Of a stretch of 64,000 nt of DNA, positions 1 to 64,000 are shown piece by piece. The position numbers were made by a program, and so were the translations under genes. Where the stretch lies: NCBI GenBank assembly GCA_001281695.1, contig LJIE01000001.1, positions 378,107-442,106 of the forward strand. Direction: 5' to 3'. The stretch is from a bacterium 336/3. Lineage in GTDB: Bacteria; Bacteroidota; Bacteroidia; Cytophagales; Thermonemataceae. The notes below the pieces were generated by a model, which ran no database searches, was not told the DNA's origin, and saw nothing but the letters and a program-made list of their open reading frames with translations. The stretch's first letter is position 1; the number at the start of each line of letters is the position of its first letter.

Positions 1-1
1 T

Positions 2-235
2 CTTTCAGTTTGTCTGGAACGTGAAACCCAAAAAACAGATTTCCCTTATACAGACTTAGAACTCAACTGGATAGGTGATTTTAACCCTCCTATGCTTAAA
101 CTAATGCAAAATCTTGAATTTACAGTTTGCAAAAAGCATGTTACATATCGCAAATTGTTTGACTCAACAAAGCCATTTAATAGGCATCCTATCAGAACTT
201 ACGAAGCTAAAACAGAAACACAAAGCGAGTCTTAA
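2..235 (+). CDS. C-terminal fragment of a chromosomal protein, possibly GNAT-like
   Basis: An open frame runs from the window edge for 77 codons to a TAA at 233-235, so the start lies outside the window. The residues read like the tail of a GNAT-type hypothetical protein, with an ELNWIGDFNP stretch followed by a cysteine and aromatic residues. I recognise this only as a resemblance to acyltransferase-like proteins of Bacteroidota; no cofactor motif is visible in the fragment. It is followed directly by a terminator hairpin that overlaps its last codons, so it ends its transcription unit. Codon use and AT content match the other chromosomal genes. Confidence 0.6.
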   Translation, partial: LSVCLERETQKTDFPYTDLELNWIGDFNPPMLKLMQNLEFTVCKKHVTYRKLFDSTKPFNRHPIRTYEAKTETQSES

Positions 236-254
236 AAAACTCGCTTTATTTTTT
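222..254 (+). terminator. Rho-independent terminator of the first partial gene
   Basis: A 9-bp inverted repeat (AAAGCGAGT at 222-230 and ACTCGCTTT at 239-247) is followed by a T-rich run. The left arm lies inside the last codons of the upstream gene. Confidence 0.8.
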
Positions 255-345
255 AGAAAAAATTTTTGTTTTATTTAAACTTTTTTTAATTTTAAATGTT
301 GTAACATTAAATGATATAACATAAAATATTAAAACTCTACTTTTT

Positions 346-882
346 ATGGCAAACACAGTAAAATGGGCTTTAGACCCAGCACATTCCGAACTTCAGTTTA
401 AGGTAAAACACCTTGTAATTTCAACAGTTACAGGCTCTTTCAACATTTTTAATGGTGAGCTCCATGGTGGAGAAAACAGTTTTGATGGCGGAGCTGTTAG
501 TTTTGAAGCTGATGTAAACTCGATCAATACAGGCAATAGTCAAAGAGATGAACATTTGCGTTCTGCTGATTTTTTTGATGCTGCAAATTTCTCAAAAATG
601 TCTTTTGATGGAACGGAATTTAAGAAAGTAGATGAGGATAACTATACACTTGCTGGAAACCTGACTATTAGAGGTACAACTAAGCCTGTTACACTACAAG
701 TAGCATTTGGAGGTATCACCAAAGACCCTTGGGGTAATACAAAAGCTGGTTTTGAAGTAACAGGAAAGCTTAATCGTAAAGATTTTGGCTTGGCTTGGAG
801 TGCTCTTACAGAAGCAGGTGGAGTAGTAGTAAGTGATGAAGTAAAAATTATCGCCAATATTCAATTTGCAAAAACTGCATAA
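346..882 (+). CDS. YceI family protein
   Basis: This 178-residue protein matches the YceI family along its whole length: WALDPAHSELQFKVKHL near the start, SFNIFNGEL, an acidic centre with DEHLRSADFFDAANF, and TIRGTTKPVTLQVAFGG. YceI proteins form a lipocalin-like beta barrel that binds isoprenoid-type lipids, and many are exported. Here no signal peptide is visible, so the protein is probably cytoplasmic, as in several Bacteroidota paralogues. The ATG is preceded by an AT-rich leader of about 90 bases without a clear Shine-Dalgarno. It stands alone between two terminators. The family assignment is secure; the physiological role (stress or lipid binding) is inferred from the family. Confidence 0.92.
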   Translation: MANTVKWALDPAHSELQFKVKHLVISTVTGSFNIFNGELHGGENSFDGGAVSFEADVNSINTGNSQRDEHLRSADFFDAANFSKMSFDGTEFKKVDEDNYTLAGNLTIRGTTKPVTLQVAFGGITKDPWGNTKAGFEVTGKLNRKDFGLAWSALTEAGGVVVSDEVKIIANIQFAKTA

Positions 883-886
883 AAAA

Positions 887-918
887 CAAAAAAGGTTAGC
901 AAATCGCTAACCTTTTTT
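887..918. terminator. Bidirectional terminator between yceI-like gene and dipeptidase
   Basis: AAAAAGGTTAGC and GCTAACCTTTTTT form a long stem with an A-run on one side and a T-run on the other. It serves the rightward YceI gene and the leftward peptidase gene that ends two bases later. Confidence 0.85.
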
Positions 919-919
919 A

Positions 920-2308
920 TTATCCTTTTTGAGCCATTAAATTTGTATAATGCTTGTAAAAAAGAGGAATAGTCTCAATACCTTTCAAAAAATTGAATAT
1001 TCCAAAATGCTCGTTTGGAGAATGGATTGCATCAGAATCTAAGCCAAAACCCATCAAAACAGATTTTATTCCTAATTCCTTCTCAAAAAGAGCTACAATA
1101 GGAATACTGCCACCACCACGAGTAGGAACTGGTTTTTTACCAAAACTCTCTTCTAAAGCCATGCTTGCAGCCTTAAACTCCAAAGAATCTGTAGGCGTTA
1201 CATAAGGGAAACCTCCATGATGAAAACGAACTTCTACTTTTACAGATTTAGGGGCAATAGCCTTAAAATGTTTTTCAAATAATGCATTAATTTCATCTGG
1301 GTGCTGATTAGGCACTAAACGCATACTGATTTTGGCATAAGCCTTAGAGGGCAATACAGTTTTAGCTCCAGGTTGGGTATAACCACCCCAAATACCATTT
1401 ACGTCTAATGTAGGACGTACAGATGTTCTTTCGATAGTAGAAAAACCATCTTCACCAAAAACATCATCAATATTCAAGTCTTTTTTATATTCTTCTAAAC
1501 TAAAAGGTGTTTTTGCCATTTCAGCTCTCTCCTCTGCACTTAGTACAACCACTTTATCATAAAACTCTGGGATTGTTATTCTTCCTTTTTCGTCTTTCAG
1601 AGAGGCTATCATTTGACAAAGTGTATTGATAGGATTAGCAACAGCCCCACCATACACCCCAGAGTGTAAGTCTCTGTTAGGTCCTGTTACTTCTACTTCT
1701 AAATAACACAAACCACGAAGTCCGGTTTCTACTGAAGGAATATCGTTGGCAATAATGCCTGTATCAGAAATAAGAATTACATCAGCTTTTAGACGCTCTT
1801 TATTGGCTTTTACAAAAGGCTCAAGATTATCAGAACCACATTCTTCTTCACCTTCAATCATGAATTTTAGGTTGCAAGGAATATTGTTCATTTTATTCAT
1901 CATTTCTAAGGCCTTTACATGCATATAGACTTGTCCTTTGTCATCACAAGACCCACGAGCAAAAATAGCTCCTTGAGGGTGTAATTCGGTTTTTTTGATG
2001 ACTGGTTCAAATGGGGGAGAATTCCAAAGTTCATAAGGGTCAGCAGGCTGGACATCATAATGTCCATATACTAATACAGTTGGTAATGCTGGATTGACAA
2101 TTTTTTCAGCATACACAATCGGATGTCCAGCTGTGGGACACACTTCTGCTTTATCTACGCCAGCTTCTAAGAGCTTATTTTTTACAAATTCTGCCGCATG
2201 CTGAACGTCTTGCTTTTTGCTTGCATCAGTACTTACAGAAGGAATTTTAAGCCATTCTATTAATTCTGCAATAAATCTATCCTGATTTTCTTCGATATAA
2301 GATTTCAT
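920..2308 (-). CDS. M20 family zinc dipeptidase
   Basis: This 462-residue protein has the full M20/M28 carboxypeptidase-like layout of cytosolic dipeptidases. Visible metal and catalytic motifs are VYGHYDVQPA, ARGSCDDKGQ, MIEGEEECGS (general base and ligand) and the C-terminal AIHSPNEHFG. The dimerisation domain lies between about residues 200 and 330, with ETGLRGLCYLEVEV at its start. It most resembles bacterial homologues of carnosine/CNDP dipeptidases and should hydrolyse short peptides in the cytoplasm. No signal peptide is seen. The gene is the last of a leftward set and ends at a bidirectional terminator. The exact substrate cannot be read from the sequence. Confidence 0.93.
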   Translation of the reverse strand: MKSYIEENQDRFIAELIEWLKIPSVSTDASKKQDVQHAAEFVKNKLLEAGVDKAEVCPTAGHPIVYAEKIVNPALPTVLVYGHYDVQPADPYELWNSPPFEPVIKKTELHPQGAIFARGSCDDKGQVYMHVKALEMMNKMNNIPCNLKFMIEGEEECGSDNLEPFVKANKERLKADVILISDTGIIANDIPSVETGLRGLCYLEVEVTGPNRDLHSGVYGGAVANPINTLCQMIASLKDEKGRITIPEFYDKVVVLSAEERAEMAKTPFSLEEYKKDLNIDDVFGEDGFSTIERTSVRPTLDVNGIWGGYTQPGAKTVLPSKAYAKISMRLVPNQHPDEINALFEKHFKAIAPKSVKVEVRFHHGGFPYVTPTDSLEFKAASMALEESFGKKPVPTRGGGSIPIVALFEKELGIKSVLMGFGLDSDAIHSPNEHFGIFNFLKGIETIPLFYKHYTNLMAQKG

Positions 2309-2330
2309 AAAATTTGGATATTTTTAAATT

Positions 2331-2357
2331 AAAAAAGGTTGATGTGATTCAACCTTT
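2331..2357 (-). terminator. Terminator downstream of plsY
   Basis: AAAGGTTGA (2334-2342) and TCAACCTTT (2349-2357) form a 9-bp stem. On the minus strand the stem is followed by a run of six T, so it ends leftward transcription of plsY. Confidence 0.75.
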
Positions 2358-2372
2358 CAATATTAATGTTTT

Positions 2373-3020
2373 TTATGCGTTTCTTCGTCTGAATAAGTAA
2401 ATTTTATTTTCATTACCTGCAAGTAGCCTCTTGATATTAACACGGTGGGTATAAACCAATACCAAAGCTAAAATAGTACTAAATATCACCAAGGTGGGAT
2501 TATTCTGCCTAAAAACAGGAACAGTCATCAAAAATATAGGAAATGAAAAACCAGCAATGATAGAACCCAAAGAAACGTAATGAGTTGCAATTAAAATTAA
2601 TAAAAATACTAAGATAGAAAGAAGAGAAACTTGTGGATGTAAGGCTATCACCATACCCAAAATAGTCGCAACGCCTTTTCCTCCTTTAAAATTGGCAAAA
2701 ATAGGATAAATGTGCCCAATGATAGCAAGTATCCCACAAGCCATTTGATAATAAATTAAATCATCTTTAACAATATTATCTCTCTCAAGTAACAATGTAC
2801 CCAAATGTGTAGCTAAAAAACCTTTTAAAACATCAAAAAACAAGACAAATATGCCTGCTTTTTTACCTAAGACTCTAAAGGTATTAGTAGCTCCAGCATT
2901 TCCACTGCCAAAGTCTCTAACATCCTTCCCATAAATCTTTGTTCCTACCCAAACAGCTGTAGGAATAGAGCCTAAAAAATAGGCTAAAATACATACTACA
3001 ATAACAGCAATTGTGTCCAT
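2373..3020 (-). CDS. plsY: Glycerol-3-phosphate acyltransferase PlsY
   Basis: This 215-residue polytopic membrane protein catalyses transfer of the acyl group from acyl-phosphate to glycerol-3-phosphate, the first step of phospholipid synthesis. The conserved PlsY motifs are all visible: FLGSIPTA near residue 16, the glycine-rich DFGSGNAGATNTFRVLG that binds the substrate phosphate, and NFKGGKGVAT in the third loop. Hydrophobic segments at about 5-25, 55-75, 85-110, 125-150 and 155-190 fit the usual topology. The length is normal for the family. It lies between an SH3/TPR membrane protein gene and the dipeptidase, all leftward. Confidence 0.95.
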   Translation of the reverse strand: MDTIAVIVVCILAYFLGSIPTAVWVGTKIYGKDVRDFGSGNAGATNTFRVLGKKAGIFVLFFDVLKGFLATHLGTLLLERDNIVKDDLIYYQMACGILAIIGHIYPIFANFKGGKGVATILGMVIALHPQVSLLSILVFLLILIATHYVSLGSIIAGFSFPIFLMTVPVFRQNNPTLVIFSTILALVLVYTHRVNIKRLLAGNENKIYLFRRRNA

Positions 3021-3081
3021 TTAAAATAAGCAATTTTAAAAGTGTAAAACGGTTTGCAATTTACAAAAACAAGATGAAATC

Positions 3082-3813
3082 TCAAAATATAGAGCCGAAA
3101 TAACCTTGTGTTTTTTTTACAAAAACCTTTTGGTTATTCCATATTACTTCAACCCAAATATCATGCTCATTGTTTACAGGAAGTTTCTGACCTTTCTGAA
3201 CAATACCTACAACCCATGAAGCTCCTGATGGTGCGGACATTAGGTATGTATTGCTTTGGGCAATGACTATTTCTTTTGTTTCTGGAATAATATTAAGAGA
3301 AATAATTGAAAAAAGTAAAAAAATAAGTAATAAAATACCATTACGTCTATAAACTAATAAAGACTGTTTACGAAAGAGAAACAACCAAATAACTAAACAG
3401 CCTATTAAGCATAAACCTAAAACAATGAATCTATAATAATGATGATATAAAATAGTAAACCATTTGCGATCTGTAAGTTCATATCCTGCAAGTTCGTATG
3501 TATTGGCAGTATTGCCGATTTTTTCAGAGGTTTTGAGTGATGGTTGTACCTGAAAATATAAATTGAGCCAATATAAATAAGCTACATAATCTTGTTTTTT
3601 ATTGGCTATGAAGGCTAAATGTAAAAGCATTTCACTCGAATATTTTTTCTCCTTGTAAAAAATATTCTGATAAATGGGTTCAGCCTTTAAGTATTCTCCT
3701 TTCTTAAATAGAGAATCTGCCGTTATTAAATTATTTTTAAAACTCTGACTATAAGTATATTTATAAGTGCAGAATAAAAATAATAGTAAAAAATAAATAA
3801 TTTTTTTTAGCAT
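3082..3813 (-). CDS. TPR and SH3-like membrane protein, BatE-like
   Basis: The 243 residues start with a signal peptide ending near CTYKYTYSQS, then TPR-like helices (about 25-105, with LFKKGEYLKAEPIYQNIFY), two transmembrane helices (about 128-147 and 158-176) and a C-terminal SH3-like domain (about 185-238, with VGIVQKGQKLPV). This order is that of BatE-type proteins of the aerotolerance operon in Bacteroidota, but no batA-D genes are present here, so the name is not certain. The SH3-like part would face the periplasm. It reads away from the tRNA gene. Confidence 0.75.
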   Translation of the reverse strand: MLKKIIYFLLLFLFCTYKYTYSQSFKNNLITADSLFKKGEYLKAEPIYQNIFYKEKKYSSEMLLHLAFIANKKQDYVAYLYWLNLYFQVQPSLKTSEKIGNTANTYELAGYELTDRKWFTILYHHYYRFIVLGLCLIGCLVIWLFLFRKQSLLVYRRNGILLLIFLLFSIISLNIIPETKEIVIAQSNTYLMSAPSGASWVVGIVQKGQKLPVNNEHDIWVEVIWNNQKVFVKKTQGYFGSIF

Positions 3814-3816
3814 TTA

Positions 3817-3849
3817 TTTGGAGGATATAAATTATTATTACTACCTTTG
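3817..3849 (+). promoter_or_regulatory. Bacteroidota-type promoter of tRNA-Lys
   Basis: TTTG at 3817-3820 and TACCTTTG at 3842-3849 are separated by 21 bases. This fits the -33 TTTG / -7 TAnnTTTG promoter known for Bacteroidota primary sigma factors. The tRNA starts 37 bases further on. Confidence 0.75.
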
Positions 3850-3886
3850 CAACGCAATTAAGGAAAATGCTCCTTAAAAAACAAAT

Positions 3887-3959
3887 GATTCCGTAGCTCA
3901 GCTGGTAGAGCAATACACTTTTAATGTATGGGTCCTGGGTTCGAATCCCAGCGGGATCA
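3887..3959 (+). tRNA. tRNA-Lys (anticodon UUU)
   Basis: The 73-base cloverleaf has an acceptor stem GATTCCG/CGGGATC with one G-U pair, the D-arm AGCTCAGCTGGTAGAGC, an anticodon stem ATACA/TGTAT around the loop CTTTTAA, and a T-arm GGTTCGAATCC. The anticodon TTT gives lysine. No CCA is encoded after the discriminator A at 3959. Its last 12 bases form part of the phage attachment core, so the gene was the integration target and is left intact at the left end of the prophage. Confidence 0.97.
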
Positions 3960-3961
3960 CT
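3948..3961 (+). repeat. Left attachment core (attL)
   Basis: CCAGCGGGATCACT at 3948-3961 is repeated exactly at 60743-60756. It covers the 3' half of the T-arm and acceptor stem of tRNA-Lys plus two bases. Outside these 14 bases the two ends differ. Confidence 0.93.
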
Positions 3962-3971
3962 GATAAATAAA

Positions 3972-4010
3972 TAACTCCTTGTAAGCTAGTAATTTACGAG
4001 GAGTTATTTT
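3972..4010 (+). terminator. Phage-supplied terminator downstream of tRNA-Lys
   Basis: TAACTCCTTGTAA (3972-3984) pairs with TTTACGAGGAGTTA (3993-4006) with one G-T pair, followed by TTTT. It lies just inside the prophage and replaces the chromosome's own tRNA terminator, which now sits at 60757-60790. Confidence 0.85.
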
Positions 4011-4014
4011 ATTA

Positions 4015-4037
4015 ACTCCTGATTTAACTCCCGATTT
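4015..4037 (+). repeat. Left double motif, candidate integrase arm site
   Basis: Two copies of ACTCCYGATTT lie head to tail (4015-4025 and 4027-4037). The same pair occurs at 60606-60628 in the same orientation, 22 of 23 bases identical. Repeats flanking the core on both sides are what arm-type sites of tyrosine integrases look like; the binding role is inferred. Confidence 0.65.
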
Positions 4038-4110
4038 ATAGGTTTGCCAAAACACAAAGATTTTACGTTGTGCTTCCGTAAAATTACAAAAAAATTCCTA
4101 AAAAACAACA

Positions 4111-5586
4111 ATGGCAACAATCAAGTTCAAACTAGACGGGGAGAAAATATACCTACATTATCGACAAGGCAAAAAAGAATTTCAGTTCTATACACCTCAT
4201 TCTTGCAAAAAAGAAAATTGGGATGGAGACTCCATGAAAAAAATCAAGGGGGTTGATATTCCAGTCAAAGGAAGATATAGAATGAAGGGAAACTCAACGG
4301 ATGCTATTCATATAAATTCCTATTTAGACACTTTAGAATCAACTTTAAAAGAAATAGTATCTGAAATAAAGATTCTGTGCTTGAATGAAAAGCGAGAAAT
4401 GGACTTTTATCAGATAAAAAATAAATTCTTAGAAAAGTATGCACCAGAAAAAAGTGAGAAAGATAGTATCACAATACAAAAAGATGTTACATTGACAGAT
4501 TTATTCTCCAAATACACTGAGATAAAATCACATCAATTAAATGATGCAACACTACGAATATTCAGAAGAGTACAAAGACACTTGATGGAGTTTTCAAAAA
4601 AAGAAAACCACACTTTATCAATCAATGATGTAAATCTTGATTTTTATATGAATTATCAAAAATACCTTATTGACATCTATCAATACATGAATAGTACCAT
4701 CAATATGGAAATAAAAAAGGTTAAAGAGGTATCTAATTTCTATAAAGATGAGTATCCTACACTATTTGTACCCAGTAGTAAACTAAAAAGAATGCCAGAA
4801 CCTGATGAACAGAGATTTACTATGAGTTATCAAGAATCAGAACTGTTTTATCAAACGGCTTTTGAAAACGAAAAAATAGAGATAGATGGCAAATCATTGT
4901 CTATTTCTAAAAATAGCTTAGAAATTGTAAAAGATTGCTATATTTTTAGTTTCAATACAGGTATCCCTTATGAACCGCTTTGCACTTTAACGGAATTGAG
5001 TATTTCTTCTGTGGAAATATTTGAAGAAAAAGTGATTTACAAATTAGGTAATCTAAGTTTTGAAGACTCTCAAAGTTTAATGGGATTCCTAATAAAAAAT
5101 AAAAACCAACTGGGCTCTGACTCAACAGATATATCCTATGAAAATAAAATATCTAAAAAGAATATCCCTATAATTCAATATCATAGGGATAAAAATAAGA
5201 AAATCCTTGTTACTCCTCTCAATCAAAGATGTATAGAAATTATTGAAAAATACAGAGGCAAACAAAAAAGATTATTACCCATGATGACTAATCAAAAAAT
5301 GAATTTTTATGGTCACATTGCACTAAAGCAATCAAAACTTTTCAATGATGAGGTTACCCAAATTAATTATAGAGGGAAAGAAACTATAACCAAAATAATG
5401 CCCAGATATGAAGCCATTACATTTCACTCAGCACGTCATGGCTTTGCATCATATCTCTTGAACTCAGGATTACCTATCAGTTTTATACAAAAACTACTTG
5501 GACACTCTGACCTAAAAACCACACAGATTTATGCAAAAGCAAATGCTCATGACGTAATAAAACAAGCCTATAACTTATTAAAGTAA
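4111..5586 (+). CDS. int: Tyrosine recombinase (phage integrase)
   Basis: The 491-residue protein has an N-terminal arm-binding region, a SAM-like core-binding domain (about 125-235) and a C-terminal catalytic domain. The box II motif HSARHGFAS gives His439 and Arg442, and LGHSDLKTTQIYAKA gives His465 and the nucleophile Tyr474. The first catalytic Arg, normally in a T-G-x-R context, is replaced: the segment reads FNTGIPYEPL, with Pro286 at that place. CTnDOT-type integrases of Bacteroidota are known to lack this arginine too. The gene starts 150 bases from attL. Its leader holds the TTTTACG/CGTAAAA inverted repeat (4061-4083) around a weak promoter. It integrates and, with an unidentified directionality factor, excises the prophage. 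Confidence 0.93.
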   Translation: MATIKFKLDGEKIYLHYRQGKKEFQFYTPHSCKKENWDGDSMKKIKGVDIPVKGRYRMKGNSTDAIHINSYLDTLESTLKEIVSEIKILCLNEKREMDFYQIKNKFLEKYAPEKSEKDSITIQKDVTLTDLFSKYTEIKSHQLNDATLRIFRRVQRHLMEFSKKENHTLSINDVNLDFYMNYQKYLIDIYQYMNSTINMEIKKVKEVSNFYKDEYPTLFVPSSKLKRMPEPDEQRFTMSYQESELFYQTAFENEKIEIDGKSLSISKNSLEIVKDCYIFSFNTGIPYEPLCTLTELSISSVEIFEEKVIYKLGNLSFEDSQSLMGFLIKNKNQLGSDSTDISYENKISKKNIPIIQYHRDKNKKILVTPLNQRCIEIIEKYRGKQKRLLPMMTNQKMNFYGHIALKQSKLFNDEVTQINYRGKETITKIMPRYEAITFHSARHGFASYLLNSGLPISFIQKLLGHSDLKTTQIYAKANAHDVIKQAYNLLK

Positions 5587-5587
5587 T

Positions 5588-6415
5588 TTATGTTGTTCTT
5601 ATAATACTTAAATGTGCTTCTTGAACGGAAATATTTGCAGCAAATGAAACTACAGAGAATTTTACTTGTTGTCCAGCATTCAACCTTCTTGAGAAACCTG
5701 TTGTAATATTTCCTTGCATTGAAACTACATTTCTCAGAGATTGAGCTAAGACTCTCCATGTAGCATTATCCAAAAATTCTATTAAAAATGAAAAACCATC
5801 ACCGCCTAAATCAACTCTTCCACCCCAGTGAAAAGTATAAGTTCCTGATTGATTTGCTGTAAATATTCCAGTTGATGCATCATACTCTCCAAGGTCATCA
5901 ACTTCAGAGGTAAAAATAACACGTGAAGATGAATTTGCACTTATATTTTGATTACCACTTCCAAAATCCTTGTGACATTCCACATATGACCAGTTAAGCC
6001 TGTGACCATTTTCACTTATAAAGTGATTTTGAATCCTTCTATTACATCCTGAACTTGTGATAGTGATATAATCTGTTAAGCCATCATTATCCTCTACAAT
6101 TTCCGCTTTGTAGTTTGTTTTAGTGTCCAAGTTTGAGCCTGATTGTGGGTGTAAGCGAGGGTTGTAATCGACTTGAGTAAGTTTAATGTATCGGGGAAAA
6201 GCTGCGACTGTTGCAGCGGCTAATTCTACAATTTTACCATTGATGAAACATAGACCTTCGGAAATATCTAAGCCACTCACAATGCAACCAGAAAACACAA
6301 ACGCTTGTCTTCCTTTATGCTGGTTTTCTATAGCTTTATAAATTTCTTCATTTTGTAGCTCAAAATCAGAATTTACAAATGGTTGGTCTTGATTATTGTA
6401 TTTTATCTGTTTCAT
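5588..6415 (-). CDS. Phage tail fibre or tip protein with C1q-like domain
   Basis: The last gene of the leftward tail cluster encodes 275 residues. The N-terminal third reads like a baseplate-attachment region (MKQIKYNNQDQPFVNSDFELQNEEIYKAIENQ). The C-terminal part, from about residue 150, resembles the C1q/TNF jelly-roll: GEYDASTGIFTANQSGTYTFHW is the typical signature, followed by beta strands to the end. C1q-like domains trimerise and bind ligands, and in phages of this phylum they occur on fibres. Position at the end of the baseplate genes also fits a receptor-binding role. The stop codon faces the integrase stop one base away. Function is inferred from domain and place. Confidence 0.75.
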   Translation of the reverse strand: MKQIKYNNQDQPFVNSDFELQNEEIYKAIENQHKGRQAFVFSGCIVSGLDISEGLCFINGKIVELAAATVAAFPRYIKLTQVDYNPRLHPQSGSNLDTKTNYKAEIVEDNDGLTDYITITSSGCNRRIQNHFISENGHRLNWSYVECHKDFGSGNQNISANSSSRVIFTSEVDDLGEYDASTGIFTANQSGTYTFHWGGRVDLGGDGFSFLIEFLDNATWRVLAQSLRNVVSMQGNITTGFSRRLNAGQQVKFSVVSFAANISVQEAHLSIIRTT

Positions 6416-6421
6416 AAATTT

Positions 6422-6952
6422 TTAAATTTCTTGTACTACAAAGCTTTTTCCTGATATTTTATATTTTTGCACAACTCGCTTTATTTTATTTATTAAACCA
6501 TCTGGAGGAGTGTCTTTGAGGATAAGAGGAATTGTGTTACCAATTATTAGTGGAACATTCTCTCCAATCAAAAAAGGTTGTTCTTGGATAGGCACTTTAA
6601 CGACAAAATCCACTGTGCTGTCCGTATCTCCATAAGGAACAATAACTGGATTTATATTTCCTATCATGATGGGATTTGTATTACCTATTATAAGTAAATC
6701 TGCATTGGCATCTGTAATACTGATACGCCTTAGGTCATTGTCAAAAGTATCATTAAGCAAATTCTCCAAACGGACAACCTGCCCGTTTTGCATCAATTCT
6801 ACTTTTGTGTTGGCAACAAACAATAGAAAATTCGCCAAAATCGGATTTAATGGAGATAACAATACAATCAAAAAAGTAGAAAACTTAGGTTCTCTAAGTG
6901 CAAGAGAGATGTATTGAATAATTAGTTTTGGCAAATCAAAATTATACTTCAT
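6422..6952 (-). CDS. Phage baseplate/fibre-associated protein of unknown fold
   Basis: I do not recognise this 176-residue protein. After a leucine- and isoleucine-rich N-terminus it contains four near-repeats of the form LIIGNTNPI, MIGNINPVIV, LIGENVPLI and IIGNTIPLIL between about residues 105 and 150, suggesting short beta-hairpin repeats. It overlaps the baseplate J-like gene by 11 bases, so it is translated in the same operon, at the position where Mu-type phages carry gp48. A baseplate or fibre-adaptor role is inferred from position only. Confidence 0.65.
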   Translation of the reverse strand: MKYNFDLPKLIIQYISLALREPKFSTFLIVLLSPLNPILANFLLFVANTKVELMQNGQVVRLENLLNDTFDNDLRRISITDANADLLIIGNTNPIMIGNINPVIVPYGDTDSTVDFVVKVPIQEQPFLIGENVPLIIGNTIPLILKDTPPDGLINKIKRVVQKYKISGKSFVVQEI

Positions 6953-7730
6953 AAAGTTGCATATTGATTACGCTTGATACGTTATATTTAAAGTAACCAG
7001 ATTTGGATACATAAAATTGGTCAATTACTGTAGATGCTTCTGCTTCAGGAGTAGCTGTAACACTGTTAATTTCAATAGCCACTACTCCAACAGCGGATTC
7101 AACGAATGGGATAAACTTGCTCTTTGTGAATACCCCATCAAAATCAATACTATTGAGAAATTCATTGATTTTTGATTCTACATTACTTTTGACAGTAGCC
7201 TCGTCCAAATCTTTGTAATAAACTTTTATATTGGCAGAAATATCATCAGCATTTTGGCTGATATAGTCCACCCAGACACCAGCGAACTTGAATCTCTCTA
7301 CATATTGTTTTAATTGAGGAAACTCAGTAGTAGAAAGTTTTTCAGGAGGTTCTCCTTTTGCAACTTTTATAAGTAACCGTTTTCGATTATCAACTTCTAT
7401 TTCCCTTACAGATACCCTTGTAATAATCTGTTTTGTAACATCCAATTTGTTATACTCCGCATTTTCATTCACAATATCCCCAAGTTGAAACTCTTTGACT
7501 TTCTTTGCATACCAACTTGTCTTACCAACACGATTTTCTTCCACAATCTGATTGACTTCACTTCTAAAAACATCAAATAATTGTTCGAAAATATTAATGA
7601 TAAAAGCGGATAATTTTACAAATGACCGCCACAATGCTGTTTGTGAAACAGAATTCAGAGTGCTCAAAGTAGGTTCTGCCTCTTTTGCTGTAATAATTTG
7701 ATTTTCTATTTCTTCTTTGCTTCGTGGCAT
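6942..7730 (-). CDS. Baseplate J-like protein (Mu gp47-like)
   Basis: This 262-residue protein has the look of Bacteroidota baseplate J proteins: an alpha-helical N-terminus rich in Glu and Ser with ALWRSFVKLSAFIINIFEQLFDVFR, then mixed beta strands with AGVWVDYISQNADDISANIKVYY, and a C-terminal region ending in beta strands. J-like proteins form the baseplate wedge that links tail tube, sheath and fibres. It overlaps both neighbours. It is followed by the fibre genes, as in Mu. The assignment rests on pattern and gene order; I see no diagnostic catalytic residue because none is expected. Confidence 0.75.
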   Translation of the reverse strand: MPRSKEEIENQIITAKEAEPTLSTLNSVSQTALWRSFVKLSAFIINIFEQLFDVFRSEVNQIVEENRVGKTSWYAKKVKEFQLGDIVNENAEYNKLDVTKQIITRVSVREIEVDNRKRLLIKVAKGEPPEKLSTTEFPQLKQYVERFKFAGVWVDYISQNADDISANIKVYYKDLDEATVKSNVESKINEFLNSIDFDGVFTKSKFIPFVESAVGVVAIEINSVTATPEAEASTVIDQFYVSKSGYFKYNVSSVINMQLYEV

Positions 7731-7960
7731 AATACATTTGGTTGTCTTAAATCTTCAATACTGTCTCTTTCTTCAAAAAATAAAATACCATCCATTATGA
7801 TTTCTATAGGTTTAGGTATATACCATAAATTCTTTGAGTAAGCTTTAATTGGCACTGCCCAGTGTTCTGTTCCCTGCCTATCAGGAAATCCCATCAAATT
7901 ATCTATCTGCTGACATGCTTTCTCAGCATCTTTTAATTTTTTGAATGTTAAGAAACTCAT
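7706..7960 (-). CDS. Small tail-cluster protein, unknown
   Basis: An 84-residue protein without a recognised domain. It is rich in aromatic residues (EHWAVPIKAYSKNLWYIPKPIEIIMDG). Its start overlaps the end of the LysM/Ig-domain gene by an ATGA junction and its end overlaps the baseplate J-like gene by 25 bases, so translation is coupled on both sides. This makes it a real gene of the baseplate operon. The role is unknown. Confidence 0.7.
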   Translation of the reverse strand: MSFLTFKKLKDAEKACQQIDNLMGFPDRQGTEHWAVPIKAYSKNLWYIPKPIEIIMDGILFFEERDSIEDLRQPNVLCHEAKKK

Positions 7961-9048
7961 AAAGAATAATAATCTGATAAAAATGTTTGTATCAACGTTT
8001 TTTGCTCTTCATTTGGCTCAGTATGACAAAATAAAATACCCTTGATAACACCATTCAAATTGCCATTTAAATAGTTACCACCAATATCATATACGTTTGA
8101 AGCACTATTTCCAAACTTTGCAGAAATAACATCAAATACACCAACTCCTGACATTGTTGACGTTGAAATATTATTAATCCTGATATCATATTGAGTATAA
8201 TTGCCAGCAGGACCTCCACTATAAAATATATCCAGATTCTCCTGACCCATAATACTTGGATATGGAACACCCCCCTGAAACCCACTCAGAAATGGCTTAT
8301 ATGGAGTAAATAATGAATTTGTTTTTGCCACCACAATGCAAAAAACGATTTCGCCCAAATCATTTGTTCTAAACACATCATCCAGTCCATCAAAAACCAG
8401 TCCTTCACTTGTAAGTTTAGGTTGCAGAGACCCTGTTTCTTGACTGGCATTGTACGCTCCATCTGTGTAATTTACTGCATAAGAATGTCCACCACTGACC
8501 CTCAAACTAAATTTGTCTGTTTGTAAATAATCTAACCAAAGTGTTAGAAAATCTTCAAGATTGATAATGGCTTCAATGATTAATGTCTGCGAAACAGGAA
8601 TAGCAGGGTAGTAAATACTATCCCCATCCTGATATGCTGTAATGGTGGCTTCGCCTGTGGCAAGTACAGTAATTTGATTGTTTTCAATAGAAATTACACT
8701 CGGATTGCTACTCACATACCGTACAAATAAGCCAGATGATGCTGTTGCGGATAAATAATGAGTATCACCTTCTTGTAATTGTGGAATACTCGGAAATGTA
8801 ATAGTTTGTGATTTATTTGGTTTAGGAATATCTGTGGCTAAATTTATTCCATTTTTGCTAAAAAAGCTCACAATGTTTTGTTTTATAATTTTGTTTTCAT
8901 CTACTAATAAAACCTGTCCAACTTCCAAATCAGATGTAATGGAGAGATTATTGTCTTTTGCTAATTGCACAATAGCAGAAGCATCTCCATACTCACCTAA
9001 TGCTACATCCAGTAACGATTGTCCATATTTTACTATGTAGTTTTTCAT
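7957..9048 (-). CDS. Tail protein with LysM-like, Ig-like and lectin-like regions
   Basis: The 363 residues begin with a LysM-like segment (about 3-50, YIVKYGQSLLDVALGEYGDASAIVQLAKDN compressed to its core features), continue with a bacterial Ig-like domain (about 80-155, with VRYVSSNPSVISIENNQITVLATGEATITAY), and end with a beta-rich region of about 200 residues that may be a concanavalin-like fold. Such modular proteins decorate phage tails and help adsorption to peptidoglycan or sugars. No signal peptide is present. It lies between gp46-like and J-like baseplate genes. Domain calls for the first two parts are fairly secure, the last is a guess. Confidence 0.75.
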   Translation of the reverse strand: MKNYIVKYGQSLLDVALGEYGDASAIVQLAKDNNLSITSDLEVGQVLLVDENKIIKQNIVSFFSKNGINLATDIPKPNKSQTITFPSIPQLQEGDTHYLSATASSGLFVRYVSSNPSVISIENNQITVLATGEATITAYQDGDSIYYPAIPVSQTLIIEAIINLEDFLTLWLDYLQTDKFSLRVSGGHSYAVNYTDGAYNASQETGSLQPKLTSEGLVFDGLDDVFRTNDLGEIVFCIVVAKTNSLFTPYKPFLSGFQGGVPYPSIMGQENLDIFYSGGPAGNYTQYDIRINNISTSTMSGVGVFDVISAKFGNSASNVYDIGGNYLNGNLNGVIKGILFCHTEPNEEQKTLIQTFLSDYYSL

Positions 9049-9332
9049 TGATAATCAGCTTTTACTAAAATATTACCTGTATTTGAGAGAGAAACACTTT
9101 CTACTTTCATCCCATCTATCACCATTTGTTTCCTTACTTCAGATATTAGCTTTGCAAAATTTTCATTTAAATAATACTTTTCAATTCCAACACCTGTTGT
9201 GGGAGCAAACTTCCAATGCCCAGGGCTTGAATAAATAATTAACTTTTGATGTTGTAGAGTAGCATCACCTACTTTAAAATCACCATTTTCAATTAAAATA
9301 TCTCCATCTTTATCTAATATCAAGTCATTCAT
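9045..9332 (-). CDS. Baseplate protein, Mu gp46 / gp25-like
   Basis: A 95-residue protein starting MNDLILDKDGDILIENGDF, a pattern typical of Mu gp46-like wedge proteins, with a central KFAPTTGVGIEKYYL segment. Proteins of the gp25/gp46 group initiate sheath assembly on the baseplate. It overlaps both neighbours (stop/start overlap with the spike gene at 9332 and ATGA with the LysM/Ig gene), in the order hub, spike, gp46, J seen in Mu-like phages. Confidence 0.8.
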   Translation of the reverse strand: MNDLILDKDGDILIENGDFKVGDATLQHQKLIIYSSPGHWKFAPTTGVGIEKYYLNENFAKLISEVRKQMVIDGMKVESVSLSNTGNILVKADYQ

Positions 9333-9895
9333 TACTGTTTAATTAGAGGATTTTCTAAGTTATTTTTTTGTGTCAGAGTTAGATTACTTCCAGTAAAAGG
9401 AGATACAAAAGCTGTTGTCGGTCCATTTGGATGAGCGTGGTTATGAGTTTTATAGTGTGCTATCAAATCATTTACTTTGTTTTCTATAGCATTAAGCCTC
9501 TGCACTAATTCATTTACTTTTACCAAACCATCCAACTCTCCACCATTAAAGGTAAAACCATCTGAGTTTATCTTTAATGTATTTTCTCCAATCTTTAAGT
9601 GAATAGAATCTAACTCACTTGTTTTAATAACAACCCATTGTGATGTTGTTAATTTGAAAATAATAACTTCACTATCAACCTTAGGGATTTCTATCAATCC
9701 AAAATCTTTATCATCAATAACTGCTTTGAGTCGCACACTTGGCATATCTGCGACATCATTGTCGAATGCGACGTCGCAAGTGAAATTTTGTGCGTCAACT
9801 TCTTTTACTTTACCTGTCGCAAATGACGCAGATGTCGCAACTGCATTTCTTATAGCTTTTACTAATTCCTCTGATTCTTTTGTTTCTCCACCCAT
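9332..9895 (-). CDS. Baseplate assembly/tail spike protein V (Mu gp45-like)
   Basis: The 187 residues (ATG at 9895; an in-frame TTG lies eight codons upstream) contain an OB-like N-terminal beta domain with FGLIEIPKVDSEVIIF, a beta-helical stretch with SIHLKIGENTLKINSDGFTFNG, a coiled-coil turn with LVQRLNAIENKVNDLIAHY and a histidine-rich THNHAHPNGPT tip. This is the layout of gpV-type spikes that pierce the outer membrane, where histidines can bind iron. It follows the hub gene directly. Its first 55 codons carry an unusual set of TGWCGCA motifs described separately. Confidence 0.85.
   Translation of the reverse strand: MGGETKESEELVKAIRNAVATSASFATGKVKEVDAQNFTCDVAFDNDVADMPSVRLKAVIDDKDFGLIEIPKVDSEVIIFKLTTSQWVVIKTSELDSIHLKIGENTLKINSDGFTFNGGELDGLVKVNELVQRLNAIENKVNDLIAHYKTHNHAHPNGPTTAFVSPFTGSNLTLTQKNNLENPLIKQ
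9730..9839. repeat. TGWCGCA motif cluster A
   Basis: Within 110 bases the seven-base motif TGWCGCA or its complement TGCGWCA occurs four times exactly (9749-9755, 9791-9797, 9815-9821, 9824-9830, and again 9833-9839 making five) with three or four one-mismatch forms (9729-9735, 9760-9766, 9767-9773, 9772-9778). It lies inside the spike gene. The same kind of cluster occurs at 31281-31391, while the rest of the window has only isolated copies. Confidence 0.7.
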
Positions 9896-9896
9896 A

Positions 9897-10874
9897 CTAT
9901 CTTCCTGCTTTTTTACCAAAAATAATATCCCTTTTAAATCCTTCCGTTACAGAAACAGAGGTTTCAACTTGTTCGATAAAATAAATTCCTGCCCTTTCTG
10001 GATATGTATCATCTAGAATTTTAGCAGACATACTATGAGTTGCATAAGGTATTCCGAAGGTTTTAATCTTACCTGTATAACCTTCATACTTATAGCTTTC
10101 TATTTGAGCTTCAGCTAATAATTTAAGTTTTTCTTTATCTTTAATAGGAGTTTCTGTGTGCCACGTTCTGATTTCTCCGTCAGGATCTCCTACTTCTACT
10201 TCAACTCTAGTATTATCTTGTAAAATTGATACAGCTTTTAATTTTATCTTTGAGTCCTCTTTTTTTCGATAGATTAAATCAGTCTTGATTACATTTTTTT
10301 GTAAATGGAAAATAGGCTGTTCTTCAATAACTTCTGTATAACCCAAAGCACAAATCAACTTATTACCTCTAAAATATACATCAAAACCATACTCTTCCTT
10401 GATTTTCTTGAGAACCTGAGCCCTATTAACTTTTGCTTCAATAACAAATGGTGCAAGTTCTACATCTGGTACATTAAATAGGTCAGTTTCATACCCTTGA
10501 AGAATGTACTTTAAAACATCTAAGAGTGTAGTTTTCTTCCAACTCATTCCTAGTTTACCTTCAGGAGTTTTTACCACATCTCTTCTCATTTTGAAAATCT
10601 CATCCAAACAATGTATTTCAAATGGAACATTTGGACTAACTTCACTTACATACCCTTCAAACTCTGTTTGTATTGGATAACCTTTGTAGCCCATCTTTAA
10701 AATTACCTTATCTCCAACTTTTATGGAGTTTCTAAGTTTTTGCTTTCTGCCGGCGTCTCCAATTTTTATAACAGCTGTATCTCCTAATGTTTTTCTGCTG
10801 GTAGTTATCTTGACACTATTGAATGTTTTTAATTTAAAGTTTCCAATTATCAGCTCACAATCAAATACAAACAT
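9897..10874 (-). CDS. Baseplate hub protein, late control D-like (Mu gp44)
   Basis: This 325-residue protein resembles phage gpD/gp44 hub proteins: SVKITTSRKTLGDTAVIKI at the N-terminus, VGDKVILKMGYKGYPIQTEFEGYVSEVSPN, a central FNVPDVELAPFVIEAKVNRAQVLKKI compressed in the family to a helper domain, and a C-terminal EQVETSVSVTEGFKRDI. The hub trimer caps the tube and carries the spike. It overlaps the preceding lysis-cassette gene by one base at 10874, so lysis and baseplate genes are one operon. In standard order it should follow the tape measure gene; here that gene is about 34 kb away. Confidence 0.82.
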   Translation of the reverse strand: MFVFDCELIIGNFKLKTFNSVKITTSRKTLGDTAVIKIGDAGRKQKLRNSIKVGDKVILKMGYKGYPIQTEFEGYVSEVSPNVPFEIHCLDEIFKMRRDVVKTPEGKLGMSWKKTTLLDVLKYILQGYETDLFNVPDVELAPFVIEAKVNRAQVLKKIKEEYGFDVYFRGNKLICALGYTEVIEEQPIFHLQKNVIKTDLIYRKKEDSKIKLKAVSILQDNTRVEVEVGDPDGEIRTWHTETPIKDKEKLKLLAEAQIESYKYEGYTGKIKTFGIPYATHSMSAKILDDTYPERAGIYFIEQVETSVSVTEGFKRDIIFGKKAGR

Positions 10875-11212
10875 CAGATTATCAATATAAAAGTTGCTAT
10901 CAATAGTATACCAAATAAGATATTACGTTGCTTTTTTACTTTTGAGTGTTTATGTTCAAATACAAAACTCTGCTTTCCTAAACTATCATTCTGAGTCTGT
11001 AATTCTAAATTCTGTGTTTTTAAGATATTGATGGTTTCTAATCGAATTTTCAATAAGCTATCTCTGAGAGCCACATTCCTGACTAAAACTCTTCCGTGTT
11101 GCATAGCTAAACGCAAACTATCTCTACAAGGAGTCTGAGCCTGAAGAGAAAAACTCAATAGCATTATGAAGGCTATCAACATCTGATTGTATTTTTTCTT
11201 GTAACTCTTCAT
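10874..11212 (-). CDS. Possible spanin partner: signal peptide, coiled coil, C-terminal TM
   Basis: The 112 residues have an N-terminal signal peptide (about 8-26, IAFIMLLSFSLQAQ), a coiled-coil-prone centre (INILKTQNLELQTQNDSLGK) and a C-terminal transmembrane helix (about 94-112). It overlaps the preceding gene by 76-89 bases in another frame, which is the classical nested arrangement of phage spanin genes. It lacks a proper lipobox (the cysteine follows AQTP), so it is not a standard outer-membrane o-spanin. A role in the last step of lysis is inferred from position and topology. Confidence 0.65.
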   Translation of the reverse strand: MKSYKKKYNQMLIAFIMLLSFSLQAQTPCRDSLRLAMQHGRVLVRNVALRDSLLKIRLETINILKTQNLELQTQNDSLGKQSFVFEHKHSKVKKQRNILFGILLIATFILII

Positions 11213-11399
11213 CTTTGATATTTTGCTTATAAAGTTTTATTTCTAGTTCCACTTTCTTTTTCTCTTGATAAATTCTTTTCTTATCTGCTTTTTCATTCTG
11301 CCATTTGGAATAAAAGAAAATGATAAGTGTAATTGAAATGAAAATGGCTATGGATACAAAAGCCTGAATGGTATTCTTTTGGTTACTGTTGGGTTTCAT
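11124..11399 (-). CDS. Possible i-spanin (Rz-like)
   Basis: Using the ATG at 11399 (the longer frame begins with TTG at 11411) gives 91 residues: a single N-terminal transmembrane helix (about 11-29, FVSIAIFISITLIIFFYSKW) then a charged coiled coil with KKRIYQEKKKVELEIKLYKQNIKDEEL-type heptads. That is the topology of an Rz inner-membrane spanin. It overlaps the holin-like gene by 17 bases and contains the start of the next gene in another frame. Assignment is by topology and lysis-cassette position only. Confidence 0.65.
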   Translation of the reverse strand: MKPNSNQKNTIQAFVSIAIFISITLIIFFYSKWQNEKADKKRIYQEKKKVELEIKLYKQNIKDEELQEKIQSDVDSLHNAIEFFSSGSDSL

Positions 11400-11646
11400 T
11401 AGGCTTATCAACTTTAGGTAATTGAGCTATAAATGCACCTACGAGACCTATAAAAGCCATAATTCGCAAAGTTTGCTCTATCCAAGGCCAAGTAGGTAAA
11501 TAAGATAATTGTCCAAGTCCTGTGATAGCATAAGAACTTAAACCTGAGAGTGTACCAAACACAGCAAGAAAATTCCTCAGTTTCTTAAAAAACTTTGGAG
11601 TTTCAGACCATAATCTATTCCATAATTCTTTCAAAAATGCTTTCAT
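11383..11646 (-). CDS. Putative holin
   Basis: An 87-residue protein with an amphipathic basic N-terminus (LKELWNRLWSETPKFFKKLRNF) and two hydrophobic segments (about 25-48 and 60-76), ending with a charged tail. Size and topology fit a class II-like holin that opens the inner membrane for the endolysin. It lies two genes after the amidase, with start/stop overlap to the coiled-coil gene upstream. No sequence family is recognised; function is inferred from topology and neighbours. Confidence 0.65.
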   Translation of the reverse strand: MKAFLKELWNRLWSETPKFFKKLRNFLAVFGTLSGLSSYAITGLGQLSYLPTWPWIEQTLRIMAFIGLVGAFIAQLPKVDKPNETQQ

Positions 11647-12116
11647 GTTTTTTTTCTTGTAGTAGGTTTTCTTGGTAGCTTATCTTCAAATTTTGATTCT
11701 ATAACTCTCATAACAATCAATACATCATCTACTTTGCTCTCTGTATTTTCGACCGTTTTTTGAATTTTATCAATTTGCTTATTGAAAGTTTCTTCCTGTT
11801 TAATGATTTTTTTGTCAAAATCATCTTTCACATCTATAATCTTATTTTCAAATTGAGTCCTTTGTACTTGTATCAACTCATTATTCTTAACTGCCTTTTC
11901 CTCAATTTTATGGTTTAACTTTTCGATATCTTCTTTCATTCTCTTTTTAGAACCCTTTAAGTATCGAATTTCTCTATCCTGCATGGCTAAAGAAGATTCT
12001 ACCTTAGAATCCTTTTTTGCTTCACTCTGCCCAGTTTTCCAGATGAAAAGAATAACCAAACATAATGCACCAACCACCCCAAATAGTAGGTGTGAAAGTT
12101 CTAATCCCTCTTTCAT
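11643..12116 (-). CDS. Membrane-anchored coiled-coil protein of the lysis cassette
   Basis: The 157 residues have one N-terminal transmembrane helix (about 9-27, LLFGVVGALCLVILFIW) and then an almost continuous coiled coil up to residue 145, ending in a basic RKPTTRKKT tail. It sits between the amidase and holin genes with ATGA-type overlaps. It could be a second spanin-like or holin-regulating protein. I know no family for it. Confidence 0.6.
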   Translation of the reverse strand: MKEGLELSHLLFGVVGALCLVILFIWKTGQSEAKKDSKVESSLAMQDREIRYLKGSKKRMKEDIEKLNHKIEEKAVKNNELIQVQRTQFENKIIDVKDDFDKKIIKQEETFNKQIDKIQKTVENTESKVDDVLIVMRVIESKFEDKLPRKPTTRKKT

Positions 12117-12946
12117 TACATTGTTAATGACTTTAACATTTCTATTATTTTTGGTTGAGGAGAGATGTCCGTTTTCCAGTCAATAAAACTGTTATGTGTA
12201 AACATACCATTAGCTCCACTCAAAGCTTTTATTGAAGTTTGTCTAAGACCAGGGAACATGTCAGCGTGGTTATAAGTCAAATCAATATTCCATCTCAGAG
12301 ACATTACTAAAATCCATTTCTTGAGAGATTGAATTTCCTTGTCTGTATAGATTTCGTAGAATTTATAGCCTTTATAGTCTAATGCGATGACCTTGCTTTC
12401 TGGAAGAGCAACTGCTGGTCCCTTAGTACCAAATTCATTTACCCAAGTAACATACTTATCGCCTTTTTTGATGAGGCTACCAAAATTACAGATTTCAACT
12501 GCTACACTTTGCTGATTTAAGGCTACATTGTTCAAAGCCAACGATCCAATGTGATGAGCCCAAAACTTCTCATCATATCCACGAACGATTATACCATCAT
12601 CAGTAATACCAATACTGGTTGCGACAGCCCTTTGTCCATCTTTTTGCCAATGCTCAAACATGCCACGAGCATTGTCCCAACCAGCAGAGTGGTGGAGAAT
12701 AATTTGATTTTTTGGATATTCAGCACGGATAAAGTCATTAAAACCTGATAATTCAACGGGTTTGATTAGATCAGAGTAAAGAGCAGCATAAGAGAGCAAA
12801 CCAAAGTCCCCATCTATTTTACCAGTGTATAACTTTTTATCCTGAGCATATTTCTGAAATTCATTAATACCGATGCCAGAATAATAGTCTACAAGGATTT
12901 TCTTGAGGGCTTTTTGTGCAAATATCTTATTTAAAAGGAGAGACAT
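12116..12946 (-). CDS. Endolysin, N-acetylmuramoyl-L-alanine amidase
   Basis: This 276-residue protein joins an N-terminal peptidoglycan-binding-like helix bundle (about 22-60, LYTGKIDGDFGLLSYAAL) to an Amidase_2 domain. Zinc ligands are visible in QIILHHSAGWD and in YNHADMFPG near the C-terminus, with FWAHHIGS between them. It cleaves the amide between MurNAc and the stem peptide. No signal peptide is present, so export depends on a holin, and a holin-like gene follows. It is the first gene of the leftward lysis-baseplate operon; its leader contains a sequence shared with the leader of the prohead protease gene. Confidence 0.88.
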   Translation of the reverse strand: MSLLLNKIFAQKALKKILVDYYSGIGINEFQKYAQDKKLYTGKIDGDFGLLSYAALYSDLIKPVELSGFNDFIRAEYPKNQIILHHSAGWDNARGMFEHWQKDGQRAVATSIGITDDGIIVRGYDEKFWAHHIGSLALNNVALNQQSVAVEICNFGSLIKKGDKYVTWVNEFGTKGPAVALPESKVIALDYKGYKFYEIYTDKEIQSLKKWILVMSLRWNIDLTYNHADMFPGLRQTSIKALSGANGMFTHNSFIDWKTDISPQPKIIEMLKSLTM

Positions 12947-13569
12947 GCTGGGTACACTTTAGGTAAACAGCACAAATAAAATAAAAAAAATCCTGTAAAA
13001 TCAAAATTCTAAGGACAAAAAAGAATCATTGCACTTTGCTTTGAAAAACAAAGTCGGGCAGGACGATTTTATTTTTTGACTTATGGGAGCTTTTTCATCC
13101 CACATAATTCTATTTTTTCTAAAATTTTAAAAACATTATAATATATATATAATAATATAATGCAGTAATCTAGTGTATCATATATAAGAAGTCTCCCAAA
13201 GTCGAGGTTTCTGAAACATGCAAATTGCAGATTTACTCAAAGCTAATTGTTTAAAAATCATAGAATTGTGCAAATTGCGGATTTACTAACGATACAATTA
13301 TTTGATAATCAAAAATATATAAACATTTTTAATTTTTAAAAGCAAATCTCCAAATTGCAGACTTCTAAAATTTGCAAATAGGCTGAAACATGCAAATTGC
13401 AGATTTACTTTGATTGTAAATATTTGATAATTAATTAGATAAATCTATCAAGGTTTGAAAAATACCAAATATGCAAATTGCATAATTCGAAATCTCCAAA
13501 TTGCAGGTTTACAAATTTGTTTTTCTATCAAAATATTTTTTATTTAACAGTTTAAACACCATTATCTTT
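12947..13569. other. Non-coding AT-rich region with iterated motifs, candidate origin
   Basis: This is the largest gap without a gene in the prophage. It holds the leader of the lysis operon, a palindrome CTTTG-AAAAA-CAAAG (13039-13053), a very AT-rich stretch with ATATATATAATAATATAA (about 13113-13190) and then six iterated motifs (13218-13513). AT-rich DNA next to iterons is the usual build of a replication origin, but a regulatory region is possible as well. Confidence 0.55.
13218..13513. repeat. Six iterons with core GCAAATTGC
   Basis: Copies begin at 13218, 13268, 13348, 13390, 13471 and 13494. The fullest form is ATGCAAATTGCAGATTTACT. Copies one and four are identical over 27 bases including upstream CTGAAAC. 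The core GCAA-A-TTGC is a palindrome with an odd centre. The 13-base form ATGCAAATTGCAT of copy five recurs, inverted, at 42115-42127 inside the replication gene. All copies point the same way. Confidence 0.75.
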
Positions 13570-13986
13570 ATGAAGAATCTTTTTTTACTATCGTTTATCA
13601 TGATGCCATTTATAGCATCATCCCAATGTTTACAGAAATATGTAAATGCCCAAAGCCTAAATGTGAGGCAAAAACCAGATAAAACATCAGATGTAATTGA
13701 AACAAAGAAATTTGGAGAGATTGTCAATATAGATGAATCAATTCTCAAAAGCGGATTTGTAGCAGTGAAGGATGAAGAATGCAAAGAAGTAGTTGGATAT
13801 ATCTGGAATGGATTTTTAGTTGATGAGATGCCTTCTCAAAAACCTACAAAAACTGATTTTAGCTATAAAAGAAATAATTCAGATTGCGGTCCCAGTGGTG
13901 TCACTCTCAGAAGAGGACCGAAAGGAGGCTGCTACTATCTTAGTGGTAAATCAAAAGTTTATGTTGATAGAAGCTGTTGTAACTAA
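13570..13986 (+). CDS. Secreted SH3-like protein with basic C-terminal adaptor-like motif
   Basis: Starting at the ATG at 13570 the protein has 138 residues: a signal peptide ending in FIASSQC, an SH3-like domain (about 20-80, with AQSLNVRQKPDKTSDVIETKKFGE), and a C-terminal segment GVTLRRGPKGGCYYLSGKSKVYVDR that resembles the basic adaptor motif RGPRGGxYYI known from large viruses and Bacteroidota. Six cysteines fit an oxidising compartment. It is a single gene with its own terminator. Being exported and accessory, it is a candidate lysogenic-conversion gene. Its promoter must lie among the iterons. Confidence 0.75.
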   Translation: MKNLFLLSFIMMPFIASSQCLQKYVNAQSLNVRQKPDKTSDVIETKKFGEIVNIDESILKSGFVAVKDEECKEVVGYIWNGFLVDEMPSQKPTKTDFSYKRNNSDCGPSGVTLRRGPKGGCYYLSGKSKVYVDRSCCN

Positions 13987-14049
13987 GTAAAATAAAGAAA
14001 AATATCTCCCATTTAATAACAGAGTCTCAAAAAGCCTGTGAGTAACGAA

Positions 14050-14076
14050 TAAAGGCAAAATATTTTTGCCTTTATA
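14050..14076 (+). terminator. Terminator after the SH3-like gene
   Basis: AAAGGCAAAA and TTTTGCCTTT form a strong stem with a TATATTTG tail at 14051-14078. Confidence 0.75.
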
Positions 14077-14088
14077 TTTGGATATCAT

Positions 14089-14104
14089 GTTGCCGTTAGG
14101 TAAC
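14089..14104. promoter_or_regulatory. GTTGCC-N4-GGTAAC, candidate operator of the small XRE protein
   Basis: A near-palindrome ends eight bases before the start of the XRE gene. A similar element, GTTGCC-N4-GGCAAT, lies just after the gene at 14303-14318. The pairing of motif and gene suggests autoregulation; binding is inferred. Confidence 0.4.
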
Positions 14105-14112
14105 TTTAAACT

Positions 14113-14286
14113 ATGGAAGGAACAGAATTAAAAACATTAAGAGAAAAACATAATCTGACCCAAGAACAACTTGCACAAGCAATAGGAACTAATAGATTCC
14201 GTGTAAGCAAATGGGAAAATGGTGTTAGAATAAGTAAAATATATGTCAAGATATTGACAGAATATTTTGCCGAGAAAAAATCTTAA
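14113..14286 (+). CDS. Small XRE-type DNA-binding protein
   Basis: This 57-residue gene is short but clear: ELKTLREKHNLTQEQLAQAIGTNRFRVSKWENGVRI is a full helix-turn-helix of the Cro/C1 type, with the helix-two LTQEQLAQ and recognition-helix VSKWENG signatures. There is no oligomerisation domain beyond it. It stands alone between two GTTGCC-type inverted repeats. It may be a second regulator of the early genes next to the LexA-like repressor at 40284-41000. Confidence 0.85.
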   Translation: MEGTELKTLREKHNLTQEQLAQAIGTNRFRVSKWENGVRISKIYVKILTEYFAEKKS

Positions 14287-14302
14287 TTTTTTTATCTTAT
14301 TT

Positions 14303-14318
14303 GTTGCCTTTCGGCAAT
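14303..14318. terminator. Hairpin after the XRE gene (terminator or operator)
   Basis: TTGCC-TTTC-GGCAA forms a short stem with a UUCG-like loop followed by TATTTTA. It resembles the motif upstream of the same gene, so it may be an operator as well as a terminator. Confidence 0.5.
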
Positions 14319-14334
14319 ATTTTAAAAAAAAGAA

Positions 14335-14370
14335 AAGTTCACTATGGGTCGGCAAACTTGAAGTGAACTT
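14335..14370. repeat. Inverted repeat upstream of the RHH-like gene
   Basis: AAGTTCACT (14335-14343) and AGTGAACTT (14362-14370) are perfect inverted repeats 18 bases apart, just before the gene at 14388. It could be an operator or an RNA stem. Confidence 0.5.
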
Positions 14371-14387
14371 TACAAAAAAGTAATGTT

Positions 14388-14657
14388 ATGCAAAGTAAAG
14401 AAAACAAATCTACATTTCAAAATGTAGGAGCTCCTACTATTGTGGTTGAGCAAAAACCTATCGCACCCAGAGAGGTGATTTTCTGTAAAGAAGAAACAAT
14501 ACAAATGAAATTCACCTTCCCTGAACAAGTCTTAGATATTGCAAGAAATATTGCAATAAAGCATTCAATTCCACTTCAAAAATTATTTACAGAAGCCGTA
14601 TGGTTCTTTCTTAGTCAACAAGAAGAAGAGAGGGATTCATATCTAAAACAAGAATAG
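14388..14657 (+). CDS. Possible ribbon-helix-helix protein
   Basis: An 89-residue protein. After a poorly structured N-terminus, residues about 38-78 read beta strand (IQMKFTFPEQ), helix (VLDIARNIAIKHSI), turn, helix (PLQKLFTEAVWFFLSQQ), which is the order of an RHH DNA-binding fold. No exact family is recognised. It is the first gene of the rightward early cluster and sits just upstream of the first immunity operator. Confidence 0.6.
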   Translation: MQSKENKSTFQNVGAPTIVVEQKPIAPREVIFCKEETIQMKFTFPEQVLDIARNIAIKHSIPLQKLFTEAVWFFLSQQEEERDSYLKQE

Positions 14658-14694
14658 TTGAAATCTTCACTATTCTATTTCTTTGAACAAAAAT

Positions 14695-14737
14695 ACAAGT
14701 AAATACTTGTAAAATATAAAAAAATAATTTATGTTTG
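14695..14737 (+). promoter_or_regulatory. Immunity operator plus early promoter
   Basis: The perfect palindrome ACAAGTAAATACTTGT (14695-14710) includes a TTG at 14707-14709 that stands 20 bases before TATGTTTG (14730-14737), a full TAnnTTTG -7 box. The operator therefore covers the -33 element of a rightward promoter for the gene at 14757. The same arrangement is found at 41036-41078. Confidence 0.7.
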
Positions 14738-14756
14738 TATCAATAAAATAAAAGAT

Positions 14757-15035
14757 ATGAAAAACAAAGTGTTTCAAATGGCTTGGAATCTGGTAAGAGA
14801 AACAGCCATTGGTTTTCAGAAAGCTTTAAAAATTGCTTGGAATGTGGTAAAAGCACAAACTTATGAAAAGTTTGAAATAGAGTTTGTAAAAGAAAGCACT
14901 GGGGAAATTACCAAGAGGACTGCTTCTTCTGCAAAACTGAAAAACGCCACTCACTTACTTTTTTGGTCTGAAACTAATAATGGTTTCAGAATTGCAATCA
15001 CATCAAATATTTTAAGTATAAAAAAATTTATTTAA
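14757..15035 (+). CDS. Early phage protein with repeated AWN motif
   Basis: A 92-residue basic protein. Two similar segments, VFQMAWNLVRETAIGFQKAL and KIAWNVVKAQTYEKF, start it; then beta strands EFEFVKESTGEITKRTASSA and a hydrophobic end follow. Small proteins with an ALKxAWxxVK pattern are frequent in phage early regions, often of unknown role. It is under the operator-promoter at 14695-14737, so it is expected to be off in the lysogen. Confidence 0.75.
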   Translation: MKNKVFQMAWNLVRETAIGFQKALKIAWNVVKAQTYEKFEIEFVKESTGEITKRTASSAKLKNATHLLFWSETNNGFRIAITSNILSIKKFI

Positions 15036-15039
15036 TTTA

Positions 15040-15055
15040 ACAAGTAAATACTTGC
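15040..15055. promoter_or_regulatory. Immunity operator copy
   Basis: ACAAGTAAATACTTGC differs from the perfect palindrome in one terminal base. It ends three bases before the start codon at 15059, where a ribosome would bind. Confidence 0.65.
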
Positions 15056-15058
15056 AAA

Positions 15059-15409
15059 ATGAAAAAATCAATAATTTTAGAAATCGAAGCAAAAGGTCAT
15101 GAGGAGTATGACCCAGGCGATTACGAAACACCATCAAGTTCTGACTGGTGGTATGATGTACAAAAAATCCTTTGGGATGGATTTGATGTAACAGAAATCT
15201 TCAAAGAAGAAAATTTAGTGCATAATTCTTTGAGTCATAACATAGGTACAATAGGCTTATTTCATGATGAAGTAGAATTAAGAATAATGATTCATAAGAT
15301 TGATGGCAAGTTTTTCTATAAGGAGTTTGATGTGACAGAAATAATGAAGGAATATGAGGAAGAAGACGACGAACCTACTAACCAAGAAGGAAGCCATGCA
15401 GCAGCTTAG
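15059..15409 (+). CDS. Acidic early phage protein, unknown
   Basis: The 116-residue protein is strongly acidic, with SDWWYDVQKILWDGFDVTEIF and a second FDVTEIMKEYEEEDDEP near its end, so the motif FDVTEI occurs twice. No domain is recognised. The start codon lies directly behind an immunity operator, and the end overlaps the next gene by 14 bases. Acidic small early proteins can be DNA mimics or host inhibitors, but nothing proves this here. Confidence 0.7.
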   Translation: MKKSIILEIEAKGHEEYDPGDYETPSSSDWWYDVQKILWDGFDVTEIFKEENLVHNSLSHNIGTIGLFHDEVELRIMIHKIDGKFFYKEFDVTEIMKEYEEEDDEPTNQEGSHAAA

Positions 15410-15590
15410 TTACTATGTCCTGCCCTACGATTTATTCAATGGGCAGGCAAAGGCTGGAGAAGAAGTAGAGAAAACTCCAGCCTATGAGGAAAATGGAACA
15501 TATACATTTAAAAGGGGGCATACTTTACGAAATAGATATTTTCTGCCCAAAGAAATAGTTGAAAACTGGAAATCTAAAAACTCGAAATAA
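15396..15590 (+). CDS. Small early phage protein
   Basis: The ATG at 15396 gives 64 residues, beginning MQQLSYYVLPYDLFNGQAKAG and containing RGHTLRNRYFLPKEIVENW. An ATG 14 codons upstream exists but would extend far into the preceding gene. The end of the gene is followed without gap by the next start (15590). No domain recognised. Confidence 0.65.
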   Translation: MQQLSYYVLPYDLFNGQAKAGEEVEKTPAYEENGTYTFKRGHTLRNRYFLPKEIVENWKSKNSK

Positions 15591-15829
15591 TGAAAGTTAA
15601 ATTTTGTAAAATATATGAAGTGGATAGTCATCAATTGCTGGTGGTAAAGGAAAATACTAAAAAAGGTAAGTTTCTGTGTGTACTTATCATGTGGGTTGAT
15701 GAGAATGTTCAAACAAGAAAGGAGATGTCATTTGGAGCAAAGGAAGCACGAAACGGATATTTTCAAATTTTTAATGAAGAAGATGCTAAAGATTATGTAG
15801 AGTCTGTACTAAAAATTATAAAATCATGA
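15590..15829 (+). CDS. Small early phage protein
   Basis: A 79-residue protein of mixed alpha-beta composition with a beta-rich first half (HQLLVVKENTKKGKFLCVLIMWV) and a helical end (EEDAKDYVESVLKII). No family is recognised. It is translationally coupled by overlap to both neighbours. Confidence 0.65.
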   Translation: MKVKFCKIYEVDSHQLLVVKENTKKGKFLCVLIMWVDENVQTRKEMSFGAKEARNGYFQIFNEEDAKDYVESVLKIIKS

Positions 15830-15987
15830 CAACACTTGAAATAACCCTTATTGTGATACTTGTATATGTGTTTATCAACATATCCCTACACGATTTTCTA
15901 AAAGTTGAGGCACATGCTCTTTGGAGTATGTTTATAGCACTTCCATTGTTTTTATATGCTTGTGTCAAAAACTACCTGAATAAATAA
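15826..15987 (+). CDS. Small two-helix membrane protein
   Basis: This 53-residue gene begins with an ATGA overlap with the gene before it and ends in a TAATG overlap with the next. Its protein has two hydrophobic segments (about 5-21, ITLIVILVYVFINIS, and 31-47, ALWSMFIALPLFLYAC). Coupled translation and clear topology make it a real gene. A role at the host membrane, for example in exclusion, is possible but unproven. Confidence 0.65.
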   Translation: MTTLEITLIVILVYVFINISLHDFLKVEAHALWSMFIALPLFLYACVKNYLNK

Positions 15988-16334
15988 TGGAAACCCTAGA
16001 CTTTGAGACAAACTGGAATGGTGGAAAACTGAATATGGATTGTTTTACAACTTTTCGTCTTCACAATCCCAAGAAGTATGCAGTAGGAAACTCTTTGATA
16101 ATTTCTCTGAAAGGTACTCCAATCAAGGAAGCCATCATTATGCAGATAAAAAAGGTCAAACTATCAGAAGTGAATGAGTTTATGGCTCACATTGATACAG
16201 GATACAATCGTGAGGAGTTTGCCAAAATTGTGAAGAAGATGTATAAAAATATTGAAAACATCGAAAATCAAGATTTCGACTTTATGCTCCTCAAAACTAC
16301 TCGAAAAATACCAACACTATTTGAAAAAGATTGA
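15987..16334 (+). CDS. ASCH/PUA-like phage protein
   Basis: The 115 residues contain TTFRLHNPKKYAVGNSLIISLKG and a later helix with LSEVNEFMAHIDTGYNREEFAKIVKKMY. This alternation of a beta-barrel-like first half with a helical end resembles ASCH-domain proteins (PUA-like fold, RNA or modified-base binding). The family match is tentative. It lies in the rightward early operon. Confidence 0.6.
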   Translation: METLDFETNWNGGKLNMDCFTTFRLHNPKKYAVGNSLIISLKGTPIKEAIIMQIKKVKLSEVNEFMAHIDTGYNREEFAKIVKKMYKNIENIENQDFDFMLLKTTRKIPTLFEKD

Positions 16335-16337
16335 TTC

Positions 16338-16598
16338 ATGAATATAAAAAGCATTGAAAAACTACTTCAAGTCGTTCCTCAAGAGGCAACGGAGGCACTT
16401 GAGAAATATCCATTCATTGAAGCTTTTATGAGTAAATCAGAAGCTCATGAGTGGGATAATAGATCAACAATAGAGAATGCTGTCTGGCTTTTGGAAATTA
16501 TTTCAAAAGATAATTTACATAAGAGAATAGAATATATATGTCCTGTCTGCTACAAAAGAGTAGATGCTCATACTTCTTCAGATGAAATCACATTTTAA
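16338..16598 (+). CDS. Small early protein with a CxxC pair
   Basis: An 86-residue helical protein ending in EYICPVCYKRVDAHTSSDE. Only one CPVC pair plus a nearby histidine is present, so a zinc site would need His or a partner chain. Unknown function. Confidence 0.6.
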   Translation: MNIKSIEKLLQVVPQEATEALEKYPFIEAFMSKSEAHEWDNRSTIENAVWLLEIISKDNLHKRIEYICPVCYKRVDAHTSSDEITF

Positions 16599-16608
16599 GC
16601 ACAATTTT

Positions 16609-17175
16609 ATGAAAATTAAAGCAATCAAAGATACAGGCTTACTTACTGTTGGAGAGACTTATCGATTGGAAGAATTTTATTGTAATGAAAAAGGATATAA
16701 TATTTTTCCAATAAACTCAACAACTTCTGTAATGTGGATGCCTAAACATCATATTGATAGATGGATAAAGGATGGCTATGCTGTTTATGTTGAACGTTTA
16801 AGTTATAAGTTTGAAGATATTTTAATTGACAAAATGGAAATTAATTATGTGTTTGAAAAAACACCAACTTTTCCGAAAACTCAGACCCAATACAATCAAA
16901 TAACAGCCTTTGCAAAACTCACACACGTGAGAGCAGAAATATTAAAGAATTCACCTTTTGGTGAATATTGGGAGCCGAAAAATGGAGATGATATTTGTTA
17001 TGCTTGGTATAATGATGGAATTAAGAAAAGTGATATTTACAAGTATCAAGCCAAGTTTGCTTTAGAGTTATTATTCCCAAACCATGAAACACTTGCATTG
17101 GCTATAGAAGATAATCAGGAATTGTTTTTACTGTATTTAGGGATTGAAAAGGAGGTGGCAAATGAGAGTAATTGA
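16609..17175 (+). CDS. Early phage protein, unknown
   Basis: Taking the ATG at 16609 (the frame is open further upstream, but that would overlap the previous gene) gives 188 residues. The first 60 form a beta-rich domain with LLTVGETYRLEEFYCNEKGYNIFPI, similar to small SH3-like phage domains. The rest is alpha-helical and ends in ALELLFPNHETLALAIEDNQELFLLYLGIEKE. The end overlaps the methyltransferase start by 14 bases. No family recognised. Confidence 0.65.
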   Translation: MKIKAIKDTGLLTVGETYRLEEFYCNEKGYNIFPINSTTSVMWMPKHHIDRWIKDGYAVYVERLSYKFEDILIDKMEINYVFEKTPTFPKTQTQYNQITAFAKLTHVRAEILKNSPFGEYWEPKNGDDICYAWYNDGIKKSDIYKYQAKFALELLFPNHETLALAIEDNQELFLLYLGIEKEVANESN

Positions 17176-18628
17176 TCTTTTTTGTGGTGCTGGTGGAGCA
17201 ACTTCAGGAATACAAGCAACAGATTTTGCCCAGGTAATAGCTTGTATCAATCATGATCCATTGGCTATACGTTCCCATGCGGCTAATCATCCTGAATGTC
17301 AACATTACGTTGAAGATATACGTCTATTCGATGAAAAAGAACTTCCCAAATGTGATGCTCTTTGGATGAGTGCTGAATGCACACATATATCCAACGCTAA
17401 AGGAGGTAAAAGTCGGAATGCTGATAGTAGAACATTATCATTTGAAGTATTTCGTTATGCACAGCACTGTGAACCAAATTATATAATAGTAGAAAATCTT
17501 CGAGAAATTTTGACATGGGGTCCTTTGATACATAAAAAGAATAAAGAAGGAGAGTTTATGTATGAGAAAGATGGTAGCCCAACCATGACACCAGATAAAG
17601 ATCCTGAAAAGTTAGGATCATATTATAGATATTGGGTGAAAACTCTAAAAGAAATGGGATATGTCAATTATTCTTACAAACTGCTTAACTCAGCAGATTT
17701 TGGGGAATATACAGCTCGTACAAGATACTTTGGTATCTTCTCTAAAAAGGGGTTTCCTATCCGTTTTCCATCACCTACTCATCATAAAACGGGTGCAATG
17801 GGACTTCAAAAATGGAAACCAGTAAAGGAACTTTTAGATTTTGGAGATTTGGGAGAAAGTGTTTTCTATAGAAAAAAGCCTTTGAGTGAGAATACATTGA
17901 AAAGGATACTTGCAGGATTGCAAAAGTTTGTTGGTTCTTATATCCTAAAATATAATAGCAATAATGCTAAAACTGGTACAAATAGAGGTGCTTCATTGGA
18001 TGATCCATGCCATACCATCACAACACAGGGAAGACTAGGTTTAATTCAGCCTATATTCTTTGATATGACTTATACAGGTCAGAAATGCAAAACTATAGAA
18101 GCTCCTGCAGGGACAATAACTACAATCGATCATCATAGCTTAATACAATGTCAGTTTATAGATGAATATCATGGAAAGGGCAGACCTCAAAGTATTGAAA
18201 AACCGTTGGGTACAATAACAACAGTTGATACATTTTCATTAATACAGCCTTTTCTATTAGATGATAATTTTCAAAATGTTGGGCATCACTTAAATAAACC
18301 ACATCCTACGATTTTAGCAAGTCAAAAATATACCCATTTAATTCAGTTAAAAAAAGTTGCTCAACCCTTGCAAATAAATGATATGGATGGGTATTACATG
18401 AAACAGGTAAAGCTATTTTGTATTGAACATGGTATCAATGATATTTATCAAAGGATGTTGAGAGTGGATGAAATGAAGGTTATTCAGGGTTTTGACAAAA
18501 ATTATAAACTCTTTGGTTCATTGAAGGATCAGAAGAAATTTATTGGAAACTCTGTAGTACCTAAAATGGCTAAATCAATCATAGAAGTATTATATGAGGC
18601 TTGTAATGATAAAAAACTAGTAGCTTAA
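17162..18628 (+). CDS. C5-cytosine DNA methyltransferase
   Basis: From the ATG at 17162, preceded by GGAGG, the protein has 488 residues. Motif I reads MRVIDLFCGAGGA. The catalytic cysteine lies in MSAECTHISNAKGG, a phage variant of the usual PPCQ motif IV. Motif VI is IVENLRE and the C-terminal VIQGFDKNY and IGNSVVPKMA are motifs IX-X. The long middle part contains repeats of the type GTITTxDxxSLIQ. It transfers a methyl group from SAM to cytosine C5, most likely to protect phage DNA from host restriction. It lies in the early operon without a restriction partner, so it is an orphan enzyme. Target sequence unknown. Confidence 0.9.
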   Translation: MRVIDLFCGAGGATSGIQATDFAQVIACINHDPLAIRSHAANHPECQHYVEDIRLFDEKELPKCDALWMSAECTHISNAKGGKSRNADSRTLSFEVFRYAQHCEPNYIIVENLREILTWGPLIHKKNKEGEFMYEKDGSPTMTPDKDPEKLGSYYRYWVKTLKEMGYVNYSYKLLNSADFGEYTARTRYFGIFSKKGFPIRFPSPTHHKTGAMGLQKWKPVKELLDFGDLGESVFYRKKPLSENTLKRILAGLQKFVGSYILKYNSNNAKTGTNRGASLDDPCHTITTQGRLGLIQPIFFDMTYTGQKCKTIEAPAGTITTIDHHSLIQCQFIDEYHGKGRPQSIEKPLGTITTVDTFSLIQPFLLDDNFQNVGHHLNKPHPTILASQKYTHLIQLKKVAQPLQINDMDGYYMKQVKLFCIEHGINDIYQRMLRVDEMKVIQGFDKNYKLFGSLKDQKKFIGNSVVPKMAKSIIEVLYEACNDKKLVA

Positions 18629-18647
18629 TGAAATAAAACTTGGTTTT

Positions 18648-19010
18648 ATGAAAAACATAAACGATTTAATTGAGGAAGCTAAAGAGCGAGTAAGCCTCAC
18701 CATAGAGCAAGAAATGGAAGAAAAGCAAGAAAAGGAGCGTTACCGATCCTTGCAAGAGGCTGAGAGGATAATTGACTACTTTAAAAGACAGCACCGTAGA
18801 AAGAAGAAGACATATGTAGGCATATATATTACCACCATATTTGTCCTTGAACTAGAGCGTACTTTCTACCAACTCAGATTAAGTGTTGATGGATGTGTTG
18901 GAGATATTTACAATTTAGAAGAAAAAGCGGGTATTGCTCTTGTTGAAGGAGTCCCTTTTGAAACTTATGGAGGTTTTGACTGGTACAAAATTTATACAAA
19001 CAAAGAATAA
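18648..19010 (+). CDS. Early phage protein, coiled-coil start
   Basis: The 120 residues start with a charged helix (about 1-55, EAKERVSLTIEQEMEEKQEKERY), pass a basic RQHRRKKKTY and end in a beta-rich part with TFYQLRLSVDGCVGDIY and FDWYKIYTNKE. Not recognised. It follows the methyltransferase after 19 bases. Confidence 0.65.
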   Translation: MKNINDLIEEAKERVSLTIEQEMEEKQEKERYRSLQEAERIIDYFKRQHRRKKKTYVGIYITTIFVLELERTFYQLRLSVDGCVGDIYNLEEKAGIALVEGVPFETYGGFDWYKIYTNKE

Positions 19011-19022
19011 ACAAAAATAACT

Positions 19023-19334
19023 ATGGAATTCATCTCAACAAAAAATATGACAAATGAAACTGCACCTGAAGGAAAAGTTTTGGTGCAGTATTTAGAGCCC
19101 AGGTGGGGATTTTGGTCATTGGAATATGCAATAGGCTATTTTGATAATCCAAATGATTATGAAGACGGTAAGGGTAGAGGCTGGCTTCTTTGGCATAATG
19201 ATGCTCAAATCAATGTTGTTGCCTATGCAATTCTACCAGAATTAGAAACGCCCAATGAATATAAAATAAGCCAAAAAGAATTCCTCGAAAAGTTTGGAAC
19301 CTGGTATCCAAACTTAGGATCAGTAGGACTTTAA
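19023..19334 (+). CDS. DUF551-like small phage protein
   Basis: A 103-residue protein with GKVLVQYLEPRWGFWSLEYAIGYFD, many Trp residues, GWLLWHNDAQINVVAYAILPEL. The pattern of a short beta protein ending in a W-x-LP-like phrase resembles DUF551 proteins seen in phages, which describe objects of unknown role. Resemblance only. Confidence 0.65.
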   Translation: MEFISTKNMTNETAPEGKVLVQYLEPRWGFWSLEYAIGYFDNPNDYEDGKGRGWLLWHNDAQINVVAYAILPELETPNEYKISQKEFLEKFGTWYPNLGSVGL

Positions 19335-19347
19335 ATTTACAGTATTT

Positions 19348-19797
19348 ATGGATAATGAAAGAAAAAAAATCACTTTAAATGATCTTATTGAAGTAAAGCG
19401 TAAAATGGAAGAGCAAGAACTTGTTATGTATGAGCAACATGTTGAACTTTATCAGTTACCAAATCCCATTATAGACGCAGAGTGGTTTGTATTTCTGAAG
19501 CCAATTTTAGAGAAATTCCTTATGAGGAATATTATTCCTGATGATTATCATAGTCTTAAGTATTGCGTTTATAGAAAAGGTTTAGAAGCTAGCTTGTATA
19601 TTTCTTATGGTCGGTTTTATATAGGGAAATTTACCAGAGACTTTGATTTTAAACACCCAAATGTAATAAATCTTAGATTTCAATATTTGCAAATAACAGA
19701 CGAGATATACTCAATGACTCCCCAAATAAAGCATTCTATAGAAATAAAAGATACACAAAAATATATAGACCAAATACTAACAATAATTTTGCGATGA
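19348..19797 (+). CDS. Early phage protein, unknown
   Basis: A 149-residue protein with a helical start (LIEVKRKMEEQELVMYEQHVELYQL), then a beta-rich region (LEASLYISYGRFYIGKFTRDF). No domain recognised. The stop overlaps the next start by an ATGA junction. Confidence 0.65.
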   Translation: MDNERKKITLNDLIEVKRKMEEQELVMYEQHVELYQLPNPIIDAEWFVFLKPILEKFLMRNIIPDDYHSLKYCVYRKGLEASLYISYGRFYIGKFTRDFDFKHPNVINLRFQYLQITDEIYSMTPQIKHSIEIKDTQKYIDQILTIILR

Positions 19798-20060
19798 AAA
19801 AAGATAAAATTTTTACAACAGTAAAATTGCCAGTTTCTGATTTGGAAGCTGTTGTTTTGGAGGGCACAGGCAAAAACCTTTTTAACGCCTTGACTATATC
19901 CAAAGGAGACCAAGGATTGTTCAGTAAACAATTAATTATTGAACTTGTCAGAATAGATGATAAGGGCATTAATTCAGAAGAAGTAGATGAGATGCATATG
20001 AGAGATGTAAGTTATTTACAAGAAGTAATATCACTAATGACCAAAAATGGAATTGACTGA
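19794..20060 (+). CDS. Protein resembling tail assembly chaperone (Mu gp41-like)
   Basis: The 88 residues read TTVKLPVSDLEAVVLEGTGKNLFNALTIS, then FSKQLIIELVRIDDKGINSEEVDEMHMRDVSYLQ. That layout (beta strand, glycine-rich GTGK, helix, ID-G, then a LPMRD-like motif) is typical of phage tail assembly chaperones of the Mu gp41 type. It is far from the tail genes, in the early operon, and on the other strand from them, which is unexpected. It may be a genuine chaperone homologue with a new task. Confidence 0.6.
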   Translation: MKKDKIFTTVKLPVSDLEAVVLEGTGKNLFNALTISKGDQGLFSKQLIIELVRIDDKGINSEEVDEMHMRDVSYLQEVISLMTKNGID

Positions 20061-20409
20061 TAATGAAATTAGAAACATAGAAAAGATGCTCATGTCTGGT
20101 GATGAGGGTCTGATAATAGTAGCCATTGAAATTGCTAAGGCTAATTTTAGCAAAGAATTGTTATATCAACTCAGAAATCATGTTGCAAGAAGGCTTTATT
20201 GGGAATACGAAAAACTTGAAAAAACTCCTGACTTTGATGAAAAAAGGTACAAAGAACTAGTTTATGTAGCAATGACATATAAACTTGCTGATGAAACAAA
20301 TCAAGAACTTGAAATTTTGAAAAATCAACAAAACCAATATTATAAAAAATGCAGAATAGCTTTGGATAAACATGAATTAGTTCTGGAATTATTTAATAAT
20401 GTAATTTAA
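20047..20409 (+). CDS. Helical protein with LMSGDE motif (paralogue 1)
   Basis: A 120-residue all-helical protein. Its start, IEKMLMSGDEGLIIVAIEIAKAN, matches the starts of two other genes nearby (21326 and 21718), and its end, ILKNQQNQYYKKCRIALDKHELV, matches the second of them. This LxSGDxxxxxxAxxIAK motif is familiar from leucine-rich-repeat proteins of Cytophagales. It overlaps the preceding gene by 14 bases. Function unknown. Confidence 0.7.
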   Translation: MELTDNEIRNIEKMLMSGDEGLIIVAIEIAKANFSKELLYQLRNHVARRLYWEYEKLEKTPDFDEKRYKELVYVAMTYKLADETNQELEILKNQQNQYYKKCRIALDKHELVLELFNNVI

Positions 20410-20472
20410 AAGTTAATGGGCAAACTTATGAGCTTTAATCCCAATTCCTGACTGGCAGCATAGATGGGCTTT

Positions 20473-20859
20473 TTACTGATGGTATCTTGTCATAGTGAAA
20501 GACTCAATACTGAATCCCAACCCTTTTTCATCACAAAAAAAATCTAGTAGATGCTTATGATGAAAAATATCTTGTATTTTTTCAATCCTTTTGACAACCT
20601 GAAAACATAAATGATATGAGCGAAAATCGTCAGGCCCTTGCTCCACTATATCATAATGTTTCAAAACTGTAAATTTGAAATAATTGCAGAATTCCACAAG
20701 TGGGGCTTTTGTGACCTCTACAAGTTCATCAAGTTGACTTTGCAATTTCTTTGTGAGCCTCTTACCAATATAATCATAAGACAGCGTTTCATAATGCAGA
20801 ATTTTATAATCCGAAAAAAAAACTTCTTCGTCAAAATTTATTATTTCCAATCGTGACAT
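20473..20859 (-). CDS. Isolated leftward hypothetical protein
   Basis: The ATG at 20859 gives 128 residues beginning MSRLEIINFDEEVFFSDYKIL; a TTG further up is less likely. The protein is mixed alpha-beta with many aromatic and charged residues. It is the only leftward gene in the rightward early run, so it was probably inserted as an independent cassette. No family recognised. Confidence 0.6.
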   Translation of the reverse strand: MSRLEIINFDEEVFFSDYKILHYETLSYDYIGKRLTKKLQSQLDELVEVTKAPLVEFCNYFKFTVLKHYDIVEQGPDDFRSYHLCFQVVKRIEKIQDIFHHKHLLDFFCDEKGLGFSIESFTMTRYHQ

Positions 20860-20975
20860 CTTTGCGGGCTTTTTATGAAAAATAAAAATACATTCTTCGA
20901 ATAAAAACAACTAAGATTTCATAAATATTTTTAAATTTAAAAATATTCCAATGTATCACCTAAAAATACCAAATC

Positions 20976-21293
20976 ATGAAATTTGTATTTTCCATATTCA
21001 CAACAAACGGAAAAAAATCCAACATTAGTTGGAGTGATTTTGATATAGATAATGAGTCTTTGAGTGTTTTGCCACCCACTGGGTCTTTTATAAATCTACA
21101 AGAAATATTCGATGAGTTGCAGGCAAAGTCAAGTTACTCAGATTTGCTCAATGAGGAGTCAAATAAAAATTGGGATGGAAAGTCTGCACAAGTAGAGGCT
21201 TGCATTCTCAGAAAAGACAATAGTGGGTTTTATTATAATTTGGTAATTAAGTGTCTTTTTAAAGGCAGTATTGACAAAAATATACTTGGATAA
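20976..21293 (+). CDS. Hypothetical protein
   Basis: A 105-residue protein with a beta-rich start (FVFSIFTTNGKKSNISWSDFDID), a helix (NLQEIFDELQAKSSYSDLLNEE) and a beta-rich end. It begins the second run of early genes after the leftward insertion. Not recognised. Confidence 0.6.
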   Translation: MKFVFSIFTTNGKKSNISWSDFDIDNESLSVLPPTGSFINLQEIFDELQAKSSYSDLLNEESNKNWDGKSAQVEACILRKDNSGFYYNLVIKCLFKGSIDKNILG

Positions 21294-21325
21294 ATCCCTT
21301 AATAATATGGTGAAAATGTATTATT

Positions 21326-21712
21326 ATGACCACAGAGCAACAAAAAATATTAGATTTAGCTGACTCAGGAGATGAAAAAAATAAAAATTTAGCTTTGAGT
21401 CTTGCAAAAAATTATGGTTGGGATTTTTGGACTAAAACCTATTTACTTGCAAATTTGATTTCTATAAAGTCAGATGAAATTGTGATTAAGAATTGCAATA
21501 ATAACGAGTCCTTTACTATAAGTTGTGGTCAAATTAAAATACTTAGAAAAACTCTTGAGAGGGCAAAAAAATATAGCATTTCTTCAGATACAAAATTCTT
21601 CAAACTGATAACAGAGATACATTTAATACCTAAAGACTATAGAAAAACATTTCAAATAAATCAAATAGATTCTTTTGGCAATAATGTCTTAGAAGTTTGT
21701 ATAAAACAATAA
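21326..21712 (+). CDS. Helical protein with LADSGDE motif (paralogue 2)
   Basis: The 128-residue protein starts QQKILDLADSGDEKNKNLALSLAKNYGWD, the same motif as in the genes at 20047 and 21718. The rest differs and contains beta strands (ESFTISCGQIKILRKTL). The motif repetition in three neighbouring genes points to local duplication of one domain. Confidence 0.65.
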   Translation: MTTEQQKILDLADSGDEKNKNLALSLAKNYGWDFWTKTYLLANLISIKSDEIVIKNCNNNESFTISCGQIKILRKTLERAKKYSISSDTKFFKLITEIHLIPKDYRKTFQINQIDSFGNNVLEVCIKQ

Positions 21713-21717
21713 TCAAT

Positions 21718-22254
21718 ATGAAAATAACTTTAAGTCGACATGAGATTGAAGAGATTCTGTCAAGCCTTCCTGAAGAAGAAATCTTAGATATAGGTAATAT
21801 TGAGATTATAACAGATCAAGGAAACTTGACTTTTGAGAATCCTGAGTTTAATTATACCAATAATGAGGTTTGTATCACACAAGTGGAAACAATAAATAAT
21901 GTCAGTAGTCAAAATATTAGAGATTTTCTTATTTCTGGGGATTCCACTTTGGTTGTCTCTGCTCTAACAGTGATAAAAAATGCAGGATTGAGTAATGAAA
22001 AAAAGAAAGATTTTCTAAAACCAATTTATAGCTTTTTAAGAGCTATTTGTGAGGATACTTCATATCAAATTGAAAAAATTAAATATAATTTTTACCATGA
22101 AGGCAAAGGGTTTGATACAGAAGAATTAACTTTGCTGATGGCTAAAAGTGATGATTATTATAACAAGTATAAGATTTTTGTTGAAGGACTTACAGGGAAA
22201 CCAAATCATTTAGTTAGAGAAAAAGAAATATATTTTTCAATGAGAAATTTGTAA
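21718..22254 (+). CDS. Helical protein with LISGDS motif (paralogue 3)
   Basis: From the ATG at 21718 the protein has 178 residues. After a 65-residue variable start it contains NIRDFLISGDSTLVVSALTVIKNAGLS, the shared motif, and ends in a helical part with TLLMAKSDDYYNKYKIFVEGL that is similar to the end of the 20047 gene. It is the last rightward gene before the leftward GHKL operon, which it faces end to end. Confidence 0.65.
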   Translation: MKITLSRHEIEEILSSLPEEEILDIGNIEIITDQGNLTFENPEFNYTNNEVCITQVETINNVSSQNIRDFLISGDSTLVVSALTVIKNAGLSNEKKKDFLKPIYSFLRAICEDTSYQIEKIKYNFYHEGKGFDTEELTLLMAKSDDYYNKYKIFVEGLTGKPNHLVREKEIYFSMRNL

Positions 22255-22275
22255 TATTTGATTTATTATACAATT

Positions 22276-22785
22276 CTAATGATTTTCTTTATATTTATAG
22301 AATTGATACAAAAATGTACTTTTAGAAGTAAAAATTAAGTCTTTTAATTTGTTTTTCCATCGTTCTTTTTCATCATGATCATTCATTAAATCTATGTTTC
22401 CTGCTTCTATAGTTAATTCATCTGTTAACTTATCTAAAATATCCAAAAGTAATCTCTCAAATTTTTCATCTACTTCATGAATTAAAAATAAAAACTGCTC
22501 TCTGAATAAAGACTGCACTCCTTTTATTTCTTTTGATAAACTAAGAGGGCTTGGAGTTTCTTCTCTTAACTCCACTTCTATCAGGTCAAATATTTTATTG
22601 AAATAGCTTTCTATTCTTTGTATATTAGGCTGAAATATTATTTCTTTAAACCACTGCAAATCAATATTTCTTTTTTGTAATCCTTGGTTATCAATTAGTT
22701 GTTTTCTTATAAAATAAATAGAGAAGCCACCTACAATTAAGGTGGCTAAACTCTGTATAAGTGCACTTAAGATTTCTTTACACAT
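22276..22785 (-). CDS. Single-pass membrane protein, last gene of GHKL/STAS-like operon
   Basis: The 169 residues have one N-terminal transmembrane helix (about 5-26, ILSALIQSLATLIVGGFSIYFI) followed by a basic patch and a long helical cytoplasmic part (LQWFKEIIFQPNIQRIESYFNKIFDLIEVEL and later LLLDILDKLTDELTIEAG). It begins six bases after the STAS-like gene, so all three genes form one operon. A small membrane protein behind a GHKL ATPase and a STAS-like protein suggests an effector or sensor at the inner membrane. No family recognised. Confidence 0.75.
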   Translation of the reverse strand: MCKEILSALIQSLATLIVGGFSIYFIRKQLIDNQGLQKRNIDLQWFKEIIFQPNIQRIESYFNKIFDLIEVELREETPSPLSLSKEIKGVQSLFREQFLFLIHEVDEKFERLLLDILDKLTDELTIEAGNIDLMNDHDEKERWKNKLKDLIFTSKSTFLYQFYKYKENH

Positions 22786-22791
22786 AGAATA

Positions 22792-23121
22792 TTAAGCTAA
22801 GGCATTATATTTTTTCAAAATTCTGCTTACGGCTTCATGTAAATCCTCTTCTATCTCATATTCTCCATGAGTAGTAAATTTAATTCTTTTATAAAAATCA
22901 TCCTCCTTCAACTTTGTCACTATGTTTAAGAGAAATTCTTCTAAAAAAGAGGGATTAATAGCATAAATATCATCAGGAATAATAATCTCAATTTTGTCAA
23001 ACTTATTTTCTAACTCGTCAATTCCTGATTTTTCTCTTACTTCTTTTCCTCTTGGTCTCCCACTAAATACTTTAGCACTAGGCGTTCTGTATTCTTCAAG
23101 ATTGATGATTGTGTTATTCAT
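22792..23121 (-). CDS. STAS-like protein (DUF4325 type)
   Basis: The 109-residue protein reads AKVFSGRPRGKEVREKSGIDELENKFDKIEIIIPDDIYAINPSFLEEFLLNIVTKL when followed along its length; the FSGRxxGKxxR start and the V-x-(I/P)-SFLxEFL turn are the marks of DUF4325, a STAS-like domain. STAS proteins act as switchable partners of GHKL kinases in anti-sigma systems. Its start overlaps the stop of the GHKL gene by ATGA, so the two proteins are made together. The domain assignment is from memory and is fairly strong. Confidence 0.8.
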   Translation of the reverse strand: MNNTIINLEEYRTPSAKVFSGRPRGKEVREKSGIDELENKFDKIEIIIPDDIYAINPSFLEEFLLNIVTKLKEDDFYKRIKFTTHGEYEIEEDLHEAVSRILKKYNALA

Positions 23122-24422
23122 ATATTTTGTGTTTGGTTTTTGGTAATATAAATTTTTGCTCCCAATAATGTGCCTGGAAAAAACGATTTTACGAATTTAA
23201 CATATTCTTCGTCTGGCTTTTCTTCAATATTTCCAGTATTATTGAAAGTCATTGCTTTAAAAATTTCTTGATCTTTGCCTCTTACAACTTCTTGTGTTTT
23301 ATATTCACCATCAAAAAGTATTTGTGTATGTCCCGAAACTAAAATCATTTTAGATTTATTATCTTTCTCACCATCTCCTTTTAACTTAAAAAAGTTATCT
23401 ATCAGATTAATATATCCATTTCCACGCTTTTTCCAATCGTACTTTGATGTACTTGTAATACCTTGCTGTAATGCATAAAGTGTCCATAAATTTTCTTCTT
23501 CAAAAATTTTGCTTCTAAATAAAGACCATTTAGTGTATTTTGAAGATAATTCTTTCATTCTATCAACTATTGGTTGATTAGTTGATAGCTTAAATTTCTG
23601 ATGTATTGTATCTCCATAATTAAATATAACAAAATTGAATACTCCTTCATCATTATTTTCATTAATTTTAAAATATCCTATTACATAAAACCTATTTGTT
23701 GTTGAGTGTTCCTCTGCATTACTTAATGCTTCACCAATTACATTACACAACTGTGTTACAACCTTAGATGTTAGTTTTCGATTAACTTTTAATAAACATT
23801 GCTTTATATAATCTACTATTTGGGTATTATAAATTTCATTTTTAGCTCCTGTATTTTTACTGTCTCTGACACCTGTTATTAATTCAAATGGTGAAACATC
23901 TTTGAACTGCATATTTGTAATACCCAAATTTTTAAATATACCCACAGAATATAACAATTTTCTACAGGATTCATTCAAATCTTTGAAGTTTTTTGCTTGA
24001 ATTTTTCTTCTTTGTGCTATACTTTTATCAAACTTTAAAGCAATTTTATTGTAGTGAATAAAATCTCTTACCAAAACGTCCATACATATGGAAGCATCCA
24101 AATCTATTTTCTGATTATCTTGGTAATCTATTGTTAAGTTATATGTATCATTGATTAAAACACAAAATATATTTTGCAAAAAAACCATACTTTCTTCATA
24201 ACGCTCTGATAATGAAAATATTTGTGGCATTTTAAGAACTATAGAATCTGAATTTTTCTTCCATTTATTTATGGATATTATATGCTTAATATTAGATGAA
24301 TAAAGTGTATGATTATATCTTATGGAGTTTTTAATTTTAAAAGCTCTATTTATCTTATTCAAATATCTATCATAACTAATTTTTAAAAAAACAGGTTTTT
24401 TCTTAGCACAAATTTTCCTCAT
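23118..24422 (-). CDS. GHKL (histidine-kinase-like) ATPase
   Basis: Using the ATG at 24422 (a TTG lies 15 codons upstream) gives 434 residues. The N-terminal 210 residues are helical and basic without known motif. From about 225 the Bergerat ATPase fold appears: N box IGEALSNAEEHSTTN (about 226-240), G1-like NYGDT (about 268), and G2-like KKRGNGYINLI (about 330). A histidine phosphorylation site and receiver domain are absent, so this resembles anti-sigma kinase or MORC-type regulators rather than a two-component kinase. With the STAS-like and membrane proteins after it, it looks like a partner-switching module. Defence function is inferred, not shown. Confidence 0.82.
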   Translation of the reverse strand: MRKICAKKKPVFLKISYDRYLNKINRAFKIKNSIRYNHTLYSSNIKHIISINKWKKNSDSIVLKMPQIFSLSERYEESMVFLQNIFCVLINDTYNLTIDYQDNQKIDLDASICMDVLVRDFIHYNKIALKFDKSIAQRRKIQAKNFKDLNESCRKLLYSVGIFKNLGITNMQFKDVSPFELITGVRDSKNTGAKNEIYNTQIVDYIKQCLLKVNRKLTSKVVTQLCNVIGEALSNAEEHSTTNRFYVIGYFKINENNDEGVFNFVIFNYGDTIHQKFKLSTNQPIVDRMKELSSKYTKWSLFRSKIFEEENLWTLYALQQGITSTSKYDWKKRGNGYINLIDNFFKLKGDGEKDNKSKMILVSGHTQILFDGEYKTQEVVRGKDQEIFKAMTFNNTGNIEEKPDEEYVKFVKSFFPGTLLGAKIYITKNQTQNI

Positions 24423-24489
24423 TTCTATTTTTTTTGCAAATTTAAGTATATAAAATTTAATTAACAAAATTGATTAATATCAAAAAATC

Positions 24490-24687
24490 ATGACTAATAA
24501 ACTTGCAGATTATACAAACAAACTGAAAGAGCTTGGATTGGTAGAATCGCAACAATTAAATCAACTTAGTGAAAGATTTAATTGTTTCTTGGAAACTTTA
24601 CCATTAAGGTATTTAGAAATTATAGATTCTTCTGAACATGCAATGCATGATTTTAAAAATATAAAAAATCCTATAAAATATAAATGA
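24490..24687 (+). CDS. Small hypothetical protein divergent from the GHKL operon
   Basis: A 65-residue helical protein, MTNKLADYTNKLKELGLVES..., with no recognised domain. It begins 67 bases from the GHKL gene's ATG in the opposite direction, sharing a short AT-rich promoter region with it. It may be the regulator or antidote of that operon, but it could also be a remnant. Confidence 0.5.
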   Translation: MTNKLADYTNKLKELGLVESQQLNQLSERFNCFLETLPLRYLEIIDSSEHAMHDFKNIKNPIKYK

Positions 24688-24728
24688 CAATTAATAAAGT
24701 TAGCCATCCTTTTGATAAACTTTAAAAG

Positions 24729-25091
24729 TTATTTTGCGATTAGAACTGAAATTTTTTTGATTTTTTCAAAATATTCATTCCAATACTTAGCTTCATCTGA
24801 GGGATTATTGACATCTGAATAGAAGAATATAGATTCTATGTTTCCTTTTTCATTGAAAATTATATGTTTAGGATTAGTTATAATACTTTTTAAGAATTCA
24901 TCTGTTAATTTTTCATATTTGGTATATATAGGTTGTTTATCATAAGGATATTCCTCTTTAATACTTTCTTTAAACTCCATAGAGTTCCAACCTAAAGGCA
25001 TGTATTCTCGGTTGAAGACAAACCACTCATTTTTGGAGTTTTTTTTCATGCCATAGGGCATATTAATTCTAAAAAAATCAGATAGAGCCAT
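24729..25091 (-). CDS. Hypothetical protein, last gene of seven-gene cargo operon
   Basis: The 120-residue protein begins MALSDFFRINMPYGMKKNSKNEWF and contains NREYMPLGWNS, a phrase I associate with widespread bacterial hypothetical proteins of about this length. Otherwise mixed alpha-beta. It starts four bases after the coiled-coil gene. Confidence 0.7.
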   Translation of the reverse strand: MALSDFFRINMPYGMKKNSKNEWFVFNREYMPLGWNSMEFKESIKEEYPYDKQPIYTKYEKLTDEFLKSIITNPKHIIFNEKGNIESIFFYSDVNNPSDEAKYWNEYFEKIKKISVLIAK

Positions 25092-25095
25092 TATA

Positions 25096-26091
25096 TTATT
25101 TTAAAAAAGTTATGGGATTTATTTTTTCAACTTGACTAAATCCTTTTGTTTTATTGAACTTCATATTATGAATGAAGTTAGAGATAGAATCAGAAGGGTC
25201 TATTTTTTCAAGATTAATTTTTTCAAGAGTTTCTTTAGGTATTGCCACAGAAAGTATAGCCTGCTCTTCCATCAAACCTGTTTTTGTACTCAAAACTTCT
25301 CCAACGGCATTAACAAAAACGAATTTTATAGGTAAAAAAGAAAAAAACTCTTGTGCAATTCTTAAAACACTGCTACATACATAATCTTGGTATAGCTCAT
25401 AGAATCTTGATGGTGTAATTTTTTTCTTAGATAACTTTCCTGATGCTAGTTGTGAGAGTACAAAGTCTGGTATCACAGTTGTTCCATTTACCATTAAATC
25501 AACCTCAACATAATCTTTTTCAATACTTACTTTAAATCCACTGCCTACATCTTTCAATTCAGAAAAGGGATTGAGATATTCGATTGCTTCTTTATAAGCA
25601 TTTATATCTTTGGCTAATACATTTTTTGCTAAATTCTGGCTTTTCTCCCAATCAATCATATCTTGATGATACTGATTCATTGCTAAATCAAAATCTTTTT
25701 CATCTTCTTTTTTAGCTTGTAGTACTGAAACCTTGAGTTTTTCTATTTTTTTATTTGTTGATCCAAAAAGTTTATCTAAGAAATTAGGCTTAAAATTATC
25801 TAGCTTAAACTGAGCATCTTTTTCATGTTTATTGGCTATTTTTGGCTTTTCTGGTGCAGTTTCATTTATTACTTCCTCCCAATTAACTTTATCATTAGCC
25901 TCTTTGTGTATTGATGTAATTAAGTTAAGATAATTTTCATATTCTACTACAGCTTGTTGAGCATTATTAAATTCTTCTTGCTTTTGTAATAATTTATATT
26001 GTTTGGCAATAGCTTGACTTCTTTTTTGTTCAGCTTTTTCTAATTTTCTTATTATAGCCATGCCAGTTCTGAAATTTCCTTTCCATCCCAT
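25096..26091 (-). CDS. Coiled-coil protein with C-terminal globular domain
   Basis: The 331 residues start MGWKGNFRTGMAIIRKLEKAEQKRSQAIAKQYK..., a basic coiled coil (about 12-75), then an acidic linker with a second coiled coil (about 100-160), and from about 175 a globular beta-rich domain with GSGFKVSIEKDYVEVDLMVNG, IPDFVLSQLASGKLSKK and a final IHNMKFNKTKGFSQVEKI. I know proteins with this layout only as hypotheticals across many phyla. It is in the middle of the cargo operon, between genes with gaps of 4 and 18 bases. Confidence 0.7.
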   Translation of the reverse strand: MGWKGNFRTGMAIIRKLEKAEQKRSQAIAKQYKLLQKQEEFNNAQQAVVEYENYLNLITSIHKEANDKVNWEEVINETAPEKPKIANKHEKDAQFKLDNFKPNFLDKLFGSTNKKIEKLKVSVLQAKKEDEKDFDLAMNQYHQDMIDWEKSQNLAKNVLAKDINAYKEAIEYLNPFSELKDVGSGFKVSIEKDYVEVDLMVNGTTVIPDFVLSQLASGKLSKKKITPSRFYELYQDYVCSSVLRIAQEFFSFLPIKFVFVNAVGEVLSTKTGLMEEQAILSVAIPKETLEKINLEKIDPSDSISNFIHNMKFNKTKGFSQVEKINPITFLK

Positions 26092-26109
26092 ATGTTAACT
26101 ATTTTTAAA

Positions 26110-26427
26110 TTATATATTTTTGTTTACATAATATTTTTCAAAAAACTTATAAACTTCCTTATGAGAAAATTTTGAAGAATCAAAAATTGCAATAATCTCT
26201 CCATACTGATCATAATATTTTCCTGTAATTTGTAGCTCTCCTCCATAATAACCATTATCTGTTATAAATTTTTTAAGAGCCGATCCTCCATCTTTCATAG
26301 CAATTTTTGAAAAAATAAAATCCTCGTCTGTAATTATACCTTTGTTATTTAAAATATCTACAATATTCTGAGTACGTTTCTTTTCAAAATTATTAAAAAA
26401 CTCTTCCCAATTAAAATCTATGTCCAT
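26110..26427 (-). CDS. Small hypothetical protein of cargo operon
   Basis: A 105-residue protein with an acidic start (MDIDFNWEEFFNNFEKKRTQN), a helix-turn-helix-like middle and the phrase GGELQITGKYYDQYGEIIAIFDS. No domain recognised. It is spaced 10 and 18 bases from its neighbours. Confidence 0.65.
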   Translation of the reverse strand: MDIDFNWEEFFNNFEKKRTQNIVDILNNKGIITDEDFIFSKIAMKDGGSALKKFITDNGYYGGELQITGKYYDQYGEIIAIFDSSKFSHKEVYKFFEKYYVNKNI

Positions 26428-26437
26428 GATTATAAGT

Positions 26438-26818
26438 TTATTTTAAAACATGATGTGCTAAAACTTTATGTACTTCATATATATCTACTGATTTATTGAA
26501 TTGCTTTTTAATACTAGGTTGTTGTTCGCTTGATATCCAGATTTTTAGTTCAGCATCTAAGTCAAAAGTTCCTGCGGTTTCGATACTGAACCTAGAAATA
26601 CTCTTGTAAAGAATAGTTTTGTATTCAACCTTGCTACCTGTTAAACCTTGCACATCAATTAGAATAAGTCGTTTATTTGTGAAGATAAAAGTATCACGAA
26701 TTAATTTGAACCCTAACTCAATGGATTCCCCATCCATAAGTAGCTTTCCATATTTTTGTGATAATTCGTCTTGGCTGACAGCTCCTGCATTGCCAAGAAG
26801 TGATGAAAAAAGTCCCAT
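26438..26818 (-). CDS. Bacterial PH-domain protein
   Basis: From the ATG at 26818 the protein has 126 residues. It matches the bacterial PH domain (bPH, PF08000-like): MGLFSSLLGNAGAVSQDEL, then FIFTNKRLILIDVQGLTGSKVEYKTILYKSISRFSIETAGTFDLDAELKIW, with the typical TNKRLILID turn. PH-like domains bind proteins or membranes; bacterial copies are cytoplasmic and of unknown ligand. Genes of this kind are common single genes in host chromosomes, which suggests that the operon was gained from a host. Confidence 0.82.
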   Translation of the reverse strand: MGLFSSLLGNAGAVSQDELSQKYGKLLMDGESIELGFKLIRDTFIFTNKRLILIDVQGLTGSKVEYKTILYKSISRFSIETAGTFDLDAELKIWISSEQQPSIKKQFNKSVDIYEVHKVLAHHVLK

Positions 26819-26837
26819 ATTTTTATTGATTTTACGT

Positions 26838-27617
26838 TTATTCAAATTCTCTGTATTTTACATAAATAGGTTCATTCCAGTTGCAAACTCCCCCATGATG
26901 CGAACATGCACCTCTTCCTGTTGCCATAGATGTGCTACCATCACAACAACGAGTTATGTATCCAGTAACTCTTGTTAATTCAGGATTGTATAAATCCCAT
27001 AATTGACTTGCTTCTTTGTTACCCTGTTGTTTCAAAAACTTGATTTCTGATAAAGATTCTGGTTTTTGCCCATTATTATAATAAGCTTTTGCAAGGGCAA
27101 TTATGATACTATCATTATTTGTTATTTTACGTGCTTCGGAAAGATATTCTATTGTCTTAGTTTTCAAATTTTGTTTTGAGTAAATGAAGGCTATCTTAGC
27201 ATAGGCATATTCATTTTGTTTTATTTTAATTGATTTTTCATAGTTTTTCATAGCATCTTGAAAGTTGTTTTTATAAAAAGCACTATCTCCATTTTTGATG
27301 CATATATCTAAGCTATCAATATCTCTTTTTTCTGTTTTAGGTTGTTTTTCAACTTTTTCTTCATCTCCTGCTTTTTTTTGTTCTGAAGCCGTTGCTTTTG
27401 ATATAGTTTTTTGATTTTGTTGTGATTCTTCTTTTGGAATAGCCCCTACAAACACAAAAAAGGATAAAATCATTGCCCAAAAGTATGTTTTTATAACTAC
27501 TTTTCTTGTTCTTTTACTTGGATCGCTTTGCCAAAAAACTGCTTTTTTGGGAGCAAAAAGCCCATAAATTAATAAAATAAGGTTTAAGAAGGTTATGAAA
27601 AAGAAAAACTCTGCCAT
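26838..27617 (-). CDS. Membrane TPR protein with cysteine-rich DUF3761-like end
   Basis: The 259 residues hold two transmembrane helices (about 4-22 and 47-63), a lysine- and glutamate-rich linker, TPR repeats (about 105-195, with NGDSAFYKNNFQDAMKNYEKSIKI) and a C-terminal segment TRCCDGSTSMATGRGACSHHGGVC. The last motif is close to DUF3761, a small metal- or disulfide-type module (CxDGT...GACSHHGGV) typical of exported proteins. It lies two bases from the nuclease-like gene. Function not known. Confidence 0.75.
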   Translation of the reverse strand: MAEFFFFITFLNLILLIYGLFAPKKAVFWQSDPSKRTRKVVIKTYFWAMILSFFVFVGAIPKEESQQNQKTISKATASEQKKAGDEEKVEKQPKTEKRDIDSLDICIKNGDSAFYKNNFQDAMKNYEKSIKIKQNEYAYAKIAFIYSKQNLKTKTIEYLSEARKITNNDSIIIALAKAYYNNGQKPESLSEIKFLKQQGNKEASQLWDLYNPELTRVTGYITRCCDGSTSMATGRGACSHHGGVCNWNEPIYVKYREFE

Positions 27618-27619
27618 AA

Positions 27620-28183
27620 TTATAAATTTTGCTTTCCAGAAAGAGACTTTAAATAAATATAATTAATAGCTTTTTTTTCTACCTCAAATTGAGTAATAAC
27701 ATTCTGATCTATGATATGGCTTTCTACTTGATTTATGTGAAAAAAAAACAACCTATTGGGGTTTTTACTTAAACCTGTAAACCCAATGGCTACAAAAACA
27801 GGTCTATCAGGCTTGTTTAGTTTTCTATATCTCTCAAATTGATAATCTTTACACCAAATCAATGTACCATCTTTTTCAAAACCGTATCGATATTTACACT
27901 CAACAAAGAAGTATCCTTTAGTAGTTTTACACTGAAAGAATAAGTCTGGGTTTAATGATGATTTAGCAAACCTTTTCTTATTTCTTTCATAAATATCAGT
28001 TCTTGTAATTAAGTCGTAGGCACCAGTAGGAAATAAGTTATCCTCAACATACGCTTCAAACATTTCTGCTTTGTAAAAACTCGTTGGTTTCACAACTTCT
28101 CCTTTCATATTGGAGAGCCTCTGTATCATGATTTTTCCGCTTTCTGATATTTTTTGAGCTAGTTTTATTATATCTGTAAACAT
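27620..28183 (-). CDS. PD-(D/E)XK nuclease-fold protein
   Basis: The 187-residue protein has a restriction-endonuclease-like core: FEAYVEDNLFPTGAYDLITRT as the first helix and strand, NPDLFFQCKTTKGYFFVECKYRYGF as the catalytic PD...ECK motif (Asp near residue 93, Glu-x-Lys near 109-111). A later helix follows with YRKLNKPDRPVFVAIGFTG. Such stand-alone domains occur in genome-defence loci and as general hypotheticals. Here it is the second gene of the seven-gene operon. Confidence 0.78.
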   Translation of the reverse strand: MFTDIIKLAQKISESGKIMIQRLSNMKGEVVKPTSFYKAEMFEAYVEDNLFPTGAYDLITRTDIYERNKKRFAKSSLNPDLFFQCKTTKGYFFVECKYRYGFEKDGTLIWCKDYQFERYRKLNKPDRPVFVAIGFTGLSKNPNRLFFFHINQVESHIIDQNVITQFEVEKKAINYIYLKSLSGKQNL

Positions 28184-28184
28184 A

Positions 28185-29201
28185 TCAATTTTTTAAATAA
28201 AGTAATTCTTTAGATGTAACAGTAGGTTTTTTGACTTCTCTCGTTGCCCATTCTTCTTCTAAAACAATTGCCACAACATCTATTGCTGCCTGAATACCAT
28301 ATAAATCATTAGGATTTTTAATACCAATATAAAATGTTTGCCCAGCACCACCAGGCATTTTCACGATACCAGACTTTATATTAAGTCTGGTTCCACTTGT
28401 GAAATAACTATAGGCTGCCTTTAATTCAAATAATTGGCTATTGTTATAGTCAAGTAAATATACATCACAATAATCACTACCAGGAGGGGCAGTCAGCATA
28501 TTAATACCAATACTAGTTGCTCCAGTTTTATCTACCAATTTTGATAGTTGACCAAGAAGATTGAACGCAAGTTTAGCCTTATTAATATCGGATTTTTCTC
28601 TAGAAGCAGAAAATTCATAATACCATTCTTGTGTATTTTTAGGTAAATTAACAGGTACTGTGATTCTAGATTTCCCATTTTTAAAAGTTGCATTGGAACC
28701 ACTATTTACATAAAAATCTGTAACTGGAACAATGCTGATAGGCTTGTATTCTTTTTTCACTAAATAATTTTCTTTGACTGTATTATAGATAGTATCATAA
28801 ACAATTCTTTTATAAACATTACTATCAAATTTTTTTGTAGCATCACTCATAGGTATTCTTTGTAATTTAAATTTACAAACTCTACCTCCTAAAGATGAAT
28901 TATAAAACCTGAATTGATAAATCCCTGTTTTATTAATATTAAGGACTTTATTATCTATTTTTTTACTTTTGTAATCCATGAATTTTGAAGAAACATTCCA
29001 TTCTGAAATTTCTATTTCCTTGAGTTCCTTTCCATTCACTTCTTGAAAACTGAAAATTAATTGATCTCCTTCCGCAAAACCAAAATAAAAAACTTCTTGA
29101 CCAACAGCAGCTACTTTAAAAGTATTTTCTGCTATGTCTATTGGAGTTTGTGCTATAGCAATTGAGGATATAAATAGTAGCAGTGGTAGAATTTTTTTCA
29201 T
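28185..29201 (-). CDS. Secreted beta-rich protein, first gene of cargo operon
   Basis: This 338-residue protein starts with a clean signal peptide (MKKILPLLLFISSIAIAQTP). The mature part is beta-rich: an N-terminal jelly-roll-like region with GQEVFYFGFAEGDQLIFSFQEVNGKELKEIEI, where a GDxxxFxFxE phrase recalls carbohydrate-binding folds, then EWYYEFSASREKSDINKAKLAF and a second beta domain. No catalytic motif is visible. It opens the operon, and a copy of the 17-bp palindrome lies 57 bases upstream. Confidence 0.72.
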   Translation of the reverse strand: MKKILPLLLFISSIAIAQTPIDIAENTFKVAAVGQEVFYFGFAEGDQLIFSFQEVNGKELKEIEISEWNVSSKFMDYKSKKIDNKVLNINKTGIYQFRFYNSSLGGRVCKFKLQRIPMSDATKKFDSNVYKRIVYDTIYNTVKENYLVKKEYKPISIVPVTDFYVNSGSNATFKNGKSRITVPVNLPKNTQEWYYEFSASREKSDINKAKLAFNLLGQLSKLVDKTGATSIGINMLTAPPGSDYCDVYLLDYNNSQLFELKAAYSYFTSGTRLNIKSGIVKMPGGAGQTFYIGIKNPNDLYGIQAAIDVVAIVLEEEWATREVKKPTVTSKELLYLKN

Positions 29202-29240
29202 GATGTAATTTTTGTTAAAATTTTCTTAGCAAAATATGTA

Positions 29241-29300
29241 ATAAAAAATTGCTACGCATCAGGGAATCCCTGATTTTGCAGTGGTGTAATGAAATAATTT
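29241..29300. promoter_or_regulatory. Repeated element with 17-bp palindrome, copy 1
   Basis: ATCAGGGA-A-TCCCTGAT (29258-29274) is a perfect palindrome within a stretch of roughly 60 bases that is nearly identical to 37652-37712. Both lie directly upstream of leftward cargo operons. A shared operator or promoter is the simple explanation. Confidence 0.75.
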
Positions 29301-29435
29301 TTTTTAACTTTTTTTGATGGGTTTTCTTGTTTAATTCTGAAAAAACAAAGTATTAGTTGTTTGAATCAACTTTGTAGATATGTAATATTATAGGTGTTTT
29401 TTATACTTTTTTACTTTGAAAAACAAAGTATATGC

Positions 29436-29470
29436 ACAAAAAAGAAGCCTTCGACCAAAAAATCGAAGGC
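29436..29470 (-). terminator. Terminator of the amidoligase operon
   Basis: GCCTTCGA (29447-29454) and TCGAAGGC (29463-29470) form an 8-bp stem; on the minus strand it is followed by TTCTTTTTTG. It lies 37 bases beyond the stop of the leftward gene. Confidence 0.75.
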
Positions 29471-29506
29471 AAAATCAGTAAGAAAATATCACAAATTTAG
29501 AGTGAG

Positions 29507-29743
29507 TTATTGCTCAATTAGATACCCCACATTGACAAGACTTTTAACAAAATTAGAGGCATTGTTGTAAGATACTTTTTTACCTGTCGTTTCCTCATAT
29601 CGTTGAGCAAAACCTTTCATAAAAGTGGAAAGGTCTTCCTGAGAGGCAAATTTACTTCCATTCCTGATGGACTCAACAACTCCTTTGTAATCGCTGCCTT
29701 CTACTATTTGATTTTCATTCTGAATTTGAAACTTCATATCCAT
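29507..29743 (-). CDS. Small protein paired with amidoligase
   Basis: The 78 residues include YKGVVESIRNGSKFASQEDLSTFMKGFAQRYEETTGKKVSY when read along, and end NFVKSLVNVGYLIEQ. The pattern (a short helical protein with FA-R and G-x-x-I/V-x-Y-x-N-A) is familiar from phages, where it stands next to other small genes. It follows the amidoligase by 52 bases on the same strand, and a terminator follows. It may be a substrate or partner. Confidence 0.65.
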   Translation of the reverse strand: MDMKFQIQNENQIVEGSDYKGVVESIRNGSKFASQEDLSTFMKGFAQRYEETTGKKVSYNNASNFVKSLVNVGYLIEQ

Positions 29744-29795
29744 ATATTTTAATGTTTATATTTTAAACTAATTTTTATATTATTGAGAGGAGTTT

Positions 29796-30728
29796 TTAAT
29801 TCAACTCCTCTATTCTCTCAGCATAAAAAGCAATTATTTCCTCTTGGTTAAACTCTGTAAGGCTTTCCAAACTTGTGTTGGTTAAGATTTTAATTTTTGA
29901 TGCTTCAACTAAGTTATGTAAAAATAATATCCAATTTTTAATTTTCAAGAATTCGATTGTTCCACTATGCTGTCTAAATTCAATGGTTCTATGCCTTGCA
30001 TAAGAATCTGTATTTATTTTTTTATATCTTGTACCCATTGCTCTTGTAATCTGCTGGAGGTTAGTGGCTTCTTTAATTTCTGAAACATTTTGTTTTAAAC
30101 TTTGACAGTAGGTATTTGTATTTCCTCTTCTGCTTGGAGGCATAAATTTATCAATGGTATCTTCTAGTTTTGCATAATTTATTAAAAGGTTTTTCCAAGT
30201 TTGAAGGTTAAATGCTTCTGCATCAAAATGAATGTGCAATCCACAAGTCTTGTTGATTCTTGCACCATACTCTTTCAATGCTTGGCAAACTTTTTCAAGT
30301 TGTTCCAATCTATCTGCTCCCTGCAATATTGGGCTAACCAATTCAAAAGTAACTCCATCAGCTCTGAGACTTCCATCAGAAATTATTTTCCAGTAATCTC
30401 TCGTTGTATGGTTGTAGTCATTAAGTTGGCAATTTACCCCTTTGCTTTGAATCAAATCTCTCAGTGCTTCTTTTGTTTTACCTCGTTTTACAAAAGATTC
30501 AATTTCAACTCCAAACTTTCTGCCAAAGGGGATTAATCTGAAATCAATGTTTTGGCTTGCATTTTGTCTTTGAGTGCCATTAAGTTTTGCATATACATTT
30601 TGTACAAATCCATAACCGACTCCCATGATTTGAGCAACATCTGTTCGAGTCAGTCCCAATCCTAAAAGTTGTTTTATTTTCTCAGTTTTGGTAGTGTTTG
30701 TCTGGGCTAATATTTGTTCTTGTGTCAT
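29796..30728 (-). CDS. HTH-amidoligase fusion protein
   Basis: The 310-residue protein begins with a helix-turn-helix (about 14-50, IKQLLGLGLTRTDVAQIMGVGYGFVQNVY) and continues with an amidoligase domain: FGVEIES (73-79), WKIISDGSLRADGVTFELVSPIL (about 113-135), CGLHIHFDAE (162-171) and RHRTIEFRQHSGT (about 248-260). These are the motifs of the glutamine-synthetase-like amidoligase family, thought to form amide or peptide bonds with ATP. Its substrate is unknown. Fusion to a DNA-binding domain suggests action on DNA-bound protein, or self-regulation. It is a leftward gene with its own upstream region. Confidence 0.85.
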   Translation of the reverse strand: MTQEQILAQTNTTKTEKIKQLLGLGLTRTDVAQIMGVGYGFVQNVYAKLNGTQRQNASQNIDFRLIPFGRKFGVEIESFVKRGKTKEALRDLIQSKGVNCQLNDYNHTTRDYWKIISDGSLRADGVTFELVSPILQGADRLEQLEKVCQALKEYGARINKTCGLHIHFDAEAFNLQTWKNLLINYAKLEDTIDKFMPPSRRGNTNTYCQSLKQNVSEIKEATNLQQITRAMGTRYKKINTDSYARHRTIEFRQHSGTIEFLKIKNWILFLHNLVEASKIKILTNTSLESLTEFNQEEIIAFYAERIEELN

Positions 30729-30920
30729 CTGCTTTGCTTTGTTTTAATTACATAACAAAGTAGCAATTTAGTTTCCTCTATATCAAGTATTTATGTATGT
30801 ATTTTGACTGAAAAACGAAAGTTTTATTACATAAGATTATTTTCATAAATATATTTACAATAACTTGATTATCAATTATATAAGTAGCTATTTTGTCATA
30901 CATTTAAAGTACTAAAAAAT

Positions 30921-31175
30921 ATGGCAAAGTTTATAAAACCAAACAAAAGTACAGTAGCTCATGCGGATAATCATAGAAGTGTGAATCTTGATTTAGTAAC
31001 AGATTGGACATGGAAGAAAATCACTTTGATAAGCCAAAAAAAGGAAGGAGTAACCAAATTCATAAAGTTTTTTGGATACGAAGTAGAATTTATCTTTATA
31101 AACAATAAAAAGATAACACACTTATTTGCTGATGAAAAATCATTAAACGAATATCTTAAAAAAATAGAAGGGTAG
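30921..31175 (+). CDS. Small hypothetical protein
   Basis: An 84-residue basic protein: MAKFIKPNKSTVAHADNHRSVNLDLVTDW, then beta strands TKFIKFFGYEVEFIFINNKKITHLFADE and a C-terminal helix. Not recognised. Divergent from the amidoligase gene across a 192-base AT-rich gap, and convergent with the HTH gene at 31181, with a shared terminator. Confidence 0.65.
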   Translation: MAKFIKPNKSTVAHADNHRSVNLDLVTDWTWKKITLISQKKEGVTKFIKFFGYEVEFIFINNKKITHLFADEKSLNEYLKKIEG

Positions 31176-31190
31176 CCAACCTACCCTTTT
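31168..31190. terminator. Bidirectional terminator between convergent genes
   Basis: AAGGGTAG (31168-31175) and CTACCCTT (31181-31188) form a stem that overlaps the ends of both flanking genes and ends in TTTT on the plus strand. Confidence 0.8.
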
Positions 31191-31579
31191 AATTTTCTTC
31201 TAATTGTTGCTTCAGATACTCCGAAGTTTTTTCCAATCTCTCGATTACTCATTCCTTGTAATTTCATTTCTTTTATTTGTTGCGTCATTGCGTCATCTTG
31301 CGTTGTCGCAGTTTCGACATGTGTCGCAGTCTTTGACGCATCATCAATTGTTTTGATGTCGCAATTTTCCTTTTCTGTGTCGATTGCGACAGACTTTGGA
31401 TATTCATTCAAAAATGTTTGAAACCAATTGCCAACCTGATAAGGTTGCATTTTCTTCAAATCTAAAACATCCTTATAAGTATTATAGAAATCTTTTACAC
31501 AAGCTGATAATTTTAAATCCTTTCTACCTGACTTATTAAATGCTGTCAGTAACCATGATGTATAATCTTCTGATAACAT
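31181..31579 (-). CDS. DNA-binding protein with C-terminal HTH
   Basis: The 132-residue protein has an N-terminal helical domain (about 1-62, SEDYTSWLLTAFNKSGRKDLKLSACVKDFY), a Thr/Asp-rich low-complexity linker (about 65-100) and a C-terminal resolvase-like HTH (IKEMKLQGMSNREIGKNFGVSEATIRRKL). The linker is encoded by DNA packed with TGWCGCA motifs. A protein with its binding sites in its own gene would recall lambda O. It is under an immunity operator at 31607-31622. Possible roles are origin binding or regulation. Confidence 0.72.
   Translation of the reverse strand: MLSEDYTSWLLTAFNKSGRKDLKLSACVKDFYNTYKDVLDLKKMQPYQVGNWFQTFLNEYPKSVAIDTEKENCDIKTIDDASKTATHVETATTQDDAMTQQIKEMKLQGMSNREIGKNFGVSEATIRRKLKG
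31281..31391. repeat. TGWCGCA motif cluster B
   Basis: Exact copies of TGWCGCA or its complement lie at 31281-31287, 31289-31295, 31304-31310, 31322-31328, 31334-31340, 31357-31363 and 31385-31391, with partial copies at 31299 and 31378. Seven exact copies in 111 bases of AT-rich DNA are far from chance. It matches cluster A in the spike gene. Confidence 0.75.
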
Positions 31580-31606
31580 ATTATTTTAAATATTTTATGC
31601 AAAATT

Positions 31607-31622
31607 ACAAGTATTTACTTGT
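31607..31622. promoter_or_regulatory. Immunity operator copy
   Basis: ACAAGTATTTACTTGT is a perfect palindrome 28 bases before the start of the leftward HTH gene at 31579. Confidence 0.7.
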
Positions 31623-31695
31623 TATCAAAGAAATATTTTAAATATCTAAATTTTCAAAAATAAGTAAAAAAATAATCTTCTAAAGATTTGCAATT

Positions 31696-31711
31696 GCAAG
31701 TAATTACTTGT
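31696..31711. promoter_or_regulatory. Immunity operator copy
   Basis: GCAAGTAATTACTTGT lies 33 bases before the start at 31745, between a possible -33 TTTG (31687-31690) and a weak -7 TAAAATTG (31711-31718). Confidence 0.65.
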
Positions 31712-31744
31712 AAAATTGTGCTATAAACCATAAAGAATAAAAAA

Positions 31745-32200
31745 ATGGAACAAGAAAAAGAATCACAAAAAACAGAACTACAACAAGTAGGAAGCCAATT
31801 TGTAACATTGGAGCAGATTGCGAAGATTGCCCAAAATCTTAATGATGCAGAGGTTATTGATGTTGATTTAGCATCAGACTATTGGTCACCAAAAACACTT
31901 CTTGAGTGTAAAAAACTCTTATTCCTTGTAATCCAAGATAGAGAGGTCAATGACATTAATGATCCTAGCAAAAGAGTTATGCTACCAACAGCTTTTTTTA
32001 TTGAGAATGTAGTTGGAGAGGGTGGTAAAACAACAGTAAAACGAGTATGTAATTCTTCTCGTAAATTACTGGGTCTTTTAGCTGATAACAATGTTCAACC
32101 AAATACTCCACTTCTTGTGACTTATCTTGGAAAGGTGAAAAATAAAACAAATCAGTTTGATTCTGAAACTTGGTCTGTAAAGCATCTCAAATTAGCTTAG
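31745..32200 (+). CDS. Phage recombination-operon protein, possibly ssDNA-binding
   Basis: The 151-residue protein opens the rightward recombination operon. After a Gln/Glu-rich start it reads ASDYWSPKTLLECKKLLFLVIQDREV..., with LPTAFFIENVVGEGGKTTVKRVCNSSRKLLGLL and an end TYLGKVKNKTNQFDSETWSVKHLKL. The alternation of beta strands and the aromatic YW and W residues would fit an OB-fold protein binding single-stranded DNA, and its place before an SMC-like ATPase and an exonuclease supports that. I do not recognise the exact family. Confidence 0.7.
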   Translation: MEQEKESQKTELQQVGSQFVTLEQIAKIAQNLNDAEVIDVDLASDYWSPKTLLECKKLLFLVIQDREVNDINDPSKRVMLPTAFFIENVVGEGGKTTVKRVCNSSRKLLGLLADNNVQPNTPLLVTYLGKVKNKTNQFDSETWSVKHLKLA

Positions 32201-32244
32201 TCTATCACCAGCCCTCAGAAATGAGGGCTAAACCTCTTTTTATT

Positions 32245-33450
32245 ATGCATGTAAAGAAAATCGAAATTAGAAACTTCAAGGCTGTTGAAGAAGCAAATAT
32301 AGACTTGAATGGTGCTCATATTATGATTATGGGCAAAAATGGTATAGGTAAGACTACCATTGGTAAATTGCTACAAGATTTACTCACAAAGAACCAACCT
32401 AGCAAACCTTTAAAAGAAGGTGAAAGACAAGGGTTTTGTAGAATTGAACTTTCTGATGGTTCAATTATCCATTATGCTTTTGATGAAGTAGGTCAAAAAC
32501 TAAACATAGTTTCCAATGATACTACTGATTTGTCAGCTGCCCAATTATTCAAAAAACTATCAGGTAAAGGTTTAGAATTCGATATTGATAAGTTTTTGGC
32601 AATGTCTCCCAAACCACGTAGAGATATGCTGATGCAAATATCAGGAATCGATCTGACAGATATAGATAAAAGATATGAGACTGCTTATAAAGCTCGTTCC
32701 GAAGCTAATACAAGGCTTAAAACCCAACAATCTCGAATAAAACCCTATGATGAGGAGTTGGTGAATAAAGAGAAAATAGAGATAGCCAAGGCATCACAAA
32801 AATATGCAGAAGCCATTACCCATAATCAAACTTATTCTCACAAGAAATCCAAATTAGAGACTATTCAAGTAGAATCTGATGAAGTTTCCAAAAAGATTAC
32901 AGAATTACAACAAAAGCTGGTAAATCTCAATATGGAAAGAATGGAGGTTTCAGAATGGCTCAATAACAATGTTGAAGTGAAAGAAAATGCTTTAGCAGAA
33001 ATGCAAAAGGAAATCTCTGAATCAGAAACTATTAATCAAAAAATAGATGAAGCAAGAAGGTTGGCTGAGGAATATAAGCTATGTGAACGATATGAAAAAG
33101 AATCTGATCAAGCACATGCTTTAGTTCTATCTATTGAGTCTGAAAAGGAATCTAAACTCAAGATGGCAAATCTACCTTCAGGTGTAAAATTTACTGATGA
33201 TGGATTAGAAATAGACGGTTTGCCATTTGAAAGTAATCAGATAGCAACTTCTCGAAAAATGATAGCAGCCTTAGAAATTGCTGAGAAAATGCTTGGTGAC
33301 GTAAGATACTTACATTTTGATGCTTCTGTTCTGGATAAAGATAATGCAATGAAGATTATAGAATGGGCAAATGAGAAAGATTTACAGCTTTGTTTGGAGC
33401 GAGCTATGTGGGATGGTGGTGAACTTACTTATGAAATCATAGAAAAGTAA
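32245..33450 (+). CDS. SMC/RecF-like ATPase
   Basis: Starting at the ATG at 32245 the protein has 401 residues. MHVKKIEIRNFKAVEEANIDLNG is the standard SMC/RecF N-terminal strand pair, followed by Walker A MGKNGIGKTT (about 30-39). A long coiled coil (about 145-310) separates it from the C-terminal part with MIAALEIAEKMLGDVRYLHFDAS, where the Walker B region lies. Compact proteins of this type sit beside exonucleases in phage recombination operons. The start overlaps nothing; the end overlaps the exonuclease start by one base. Confidence 0.83.
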   Translation: MHVKKIEIRNFKAVEEANIDLNGAHIMIMGKNGIGKTTIGKLLQDLLTKNQPSKPLKEGERQGFCRIELSDGSIIHYAFDEVGQKLNIVSNDTTDLSAAQLFKKLSGKGLEFDIDKFLAMSPKPRRDMLMQISGIDLTDIDKRYETAYKARSEANTRLKTQQSRIKPYDEELVNKEKIEIAKASQKYAEAITHNQTYSHKKSKLETIQVESDEVSKKITELQQKLVNLNMERMEVSEWLNNNVEVKENALAEMQKEISESETINQKIDEARRLAEEYKLCERYEKESDQAHALVLSIESEKESKLKMANLPSGVKFTDDGLEIDGLPFESNQIATSRKMIAALEIAEKMLGDVRYLHFDASVLDKDNAMKIIEWANEKDLQLCLERAMWDGGELTYEIIEK

Positions 33451-34091
33451 TGGGATACTTTGAAGAAAAGGCTATAAACAATTCAAAGATAGGAGAGTGG
33501 AAAAAACTTTTAGATGGAAAAGTTGAAACGGAAGAGGAGTTGGCAAAGAAAGAACAAAATTTTCTATTTGGGAGCGTTTTCCATGCTCTCCTTTCTGGGG
33601 AGAGTAATGATGAGTTTGATAAACTAAAACCTCATAAAAGATTTGAAGCCATGAAAATGGCTAAAAAAATCCGACAAGAGTTAGGTCATATCATTTCAAA
33701 GAAAGTCTCTGTTGAGAAAGAGTATTATTGGACTCAAGAGTTTGATGAGATTGGTTCCGTAAAATGCAAAGCCAAAACAGACTTGGTTTATCAAGATGAA
33801 AATGGTCTGCACTGTTTAGACTATAAAACTACTGCTTCGGAATCTTATGAATCTTTTCTGAGTAGTGTAATGGCTTTTGATTACCATAGACAAGCTGCTT
33901 GGTACTTTCTTGCTGATGATTTTCAATCCTATACTATCGTAGGTGTAAGTAAATCAAAAAATCATGATATATACATCGTCCCTCCATTTAGTAGGGATGA
34001 TGTTCTCATCGAAATAGGACTTCAAGAGTGTATAGACATCTTGAAGCAAATGAAAAATCAAAATAAACTCCAAAATTACATTCAATTCTGA
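33450..34091 (+). CDS. PD-(D/E)XK exonuclease (DUF3799-like)
   Basis: The 213 residues show the phage exonuclease pattern: FLFGSVFHALLSGE near residue 40 (helix with catalytic His/Glu support), VKCKAKTDLVYQDENGLHCLDYKTTAS with the Asp and Asp-x-Lys of the catalytic centre, and MAFDYHRQAAWYFLADDF (the QxxxY-type helix). This is a lambda-exo/RecB-like fold and would degrade one DNA strand for single-strand annealing recombination. Its partner is probably one of the neighbouring genes. Confidence 0.85.
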   Translation: MGYFEEKAINNSKIGEWKKLLDGKVETEEELAKKEQNFLFGSVFHALLSGESNDEFDKLKPHKRFEAMKMAKKIRQELGHIISKKVSVEKEYYWTQEFDEIGSVKCKAKTDLVYQDENGLHCLDYKTTASESYESFLSSVMAFDYHRQAAWYFLADDFQSYTIVGVSKSKNHDIYIVPPFSRDDVLIEIGLQECIDILKQMKNQNKLQNYIQF

Positions 34092-34093
34092 TT

Positions 34094-34729
34094 ATGGCAA
34101 CTATAAACTATACAACACTTCAATTGCCTCAGGTACTTTTTGATTATTCTCAAGTAATTCAAGAAACGCCTCACTTTGTAGTAGGAAGATACAGCAGAAA
34201 AAAGGGAATCATTTTTAGAATACCCAGAGAGGCAAAAGTAGGGGATACCTTCCATGCTTTTATTGAACATGAAATAAATCTATCCAATACCCTCAGAACA
34301 GGTACATTAACAATGAAAGTCCAAATCACTTTTGTTCCTTGTTTTATGGGAGTTTTTAGTGGATTTGAGACATTGAAAGGTAGCTATGATACTGCTTGGG
34401 ATGATGAGGATATTGGCTCAGATTATTTTGTTCCTGATTATCAAAATGAGAAAAATGTAAAAAATATAGTACCATTACCAGCCAATCTTAAAACAAATCT
34501 TTATGAATACCTCAATGAGATACTCTTCAAACATATAGATGATGAGAAAATTATTGATAAATATATTGTGGATTTGGGATGCCAAAAAGAAGAAATAAAA
34601 GATCGTCTGATTCCTATTCCAGAAAGAACCTCATCCACAATAAAAGGTTGGAAAGCTTATGAGCAAACTATTGATTTTTTCAATATGCTGACAGATGGTA
34701 CTGGGGGGAATTTATTACCTAAAGATTAG
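34094..34729 (+). CDS. Recombination-operon protein, unknown
   Basis: The 211 residues start two bases after the exonuclease gene. The N-terminal 110 are beta-rich (GRYSRKKGIIFRIPREAKVGDTFHAFIEHEINLSN, then TGTLTMKVQITFVP), and the rest helical. A single-strand annealing or binding role is possible from context. No family recognised. Confidence 0.65.
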   Translation: MATINYTTLQLPQVLFDYSQVIQETPHFVVGRYSRKKGIIFRIPREAKVGDTFHAFIEHEINLSNTLRTGTLTMKVQITFVPCFMGVFSGFETLKGSYDTAWDDEDIGSDYFVPDYQNEKNVKNIVPLPANLKTNLYEYLNEILFKHIDDEKIIDKYIVDLGCQKEEIKDRLIPIPERTSSTIKGWKAYEQTIDFFNMLTDGTGGNLLPKD

Positions 34730-34755
34730 TAGAAACTATTTTCTAAAATTTAAGA

Positions 34756-35637
34756 CTAATTTTCATTAAAATCTCTCTTAGAGAAAAATACTCTTGTTAT
34801 CTTTTCCCAAAAACTCTCTTTTGTATTATTATTTTCCCATAATTTCTTAAGGTGAGGATAGCTTTTAGTAAGAATTTGAAGATCATTTATAATTCTTTTT
34901 TTATAGCTTTGAGGCAAAGAAGATTCATTGTTTAAACTTTTTAGCAAGTCATATTTTTCAACATACTTAAAAAAATATAGCCCATAATCATGGAGGCAAT
35001 TATATGCCAATAATAGTAATTCATAATTAGAAAGATGAGATCGTAATATCTTCGCTAATTCCTTCTTATGATATAATTTAATGTTAGCATTATCAATATA
35101 TCTTACTAAGTGATAAAGGTTTCTAAAGTAGTGACCTAAATCACTTTGATAAATATGGAAATAATAATCATAAATAGTTATTAAAACATCTTTCGGGTCT
35201 GTACTTTTTATATTCTTAATTAAATCTTCATCAATTTCATTAGTGTTGTTGGTTTCTATAGCAGAAAAAGTATCAGCAATTTTTCCTGCTATATCATCAA
35301 AAAAATCTTTTCCTTTGCTTGTAATATCTCCATTTTCTAAATGTGATGTATCACAGTTGATTCCATCTAGTATTTTCCTATTCTGATCTATCATCTTCAA
35401 AACATTAGTATAAATATTTTGGATGGTGTTATTTCTAAAGGTTTCTACCACTAATAATGTTGTGCTAAATGTAAAAATAGGAACGACAACTCCTGAAAGA
35501 AAATGTTGAAGATTTTTTATCTTTTCTATATCAGGTTGTTTTATATTACCTCCAAAATAATTGCTAAAGATTAAATACCAACAGGCTAAAATTAGCCCTA
35601 ACAAAATACCAACATAAGCAAACTGTCTTAAAGTCAT
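34756..35637 (-). CDS. Membrane protein resembling putative AbiC-type abortive infection protein
   Basis: The 293-residue protein has two N-terminal transmembrane helices (about 7-24 and 46-64) and a long helical cytoplasmic domain. The phrases DLGHYFRNLYHLVRYIDN and ILRSHLSNYELLLLAYNCL, in that order, are the mark of the putative phage abortive infection family (putAbiC). It is the second gene of a leftward pair, starting two bases after the GHKL-nuclease gene. A membrane-acting effector that stops growth of infected cells is the inferred job. Confidence 0.82.
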   Translation of the reverse strand: MTLRQFAYVGILLGLILACWYLIFSNYFGGNIKQPDIEKIKNLQHFLSGVVVPIFTFSTTLLVVETFRNNTIQNIYTNVLKMIDQNRKILDGINCDTSHLENGDITSKGKDFFDDIAGKIADTFSAIETNNTNEIDEDLIKNIKSTDPKDVLITIYDYYFHIYQSDLGHYFRNLYHLVRYIDNANIKLYHKKELAKILRSHLSNYELLLLAYNCLHDYGLYFFKYVEKYDLLKSLNNESSLPQSYKKRIINDLQILTKSYPHLKKLWENNNTKESFWEKITRVFFSKRDFNEN

Positions 35638-35639
35638 AA

Positions 35640-37622
35640 CTAATATTTTAAACCTAATTCTTTAAAGAAAGCACTATGTCTTTTTTCAACATCTTTTAAT
35701 AATTTATTATATGTTATTATTTCAACATAAGCATTAGTATCCTCAAAATAACAAAAAAGCCCTTCTTGCTCTGGAGTTTTTTTAAAATTATTATTTCTGC
35801 GTAGGGCTTTTTCTAATTTATCATCCAAATCACAAACAATATAGCAGTAAATTGGTGTGGTTTGTTTTATTTTAACAGGTCTTCCTTTATAATTTTGTAA
35901 AATATTATCACATATTTTGCTAATATAATCTTGTACTTGCTTCAATACATCATTATCTCGTCTGCCAGGTCTTTTAAATTCAAAAATTATAATTGATGAA
36001 TATTCATTATCTTCGCTGTAAACGAATGGTTTATCAAAAATTATTAAATCCGGCTTATCATCATCTTGAATTACACCTTCTGACATTTTTTTAAATTCCA
36101 TATCTGATGCCACATATGTATGAAAAACAAGTCTTTCATCTAACATCCACAAATTATGCTCATTATATGTAATATTATTGCTATCTTTTTTCATAGGAAA
36201 AATCAAGCTATGAATGTGTCTTTCAAGTTCGTAGCTACCTGATTCTTTTATTTCTAAGAGTTTTTCAAACATTTTAATTATGGTTTTTCTCCTAACTAAA
36301 TAGTTTGCTAATTTAGCATATGAAAAATCCTGTTCACTTTGTAAAACTTCTATTAGTGCATCTGTGTATTTTTCTGGGTTTTTAGGGTCTATCTCTTGAT
36401 GCAATAAAGTTTCAACTTTTATTTTTTGTTTTTTTTCATATTCATGATTGATTTGATGGAGAATCATATCCTTTTTATCACCATCCGCATCCACTGAAAG
36501 TTTATCTAAATGTTGGTCTAGTAGCTGTATCAAATGGCGATATTCTGGAGCTTTATTTTTTATAAATTCCTGATAATCATTCAATACATTTTCTTCTGTT
36601 TCTTTTAAATCATTTTCAAAATGTTTATATATTGATTTTTTTATTTCGTTATTTATTCTTTCCATTGAAATGGGTGATGCTAAATCTTCATCAATTTCTT
36701 TGATGGGTATAGGAAATTTAGTCCTTTCTGAATTTACATGAGTATCCAGATATTTAGATGTTATATATATGGAAAGATAATATTCTCCTTGTACTTCATC
36801 TGTTAGACTTCTAATAAAACTTGGCACAAAACTATTTACATTTTTAGTCAATGCTTCTCTATCATCAGCACAATAATGTACTTTGTGTGTATTACCTTTT
36901 TTATCATATTCTTTTATGTAGTATACGTCAAAATTATTATCTCCTATTTTAAAATTGTCCATCAAACCTTCAAAAGACATTTTAGTGTCAAAAAGACTTG
37001 TTAAATTTATTTGTTTTCCTTCATCTTCTATTATAATTAATGGGGCTTTCCTTGTGATAAAAAATATTAAACAATGTTCTAACAATTTGTCTGCAACTGT
37101 TTCTAAAGATGTTTTAGACCTATATTCTGGCAAATAGGCTCTGAGCTCAATCTTTGTTTCTATATTTTGAGGCAAGATACCATTCTCTGATAAAACTTTT
37201 ACTTCATTATCTAATGTGAAAGATATTTCTCTATGTTTTAATGTGTTTTTTTCAGAATATGTGCTATCTATATACATTTCTTTAAAAGCTTTTAAAACAA
37301 GAAATCTACCTATACCTTTACAACCATGTTTTAGTTTGTAATCTGTATAAGCTGTATTAAAAGATTTAAAGTTATCCTTATTAAAACCAATGCCATTATC
37401 TGTAACATTGAAACCTTCAATATAACCTAATTCTGGATTTTCCTCAAAAATAGCACCTTGTTGAACAATATTTCTTTTTATTTCCACCATTATTCTACCA
37501 TCAGGTCTTTTTGACTCTATTATAGAATGAATAGAATTAACTATTACCTCAAAAAGTGGTAATAAGTACTCACTTGGTCTTAGTTGTAAATCTGCTACTT
37601 TCTTTTTTAAATTGAACTCCAT
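35640..37622 (-). CDS. GHKL ATPase fused to PD-(D/E)XK nuclease-like domain
   Basis: From the ATG at 37622 (a TTG lies nine bases upstream) the protein has 660 residues. The N-terminal part is a Hsp90/MutL-like ATPase: LPLFEVIVNSIHSIIES (N box, with E and N), NVTDNGIGFNKDNF (G1) and KLKHGCKGIGRFLVLKAF (G2). A middle helical region with NDYQEFIKNKAPEYRHLIQLLDQ follows. The C-terminal part has KPDLIIFDKPF (Asp near 524) and SIIIFEFKRPGRRD (Glu-x-Lys near 547-549), a nuclease core. It pairs with the AbiC-like gene behind it. I know no named defence system that is exactly this pair. Confidence 0.82.
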   Translation of the reverse strand: MEFNLKKKVADLQLRPSEYLLPLFEVIVNSIHSIIESKRPDGRIMVEIKRNIVQQGAIFEENPELGYIEGFNVTDNGIGFNKDNFKSFNTAYTDYKLKHGCKGIGRFLVLKAFKEMYIDSTYSEKNTLKHREISFTLDNEVKVLSENGILPQNIETKIELRAYLPEYRSKTSLETVADKLLEHCLIFFITRKAPLIIIEDEGKQINLTSLFDTKMSFEGLMDNFKIGDNNFDVYYIKEYDKKGNTHKVHYCADDREALTKNVNSFVPSFIRSLTDEVQGEYYLSIYITSKYLDTHVNSERTKFPIPIKEIDEDLASPISMERINNEIKKSIYKHFENDLKETEENVLNDYQEFIKNKAPEYRHLIQLLDQHLDKLSVDADGDKKDMILHQINHEYEKKQKIKVETLLHQEIDPKNPEKYTDALIEVLQSEQDFSYAKLANYLVRRKTIIKMFEKLLEIKESGSYELERHIHSLIFPMKKDSNNITYNEHNLWMLDERLVFHTYVASDMEFKKMSEGVIQDDDKPDLIIFDKPFVYSEDNEYSSIIIFEFKRPGRRDNDVLKQVQDYISKICDNILQNYKGRPVKIKQTTPIYCYIVCDLDDKLEKALRRNNNFKKTPEQEGLFCYFEDTNAYVEIITYNKLLKDVEKRHSAFFKELGLKY

Positions 37623-37651
37623 AAAAGACAAAATTTTTCACAATTTAAGTA

Positions 37652-37712
37652 ATAAAAAAGACTCACACATCAGGGAATCCCTGATTTTTGCATGGTGTAA
37701 TAAAATAATTTT
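37652..37712. promoter_or_regulatory. Repeated element with 17-bp palindrome, copy 2
   Basis: ATCAGGGAATCCCTGAT at 37669-37685 with matching flanks (GTAATAAAAAA before and GTGTAATxAAATAATTTTTT after) repeats the element at 29241-29300. It is 46 bases upstream of the GHKL-nuclease start. Confidence 0.75.
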
Positions 37713-37866
37713 TTGAGAAGATTTTAGAATAGAAATAGTAGTTTTGGGAATAAAATAAAGGTTTGTATGTTTAAATTATAATGTAATATTTTGAGTAAAA
37801 TTTTTCAAAAGCGTCAAAATTAAATGTTGCAACATTTATTGATTTTGTAAAAAATAGGAGATATAA

Positions 37867-37895
37867 ATAAAAACTCTACCAATTTGGTAGAGTCT
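37867..37895 (-). terminator. Terminator of the secreted-protein operon
   Basis: ACTCTACC and GGTAGAGT flank AATTT (37873-37893). On the minus strand TTTTTATTT follows. It lies just after the stop of the leftward gene at 37926. Confidence 0.8.
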
Positions 37896-37925
37896 TTACA
37901 ACTATAACTATGAAAACTTTAATCT

Positions 37926-38555
37926 TTAATTTCTTGGGTCTTCACCATCATCTATCATTCTTCGTAATTTATCATCATGATATTCCCATTCTTCGCCTTG
38001 CCCATGACCAAAAGAATCATGAATTTGCTCAAAACGCATATCCCAATCATAACTAAAAACTGTATGCCCATTTACAATACAAATATTGTTGGGTTTTAGA
38101 GTGAAAGACATACTTTCTTTAAGTCTTTTATCCAAAAGAGCTATTTCTTGGGTGGTGATGGGCAAAGTCTTTGCAAATTGATATTTTATTTCTAATAACC
38201 TTCCTTGTGTACTTATTTGAAATTCAAAATCAATCGTTTTATTAGAGCCAAATTGTAGAATTCTTCTGCTGGGGAAAACTTCTCTTAAAATATTATAAAA
38301 TCTCAAAAAGTCTTCTTTTCTATAAAAAAATCTATAAAAATCATTTTTTATAAGTTGATTATAACATTCATTATCCGCATTTCCTGTGGGAACGATTTCA
38401 CCTGATTTGATAGGGCTTTGACTATTAGTAATGACCAAAGTATTTGATAAATTTTTTACTAAGAAAGTTTGCCCATTGACCGTAAAATTAGAAGTGGGAA
38501 TTTGAGCATTTGCCTGAAATGCAATCAACGCCAATAATATCAATATTTTTTTCAT
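37926..38555 (-). CDS. Secreted hypothetical protein
   Basis: The 209 residues start with a signal peptide MKKILILLALIAFQANAQ. The mature part has FTVNGQTFLVKNLSNTLVITNS, a helical centre, and an acidic end with HDSFGHGQGEEWEYHDDKLRRMIDDGEDPRN. No family recognised. It follows the lipoprotein gene by five bases, so both are made together next to the repressor, as is common for lysogenic-conversion genes. Confidence 0.7.
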   Translation of the reverse strand: MKKILILLALIAFQANAQIPTSNFTVNGQTFLVKNLSNTLVITNSQSPIKSGEIVPTGNADNECYNQLIKNDFYRFFYRKEDFLRFYNILREVFPSRRILQFGSNKTIDFEFQISTQGRLLEIKYQFAKTLPITTQEIALLDKRLKESMSFTLKPNNICIVNGHTVFSYDWDMRFEQIHDSFGHGQGEEWEYHDDKLRRMIDDGEDPRN

Positions 38556-38560
38556 ATAGT

Positions 38561-40252
38561 TTAGTAGTTAAAAAGTTCAAACATAATTGCCCATTGCCAG
38601 CTACTGGCATCATAAGTGCCTGTAAAATTATAAGAGGGTGGTGCTAATTCTTTGTATTTGGCAAGTAAACTCATAAAGGTTGTCCAATCCATTTGATTTC
38701 TGTTTTTAGGTAAAATTGTACCTGCTTCAAATCTATTGAAATCTTTAAAATCATCTTTAAAAGCTTGTACAGCATCCCATCTTTCAGGATTAGTAGTTTT
38801 ATAAATATTTTGTTCATCAAAAAGTCCATACATATAAATACCTGAACCATTTTTGGAAAGCATTGCAACAGTAGCTTTGGCTTCAAACTCAATACATACA
38901 CGCTGATGCGAAGGTACTTCAAAAGGTGCTCCCAATTTATCCAATTGTAAGATATGTATCAATTCTTCTGCAAAAATATCTTCTCGTTTGAGTGTACTTG
39001 CATATTTGAAGATAATATAGTTAGTCCTTCTTATATTATCTTCTTTAATAGTAGCTTTAGCATCACCATTACTCACTGCTCTAAGATTTAATTGCCAAGT
39101 AATTTTTATATTTTTAGAGATAAACAAATTATACATATTTTTATAAGCAGGATGCGATTTGATAATTTTATCCAAACTGCGTGCCAATTGTAGCCTATCT
39201 TGTCCTTCTATTTTATACATTTCGATATAGCCCGCAGGGTTATTGGGTGCATTTACCAATAATCCATAACGTTCTGTAATTTTATCTAATTGGTCTAAAA
39301 CTCTTTGGTCTTCTGGTGTGAGAGGATTTTCAGGTACTAATACATTGCTCCCTGGGTCAATGGGATAGCCACCACCATAATCTCCTCCACCAACTGGATA
39401 ACTCAACCAAGGTAGCCAAGGTGTAGGTGAGGGTATTGGAGGTAAATTAATAGGGCTATTGATAGGGATGAGTGTAGGTAACATGCCAGGAAAATTCCCC
39501 AAATTCAATGGAGGTATATTTGGAATGGTTACCACAGGTGGAGTAGTATTAACAGGATTTAATCCACCACCACCACCGGTACCACAATCATCAAATTCAA
39601 CCCATTGTGTACAACCATCAGTATAGAAAACCATACACACATCAGCGAATGTTACATAGATTGTAAAGAGTTTTGTGGGGTGTTCATCTCCTTGACATTC
39701 GTTCCCTTTTTGGTTTGGATTGATACTGGTTAAAAGGTACAAAGGATTATCCACAGCAAGCTCATAATACACAAATTTCCCTTTGTTACCTTGTAACATC
39801 TGCATGTGAGCATAATAAAACATATCATCTTGATAGCGTTCTAAAGTGCTTTTTTCCATTATCATTTCAGCAATGACACCAGTCATAGTTTGTTTGGTAT
39901 GGTTTACAATAATCTTCAAGCGTCTTGCAAAACCGAAATTTGGGTTGTAACCTACATCAGCATAACGCCAAACAGGAATAAGTACGAGTGTTTCTTCTTC
40001 TGAAATTGGATAAAATTTGGCTTTGCCCCATTGAGGCATCCAAGGTAAATCTTGGAGATTGACACTTCTACCCAAAGAAGCATTTTTTTTGTAATTAGTT
40101 TGAACAACTTTGAACCACTCTTGGGCAGCTACAATTAAGTCATTTTGAAGTTGAGTTTGCTGGGTTGAGGTTTGAGGCTTCATTTCTTGCGGTTTCCTAC
40201 AAGACGCAAAAAACACCAAAGCCAATAAAAAGGCTAAAATAGGTTTTGTCAT
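38561..40252 (-). CDS. Large lipoprotein with proline-rich linker and metallopeptidase-like end
   Basis: The 563 residues begin with a lipoprotein signal (MTKPILAFLLALVFFASC, Cys18). The first 200 residues form a globular domain with GNECQGDEHPTKLFTIYVTF; a glycine/proline-rich linker of about 100 residues follows (NPVNTTPPVVTIPNIPPLN and similar). The C-terminal domain has REDIFAEELIHILQLDKLG, close to the EExxH pattern of metallopeptidase-like proteins of this phylum but lacking a canonical HExxH. It would be anchored to the outer membrane of the lysogen. It sits just behind the repressor gene. Role unknown; surface modification or toxin-like activity are options. Confidence 0.75.
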   Translation of the reverse strand: MTKPILAFLLALVFFASCRKPQEMKPQTSTQQTQLQNDLIVAAQEWFKVVQTNYKKNASLGRSVNLQDLPWMPQWGKAKFYPISEEETLVLIPVWRYADVGYNPNFGFARRLKIIVNHTKQTMTGVIAEMIMEKSTLERYQDDMFYYAHMQMLQGNKGKFVYYELAVDNPLYLLTSINPNQKGNECQGDEHPTKLFTIYVTFADVCMVFYTDGCTQWVEFDDCGTGGGGGLNPVNTTPPVVTIPNIPPLNLGNFPGMLPTLIPINSPINLPPIPSPTPWLPWLSYPVGGGDYGGGYPIDPGSNVLVPENPLTPEDQRVLDQLDKITERYGLLVNAPNNPAGYIEMYKIEGQDRLQLARSLDKIIKSHPAYKNMYNLFISKNIKITWQLNLRAVSNGDAKATIKEDNIRRTNYIIFKYASTLKREDIFAEELIHILQLDKLGAPFEVPSHQRVCIEFEAKATVAMLSKNGSGIYMYGLFDEQNIYKTTNPERWDAVQAFKDDFKDFNRFEAGTILPKNRNQMDWTTFMSLLAKYKELAPPSYNFTGTYDASSWQWAIMFELFNY

Positions 40253-40283
40253 TGATAAATAGTTTTAGTTAAATGGTTATTTT

Positions 40284-41000
40284 TTAAAAAACTTTTGAAC
40301 GTACAATTTCTTCTATTTTGAGTATATCAGTAATATCTTGTATGTTTACTTTTTGTTTCCCATGTTCTGGATTATCAGCAATCAGCATTAAATAACCATC
40401 AGCAAAATTATTCTCTACAATCCTTTTTACTTCATATCTGCCTGCAAAAAATACTGCATAAATAGCATTTCCTACATACTTCCAATTTTCCTTTTCTACG
40501 ATTCTTCCAAGTAGGGTACTACCACTATTGAGAGATGGTTCCATACTATCACCCATGGTTTGAATAAGAACAGTACCTTTATAATATTCATCTTCTTCAA
40601 ACTTGATAATCTTCTTCTTTTTCTGAGTGATACGATCTAATCCAACACCAGAATCATTTCTAAAAGATGCTGAAGCATAAAAATCTATGAATGGTAATTC
40701 AATAAGTTTGATATCTAAGCTCTTTAGGTTTCTATCTTGAGATTCAAACATAGGTTCTTTACCTTCAACAAGCCATTCATATCGTACACCAAATGTTTTA
40801 CATATTTTTTCAAGAATAATTCGCCCTGGTTTAGTCTTCTTTCTTTGGTCTGTGCCTTTTATAAGTTTGCCTTTAATTATATCATAAATAGTGGTGTTGT
40901 TTTTATAACCCAATGCTAAAGCCAAAGTATTGATGTTGAGGTTTTCAATATTCATCAACTTTTCTACTCTGTCATTGATGGTTTGTATTGTTTTATCCAT
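40284..41000 (-). CDS. LexA/CI-like phage repressor (XRE plus S24)
   Basis: The 238 residues join an N-terminal helix-turn-helix (about 10-75, with LNINTLALALGYKNNTTIYDIIKGK and RIILEKICKTFGVRYEWLVEG) to a C-terminal S24 domain with MGDSMEPSLNSGS (catalytic Ser) and RYEVKRIVE (catalytic Lys). Such repressors keep the prophage silent and are inactivated by self-cleavage when RecA is activated. Two copies of the palindrome ACAAGTA-N2-TACTTGT lie in its upstream region, and six more lie at other promoters of the prophage, which makes this protein the best candidate for binding them. Confidence 0.9.
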   Translation of the reverse strand: MDKTIQTINDRVEKLMNIENLNINTLALALGYKNNTTIYDIIKGKLIKGTDQRKKTKPGRIILEKICKTFGVRYEWLVEGKEPMFESQDRNLKSLDIKLIELPFIDFYASASFRNDSGVGLDRITQKKKKIIKFEEDEYYKGTVLIQTMGDSMEPSLNSGSTLLGRIVEKENWKYVGNAIYAVFFAGRYEVKRIVENNFADGYLMLIADNPEHGKQKVNIQDITDILKIEEIVRSKVF

Positions 41001-41035
41001 AATTTTAATGATGTTTGAGTATTTTGAATAAAATT

Positions 41036-41078
41036 ACAAGTAAATACTTGTTTTTTCTCTTTATGTTGATTATGTTTG
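41036..41078 (+). promoter_or_regulatory. Immunity operator plus rightward promoter
   Basis: ACAAGTAAATACTTGT (41036-41051) contains a TTG at 41048-41050, 20 bases before TATGTTTG (41071-41078). This repeats the architecture at 14695-14737. It lies in the repressor upstream region and drives rightward genes. Confidence 0.72.
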
Positions 41079-41111
41079 CATAGGTTCTATTTGCAAATGT
41101 AGCAACATTTT

Positions 41112-41137
41112 ACAAGTAATTACAAGTTTTTACAAGT
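41112..41137. promoter_or_regulatory. Second operator of the immunity region
   Basis: Three ACAAGT half sites (41112, 41122 and 41132) are spaced ten bases apart, i.e. one helical turn, before the start at 41152. The first two form an imperfect copy of the operator. Confidence 0.6.
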
Positions 41138-41151
41138 TTTTTAATATATGT

Positions 41152-41379
41152 ATGGAACAGAAAACAAAAGCACAGGAAGAATATGAAAATATTCTCGAAA
41201 AAATCAAAGGTAGAATGCCTCGTAATTACATTAAATATGTAAGACAAAAGCTAAAAGAGAGTGGTAAATACATTTCAGATTTTCAAATTCAGAATACTAA
41301 AAGTGGAAAAACATGTAATTTGAAAATAGCAAGACTTCTTCTTGAAGTCGCTGAAGAGTACGGTCCAAAAGAAAACTAA
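41152..41379 (+). CDS. First rightward gene of immunity region, Cro-like position
   Basis: A 75-residue basic protein with RMPRNYIKYVRQKLKESGKYISDFQIQNTKSGKTCNLKIARLLLEVAEEYGP. Two helices joined by a loop in the middle would fit a small DNA-binding protein. It stands where lambdoid phages have cro, divergent from the repressor with the operators between. The sequence itself is not a recognised HTH family. Confidence 0.7.
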   Translation: MEQKTKAQEEYENILEKIKGRMPRNYIKYVRQKLKESGKYISDFQIQNTKSGKTCNLKIARLLLEVAEEYGPKEN

Positions 41380-41397
41380 ATTTTTTTATCAATTTTT

Positions 41398-41413
41398 ACA
41401 AGTAAATACTTGT
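41398..41413. promoter_or_regulatory. Immunity operator copy
   Basis: ACAAGTAAATACTTGT, a perfect palindrome, ends one base before the start codon at 41415. Confidence 0.7.
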
Positions 41414-41414
41414 T

Positions 41415-41729
41415 ATGCTGGAATTAAGCGATGAATACATAAAAAATAGGATTTGGAATTGCATCAAAACTGATAAAGACTTTGCAAACCAAGTTAGGGA
41501 AGTTCTTAGAGAGGATTTGCCAGATATGGTTAAGAATTTAGGGTTTAAAGAGCAATACATCAGTGGAGAGCAGGTTTGTCAATTATTAAATTGTACACCC
41601 TCTACACTTGCTCTATACCGTAAACAAGGGATGCCTTATATTAAAAGCAGCCCTAATAAGTATTTAGCATCCGAAGTCCAAAAATGGTATAGCGAAAATA
41701 AGAAAATCAGAAGAGTATGCAATCGATGA
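41415..41729 (+). CDS. Excisionase-like HTH protein
   Basis: The 104 residues end in a winged-helix MerR/excisionase-like domain: YISGEQVCQLLNCTPSTLALYRKQGMPYIKSSPNKYLASEVQKWY. This is the HTH_17 pattern of Bacteroidota excisionases and plasmid regulators. Its start is covered by an immunity operator, so it is a lytic gene. It could be the recombination directionality factor or a replication regulator. Confidence 0.75.
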   Translation: MLELSDEYIKNRIWNCIKTDKDFANQVREVLREDLPDMVKNLGFKEQYISGEQVCQLLNCTPSTLALYRKQGMPYIKSSPNKYLASEVQKWYSENKKIRRVCNR

Positions 41730-42451
41730 AAAGGAAGAGAATAGCCTACTGCCCAGACTATGCAATTCTATTTGATAGCGTTGAGGTGGCTGTCTTCCTG
41801 AGTCAGTTCGAATATTGGACTGGCAAACAAAAAGACATAGATGGTTGGATTTATAAAGGACAAGAAGAGATATATAAGGAAACAGGTTTAAAGGAAACAA
41901 AACAAAAAGTTGTAAGAAAACTACTAAAAGAGAATAACATACTATTTGAAAAGAGAAAAATAGTATTTGAGAAACGAGAACTGAGAAATCTATTACATTA
42001 TAAGTTTGATTTTGAGCATTTGGAACATCTTTTAGAGCATCCAGAAAATGTAAAAACTAGATATGAAAATCAAATATCTAATACTCAAAAAAAAAACGAT
42101 ACAGAAAAGCAAACATGCAATTTGCATACTTCAGAAGAGCAGCCTAATACAGAATCATTTGAAATTTTTTGGAAAATCTATGATAAAAATATCGGAAAAT
42201 CTGCCACCCAAATACAATGGGATAAGATGTCGGAGGAGAATCAAAACAAAGCCATTACCCATGCAAGAGAATTTGCAAAAAATACGGAAAAACAGTTTCG
42301 TCCAAACCCACTCAAATACCTCTCAGAACAGAAGTATCTTGATGAAATAATTATAACAAACCAAAAACAAAGGTCAGCATTAACAACCAAACAAGATGAA
42401 TACACTAGTAGCCAATTCGTCGGAATTAAAAATGTTTCTCCAAGTAACTAA
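41717..42451 (+). CDS. Replication initiator-like protein
   Basis: The 244 residues (a second ATG at 41726 is equally likely) start with a winged-helix-like part: YCPDYAILFDSVEVAVFLSQFEYWTGKQKDIDGWIYKGQEEIYKETGLKETKQKVVRKLL, common to phage replication proteins. A charged linker and a second helical domain follow (ESFEIFWKIYDKNIGKSATQIQWDKM). It is followed by a DnaC-like loader, as lambda O is by P. The gene contains ATGCAATTTGCAT (42115-42127), an inverted exact copy of the iteron form at 13471. Confidence 0.75.
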   Translation: MQSMKRKRIAYCPDYAILFDSVEVAVFLSQFEYWTGKQKDIDGWIYKGQEEIYKETGLKETKQKVVRKLLKENNILFEKRKIVFEKRELRNLLHYKFDFEHLEHLLEHPENVKTRYENQISNTQKKNDTEKQTCNLHTSEEQPNTESFEIFWKIYDKNIGKSATQIQWDKMSEENQNKAITHAREFAKNTEKQFRPNPLKYLSEQKYLDEIIITNQKQRSALTTKQDEYTSSQFVGIKNVSPSN

Positions 42452-43412
42452 AGATTTTGTTGATGGATATGATATTGATAAAAATAATGAGAATGAAATT
42501 AAGTGCTTGAATGCTTATTTCATGCAGGATGAGAAATTTCATAACTACAATGACTTCTTTGATTTGGGTAAAGGTCTTATGTTATTGGGTCCTGTTGGTA
42601 CGGGTAAAACGCTTCTAATGCGGATATGGCAAAGATTTATGCTATACAAAGACAAAAAAACTTTTTCTATACTTCATATTAATGCTCTTGCAAATAACTA
42701 TATCGAACAAGGTGCATCTTCACTTGAGAAATACAACCAAAAAGATTTATTGGTTGATGATATAGGTCTTTTTGATAAAGAAGATGTGAAAAGATGGGGA
42801 AATCAAACAAATGTTTTTGAAGAAATTGTAATGTATAGATATGAGAAATTTATTGATAATGGAATCAAAACTCATTTTACAACCAATCTTACTGTAGAGC
42901 AAATCGAAAAAGAATACAACCCTCGTATTTGGAGCAGATTAAAAGAGATGTGCAATATGATCCCACTTGTTGGTTCAGATCGTAGAGATTATGCTAAACC
43001 TCGAAAAAAAGTAATAGATGTTCCAAAAACTATTAGTCAAGAAGAACAAGATAAAGAAAGTTTCAAGACTGTTATAGATCACTGGAAAAAATGCAGAGAA
43101 ATAGGAGAGTATATTGATTTTGGATTCATGAATATACTGGCTAATGTTTATTATGATTTCCTAGATAGAAAGAAAATTCTGCAATACTCTGATAGTGATA
43201 AAACAGCAGCCATGATAAGTGCAAACTCAATGCTACTAAAACAAGCAGAAACTGAATTTAAAAATTTTGTAAAAAAAACTATAAAGCCTCCAAGCGAAAA
43301 TGCCAAAATCAATAGAGCAAAATCTCTTTTATTCCAAGATTTTATAATGAACAATGATGTCGAAAAAATTTTAAACCCCTACATATATGAAATTAAGCCA
43401 AGCAATAGCTGA
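42396..43412 (+). CDS. DnaC-like helicase loader ATPase
   Basis: The 338-residue AAA+ protein has Walker A GLMLLGPVGTGKTLL (about 64-78), Walker B DLLVDDIGLF, sensor-like THFTTNL and an arginine-finger region RIWSRLKEM, all in DnaC/IstB order. It loads the host replicative helicase onto the phage origin. The C-terminal 110 residues are a helical extension. The start overlaps the previous gene by 56 bases; an internal ATG at 42432 would shorten this. Confidence 0.87.
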   Translation: MNTLVANSSELKMFLQVTKDFVDGYDIDKNNENEIKCLNAYFMQDEKFHNYNDFFDLGKGLMLLGPVGTGKTLLMRIWQRFMLYKDKKTFSILHINALANNYIEQGASSLEKYNQKDLLVDDIGLFDKEDVKRWGNQTNVFEEIVMYRYEKFIDNGIKTHFTTNLTVEQIEKEYNPRIWSRLKEMCNMIPLVGSDRRDYAKPRKKVIDVPKTISQEEQDKESFKTVIDHWKKCREIGEYIDFGFMNILANVYYDFLDRKKILQYSDSDKTAAMISANSMLLKQAETEFKNFVKKTIKPPSENAKINRAKSLLFQDFIMNNDVEKILNPYIYEIKPSNS

Positions 43413-43590
43413 CAAAAACCTTGAACTAAATAAAATTAAGGCTGAAGCCAAACAAATCAATGAAGTAAAAAAAGAAATACAAGACTCTCTGGATAAACTT
43501 GTCATAAGATATGATTTTGAAGGAGATATTGATTTGGATGAAGAATATAATAATGCTGATAAAATAGAGCAACCAGAATTATTTGACTAA
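43387..43590 (+). CDS. Small coiled-coil protein with C-terminal clamp-binding-like motif
   Basis: The 67 residues form one coiled coil (about 5-42, LELNKIKAEAKQINEVKKEIQDSLDKL), an acidic stretch and the end QPELFD. Q-x-x-L-F near a C-terminus is the usual beta-sliding-clamp binding motif. It sits between the helicase loader and a nuclease, overlapping both. A role in recruiting or blocking the host clamp is suggested by the motif alone. Confidence 0.7.
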   Translation: MKLSQAIADKNLELNKIKAEAKQINEVKKEIQDSLDKLVIRYDFEGDIDLDEEYNNADKIEQPELFD

Positions 43591-43973
43591 TGGCACTAAA
43601 ACCCATACAACTTACTATTGAGTCCATAAAACCTGCAACTACCTCCGAAACAACCAGAGCAATTGTTTATTATCTAAACAAATCTGGTTGTGTTGCTTGG
43701 AGGCAGAATAATGCTGGTATTTGGGATGAAAAAAGGAAGCGATATATACAAAATCCTTTATCAAAAAGAGGAGTAAGTGATATTATGGGTTACCGAAAAA
43801 GTGATGGTAAGGCTATTTATGTAGAAGTAAAAACTGGGAAAGACACTCTTTCTCAAGATCAAAAAGATTTTCTTCTACAAGCTTATAAAAATAACTGTAT
43901 TGTCATCGTAGCAAAAACATTTGAGGATTTTGAAAAAAAATGGTTGAAAATGAAAGACTCAGAAAAAAAATAA
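43590..43973 (+). CDS. VRR-NUC domain nuclease
   Basis: The 127-residue protein shows the VRR-NUC signature: VAWRQNNAG, LSKRGVSDIMGYRKSDGKAIYVEVKTGKDTLSQDQKDFL, where the Asp in GVSDI and the Glu-x-Lys in VEVKTG form the catalytic centre. Phage VRR-NUC proteins act as Holliday junction resolvases or flap nucleases. It belongs to the rightward replication operon. Confidence 0.88.
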   Translation: MALKPIQLTIESIKPATTSETTRAIVYYLNKSGCVAWRQNNAGIWDEKRKRYIQNPLSKRGVSDIMGYRKSDGKAIYVEVKTGKDTLSQDQKDFLLQAYKNNCIVIVAKTFEDFEKKWLKMKDSEKK

Positions 43974-44027
43974 AATTACTCCTCACAAATTTTACAAACT
44001 AACATACTTTTTTCCCAAGAAAAATAC

Positions 44028-44942
44028 ATGAAGAAGGCATCTGATATAGCCTTAAAATTGCAGGAGGCAGGACTACCTGTTTTTGTTGCAACAAACATTC
44101 CCAAAAGACATATCCCATCAGGATCTTCAGCATTAGACAAATACTTGCTTGGAGGCTTTCCTCGTGGTAAAATTACTGAAATAGTAGGTTGGGAAACAAC
44201 AGGTAGAACAACACTATGCTTACAAGCAGCTCAGGAAATACAAAAAAATGACGGTATAGTAGTCATAGTGGATAGTGAAGATTGTTTGCTTATGGCTCAT
44301 AAATTTAACTTATCCAAAGAAAGAACTATATTCTGTGATTTCCATGCTGTTAAGGACTTATTACTCTCTAAAGTTGTGGATTTACTGATTATAGATAGCA
44401 TAGCAGCCATTTCTTATGAAAAAGGATATGGGTCAAAGCATGCTTCGTTAAATATCAAAGCTATTGTCAAAGAAATAGAATCCATCAATAATACCATTAG
44501 ATACACAAATACAGCATGTATTGTAACAAATCAGTTCAGAAATGCACCAAATGGTGGAGTATATTCCTATGGAGAAAACTACTTCTCTCGTTTCTTTTCA
44601 ATAAAATTATATCTTACTAAAATAGCCAATAGAACTAAGTTCCTTGCTGATGGATTTCGATTAAGTATCTTCTTAAAGAAGAATAAAATTGCTATGGATT
44701 TTGAAGGAATGGAATTTGAAATGGATGTTGTACCAGGTGAGAGGTTTTTAATGGAAGTAACTGAAATAGTAGAGATGGCTCTTGAAAAGAGTATCATCAG
44801 ATATAATGGAAAAAATTTTATTTTTGAGGGAATTGTCCTAGCTGATAAAAACAAAAATATCCCCATTTTTTTAATGGGGAATGAAGATGTTTTTGAGAAA
44901 ATTAAAAATAAAGCATTGAATACTAATCCACCAATTATATAA
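44028..44942 (+). CDS. RecA-like protein with degenerate Walker A
   Basis: The 304 residues align with RecA-type recombinases: IPSGSSALDKYLLGGFPRGKITEIVGWETTGRTTLC, VVIVDSEDCLL, DLLIIDSIAAI (Walker B) and CIVTNQFRNAPNGG (L2-like). The Walker A lysine is replaced by Arg60 (GWETTGRTT against the usual GPESSGKTT). ATP may bind poorly, or the protein may act as a dominant modulator. It ends convergent with the tail gene at 44935, overlapping by eight bases. The length is shorter than host RecA, as in many phage homologues. Confidence 0.85.
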   Translation: MKKASDIALKLQEAGLPVFVATNIPKRHIPSGSSALDKYLLGGFPRGKITEIVGWETTGRTTLCLQAAQEIQKNDGIVVIVDSEDCLLMAHKFNLSKERTIFCDFHAVKDLLLSKVVDLLIIDSIAAISYEKGYGSKHASLNIKAIVKEIESINNTIRYTNTACIVTNQFRNAPNGGVYSYGENYFSRFFSIKLYLTKIANRTKFLADGFRLSIFLKKNKIAMDFEGMEFEMDVVPGERFLMEVTEIVEMALEKSIIRYNGKNFIFEGIVLADKNKNIPIFLMGNEDVFEKIKNKALNTNPPII

Positions 44943-45531
44943 ATTCTTCATCTTCTCGGATGATTAACTCTGTTATTCGGTCACTAAAGGCTTTTATTTC
45001 ATATGGTTGTATATGTTTTGCACCTTCAAAAGCAGGTAGTTGTAAGTCTTCTATTGCAAGATAGAAAATATCAAAAATATTCAAATATTCACATAGAACT
45101 TCAACAACATCTTCAGTTTCACAGATTTTCCTTAAATTATTTAGTTCATCTATTGGATAGCTATCTTCATTTTCACCAATGATAACTCCTCTAATTGTAA
45201 CTGACCAATCTTTTAGTCCCATACTTTCTTTCACAGTACCTTGGTATTTAACCATATCTGTGAAGACTATATTTTTACGTAATCCTAAATCAATTAAAGG
45301 CTCATTGGCTAGTTCTATATCATTTAAAACAACTTTATTCATCACTTGCCCACTATAAGCACTTGGCTTATTTCCTATTACGCTATCAATAATATTTTGT
45401 AGTCTATCACCATCAAACGGATTTTTGAAATATCCATTTTCTTCAACAAGCAAAGGATATGGTATGGCTTTTAATCCAAAAACAGATTGGTAAATATCTT
45501 TAAGATTATATTTTACTTCATTTATAGCCAT
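44935..45531 (-). CDS. Tail protein after tape measure (DUF6046-like)
   Basis: The 198-residue protein follows the tape measure gene with a one-base stop/start overlap. It has KDWSVTIRGVIIGENEDSYPIDELNNLRKICETEDVVEVLCEYLNIFDI, the pattern of a Bacteroidota phage family listed as DUF6046, in a place where other phages carry a LysM-type tail connector. It is the last gene of the head-tail block. A role in joining tube to baseplate is inferred from position. Confidence 0.7.
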   Translation of the reverse strand: MAINEVKYNLKDIYQSVFGLKAIPYPLLVEENGYFKNPFDGDRLQNIIDSVIGNKPSAYSGQVMNKVVLNDIELANEPLIDLGLRKNIVFTDMVKYQGTVKESMGLKDWSVTIRGVIIGENEDSYPIDELNNLRKICETEDVVEVLCEYLNIFDIFYLAIEDLQLPAFEGAKHIQPYEIKAFSDRITELIIREDEEFI

Positions 45532-47876
45532 TAGTAAGATGTTTGAAGTTGAATAGAACCATTTATAGCCCTTGTCAAAGTTGTAACTATTTTTGTTTCC
45601 AAATCATCAATACCTTTATTTGAAGTATCAGCACCTGAAACTTCGATTCTCTCTGACGCTTGTACTTTGGAAATATTTACTGTTACATGGAGTTGTTTAT
45701 TACCGCCAGCACTAATAGTGTCTATTCCCTTCTTTACAGAGTCATTAGGAGTCAATCTTGATGACGATAAAGATGAACCTAGTGACGATGCACTTGTTGG
45801 AATATTTAATGCTGGTACTTTTGTTGGAGAAAACATGTCTTTTACAAAAGATACACTTTTGCCAATTGTACTGTTCTCATCAGTTGCCATATTAAACAAA
45901 GACTTTGCACCATCAAATACAGTTGAAGCCTTATTGGTTAAAAATGACAAATCAACGTCACCTCCAGAACCAGTAGAATTTTGGCTTGCTGAAAGAACAG
46001 AGTTTGCTATTCCCGTAGCATTTTCTACCTTCTCACTTGTACCTATAATATCTTGGATAGCTCCATAAACTTCTTTGAGAGTATTAACAAACCCCATAAT
46101 TTTATCCCAAACCCAATCAATTGCACTGGCTATTGCTTCAAATGCTACTTTTCCAGCCATTCCAATGGCATCAAAAACAATTCTAACAGTTTCAGAATTA
46201 TCATAAGCCATTTTTAGCAAACCTATTAATGTGGCTAATGCAGCAATGATTAATCCAATAGGATTTGCTGTTAAAGCAAGATTCCACGCCCATTGTAATG
46301 CAATAACAGTTCCATAAATACCTGCTAAGACACTCAGCCAACTACTGTTATCTGCAACCCAACGAGCCATCATTGCAAGTCCCTCAACCAAAGGAGATAA
46401 AAGTGTAGATAAAAATGATATGGATGGGGCAACAACATTCTTGATAATACCTGCCAAGCCTTCCATAATTAGTTTAGTAGTATTTCCTGAGCCTCCTAAA
46501 GAGCCAAAGCCATTAGATATTGCATCAAATATGGGAGAAAGAGCATTCCCTAAAGAACTAAAAATACTGTCAATCAATGCAAAATTACTTGATATAGAGT
46601 TAACTATATCTGTAATACTTTGCACCAAATTTCTCATAAAACCACCAGAACTATCACCCATTCTGATTAACAACCCCTCCCAGCTACTACTTAAAATTGT
46701 AACATCTCCTTTGAGATTATCAATCATAGTTTTTGCCATTTTATCAGCTGCTCCTCCTGCACCCTCTAATACAGCAGTATATCCTTTTAAGGCATCAGCA
46801 CCTTTTAAAATAATTTCTCCTGATCCTGAAAGAGCTTGATTGTAAGCCTCGACACCAACAAGAGTTTTCAATCTTTCCTGTTGTTCTTCATTTAAAGCAG
46901 ATATTTGTAGCTTCTTTTGTGCATTTAGGAGTGTAAGAATTTCTCCTGATGCTTCTGATCCAAATAATGTAGCTACAGCTGACATTTTTTGCTCTTGTGT
47001 GAAGTTTGCCGTTTTTGCTGATAACTCTTCTATCACACTAGACATTCCTTTGAATGTGCCTGTGCTGTCAAATACTGAAAAACCTAATTCTTTCATTTTA
47101 TCCAACATTTGGTCTGTTGGTTTTGAAAATCTTTGTAGAGACGTTCCTAAAGCTCTGGTGGCTATACTACCTTTCATGCCATAATCACCCAAAATACCAA
47201 TGATTCCAGAAGTTTCTTCAATCGACATACCAAGAGCATTTGCTGTAGGAGCAATGTATTTCATTGCTTCAGCCATGTCTTCCATGCCAACTGTACTTAG
47301 ATTCACGGTTTTTGCAAATACATCAGAAACTCGACTTGCTTGTTCTGCTGGTAATGTAAAAGCAGCCATATTATTAGCTACAATCTCAGATGATCTACCA
47401 AGCTCCATGCCTGATGCTGCAGCTAAACTCAATACACTATCTATTGCTTTTGTAGCATCAGAAGCTGTAAAACCTGCTTTTGCTAATTCTGTAAGTCCCA
47501 TAGAAGCCTCTGTTGCAGAAAACTTAGTATCTCTCCCTAGTTGTAGAGCTTTATTTCTAAGGGTATCAAATTCTTGTGATGTAGGTTCTGCAACAGCTTT
47601 TAACTCACTCATTTGAGCATCAAAACTCATGGATGGAGCCATTAGCTTATTAAATCCATCTGATAATGTATCGAAAGTTCTATCTAAAATATTGATAGCC
47701 AATGCTCCCTCTAACATTTTATTAAATGTTGAAGACATGGTATTTCCAAAAGAAGAAAATGTTCTATTAGTTCTTGTAACACCTGTTCCTAATCCATCTA
47801 ACATATTGATCATACGACCAACGGGTCCAGAAACCATGTCTTGTAACTTCAATAATAATTCAAAGGTTGCTGACAT
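45531..47876 (-). CDS. Tail tape measure protein (TP901-like)
   Basis: The 781 residues contain the TP901 core domain (about 75-330: SQEFDTLRNKALQLGRDTKFSATEASMGLTELAKAGF, ANNMAAFTLPAEQASRVSDVFAKTVNLSTVGMEDMAEAMKYIAPTANALGMSIEETSGIIGILGDYGMKG when read along), then long helical parts and hydrophobic helices (about 525-575, ALQWAWNLALTANPIGLIIAALATLIG). It sets tail length. Its first bases overlap the end of the frameshifted chaperone frame. A tape of this size predicts a medium-length tail. Confidence 0.93.
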   Translation of the reverse strand: MSATFELLLKLQDMVSGPVGRMINMLDGLGTGVTRTNRTFSSFGNTMSSTFNKMLEGALAINILDRTFDTLSDGFNKLMAPSMSFDAQMSELKAVAEPTSQEFDTLRNKALQLGRDTKFSATEASMGLTELAKAGFTASDATKAIDSVLSLAAASGMELGRSSEIVANNMAAFTLPAEQASRVSDVFAKTVNLSTVGMEDMAEAMKYIAPTANALGMSIEETSGIIGILGDYGMKGSIATRALGTSLQRFSKPTDQMLDKMKELGFSVFDSTGTFKGMSSVIEELSAKTANFTQEQKMSAVATLFGSEASGEILTLLNAQKKLQISALNEEQQERLKTLVGVEAYNQALSGSGEIILKGADALKGYTAVLEGAGGAADKMAKTMIDNLKGDVTILSSSWEGLLIRMGDSSGGFMRNLVQSITDIVNSISSNFALIDSIFSSLGNALSPIFDAISNGFGSLGGSGNTTKLIMEGLAGIIKNVVAPSISFLSTLLSPLVEGLAMMARWVADNSSWLSVLAGIYGTVIALQWAWNLALTANPIGLIIAALATLIGLLKMAYDNSETVRIVFDAIGMAGKVAFEAIASAIDWVWDKIMGFVNTLKEVYGAIQDIIGTSEKVENATGIANSVLSASQNSTGSGGDVDLSFLTNKASTVFDGAKSLFNMATDENSTIGKSVSFVKDMFSPTKVPALNIPTSASSLGSSLSSSRLTPNDSVKKGIDTISAGGNKQLHVTVNISKVQASERIEVSGADTSNKGIDDLETKIVTTLTRAINGSIQLQTSY

Positions 47877-48416
47877 TTTTCAAAAAAGGATTTGATGTTG
47901 CTTCGGTTTCTCTTACCCATGCGAGTCTTGCACATTCAGCAAAAAACTCATCATCACTTAAATCTTCTACTTCTTGGCGAGTGTATTTAAAATAATACCT
48001 CAGCTGTGTTTCCATTTGGCTGAGGTAGTCTTTTTCAATGAGGTCTTTATAATATTCTATCTTTTTTTTACTACTTCAACAGAGTAATCATTTAGGAATT
48101 CATCCATCTTACCCTGAAGAGCCCAGTAAATTTTTGCATCATCAAGTAATTCTTTGCCATTAATAATGGTACTTTCTAATACAACATCTATAAAATCACT
48201 TGCAATCTTAGATTGTGACATCTTTGCGTTGGCAGACTTAAGAATCTTTTTATTGATTTCTTTGAAGCAAAAAACATGTTTTTCTTCAGAATTTTTCTTT
48301 GTCAGTTCTAAAATAGTCAAAGTACCGTATTCTTTTTCCAAGCACTCTAACTCTTCTTTTGTGAAGGCTGTTTGGTTCTTTAAATCTTCTTTAGAGAACT
48401 CTTTATTATCGTTCAT
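47860..48416 (-). CDS. Tail assembly chaperone, -1 frameshift product (G-T type)
   Basis: The 119-residue chaperone frame ends in GTA GTA AAA AAA AGA TAG. A run of eight A (48062-48069 on the minus strand) would allow a -1 slip, after which the frame continues for about 67 codons (starting KIEYYKDLIEKDYLSQ and containing LSDDEFFAECARLAWVRETE) to a TGA at 47860-47862, 17 bases inside the tape measure gene. No stop occurs between. This is the lambda G/GT arrangement of two nested tail chaperones just before the tape measure. The total product would be about 185 residues. Confidence 0.82.
48057..48416 (-). CDS. Tail assembly chaperone, zero-frame product (G-like)
   Basis: A 119-residue acidic-basic helical protein starting MNDNKEFSKEDLKNQTAFTKEELECLEKEYG. 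It lies between the tube gene and the tape measure gene, where all siphoviruses and myoviruses of this type carry the tail chaperone. It would coat the tape measure during assembly. It ends at the A-run used for the frameshift. Confidence 0.82.
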   Translation of the reverse strand: MNDNKEFSKEDLKNQTAFTKEELECLEKEYGTLTILELTKKNSEEKHVFCFKEINKKILKSANAKMSQSKIASDFIDVVLESTIINGKELLDDAKIYWALQGKMDEFLNDYSVEVVKKR

Positions 48417-48442
48417 AAAATTATTTTAAAATGATAAATTCA

Positions 48443-48856
48443 CTAAGCATTGTACTCTATATCACCAATATCAATAGGAAGTTTAATTTCCATATTAGTG
48501 TCGCCAGTTTTCATTCCTTTTTCATACTCTGTAAAAGAGCAACTACGTAAAATATCAATCACTGTGTTATTCTCATATCGATATGAGACTGTTACGTCAA
48601 AAGGAGGGATGTCTGTTAGATTTTTACCTCTTGGTAGTGATGACTGTATAGCCTCAATTTCAGACTGTAATAGACCAATAGAACCACTATACTCAGCAGA
48701 CGAACGCCCATAAGCAACAGGCTTTTTACCTCTACCATATATATTTTTTCTTTCTCGCTTTATTTTATAATTGATCTCTGTTACTCCAACAACTATTCTA
48801 CCAAAGAGAACAATGTCAATATCTTCCCAAGCGTATTCTGTTCCGTTAATTGCCAT
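48443..48856 (-). CDS. Tail tube protein
   Basis: A 137-residue beta-rich protein starting MAINGTEYAWEDIDIVLFGRIVVGVTEINY. Characteristic are the KRERKNIYGRGKKPVAYGRSSAEYSGSI stretch and the end FTEYEKGMKTGDTNMEIKLPIDIGDIEY, known from tubes of contractile phages of this phylum. Its place between sheath and chaperone genes supports the call. Confidence 0.85.
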   Translation of the reverse strand: MAINGTEYAWEDIDIVLFGRIVVGVTEINYKIKRERKNIYGRGKKPVAYGRSSAEYSGSIGLLQSEIEAIQSSLPRGKNLTDIPPFDVTVSYRYENNTVIDILRSCSFTEYEKGMKTGDTNMEIKLPIDIGDIEYNA

Positions 48857-48858
48857 AA

Positions 48859-50058
48859 TTAAGTGAGATTAGGGTTTGAGAAGCCAACCGTAATATCAAA
48901 ATTTCTGCCCATGCCTGTTGGTACAGCTTTGATATTAAGAACTATATTATCTGTTGCTATTACATCTTGATTAGGATCAGCAATTATTTCAACACCTGAA
49001 ATTTCCCCAAACGCAACCATCCTTTGTCTGATAGCTCTATCTACTTTTGTTTGAAAATCTTTGATGATTGCTGGAGGAAGTTTTCCTGTTTCTTCATCAA
49101 CGATAAAGTTTTTATTCAGTTCTCCTGTGTAAACTTGATTAGTGATTCGAGCTACCTTATCTATTACACGAGAGCGAGATATGAAGGCATAATCGTCAGT
49201 TTCTTGAGTACAAGTGCTATCATTACACCAGTAAAATCCAGAAAAGCCCATGTATTTTCGAGGGAAGATATACCCTTTTCCATGTAGTGCTTCAAGTTCG
49301 GATAAACTGTATTCTTCAAATCTTTTAGCACCTATCCAAGCATTTTGCAATCCAATATCACCATCTTCAACACAACCTATATTTCGTTGCACGGAGATTC
49401 TTGCAAGTCTGCCTAGTGCCAAACCAACAAGTGTTGCATCTGACCCTGAAGCATCCCAACCAAGTATTACGGAAACACGATTTTGTGTTCCTGAACGGAA
49501 ATCCCTAGCATCTCCAACATTACCTTGAAAATCTCTGCCTTCTACAATAATTTGTACAGGTCTATGATTCTCTTGTTCTTGGATAGCAAGTAATTGAGCT
49601 TTTGTTACAGCAGTCACCACATCAGGATCTATTCCTTCTGTAATAGTGGGATTATAAGTAGCAGGCATTCTAGTAACACCTAGAATATTGATTTTACCTT
49701 GAAGTTGGTTCAATAGTTTGGTAGCATAAGTTGTGCCTGTTGGATCAAGAATAGTCTCCATTGTAATGGCTTGTCCTACGACCATCAAGTACAATTCTGC
49801 ACCTTCTCCTGCAGCAGTATAAAAGTCTTTACATTGCTTGTGGGCGTTTGTAACATTGGTAGTATCATAAGAGGCTGTGATACCTTTCTCTATTACATCA
49901 TCCAAACTATACAAGGGACCAATAACATCTCCTAGTGCAAACTTACCAGCTACAGCCACCCCTGTAACAATGAGAGCAACAACACCATCAGAAGAACTTG
50001 CTGTTCTCCCAAGTTGTCCATTTTCATAGCCAATATTTACACCTGGTAGTTGTCCCAT
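48859..50058 (-). CDS. Tail sheath protein (DUF2586-like)
   Basis: The 399-residue protein begins MGQLPGVNIGYENGQLGRTASSSDGVVALIV and contains VSVILGWDASGSDATLVGLALGRLARISVQRNIGCVEDG and a C-terminal RQRMVAFGEISGVEIIADPNQDVIATDNIVLNIKAVPTGMGRNFDI. This is the sheath pattern of Bacteroidota contractile phages. It forms the outer helical layer that contracts during injection. It follows the capsid genes and precedes the tube gene. Confidence 0.87.
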   Translation of the reverse strand: MGQLPGVNIGYENGQLGRTASSSDGVVALIVTGVAVAGKFALGDVIGPLYSLDDVIEKGITASYDTTNVTNAHKQCKDFYTAAGEGAELYLMVVGQAITMETILDPTGTTYATKLLNQLQGKINILGVTRMPATYNPTITEGIDPDVVTAVTKAQLLAIQEQENHRPVQIIVEGRDFQGNVGDARDFRSGTQNRVSVILGWDASGSDATLVGLALGRLARISVQRNIGCVEDGDIGLQNAWIGAKRFEEYSLSELEALHGKGYIFPRKYMGFSGFYWCNDSTCTQETDDYAFISRSRVIDKVARITNQVYTGELNKNFIVDEETGKLPPAIIKDFQTKVDRAIRQRMVAFGEISGVEIIADPNQDVIATDNIVLNIKAVPTGMGRNFDITVGFSNPNLT

Positions 50059-50063
50059 TTTGT

Positions 50064-50417
50064 TTAGTCGTTGTTTTCAGGTTCAGAAAATTCCTCTACT
50101 TCAAGATTTCGGTCTATCTTATAGAGTTTTAATCTTTTTGTTTGAGCATGCCTTTTAGCATATTGCAAATTGGACTCAAAAAATGCTTGACCATCCTCAG
50201 TAACAAGTAGCACTTTTAGCTTTTTATTATCATCAAATAGCCCTTTTACAATTTCACCTAATTCTTCTTCTGAGTAAAGTCCTGTTACTTTGTTAGATTT
50301 GCTGACAGTAGTTTTCCCAGTGTCTTTTTTTGTGGTCTTTGTATCTACTGTTTTGTTTTCTTCTGAAGGATTTTTTGTTTCAGGAGTAGTTTTCCCAGTG
50401 TCTTTTTCCTCTGCCAT
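50064..50417 (-). CDS. Head-tail region protein with KDTGKTT repeats
   Basis: The 117 residues start with a low-complexity Lys/Thr/Glu-rich half in which KDTGKTT occurs twice (also visible as a repeated DNA segment near 50300 and 50390). The second half is globular (GLYSEEELGEIVKGLFDDNKKLKVLLVTEDGQAFFESNLQYAKRHA). It lies between capsid and sheath genes. It could be a capsid decoration or connector protein. Not recognised. Confidence 0.7.
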   Translation of the reverse strand: MAEEKDTGKTTPETKNPSEENKTVDTKTTKKDTGKTTVSKSNKVTGLYSEEELGEIVKGLFDDNKKLKVLLVTEDGQAFFESNLQYAKRHAQTKRLKLYKIDRNLEVEEFSEPENND

Positions 50418-50479
50418 GGTATGGTTCTTTTAAGGATTATGAATTAAATTTTATTAAAGTAGAATGTTAGCTACAATTA

Positions 50480-51373
50480 TTAAGCAGCTACAGAAACAAT
50501 TGATCCAAGCCCTTCTAATTTTTTCGGCATTGTGATTGCCCATAAAGAAAAACCGACCTTTGTTTTTCTGCCTTCAGCATCTTTTTTACCTTCTGTGTAG
50601 AACATTTCAGGGTCAGCAGATGCTTTGAAAGTACGTGGTGCATAAAATGCAGTAGATGCATAATTATCAGTTGCAGGATTAACAACAGAACCAAATGCTT
50701 TTTTCGCACCAGTAGCAGCTACATACCAAGGCACACTTTGATATTCATAAATATCAAAACCAAATAGTTTTGGAACTATGGTACCACTACCAATATTTTT
50801 GTATTGTTCTCGGAACGTTTCTGAAACATTTAATAATTGCTCAACATGTTGAGGACACAAGACCAAGATTCTGTCTTTTTTAGGAATCTTCAAATCATCA
50901 AATAATCGTTTCAATTTGATGATATCTTTAGGAGTAATTTGCTTCTTTGCATTAGTTTCCCCATCAGTTGTTCCTGTTGTTGGTACTACAGGAGTAGCAC
51001 CAGTATTACTAGAAGGACTCAAAGCATGTATAGCCAAATCGGCAGCCATTTCTTGAAGAACTTCTGTATGGCTCTGAGTGTACTCTTCGATTACGGGATA
51101 GTTTAGTCCATGTAAATATTTGATGGGAATCCCAGTGTTGGTGGTTTCCAAGTGTTTTAGAGAAATGGGAATATCCGTATCATTTACATCTACTGTTGGG
51201 ATGGGATAAGTGGTATTGTCCACCAACACTTCTGGGTCATTTCCCAAATCTGTAAAGTGAATTACCCTGTTTTTTACCCATTCATTCCGAGCAGGAATTC
51301 TTTCCATAAATCCAGTATCTTTTCTGAATTTTCTCAGAGCCTCGCCTGTCCAAACTTCTTCGTGTACAGCCAT
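50480..51373 (-). CDS. Major capsid protein
   Basis: A 297-residue protein in the expected place after protease/scaffold. Typical phrases are MAVHEEVWTGEALRKFRKDTGFMERIPARNEWV, NDTDIPISLKHLETTNTGIPI, DRILVLCPQHVEQLLNVSETFREQY and the end ADPEMFYTEGKKDAEGRKTKVGFSLWAITMPKK. The pattern is the HK97-fold capsid of Mu-like and Bacteroidota phages. It lacks a leading scaffold region, as the scaffold is fused to the protease. Confidence 0.87.
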   Translation of the reverse strand: MAVHEEVWTGEALRKFRKDTGFMERIPARNEWVKNRVIHFTDLGNDPEVLVDNTTYPIPTVDVNDTDIPISLKHLETTNTGIPIKYLHGLNYPVIEEYTQSHTEVLQEMAADLAIHALSPSSNTGATPVVPTTGTTDGETNAKKQITPKDIIKLKRLFDDLKIPKKDRILVLCPQHVEQLLNVSETFREQYKNIGSGTIVPKLFGFDIYEYQSVPWYVAATGAKKAFGSVVNPATDNYASTAFYAPRTFKASADPEMFYTEGKKDAEGRKTKVGFSLWAITMPKKLEGLGSIVSVAA

Positions 51374-51436
51374 AATATTTATGAGTATTTTGTTTAAACC
51401 TTGCTAAATAAAAATTGAATGCTTTTAAATATTGAT

Positions 51437-52600
51437 TTATTCCTCTCTCTTGGAGGGTAAAAAACCGTATTCTGCCTTAAATAAACTATTGTAAAGAGTC
51501 GGATCTTCATCCTTGATTCTTTCTAGTTCGTCAGGATCTTTTTGCAAATAGTCTTTAAATGACCATTTAGACTTTTCATCAACAGTTGTTGTTCGTGTGG
51601 AAAGATTTGGGTGTCCAGACATATTCTCTATAGTGCTTTTTGCTAAATCAAAATCTGCAAGAGCCAGTTTTATAAACTGATCTTTTTGAGTGGCTCTGAT
51701 TTTGCCTTTAGCAATTGCATCCTCTACTAAATTATTTGCACTAGCCTTTTTTGTTTCTTCATTTTGCTTTCTTAAATCTTCAATTTCCACTTTGAGAGTT
51801 TGAATTTCATCTCTATAAGCATCATTTTGAAGAGCTTTTGCTTTGAGAGTTTGAATTTCACCAAGAGTTTCTTTTTCTGAAGAATCAAGGTTTAACCCAA
51901 GTGCATTTTTTACGTTGTCAAAAACTTTGTTAGGATCCATTTTATTTTCAGGTTTTTTGTTATCTATGATAGGCTCTTCACCAAGAAGAGAATTAAAATA
52001 CGAGTACAATTGAAGTGTATTTTGAACACCTTCTGGCTGTGTTGTTGTACGTTTGTTGGGATAAGAAACTATTTCATCAATTAAACCTTTGGATAGTGAC
52101 TCATCAGCAGATAACCAAGTTTCTACGCTCATCATATCATCAATCGCAGATGCATTCTGAGATGTTCTTGATTCAAAAATCTTTACTAAACTATCTTTTA
52201 AAATGCCAAGAACTTCCTGTTCTTTTTTGTTTGGAGAAGGGTTTCCATTATGAGGGTTATGAAGCATTAATTTGGCATAATCAGCCATAAATACTTTTTT
52301 ACCTGCCATCAAAATTACTCCTGCCATACTTGCAGCGATTCCATCATTATAGGTATGTACAGGTACTTTAGATGTTACAATACTTGAAAATATTGCATAG
52401 CCTTCTAAAACGCTTCCTCCAGGGGAGTTGATTCTTACATTAATTTTTTTGAAGAAACTTGATAGATAATCTAATTCCTGAGCAAAAACATCTCCTTGTA
52501 TTCCTTTTTCACCTCCAATAGGTTTATAGATACGCATAGTTGCTGTATCTCCAGATGCATTTTGAAAATATAGAAGTTTATTTAAATCAGGTTGGTTCAT
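51437..52600 (-). CDS. ClpP-like prohead protease fused to scaffold
   Basis: The 387 residues start with a ClpP-type S14 protease (about 1-185): FFKKINVRINSPGGSVLEGYAIF, YNDGIAASMAGVILMAG (catalytic Ser), KLMLHNPHNG (catalytic His) and a later Asp. From about 215 a scaffold-like coiled coil follows (ETLGEIQTLKAKALQNDAYRDEIQTLKVEIEDLRKQNEETKKASANN). Such fusions process and assemble the procapsid. It is the first gene after a short region with rightward genes, so a leftward promoter must lie in 52601-52700. Confidence 0.88.
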   Translation of the reverse strand: MNQPDLNKLLYFQNASGDTATMRIYKPIGGEKGIQGDVFAQELDYLSSFFKKINVRINSPGGSVLEGYAIFSSIVTSKVPVHTYNDGIAASMAGVILMAGKKVFMADYAKLMLHNPHNGNPSPNKKEQEVLGILKDSLVKIFESRTSQNASAIDDMMSVETWLSADESLSKGLIDEIVSYPNKRTTTQPEGVQNTLQLYSYFNSLLGEEPIIDNKKPENKMDPNKVFDNVKNALGLNLDSSEKETLGEIQTLKAKALQNDAYRDEIQTLKVEIEDLRKQNEETKKASANNLVEDAIAKGKIRATQKDQFIKLALADFDLAKSTIENMSGHPNLSTRTTTVDEKSKWSFKDYLQKDPDELERIKDEDPTLYNSLFKAEYGFLPSKREE

Positions 52601-52671
52601 TGTTTTTAAATAAAGTAATTACTTTAATTAATGAAACCAAAAATAGTAAATTAAATAATTGCTTAATAAAT

Positions 52672-52690
52672 AAAAAAGAATGATTGCACT
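52672..52690 (-). promoter_or_regulatory. Shared leader element of late leftward genes
   Basis: AAAAAAGAATGATTGCACT differs in one base from AAAAAAGAATCATTGCACT at 13016-13034. Both lie upstream of leftward late genes (protease at 52600, endolysin at 12946). A second TGATTGCACTC is at 52705-52715. Confidence 0.45.
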
Positions 52691-52701
52691 CCAAAAGAGT
52701 A

Positions 52702-52747
52702 TTGATTGCACTCTGAAAAATTTATATATTTGCAAGTAAAAACTTGT
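52702..52747 (+). promoter_or_regulatory. Rightward promoter with immunity operator inside the late block
   Basis: TTG (52702-52704), 20 bases, TATATTTG (52725-52732) and the operator GCAAGTAAAAACTTGT (52732-52747), which covers the start point of transcription. ATG follows at 52750. Confidence 0.7.
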
Positions 52748-52749
52748 TT

Positions 52750-52929
52750 ATGCTTAGAAACTTAGAATTAAGAAATCAAAGAATTGTAGAGGATGTAGAT
52801 TTTTTGATGAAGAATAAAGCGAAAATGTTTTGGCAAGCTGTCGAAATAGTTGCATTCAAGTATGGACTTGAGAATGAAACTATAGAAAAGGCATATCGTA
52901 AAGTAGAGAAGTCTAATGCAAAAAAATAA
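52750..52929 (+). CDS. Small helical protein, possible late regulator
   Basis: From the ATG at 52750 the protein has 59 residues: LRNLELRNQRIVEDVDFLMKNKAKMFWQAVEIVAFKYGLENETIEKAYRKVEK. Helix-turn-helix-like spacing resembles the small RNxxIxxR proteins of Bacteroidota Mu-like phages. It is rightward inside a leftward block and has its own repressor-controlled promoter. An activator of late genes is a fair guess. Confidence 0.68.
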   Translation: MLRNLELRNQRIVEDVDFLMKNKAKMFWQAVEIVAFKYGLENETIEKAYRKVEKSNAKK

Positions 52930-53245
52930 TGGAACAAGGCATATTTATCCCTTATTTCTAAAAAGAAGAAAGGATATTGATTTTAAAAATCTTATGTCAT
53001 TTTTGAATAGTGACATATCTATGCAAAAATTGGCATTCAGTATTGCCAAAGGAATGGGTAAGAAGGATTATCAAATTTTTCTCTATAGCTATGCTGTTTT
53101 TTTAACAAATGAAGATACATGTTCCTTTTTCCCATTCATATTTGAGCAAATACAAATGAGCAAAACAAGAACAGAAAAATATGCAAAGATGTATCTAAAT
53201 AAAGAAATGAGGTATTTTCGTAAGTATGGTTTTAAACATCATTAA
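52916..53245 (+). CDS. Hypothetical basic protein, second gene of repressor-controlled pair
   Basis: A 109-residue basic helical protein starting MQKNNGTRHIYPLFLKRRKDIDF. It overlaps the previous gene by 14 bases and converges with the leftward gene at 53232, overlapping it by 14 bases. No domain recognised. It would be made with the small helical protein after induction. Confidence 0.65.
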   Translation: MQKNNGTRHIYPLFLKRRKDIDFKNLMSFLNSDISMQKLAFSIAKGMGKKDYQIFLYSYAVFLTNEDTCSFFPFIFEQIQMSKTRTEKYAKMYLNKEMRYFRKYGFKHH

Positions 53246-53729
53246 GTTTATCCACAAACTCTATCCCATATTGTAAACTAAATTCTTGTAGTATTGTATT
53301 TATTTTTGCAGAATTATCAGTGAATTTACATTCATAATCAATTGCAACCACATAAATATTTCCCCATGCTAAAGGAGTCCTCATTTTGATACGAGATAGT
53401 TTACCAAAGCTATCACTATAAAGATGCAAAGCTTTGTTGATAACTTCTGCCAATAGAAAAACACCCTCTTCTCCAATAACTCCATCAGCAGCATCTTCTT
53501 TTTGATAACTTTCAAATCCAATCCAAATGGTAATAATACATTTTGCTTGCTGACTACCTCTGGCTGCATTGGTATAATCAATATCTGGAAAAGAAATAAA
53601 GGTGGCAGGGTATAAAAAACTTGTTTCATGTTCTTCTGTTTCAAATTGGTTATTGTATAAACCAATGGTTTTCAGACCTAAAACTTTATCTTTGAGCCTG
53701 TTTTTGATGGAAGCATATATTTCGTACAT
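53232..53729 (-). CDS. Tail terminator/head-tail joining protein
   Basis: The 165 residues include MYEIYASIKNRLKDKVLGLKTIGLYNNQFETEEHETSFLYPATFISFPDIDY when read along and RMRTPLAWGNIYVVAIDYECKFTD near the end. The pattern resembles tail terminator proteins that cap the tail before joining. It lies between the gpG-like gene and the capsid genes. Confidence 0.72.
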   Translation of the reverse strand: MYEIYASIKNRLKDKVLGLKTIGLYNNQFETEEHETSFLYPATFISFPDIDYTNAARGSQQAKCIITIWIGFESYQKEDAADGVIGEEGVFLLAEVINKALHLYSDSFGKLSRIKMRTPLAWGNIYVVAIDYECKFTDNSAKINTILQEFSLQYGIEFVDKLNDV

Positions 53730-54202
53730 TATCTAAAGATATTTTTGAATGTGTTGTAGAATTCCTTTTCTAACTTCTTTTTAGTGTTAGAATCCACTCC
53801 CATAAAACGCCTTTGAGGAATTTTTAACTTTTGTTTTTTAGTCAATGCAAGCCTTTTCCAATATGGGTTCTGAGTACTTTGATATTTAGCCCAGAAGAAT
53901 TTCTTCATTTTGGCTGTGACAGAAATTTCTCCTCCGTCATTATGTATTTTAGCCTGAGGCATATCTGTTGATATGACTATTCTTCTCCAACTTGCTTCTG
54001 CCAACCGAATGGAACGCCTTAGCTTTCCAGATTTTACCAGCAAACTACGACCGTCATTTAACTGCTTTGCTTTCCAAGGTCGTCCATCAAAAGATTGCTT
54101 CTTAAAATTATCATTGATTGAATCCAAAACAATAAACCCCATTCTTTGAGGGATTTTCTTTACTGATTGGAATTTCGCTATGATATTTTTAAATGGATTC
54201 AT
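53729..54202 (-). CDS. Virion morphogenesis protein (Mu gpG-like)
   Basis: A 157-residue basic protein: NDNFKKQSFDGRPWKAKQLNDGRSLLVKSGKLRRSIRLAEAS, AKIHNDGGEISVTAKMKKFFWAKY and PQRRFMGVD. This is the Phage_tail_S / gpG pattern for a tail-completion protein. It overlaps the portal polyprotein gene by 14 bases. Confidence 0.85.
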   Translation of the reverse strand: MNPFKNIIAKFQSVKKIPQRMGFIVLDSINDNFKKQSFDGRPWKAKQLNDGRSLLVKSGKLRRSIRLAEASWRRIVISTDMPQAKIHNDGGEISVTAKMKKFFWAKYQSTQNPYWKRLALTKKQKLKIPQRRFMGVDSNTKKKLEKEFYNTFKNIFR

Positions 54203-56675
54203 TTACAAACTTTTTAATTCTTGCTAAACCTTCATTGGAAATATTCTCAAAATATGGATGTTGCTTTGGGAAAACTATACCATCAAGAGCCACGTTACTA
54301 GCAAAAATTCCCTCAGGTTGCTGTAAATTGTTTTTTGGTAATACTAAAGGTGTATCCTCATTCATAGGAACAACAGTACTTCTACAAGGTCCCCAATGAT
54401 TAGGGGGATAATTTATTGTCCAGAATGAATCTGATGCGGGTAGAATTATGCCATCCCTTTGCTGACATAGGGGAGTAGTTCTATCATCACCTACAGCTGA
54501 ATATTTCAATAAGACATTTGGATTTTTACCTACATACTGATTCCAAATTGAAATCATTTGTGCGGAAGCCATGGCGTGTTCATACTCTGCTTTTAAGTAA
54601 TTCAGATTATATCTTTCATTTACTTTTTTTGCTTCTTTCATGAACCTTTCAAAACTACGAGCTCTTCCACTTTCATCAACAAGTTTTGAACTCAATTCAG
54701 ATAATTGCTGATAAGTTTTTACTCCAGAGAACCAATAGACATTCTCTTTTAGAGCATTGATTTTTTCATAATCTGTTAATGTGGAAATAGATTGCTCTAA
54801 ATATTTAGAAGTTAGTTTAGCAATAGTATTGTCAAATAAGAGTGAGCCTTTTGAAAAAACCTTTGTTGCAATGTTTTCATAAGCTTTTGTAAACCTTTTA
54901 AATAATTTTTTGATTTCATCATCAATTGTATTCTGATAATTGTAAAGATTTGATATTTTGTTTTCAAGCGTTTTATCAAGTAGAGGAATAGCAATTTTAT
55001 TGCCATCTGACTTTGAATATACAGCCGTATCTAGTGAAAGTTTTAAGAATTCTTTCATCAAAAAACCATACTCAATTACATATTTTTGTGCTGTTCCTTT
55101 CTGTAAATAAGCAATAGTGGCATGTGGACTGTAGTGCAACCTTGGACTTGTATGTGGCAATTCCTTAAACCTTAAATTTAATTCATTCAAAAGGGGATTG
55201 CTAACTGAAAACTTAAGAACATCATAATCTTCTGCTTCAAAAAAACTGATATCTAATAAGTTGACATCTATCTTGGGAATTTCTCTCATGATGCTTAAAA
55301 CATCATTATCATTTATGTCTGAATGTAATCCATATAAAAGAGTGACATGAGGCTCTTTTTCAATGCCTGCAATATTTTCTTCAAGATTGATATATAAATC
55401 TTCAGCTTTGATATGTTGAGTTAGAAATGTCCATATTGCTATTGATGCTTCGGATACATTCAGCATTACACATCCAAAATCATACTTGTTTTTAATATTT
55501 GAGACATCAATAGGTTTTGTTGCAGGTAAGGGATTACTATCGTTTTTCTTTGTGACTTTTAATCCAAAATTTTCATTAAAAAACTCTTCAGGAATTTCAT
55601 AATGCTCTAATATTACTTTAAGCAATTCTGGTGATATACTTTTTCTGTTTTCCTCTGTTTTTTGATTTCGGAGCCTATTATAAACAAATCTTAATCCTTT
55701 GAATGGATAACCAAATCTAATCAATCTTGGTATTAGCAATTCATTTACAATGGTTTGTAAGTCTTCCATATATGCCTCAACACGCTCTTCGCTGGGAGTC
55801 TTATTGATAGCATCTTTATTGATATAAGTTTGCTGACTGCCTCCTTTGGCTTCATCATCAGCATTTTTTGTATGACCAAGAACAAGTTTTGATAGTTCGG
55901 AGTTTACACGTTCAGTAAGGTTTTCAAATGTTTTAGATGAATCTGCACCACTTTGAGGTTGTAAATAATCAACTTCATCATCCTTATCAAGAATACCTAA
56001 GCCCTCAACGCCTACTTTAAGCATTTGCTTTTCTATTTCTTCTTTTTCGATAGCATCTTTATCTGTTTTGACGATGATAGTGGGTAATCCAAAACGTTCA
56101 TTGAAACTTGCATGGCTACCCATAGAAAAACGTTTGTAGATAACCATTGGAGAGGCTTTTAATAACATACCTAATCCATTTTCAATAAATATGTAAAAAT
56201 CTGAATAGGCTGGATTATCGAATCTTTCTCCTTTAGTATCAAATGTATTGATAAGGACTTCTTTTTTTTCAGGAATTATATTTCTTCTTTCAACAAGTGC
56301 AATTTTTTCAACTTGCCCATCTTTGTCAAACTCTTTCAATTCTATTAGAGAATAACCATAATACTTAGCAGACAAAACATGATGGATGAATTCTCCAAAC
56401 CATCGTTTTTGAAGAAGTTTTACTTGTTCTGATGGTTTATCTTTTTCATCTAATAGCAAAAATGTTTCACCAAGTATTTTAAACTCTAGATTTTCAATGA
56501 TACCAGATAAATGGTTATCCAACATAACCATATCATACACATCCATCAACTTTTGTCTGCGAGGAAATTCAATGCTCTCTGCTGTTTGCCAAGCAGCTAA
56601 AAACTCTTGAATACCTTTTCTGCCTCTGTCAAAACGTAGAAGTTTTGTTCTATTTGAAAAAAAAGTTTGACTCAT
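54189..56675 (-). CDS. Portal - 2H phosphoesterase - MuF polyprotein
   Basis: The 828 residues contain three units. Residues about 1-375 are a DUF935-like portal (FLAAWQTAESIEFPRRQKLMDVYDMVMLDNHLSGIIENLEFKI as the core, then NERFGLPTIIVKTDK and KLVLGHTKNADDEAKGGS). Residues about 395-565 hold a 2H phosphoesterase-like domain with two HxT motifs: EPHVTLLYGLH (His443, Thr445) and YSPHATIAYL (His518, Thr520), 75 residues apart. Residues about 620-828 carry the MuF/SPP1 gp7 domain with RTTPLCQQRDG and NYPPNHWGPCRSTVV. The gene is intact, in normal place after terminase and gp36-like genes. A 2H enzyme inside a virion protein could be delivered with the DNA. Confidence 0.85.
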   Translation of the reverse strand: MSQTFFSNRTKLLRFDRGRKGIQEFLAAWQTAESIEFPRRQKLMDVYDMVMLDNHLSGIIENLEFKILGETFLLLDEKDKPSEQVKLLQKRWFGEFIHHVLSAKYYGYSLIELKEFDKDGQVEKIALVERRNIIPEKKEVLINTFDTKGERFDNPAYSDFYIFIENGLGMLLKASPMVIYKRFSMGSHASFNERFGLPTIIVKTDKDAIEKEEIEKQMLKVGVEGLGILDKDDEVDYLQPQSGADSSKTFENLTERVNSELSKLVLGHTKNADDEAKGGSQQTYINKDAINKTPSEERVEAYMEDLQTIVNELLIPRLIRFGYPFKGLRFVYNRLRNQKTEENRKSISPELLKVILEHYEIPEEFFNENFGLKVTKKNDSNPLPATKPIDVSNIKNKYDFGCVMLNVSEASIAIWTFLTQHIKAEDLYINLEENIAGIEKEPHVTLLYGLHSDINDNDVLSIMREIPKIDVNLLDISFFEAEDYDVLKFSVSNPLLNELNLRFKELPHTSPRLHYSPHATIAYLQKGTAQKYVIEYGFLMKEFLKLSLDTAVYSKSDGNKIAIPLLDKTLENKISNLYNYQNTIDDEIKKLFKRFTKAYENIATKVFSKGSLLFDNTIAKLTSKYLEQSISTLTDYEKINALKENVYWFSGVKTYQQLSELSSKLVDESGRARSFERFMKEAKKVNERYNLNYLKAEYEHAMASAQMISIWNQYVGKNPNVLLKYSAVGDDRTTPLCQQRDGIILPASDSFWTINYPPNHWGPCRSTVVPMNEDTPLVLPKNNLQQPEGIFASNVALDGIVFPKQHPYFENISNEGLARIKKFVNESI

Positions 56676-56678
56676 ATT

Positions 56679-57095
56679 TTAAAAAAACATATCGTGTGGA
56701 GGTTGTTTTGAGGTGAATCGAAAACTAGAGGGTTTCGTTTCATTATCTTCAGTCATGTATTTAGGTAAATCAGGTGTAAGATCACCATCTCTTACTTCTT
56801 TAAGCCATTTAATGCCTTTGTTGTATTGTGTCAATCGTGTTTCTTGTACTTGTTTAGGTGATATCCTTAACGAGACATAATACAAAACAAGATCAATCAT
56901 TATCCTTACAATATCTCTATGTCTATTTTCCCCCACAGCAGAAAAAATAGCTGTTGTATTGAATTTTACTCTGAGATAAGTTTCCATCTCAACCTTTGCA
57001 TCTTTTTCAATTTCTTCTACAGTTGTTCCATCCAATTGCTGGTTGAGAGCTTCTATACGAATTGCTTTAGGATAGTCAGTTTCTACTAAAAACAT
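56679..57095 (-). CDS. DUF1320-like head-tail connector (Mu gp36-like)
   Basis: The 138-residue protein has MFLVETDYPKAIRIEALNQQLDGTTVEEIEKDAKVEMETYLRVKF and IVRIMIDLVLYYVSLRISPKQV, the helical pattern of DUF1320/gp36 proteins that bridge head and tail. It lies between terminase and portal genes with a two- to three-base gap. Confidence 0.82.
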   Translation of the reverse strand: MFLVETDYPKAIRIEALNQQLDGTTVEEIEKDAKVEMETYLRVKFNTTAIFSAVGENRHRDIVRIMIDLVLYYVSLRISPKQVQETRLTQYNKGIKWLKEVRDGDLTPDLPKYMTEDNETKPSSFRFTSKQPPHDMFF

Positions 57096-57097
57096 AA

Positions 57098-58519
57098 TTA
57101 AAATATATTTGAGGATGTAGGTCTATGAACTGCGGTTGGTTTGGATGTTCCTCGTTTGAAGAATTTTTTGAAATCTTCTTTGAAGCATTCAGTAAGGAAA
57201 TAATCATCTGCATCAGAGCAGTGTCCTAGACTTTCATAACTGACTTTTGTTTTTGGGTCTGTAACACGTTTTTTATTTTTTGTACCATCTGGATTTTCTT
57301 TGATATTTTGAAAGTCAAGAATACTCTTTTGACATCTTTTATCTATGAGAATACTTATACCTGCATATTCGTATGCAAATATCTCATTGATAAATTCTCC
57401 TCTCATAGCAACACCTGGTGCAAAAGATGCTACTCTTTTCTTAGGTCTCCAAATTGAAAGTTCATCCATAATGATTTGGAAATCATTTTTATTTTCTCTT
57501 GTATCCTGATGATGCCCAGAAGGGTCTCCATACACATAACAACCACCAATATGATCTTTGAAATTTTTTAAAATAGCTCTACAAAGCTTTGCAGTAGTGT
57601 TATTTGGCGATTCCAAACAAAATTCAGCTATTTTTTCACTTTTTTTGCCATTTACTTGCCAAACTCCACATGTTATATACGGTACTACGTTAAAATCAAA
57701 AGTTAAGTGTAAAGGTTTAGTATAATCATAGGAACCACTTAAATCTGCTATATGAAGCCCACTGTCAAAACATTTATAGAATTCTCCTCCTGTTCTTTCT
57801 TCAGCATCCCAATTTCCATGTAATAATCTTTGTTTATCATATTCAGAAGTCATTGATTCAAGACTTTGCTTATATAATTTGACAAATGCTTTATCTGGAT
57901 TATCTTTAAGAGATGCAAAAATATACCTCTGATTAGGTTTTAATTGAATAGGATTGTCATTTCTATCTTTTACATATCTATACTTTACCCAATGCGGACC
58001 AGGATTGCCTGTTAAAAAAACTTTAGGAGCAATTCCATATTCTTGAAGTTTATACCTGACCCTTGTTTTTACAATCTCAAAAGCCTTTTCAGTAATTTCA
58101 GGAGCTTCATCAATAAAAGCATCTGTATACTCCATAGATCCTAATGTTTGAAAATCTGGGTCACTTGGTTGATATTTCAGTTCTTTCAAAATAGTTCTAC
58201 TGCCATTGCACCATTCAATAATATGCATTACACTATTATATTTGAAGTGTAGTCCCTCTATCAAACCAAAACTCTTTGCTACATCTTTAAGAGTAATAAG
58301 TGTACTTTCAGTAATAGCTTTAAGTTCATTTCTTCCAATTAAACCTCTACTATTTGGATATCGGAGTCTTCTGTAAATATGCCATGCACATCCAAGCATA
58401 CTTTTTCCACCACCAGCAGCTCCGCCATAAAAAATCTCATCAGAATCTAAATCTTCAAGATGTTGCCATGCTTGATACTGCTTTTGAGAAGGTTTAAATT
58501 TTATATCAATCGTTTTCAT
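57098..58519 (-). CDS. Terminase large subunit
   Basis: The 473-residue packaging motor has Walker A FYGGAAGGGKSML (33-40), Walker B with YTDAFIDEAPEIT (about 130-142), motif C-like FLTGNPGPHW, and a C-terminal RNase H-like nuclease with LHLTFDFNVVPYIT, VYGDPSGHHQDTREN and GHCSDADDYFL (acidic residues for metal binding). It cuts and pumps DNA into the head. The start overlaps the small terminase gene by 14 bases. Confidence 0.93.
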   Translation of the reverse strand: MKTIDIKFKPSQKQYQAWQHLEDLDSDEIFYGGAAGGGKSMLGCAWHIYRRLRYPNSRGLIGRNELKAITESTLITLKDVAKSFGLIEGLHFKYNSVMHIIEWCNGSRTILKELKYQPSDPDFQTLGSMEYTDAFIDEAPEITEKAFEIVKTRVRYKLQEYGIAPKVFLTGNPGPHWVKYRYVKDRNDNPIQLKPNQRYIFASLKDNPDKAFVKLYKQSLESMTSEYDKQRLLHGNWDAEERTGGEFYKCFDSGLHIADLSGSYDYTKPLHLTFDFNVVPYITCGVWQVNGKKSEKIAEFCLESPNNTTAKLCRAILKNFKDHIGGCYVYGDPSGHHQDTRENKNDFQIIMDELSIWRPKKRVASFAPGVAMRGEFINEIFAYEYAGISILIDKRCQKSILDFQNIKENPDGTKNKKRVTDPKTKVSYESLGHCSDADDYFLTECFKEDFKKFFKRGTSKPTAVHRPTSSNIF

Positions 58520-58922
58520 CTGTTACATCAGATGGTGTTACAAGGAAAAAATTGAAACCAATCTCCCCGGAATGTTTTACATCTTGCTGTCTTACATAGC
58601 CTCTATCTTTGCCTCTAGTTAATAGATATAGTTCTATAAGCCTTTCTGAAGGTTTCTCTACCCATTTTACTAAATTCTTTTGTTTATCTAATACAGGAAT
58701 GCCTTGTATAAGTGTAAACATCTGACTTTCGCAAAAATCAAGTCTCGATTCTATCACTTCATCATATACTTCTTTTAGTTTTGGGTCATCTTTTAGCCAC
58801 TTATTCAGTCCAGACAATGAGCATTCGAGGGCTTTTGCGACCTGAGTTTTATTACCCATTTTTCTTTCGCAAACCCATCTAAATGTTTCAACATCTGGTT
58901 TTTTATAAGCTTTTTTAGACAT
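58506..58922 (-). CDS. Terminase small subunit
   Basis: A 138-residue protein with an N-terminal HTH (about 15-50: WVCERKMGNKTQVAKALECSLSGLNKWLKDDPKLKE) followed by a helical oligomerisation region with ESRLDFCESQMFTLIQGIP and an acidic end. It recognises packaging DNA. Position immediately before the large terminase and its size fit. Confidence 0.87.
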   Translation of the reverse strand: MSKKAYKKPDVETFRWVCERKMGNKTQVAKALECSLSGLNKWLKDDPKLKEVYDEVIESRLDFCESQMFTLIQGIPVLDKQKNLVKWVEKPSERLIELYLLTRGKDRGYVRQQDVKHSGEIGFNFFLVTPSDVTDEND

Positions 58923-58923
58923 T

Positions 58924-59211
58924 TTATAATAATTCTAAAACTTGTAAATATGATTTAACTTGCCAAAACTGTGTTTCTGCTATTAATTTTTCAGTTCTAA
59001 ACTGTTCTGATAATTCAGAAGCAGCCACACCTACTTCAAACTTTTTTACTTGTTCAGCAAGTAAACTTTCTTGCTTTCTCATGTATGAAATAGCTTTTTC
59101 TTTGAAGGACATTGTTTCAGGGTCTTCAACAACCTTAATTTCTTTGACACTTGCAGTTTTATCGCCCATATTGATAATTAGCTTTAAATCGATTTCTATA
59201 TAGTCATTCAT
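58924..59211 (-). CDS. Small protein before terminase
   Basis: A 95-residue acidic protein: a beta-rich start (DYIEIDLKLIINMGDKTASVKEIKVVEDP) and a long helix (FKEKAISYMRKQESLLAEQVKKFEVGVAASELSEQF). No family recognised. It lies one base from the small terminase gene and is part of the packaging operon. Confidence 0.7.
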   Translation of the reverse strand: MNDYIEIDLKLIINMGDKTASVKEIKVVEDPETMSFKEKAISYMRKQESLLAEQVKKFEVGVAASELSEQFRTEKLIAETQFWQVKSYLQVLELL

Positions 59212-59237
59212 ATTAAGTAGAGTTTTAACTCTACAAT

Positions 59238-60605
59238 TTACAATAAATCCTCTATTTTGAGGTCACCATTTATATGCTCAAATTCAAATTCTATCCCATG
59301 CTTTTGACAATAGCTATGGTATCTAAGAATAATCAGTTGGGCATAATGTTCTTCGAACTCTACACCTCTACAAATTCGATTTGTTTTTTCTGCAGCGATG
59401 AGAGTAGTGCCAGAACCAAGAAAACAGTCAATTACAATATCTCCTTCATCAGAAGCATCAAGAAGAACATCAGCGACCATTTGCAAAGGTTTAGGAGTAG
59501 GATGATTGGCTAATTGCCCAATTCCTCCTGTTTCTTTTCTGTCAGGATTTGAAAAGTCGTTTGTTGAATGGTAATCCCAAACATTAGATCGATATCTGTC
59601 TTTTAAATCTAGATTGGACTTATGTTTAAATTGTCCATTCTTGAAAATGATACAAAGTTCATGTTTTGACCGATAAAAAGACCCATTGGCTGCAACAGTT
59701 TTATTCCATACGCATAACTGTTTGGGCTGTATAGATTTGTATGTATTTTCCCGCCCAGCAGCTTGGCATACATGCCATATGTGTCTAAAATCCATACAGT
59801 GATAGTGTATAGAGCCATCTACTGAATGCTTAACAAGATTTTGCATATAAGAACTAAGAAAATCTACAAATTCATGGTCTGACATTTCACCAATAGCCAT
59901 AGCAAAGTCTTTATGTTGCACTTTGCCTTTTCCTCCAAATTCTTTATAAGGTAAATTATAAGGAGGGTCTGTGAAAACTATTTGAGCTTTTGCTTCCTGC
60001 ATCAATGCTTCAAATGTTTCTGCTTTTGTAGAATCACCCACAATAAAGATATGTTTTCCTAATCTAAAAATATCACCTTTTTTGACTAGAATCTCAGTAT
60101 TAATTTCTTCTGGTGGGAAATCATCTTCTATGGACTCTTTCACAGAGTACAAATCAAATTTTTGCTCAAAACGGTCAAAGCTAAAATCAGGAATATCAAT
60201 AGCTGTTTTTAGGTGTAGGAGGTCAAGATTGAAATTAGTTACAAAATCATTCAACCCATCTTGAGTAAGTTTTGCATATTGACTTGTATAAACTAAAACC
60301 AACTTAGCAGCCTCTTGCTTATTTTCACAATCAATAAAGCAACCCTCTAAAAGTTCAGGAATAATAACTCCCTCAGCTTCCATTTCCTCCAAAGTATCTT
60401 GTCTATGATGACCATCAAGTATCCAAATGGTTTTATCAGAATCTTCCCAAACCATGAAGGGCATCACAAAGAAAAATTCTTTTAGTGATTGTTTTAACTT
60501 ATTAGCTTTTTCACCAGAAAACTCTTTGAAGTTTTCATTCTGAAACCATTTAGCATCTTTCCATCTAAATTTCTCAGTTTTAATGATTCTTGAGAAGATT
60601 TCCAT
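59238..60605 (-). CDS. ParB-like domain fused to beta-class DNA N-methyltransferase
   Basis: The 455 residues start with a ParB/sulfiredoxin-like domain (about 1-115; LKQSLKEFFFVMPFMVWEDSDKTIWILDGHHRQDTL contains the GHHRxDT motif), followed by an N6-adenine or N4-cytosine methyltransferase with motif IV VFTDPPYNLPYKEF (near 212) before motif I DCFLGSGTTLIAAE (near 395), i.e. the beta order. It is the first gene of the packaging operon and the first gene inside the right end. Such fusions are frequent in phages; the ParB-like part may read DNA, and the enzyme protects phage DNA or marks packaging sites. Confidence 0.9.
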   Translation of the reverse strand: MEIFSRIIKTEKFRWKDAKWFQNENFKEFSGEKANKLKQSLKEFFFVMPFMVWEDSDKTIWILDGHHRQDTLEEMEAEGVIIPELLEGCFIDCENKQEAAKLVLVYTSQYAKLTQDGLNDFVTNFNLDLLHLKTAIDIPDFSFDRFEQKFDLYSVKESIEDDFPPEEINTEILVKKGDIFRLGKHIFIVGDSTKAETFEALMQEAKAQIVFTDPPYNLPYKEFGGKGKVQHKDFAMAIGEMSDHEFVDFLSSYMQNLVKHSVDGSIHYHCMDFRHIWHVCQAAGRENTYKSIQPKQLCVWNKTVAANGSFYRSKHELCIIFKNGQFKHKSNLDLKDRYRSNVWDYHSTNDFSNPDRKETGGIGQLANHPTPKPLQMVADVLLDASDEGDIVIDCFLGSGTTLIAAEKTNRICRGVEFEEHYAQLIILRYHSYCQKHGIEFEFEHINGDLKIEDLL

Positions 60606-60628
60606 ACTCCTGATTTTACTCCCGATTT
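60606..60628 (+). repeat. Right double motif, candidate integrase arm site
   Basis: ACTCCTGATTT and ACTCCCGATTT lie in tandem with one T between, 22 of 23 bases equal to 4015-4037 and in the same direction. It touches the start codon of the methyltransferase gene. Confidence 0.65.
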
Positions 60629-60742
60629 TTATTGAAAAACTTTATAAAACTTATATTGAAGTTTTATATATATTTGCTCGTAAAATCTTTGTATGGCAAA
60701 GTAGAAGGGATATTTTATATAGGTTTATAAGAAGTTATGTTT

Positions 60743-60756
60743 CCAGCGGGATCACT
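60743..60756 (+). repeat. Right attachment core (attR)
   Basis: CCAGCGGGATCACT is identical to the core at 3948-3961 but lacks the rest of the tRNA. It marks the right end of the prophage. Confidence 0.93.
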
Positions 60757-60790
60757 AAAGCCCCAAAACAATTTGTTTTGGGGCTTTTTT
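60757..60790 (+). terminator. Original chromosomal terminator of tRNA-Lys, displaced
   Basis: AAGCCCCAAAACA (60758-60770) and TGTTTTGGGGCTT (60774-60786) form a 13-bp stem followed by TTTT. In the uninfected chromosome it would lie directly behind the tRNA. It can also end the leftward gene that stops at 60799. Confidence 0.85.
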
Positions 60791-60798
60791 ATGCTTTA

Positions 60799-63150
60799 CT
60801 AATAAATAAAGTGCTTTAAAGAATGTAATTTTTGAGGAATACTCTCCAACTGATTTTCTGAAATATCTAAATAGTGTAGATTTTTCAATTTGTCAAATTC
60901 TTTCGGCAACTCTCTTAATCTATTTTTGAAAAGGTATAACTCTTGTAAATTCTCTAAATTACAAATCTCGACTGGCAATTCTCTTAATTTGTTTTCATTT
61001 AAAGCAAGATAACATAATGCCTTTAGATTTCCGATACTCTTAGGTATTGAAGTTAAATGATTTTCTTCTAAATCTAAGTGTTTAAGATGTATCAAATTGC
61101 CGATTTCGTTTGGTAGAATAAGCGGAACACGATAATGTTTATATTGAGAAGAGTTATAAATCTCTAATTTTTCGAGTTGAGTACACAAACCTATTTCAGC
61201 AGGTAACTCTTTAGCAGTAATTCGTAAAAACCTTAATTTAGGAAGTTTGGAAAGCTTTTTGAGGGTGTCTTTTAAATCTAAATGAAAATTTCCTTCTAAA
61301 TATAAAGTTTCTAAATTTTTAAGTTTATCAAATGTCTTGGGAAGATGTTCCAAATTACATTTACTAATTTGTAGTTCTTTGAGGTTTTGTAGCTCTCCAA
61401 AATTTTCAGGAAGAAGCAATTTTTTTGCTTCTATTCTGATGATTTCAAGTTTAGAAAGTTTTGTAAACTCTTCGGATAGCTTCAAATGGCTTGAAAATGC
61501 CAACCTTAAAAAAGATAAATTGCTAATGTTTGAAATAGAATCTGGAACAACTTGTTTTCTTCTATAATCCGAGTCTATGACCAATTCTTCTAAATAAGGA
61601 ACTTCTTCAATTTTTGATGGAAATTTTGTAGCAATACTTATAGAATGTACAGTTTTCATTTTCGGAAGTTTACCTATTATCTCAAAAATATTCTGTAATT
61701 GAATATTGGGAACATATCTTAATTCTATTTCTTCTAATTTCTGAAGTTTTATGAGAGTTTTTGGAAGACGTTTGATTTTAGTATTCTCAAGAGATAAATA
61801 CCTCAAATTGCTTAGTTCTCCAATACTTTTGGGCAAAGTTTTGAAAGGATTTTGACCCAATGATAAAACTTCTAAGTTTTTTAATTTTGAAATCCAATCG
61901 GGAACTTCTTTTAAGCCACACTCATTCAGATGAAGGCTTTTTAGATGAGTAAGATATTGTAAATAATGACTGATTTCTACGCTTTGTTCTCCATAAAGTT
62001 TTCGAATACTTAAATCTTCTATATTTTTTAAGAAAATAATTTCTCTTGGAATGATAGCTGTTTCCAAAGACAATGATTTGATATGAGGTAACTCTCCTAT
62101 AATGGGTAGTGTTTGGCTCAAATTAAGCTTTTCACAATGCCCCAAAGATAAATATGTCAAGTTTTTTAGCTTTGAAAAAGACTTTGGCAAGCGTCTGAGA
62201 GAGGAGTTCCAATATAAACTAACCTTTTTGAGAGCCTGTAATTGACCAATGTCTTTGGGTAGTTTTTGGAGGCTTTGATAAGACAACTCTAATACTTCCA
62301 AATTTTTTAAATCACAAAATTCTTTTGGGAGCTGTTTCAAACTCCCTCCGTTCATCTTAAAAGTGTTTAGATTTTGTAAATTGCCTATTTGAGTTGGTAG
62401 CTCTTGAATTCGATAATTTCGAGATAAAGTTAAACTTTCTAAGTTTGAACATTTAAAAATTTCTTCAAAATGGATTTCTTCTCGCCATGTTTGAGATTCT
62501 CCACTTAAATCAAGGTTTATTACTTTAGCATATTGCTTATCTTGAATGAGTTTGAGATTAGACACAGATAATTCCATGTCTAAATTGTAAGAAAGCCAAT
62601 CTAAAAAGGTATAACAAATTATTTTTTTACCTTTTTGGGTATAAAATGGATGATACATATCTTCTACATGCCAAACAAAACCTTTTGATTCTCCTGTTAC
62701 TACCAAAGCTGTATGGCTGCTACCCCAACCCTCATAATTAAGTATTAAACAGCCTTGTAAATCACCTTTTTGACTGGAATCCAGTATGTTTCTTACCTTT
62801 TCAGCAGGATAAAAACGATAAATATTGTCTTCTATAATCTCTATACCCATTATTTGTGTGAATGGAAAAGGTAAATGAATGGGTAAAGTAGTTGTGTCTG
62901 TATAATGGTATCGAACAGACTCTTCTAACGAATTAATATGTCTGTGATATTCTTCTTGATTCCCATTTCCAATGTGTAATAAAAAAGCTTTATACTCTTC
63001 AGGGAGTTGGATTTGGTACTTTTTCTCAAAATCTATAATTTCTTTTTCAGAAAGTGTGGGATTGAGTGTGTATGGCTTTTTGCCTTCTTCTTTTCTTTGT
63101 GTATTGATAAGTGTTATTTTTTCAAGAATAGATTGTATCTTGTTTTCCAT
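60799..63150 (-). CDS. SUKH (SMI1/KNR4-like) domain protein with leucine-rich repeats
   Basis: From the ATG at 63150 the protein has 783 residues. Residues about 25-190 form a SUKH domain: LSEKEIIDFEKKYQIQLPEEYKAFLLHIGNGN and GCLILNYEGWGSSHTALVVTGES. From about 215 to the end there are some 24 leucine-rich repeats of the LxxLPxxIGxLxxLxxL type. SUKH proteins often neutralise toxins; LRR parts bind proteins. It is chromosomal, outside attR, and has a long bacterial LRR array like many Cytophagales proteins. Confidence 0.88.
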   Translation of the reverse strand: MENKIQSILEKITLINTQRKEEGKKPYTLNPTLSEKEIIDFEKKYQIQLPEEYKAFLLHIGNGNQEEYHRHINSLEESVRYHYTDTTTLPIHLPFPFTQIMGIEIIEDNIYRFYPAEKVRNILDSSQKGDLQGCLILNYEGWGSSHTALVVTGESKGFVWHVEDMYHPFYTQKGKKIICYTFLDWLSYNLDMELSVSNLKLIQDKQYAKVINLDLSGESQTWREEIHFEEIFKCSNLESLTLSRNYRIQELPTQIGNLQNLNTFKMNGGSLKQLPKEFCDLKNLEVLELSYQSLQKLPKDIGQLQALKKVSLYWNSSLRRLPKSFSKLKNLTYLSLGHCEKLNLSQTLPIIGELPHIKSLSLETAIIPREIIFLKNIEDLSIRKLYGEQSVEISHYLQYLTHLKSLHLNECGLKEVPDWISKLKNLEVLSLGQNPFKTLPKSIGELSNLRYLSLENTKIKRLPKTLIKLQKLEEIELRYVPNIQLQNIFEIIGKLPKMKTVHSISIATKFPSKIEEVPYLEELVIDSDYRRKQVVPDSISNISNLSFLRLAFSSHLKLSEEFTKLSKLEIIRIEAKKLLLPENFGELQNLKELQISKCNLEHLPKTFDKLKNLETLYLEGNFHLDLKDTLKKLSKLPKLRFLRITAKELPAEIGLCTQLEKLEIYNSSQYKHYRVPLILPNEIGNLIHLKHLDLEENHLTSIPKSIGNLKALCYLALNENKLRELPVEICNLENLQELYLFKNRLRELPKEFDKLKNLHYLDISENQLESIPQKLHSLKHFIY

Positions 63151-63202
63151 AGAAAGTGGATTTACTGTCTTCAAGATACGATTTTATTTAATAGCAACAA
63201 AG

Positions 63203-63227
63203 AAGGGCAAATTGTAAATTTGCCCTT
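63203..63227 (-). terminator. Terminator between hydrolase and SUKH-LRR genes
   Basis: AAGGGCAAATT (63203-63213) and AATTTGCCCTT (63217-63227) form an 11-bp stem just beyond the stop of the gene at 63248. The following T-run is short on both strands. Confidence 0.7.
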
Positions 63228-63247
63228 TTGGATATAACTTTCTTTTA

Positions 63248-64000
63248 CTACAATTTAGGATTTTTGCCTTTTAGCACTTCTATTATATGATTTACCACCA
63301 TCTGAGAAGAATGATAATACCAATGATTTAAGACCTGTGTACCCACATCAGAGCCTTTATCATCTTTGGTTTTAGATACATCTACATCAAAAACATCTGT
63401 AAGAGAGGTGTTTACATATTTCCTGCCATATTTACCTAAGCGATTGCTGAAATTTTTGGTATATTTTGAAATACTCAGAACATGGTCTTTGTCATGGAAA
63501 TAGATATGAACTCTTCTGCCAAAATCTATAAGTTTATAAAAAGCCTCTTGAGGCTCAAAAATATCATATTCTACATCAGCAGCCATGATGAGTATTTCCT
63601 CAAACAATTCGGGAATGCCTGCTTGCAAGTGTTCTAGTTCCAGAATAGTGTGTTTGAGAACTCTGTTGCCCATAGAATGAGCCATGAGGTGTATTTTTTT
63701 GTTACAGGCTGGGTTTCTTTCTTGTACAAGTGTTTTTCTCAAAAATTCTGTAACTTTTAAAATGCCTCTTGCCAATGCCTCTCCTGAACGAATGGCATCT
63801 TTTTTATCATCATGGTAATGCAATGGAAGAGCAGGCGACCTACCAGGCCAAGTAAATATAATAATATGCCCCACAGGTGAGTTGGGGTTTTCTACGTACT
63901 TTTTATGAAGGTTATCAATAGTTTTTCTCAAACTTTCTAAATCTGTATTAAAACCATGAATAAAAAACAAAGTATCAGATTTTTCTACACCTGAAGAAGT
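63248..64000 (-). CDS. Alpha/beta hydrolase (DUF900-like), N-terminal part outside window
   Basis: The reading frame runs to the window edge, so the start lies outside. Visible are FFIHGFNTDLESL (oxyanion strand), FTWPGRSPALPLHYHDDKKDAIRSGEALARGI and KIHLMAHSMGNRVLKHTILEL, the serine nucleophile motif of DUF900 hydrolases, and a later ILIMAADVEYDIF and HDKDHVLSISKYT with Asp and His. The substrate is unknown. It belongs to the chromosome right of the prophage. Confidence 0.85.
   Translation of the reverse strand, partial: TSSGVEKSDTLFFIHGFNTDLESLRKTIDNLHKKYVENPNSPVGHIIIFTWPGRSPALPLHYHDDKKDAIRSGEALARGILKVTEFLRKTLVQERNPACNKKIHLMAHSMGNRVLKHTILELEHLQAGIPELFEEILIMAADVEYDIFEPQEAFYKLIDFGRRVHIYFHDKDHVLSISKYTKNFSNRLGKYGRKYVNTSLTDVFDVDVSKTKDDKGSDVGTQVLNHWYYHSSQMVVNHIIEVLKGKNPKL

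Follow-up and report, generated by a model that had tools for sequence, protein, structure and literature searches.

The portal–MuF protein of a Mu-like Bacteroidota prophage carries a confirmed 2H phosphoesterase domain between its two head-protein domains, and this 2H domain is an added module. The domain may hydrolyse a nucleotide signal of host defence, a reading that is supported by the recruitment of related enzymes to the portals of other phages and that has to be weighed against roles in RNA processing.

A portal, a 2H and a MuF domain in one polypeptide

The gene lies in the window, by which we mean the whole 64,000-nucleotide stretch of DNA that was analysed. It starts with an ATG and contains no internal stop or frameshift, so that its earlier description as one continuous gene holds. 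Its surroundings are those of a Mu-like head module, in the order terminase, Gp36-like adaptor, portal–2H–MuF protein, gpG-like protein, ClpP-type protease and major head protein:

57098–58519, minus strand: terminase large subunit (PF04466, E 1.1e-09)
56679–57095, minus strand: Mu Gp36-like head–tail adaptor (PF07030, E 1.4e-10)
54189–56675, minus strand: portal–2H–MuF gene, 828 aa in a single frame
55512–56675, minus strand: Mu-type portal domain, residues 1–388 (PF06074; L146 portal; Foldseek)
54975–55511, minus strand: 2H phosphoesterase domain, residues ~389–567, in the portal–MuF linker (PF13563, AF2, Foldseek/VIA)
55341–55349, minus strand: first HxT motif, H443-V-T445, invariant in 62 family rows
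55116–55124, minus strand: second HxT motif, H518-A-T520, aligned with Acb1 H113/T115
54189–54974, minus strand: MuF minor head protein domain, residues 568–828 (PF04233; TIGR01641)
53729–54202, minus strand: gpG-like virion morphogenesis/neck protein (PF05069, E 2.3e-09)
51437–52600, minus strand: ClpP-type/Mu-I head maturation protease (PF00574, E 5.8e-28; PF10123, E 7.2e-08)
50480–51373, minus strand: major head protein (phrog_267, E 3.7e-25)

The preliminary description had placed the 2H motifs between a DUF935-like portal and a MuF domain, and profile searches recover both flanks. Residues 44–372 match Portal_Mu (PF06074, i.e. DUF935) over the complete profile (positions 1–336 of 336; E 6.5e-54, 183.9 bits), and the best Foldseek matches of the portal part are the JBD30 and Mu portals. 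Residues 676–768 match Phage_Mu_F (PF04233, E 4.6e-09, 37.5 bits for a cut-off of 29.6), and the MuF part scores 39.6 bits with TIGR01641, whose cut-off is 39.65. Together, the Pfam matches and the AF2 model described below reveal the trait of polyvalent virion proteins, namely a virion structural domain and a conflict-type enzyme domain in one chain.

Other genes of the window were noted along the way. Adjoining the terminase genes, positions 59238–60605 encode a DNA methyltransferase (PF01555) whose N-terminus is extended by a region that looks ParB-like. A leucine-rich repeat/SUKH protein and a DUF900 alpha/beta hydrolase are encoded upstream of the head genes (60799–63970), probably outside the prophage. 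The segment 31745–37631 contains an AAA_15 ATPase gene (32170–33450, plus strand) with two genes after it and, beyond this group, a gene whose 663-aa product weakly matches HATPase (35640–37631, minus strand); the AAA_15/HATPase genes are possible defence cargo.

The linker domain is a 2H phosphoesterase

The protein has only two HxT motifs, at residues 443–445 and 518–520, with a spacing of 75; in the 2H superfamily, the two HxT/S motifs are about 70–80 residues apart. This spacing is weak evidence by itself, because 1.4% of shuffled versions of the 828-aa protein contain an HxT pair 60–90 residues apart. That the motifs occur by chance is ruled out by three other results: (i) PF13563 (2_5_RNA_ligase2), the best Pfam family for the domain, matches residues 441–537 of the whole protein with an E of 2.3e-05 (24.9 bits), its score being 26.7 bits with the isolated domain, slightly below the curated cut-off of 27, and 29–46 bits, above this cut-off, with relatives examined singly; (ii) a tblastn comparison with phage 2H proteins gives a best E of 1e-28, with 99% of the domain aligned; (iii) the AF2 model of the domain, based on an alignment with 61 viral relatives (62 rows), adopts a 2H fold (pLDDT 90.1, pTM 0.84). 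The first HxT motif, which was no selection criterion in the contig scan used to gather these relatives, is invariant in 62 of the 62 rows; the second is invariant by construction, since the scan demanded it. The original assignment of the two motifs to a 2H domain is thus borne out by exact motifs, homology and fold, and neither of the findings that would have spoken against it, a different predicted fold or the loss of the two histidines in relatives, turned up. The enzyme is apparently intact and is predicted to be catalytically competent. Note that in an AF2 model of the full-length protein the portal is good and the 2H region poor, because the alignment used contained no 2H rows; the arrangement of the domains was not drawn from that model.

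The closest relatives by sequence are the 2H proteins of the Maribacter phages Molly and Colly and of huge phages (phrog_755), which align over the full domain with 34–40% identity (tblastn E 5e-19 to 1e-28); Colly_1 is the best BFVD match. These proteins are free-standing, unlike the window domain, which is joined to head proteins. In the PDB, Foldseek ranks first an anti-CBASS Acb1-type phosphodiesterase from Burkholderia phage BCSR5 (5e-7); Usb1 and a cyclic phosphodiesterase (CPDase) of Arabidopsis come next, and LigT is also found among the Foldseek/VIA structural matches. The VIA-align Z scores of the Arabidopsis enzyme (14.6), the Acb1 structures (13.4–13.7) and Usb1 (13.5) are nearly tied; the modelled 2H fold by itself picks no substrate. 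TIGR02258, the profile of the LigT/ThpR RNA 2',3'-cyclic phosphodiesterases, does not match the portal–2H–MuF protein at E 0.1 and gives 28–29 bits with relatives, for a cut-off of 65.7.

One match, L023, was discarded as spurious. A huge-phage protein (L026:2956–4275) has its 2H domain fused to what reads as a DEDD-type 3'-5' exonuclease-like region. The window genome (G000) also encodes, outside the window (C1 ~1029944), a chromosomal 988-aa protein with a weak 2H match (L133:163–3129), in which, as read from the sequence, this match accompanies an endonuclease/exonuclease/phosphatase-like region and a poly(A)-polymerase-like nucleotidyltransferase; its composition is that of an apparent RNA-processing polyprotein.

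The 2H domain was added to a portal–MuF scaffold

Among the sequences searched, L146 (IMG/VR 3300044998_000941, 35 kb) comes nearest. Its genes are arranged as in the window, and its portal is 72% identical and its MuF domain ~50% identical to those of the window protein. Its portal–MuF fusion is a single protein of 657 aa that lacks the 2H domain: the window protein is ~170 residues longer, exactly in the portal–MuF linker. A search for 2H elsewhere in the L146 phage gave no match in its 35-kb record, which may be incomplete. No close relative of the whole gene other than L146 was found in the viral and genome contigs searched.

A survey of DUF935–2H–MuF fusions had been suggested in the preliminary description. 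Portal–MuF fusions are frequent among the 91 other portal/MuF loci surveyed, and none of the 91 has a 2H domain in the portal/MuF slot. A genome search with an L146/window profile revealed four loci (L247–L250) in which a 2H domain directly follows the portal; they come from the genomes G779 and G825, both of the same taxonomic order. These portal–2H proteins of 620–637 aa retain both HxT motifs, have no MuF domain in the chain and share the same neighbour genes. Their dN/dS values (0.09–0.18 for the 2H part, 0.04–0.08 for the portal part) indicate that the 2H parts are under purifying selection. Because a portal–MuF protein exists without 2H and portal–2H proteins exist without MuF, the 2H domain is an added module. 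The portals of the window, L146 and L247–L250 form one clade with a support of 100/100, and in the 2H tree a single clade uniting the window 2H with the portal–2H group has an AU p of 0.30. Judged from these trees, two independent gains of 2H, or one gain followed by a loss in L146, would be equally short histories.

Other Bacteroidota portal–MuF fusions carry different domains: an ADP-ribosyltransferase (L244:726–3551, E 6e-9), a weakly matching PBECR2-like RNase domain (L005:91–2541, E 8e-4) and a Hint/intein domain (L231:1–2703). The portal–MuF polypeptide is thus a scaffold that acquires effector domains.

Relationship to Acb1

The anti-CBASS phosphodiesterase Acb1 (PMC9117128) is the precedent that the preliminary description had invoked. 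Acb1 is characterised by cleavage of 3'3'-cGAMP and cAAA and by protection of the phage against CBASS. Profile comparisons link the family of the window domain to it: 59 of the 62 members match the Acb1 profile PF23474 at E 0.1 or better, hhalign of the family against an Acb1 alignment gives 97% with an E of 8e-11, and in PDB profile searches Acb1 chains are the best two matches of one profile and the best match of the other. In the profile alignment, the catalytic HxT/HxT tetrad is in register with H44/T46 and H113/T115 of T4 Acb1. The window domain itself gives no match to PF23474 even at E 10. In the sequence alignment, on which these residue assignments solely depend, the base-stacking positions Y12, F107 and W74 of Acb1 correspond to Cys, Arg and Phe, respectively, and the C-terminal region of Acb1 containing E141 (adenine contact) and W147 (base stacking) does not align with the window domain. 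We make no claim of Acb1 membership and, on this comparison, file the domain as a 2H phosphoesterase, because it has no PF23474 match and appears not to keep Y12 and F107. The fold and the aligned tetrad are in line with an Acb1-type enzyme; the lack of a PF23474 match and the presence of sister domains on tRNA nucleotidyltransferases (see below) speak against it. The window domain may nevertheless work like Acb1.

A parallel in other phages makes the anti-CBASS analogy stronger than the sequence alone had made it. Pseudomonas phage psageK9, the weakest among the matches listed in a tblastn search with T4 Acb1, encodes a portal in which PF06381 (Phage_portal_3, E 5e-89) is followed by an Acb1 domain (PF23474, E 2e-43). 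This type of fusion is covered to at least 80% in 32 phage records, for phages of Pseudomonas, Rhizobium, Sinorhizobium, Aminobacter, Synechococcus and Pseudanabaena; among the phages are psageK9/phiPSA1, the Rhizobium RHph group, Aminobacter phage Erebus and Pseudanabaena phage Pam3. Three loci with PF06381 and PF23474 are listed here:

L261:3322–5121: psageK9 portal–Acb1
L262:2272–4134: Pam3 portal–Acb1
L263:1001–2860: Erebus portal–Acb1

The Acb1 domain is recognised with an E of 6e-29 in Pam3 and 2e-22 in Erebus, and the portal–Acb1 proteins keep the catalytic histidines, the second residue after each being Thr or Ser. For Pam3, the 621-aa chain sequence of the portal PDB entry 8HDS includes the Acb1 domain. 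This entry is absent from the Foldseek rows listed for the 2H domain and for the portal part, an absence that has no bearing on whether the Acb1 part is ordered in the structure. Most of the 32 records are annotated only as portal, head or hypothetical protein. As in the window protein, the enzyme follows the portal directly on its C-terminal side with its catalytic motifs kept; the differences are that the portal belongs to another family, that the enzyme is Acb1 proper (E 2e-22 to 2e-43) and that the chain has no MuF domain. As the Mu-type portal–2H and PF06381–Acb1 proteins show, portals of two families have thus been joined to an enzyme, each to one from a different branch of the 2H superfamily.

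Predicted function of the portal-bound 2H domain

The substrate reading that we favour, with the scales standing level, is a defence nucleotide signal; it is preferred because of the Acb1 precedent, the portal–Acb1 fusions and what Iyer et al. (2017) predicted. According to this proposal, the 2H phosphoesterase that the portal subunit of this Mu-like prophage has gained within its portal–MuF linker would carry out a metal-free HxT/HxT reaction on a cyclic di- or trinucleotide, or on a 2'-5' or 2',3'-cyclic species, and removal of the signal would blunt CBASS-type immunity. We found no CD-NTase (SMODS) in the window's own genome; CD-NTase genes are present in the related genome G825 and in G865. 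This distribution is neither for nor against an anti-CBASS role.

The main competitor, less probable in our judgement yet deserving serious attention, is an RNA-end enzyme that would open 2',3'-cyclic phosphates or trim RNA ends during RNA/tRNA repair against tRNA-cutting defences and be placed on the portal for dosage or delivery. Sister 2H domains are indeed fused to tRNA nucleotidyltransferase/PolyA_pol, in large proteins, in 6 of 80 viral loci (L060, L078, L081, L086, L087 and L102, L086 being assigned via its near-copy L087), and in 9 of the 56 loci scanned a standalone member has a cluster of at least five tRNA genes upstream of it. (The fusion in L060 also includes a polyvalent-type ADP-ribosyltransferase and that in L081 a GNAT domain; the nine loci, L038, L040, L045, L049, L050, L053, L057, L058 and L061, have clusters of 5–12 tRNA genes within a few kb.) The best matches of the modelled structure include the plant CPDase and Usb1, 2_5_RNA_ligase2 is the best Pfam family, and an RNA repair role has been assigned to jumbo phage 2H enzymes (PMC7824862). 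However, a tRNA neighbourhood does not discriminate between the two readings, T4 acb1 being near trna-region genes and the Aeh1 copy beside a tRNA. Furthermore, we noticed no RNA ligase in those window genes that were examined, Iyer et al. (2017; PMC5512222) remark that they never observed an association of polyvalent-protein 2H domains with RNA ligases, and repair would be expected from a free enzyme rather than from a portal-bound one.

It is improbable that the domain is a Usb1-type RNase with host or CRISPR RNA as its target upon entry. Such a role has been proposed for polyvalent 2H and PBECR domains on MuF or portal proteins (PMC5512222), and agrees with Usb1 as a top match of the model (VIA Z 13.5) and with the weak PBECR2-like match (E 8e-4) of the related fusion L005, but the closest profiles are those of ligase-like 2H proteins and Acb1, not that of Usb1. 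Finally, a captured 2H that merely aids the portal or DNA packaging, its activity dispensable, would be in line with the intact 2H-less portal–MuF gene of L146 and with AKAP18, a catalytically idle 2H-like domain, but is very unlikely in view of the retention of both HxT motifs in all relatives examined (the second by construction) and in L247–L250, of the dN/dS of 0.09–0.18 in the portal–2H group and of the fact that other portals have in parallel acquired catalytic Acb1.

Location, delivery and timing

Portals form 12-mer rings whose C-terminal part is directed towards the head interior, and they remain at the head vertex. Because of this geometry, a particle would contain approximately twelve 2H copies, held inside the head beside the DNA exit. 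Since the portal stays at the vertex, an unprocessed fusion would stay in the particle; entry of the enzyme into the cell together with the DNA, as initially proposed, would not be straightforward and would need its release from the portal. The head protease encoded at 51437–52600 is a candidate that could in principle cut the fusion, and action at infection would be conceivable if proteolysis freed the 2H–MuF part. Alternatively, the site of action could be the producing cell, at the time when heads are put together, and no release would then be called for. Action in the producing cell fits equally well as action at infection. In keeping with the proposal, the MuF protein SPP1 gp7 is incorporated into the head through its binding to the portal (PMC6316719).

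In its broadest form, our proposal is that unrelated phages independently joined signal-destroying 2H nucleases to the portal ring, each particle being preloaded at its DNA exit with an anti-immune enzyme so as to act before phage gene expression, and that the 2H family used in the Bacteroidota version is another one than Acb1 and has a signal spectrum of its own. We advance this only tentatively and consider it rather unlikely as a whole.

Comparison with known systems

The 2H domain on a portal or MuF protein belongs to a known theme, that of virion proteins carrying enzymes, and is not unprecedented. Fusions of 2H domains to MuF or portal were already reported by Iyer et al. (2017; PMC5512222), who suggested that these domains are RNases or hydrolases of defence nucleotides; like the window protein, their polyvalent proteins combine 2H with portal or MuF in one polypeptide, but their account does not appear to describe the portal–2H–MuF order or Bacteroidota Mu-like prophages. 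MuF polymorphic toxins of temperate phages (PMC5576092) likewise consist of a MuF protein with an added enzyme domain. They differ in that the toxin is at the MuF C-terminus, whereas the window enzyme is N-terminal of MuF, fused to a portal and without an obvious toxin. The present analysis adds the Bacteroidota Mu-portal/2H/MuF protein itself, its 2H-less nearest relative, the portal–2H sister group and the convergence with portal–Acb1.

The comparison with T4 Acb1 (57B) is of another kind, as the 2H fold and the HxT/HxT tetrad are common to both, but T4 Acb1 is a free protein whose pocket residues, as aligned, appear to differ, and the window domain is fused and lies outside PF23474. The two would also differ in timing. 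T4-type anti-CBASS enzymes are made after infection starts, whereas a nuclease that forms part of the portal would be on board the particle from the outset, or else its synthesis would coincide exactly with that of the late structural proteins. With 2H or Acb1 now paired with two portal families, one of them represented by PDB entry 8HDS, virion-borne anti-immunity becomes testable in laboratory phages.
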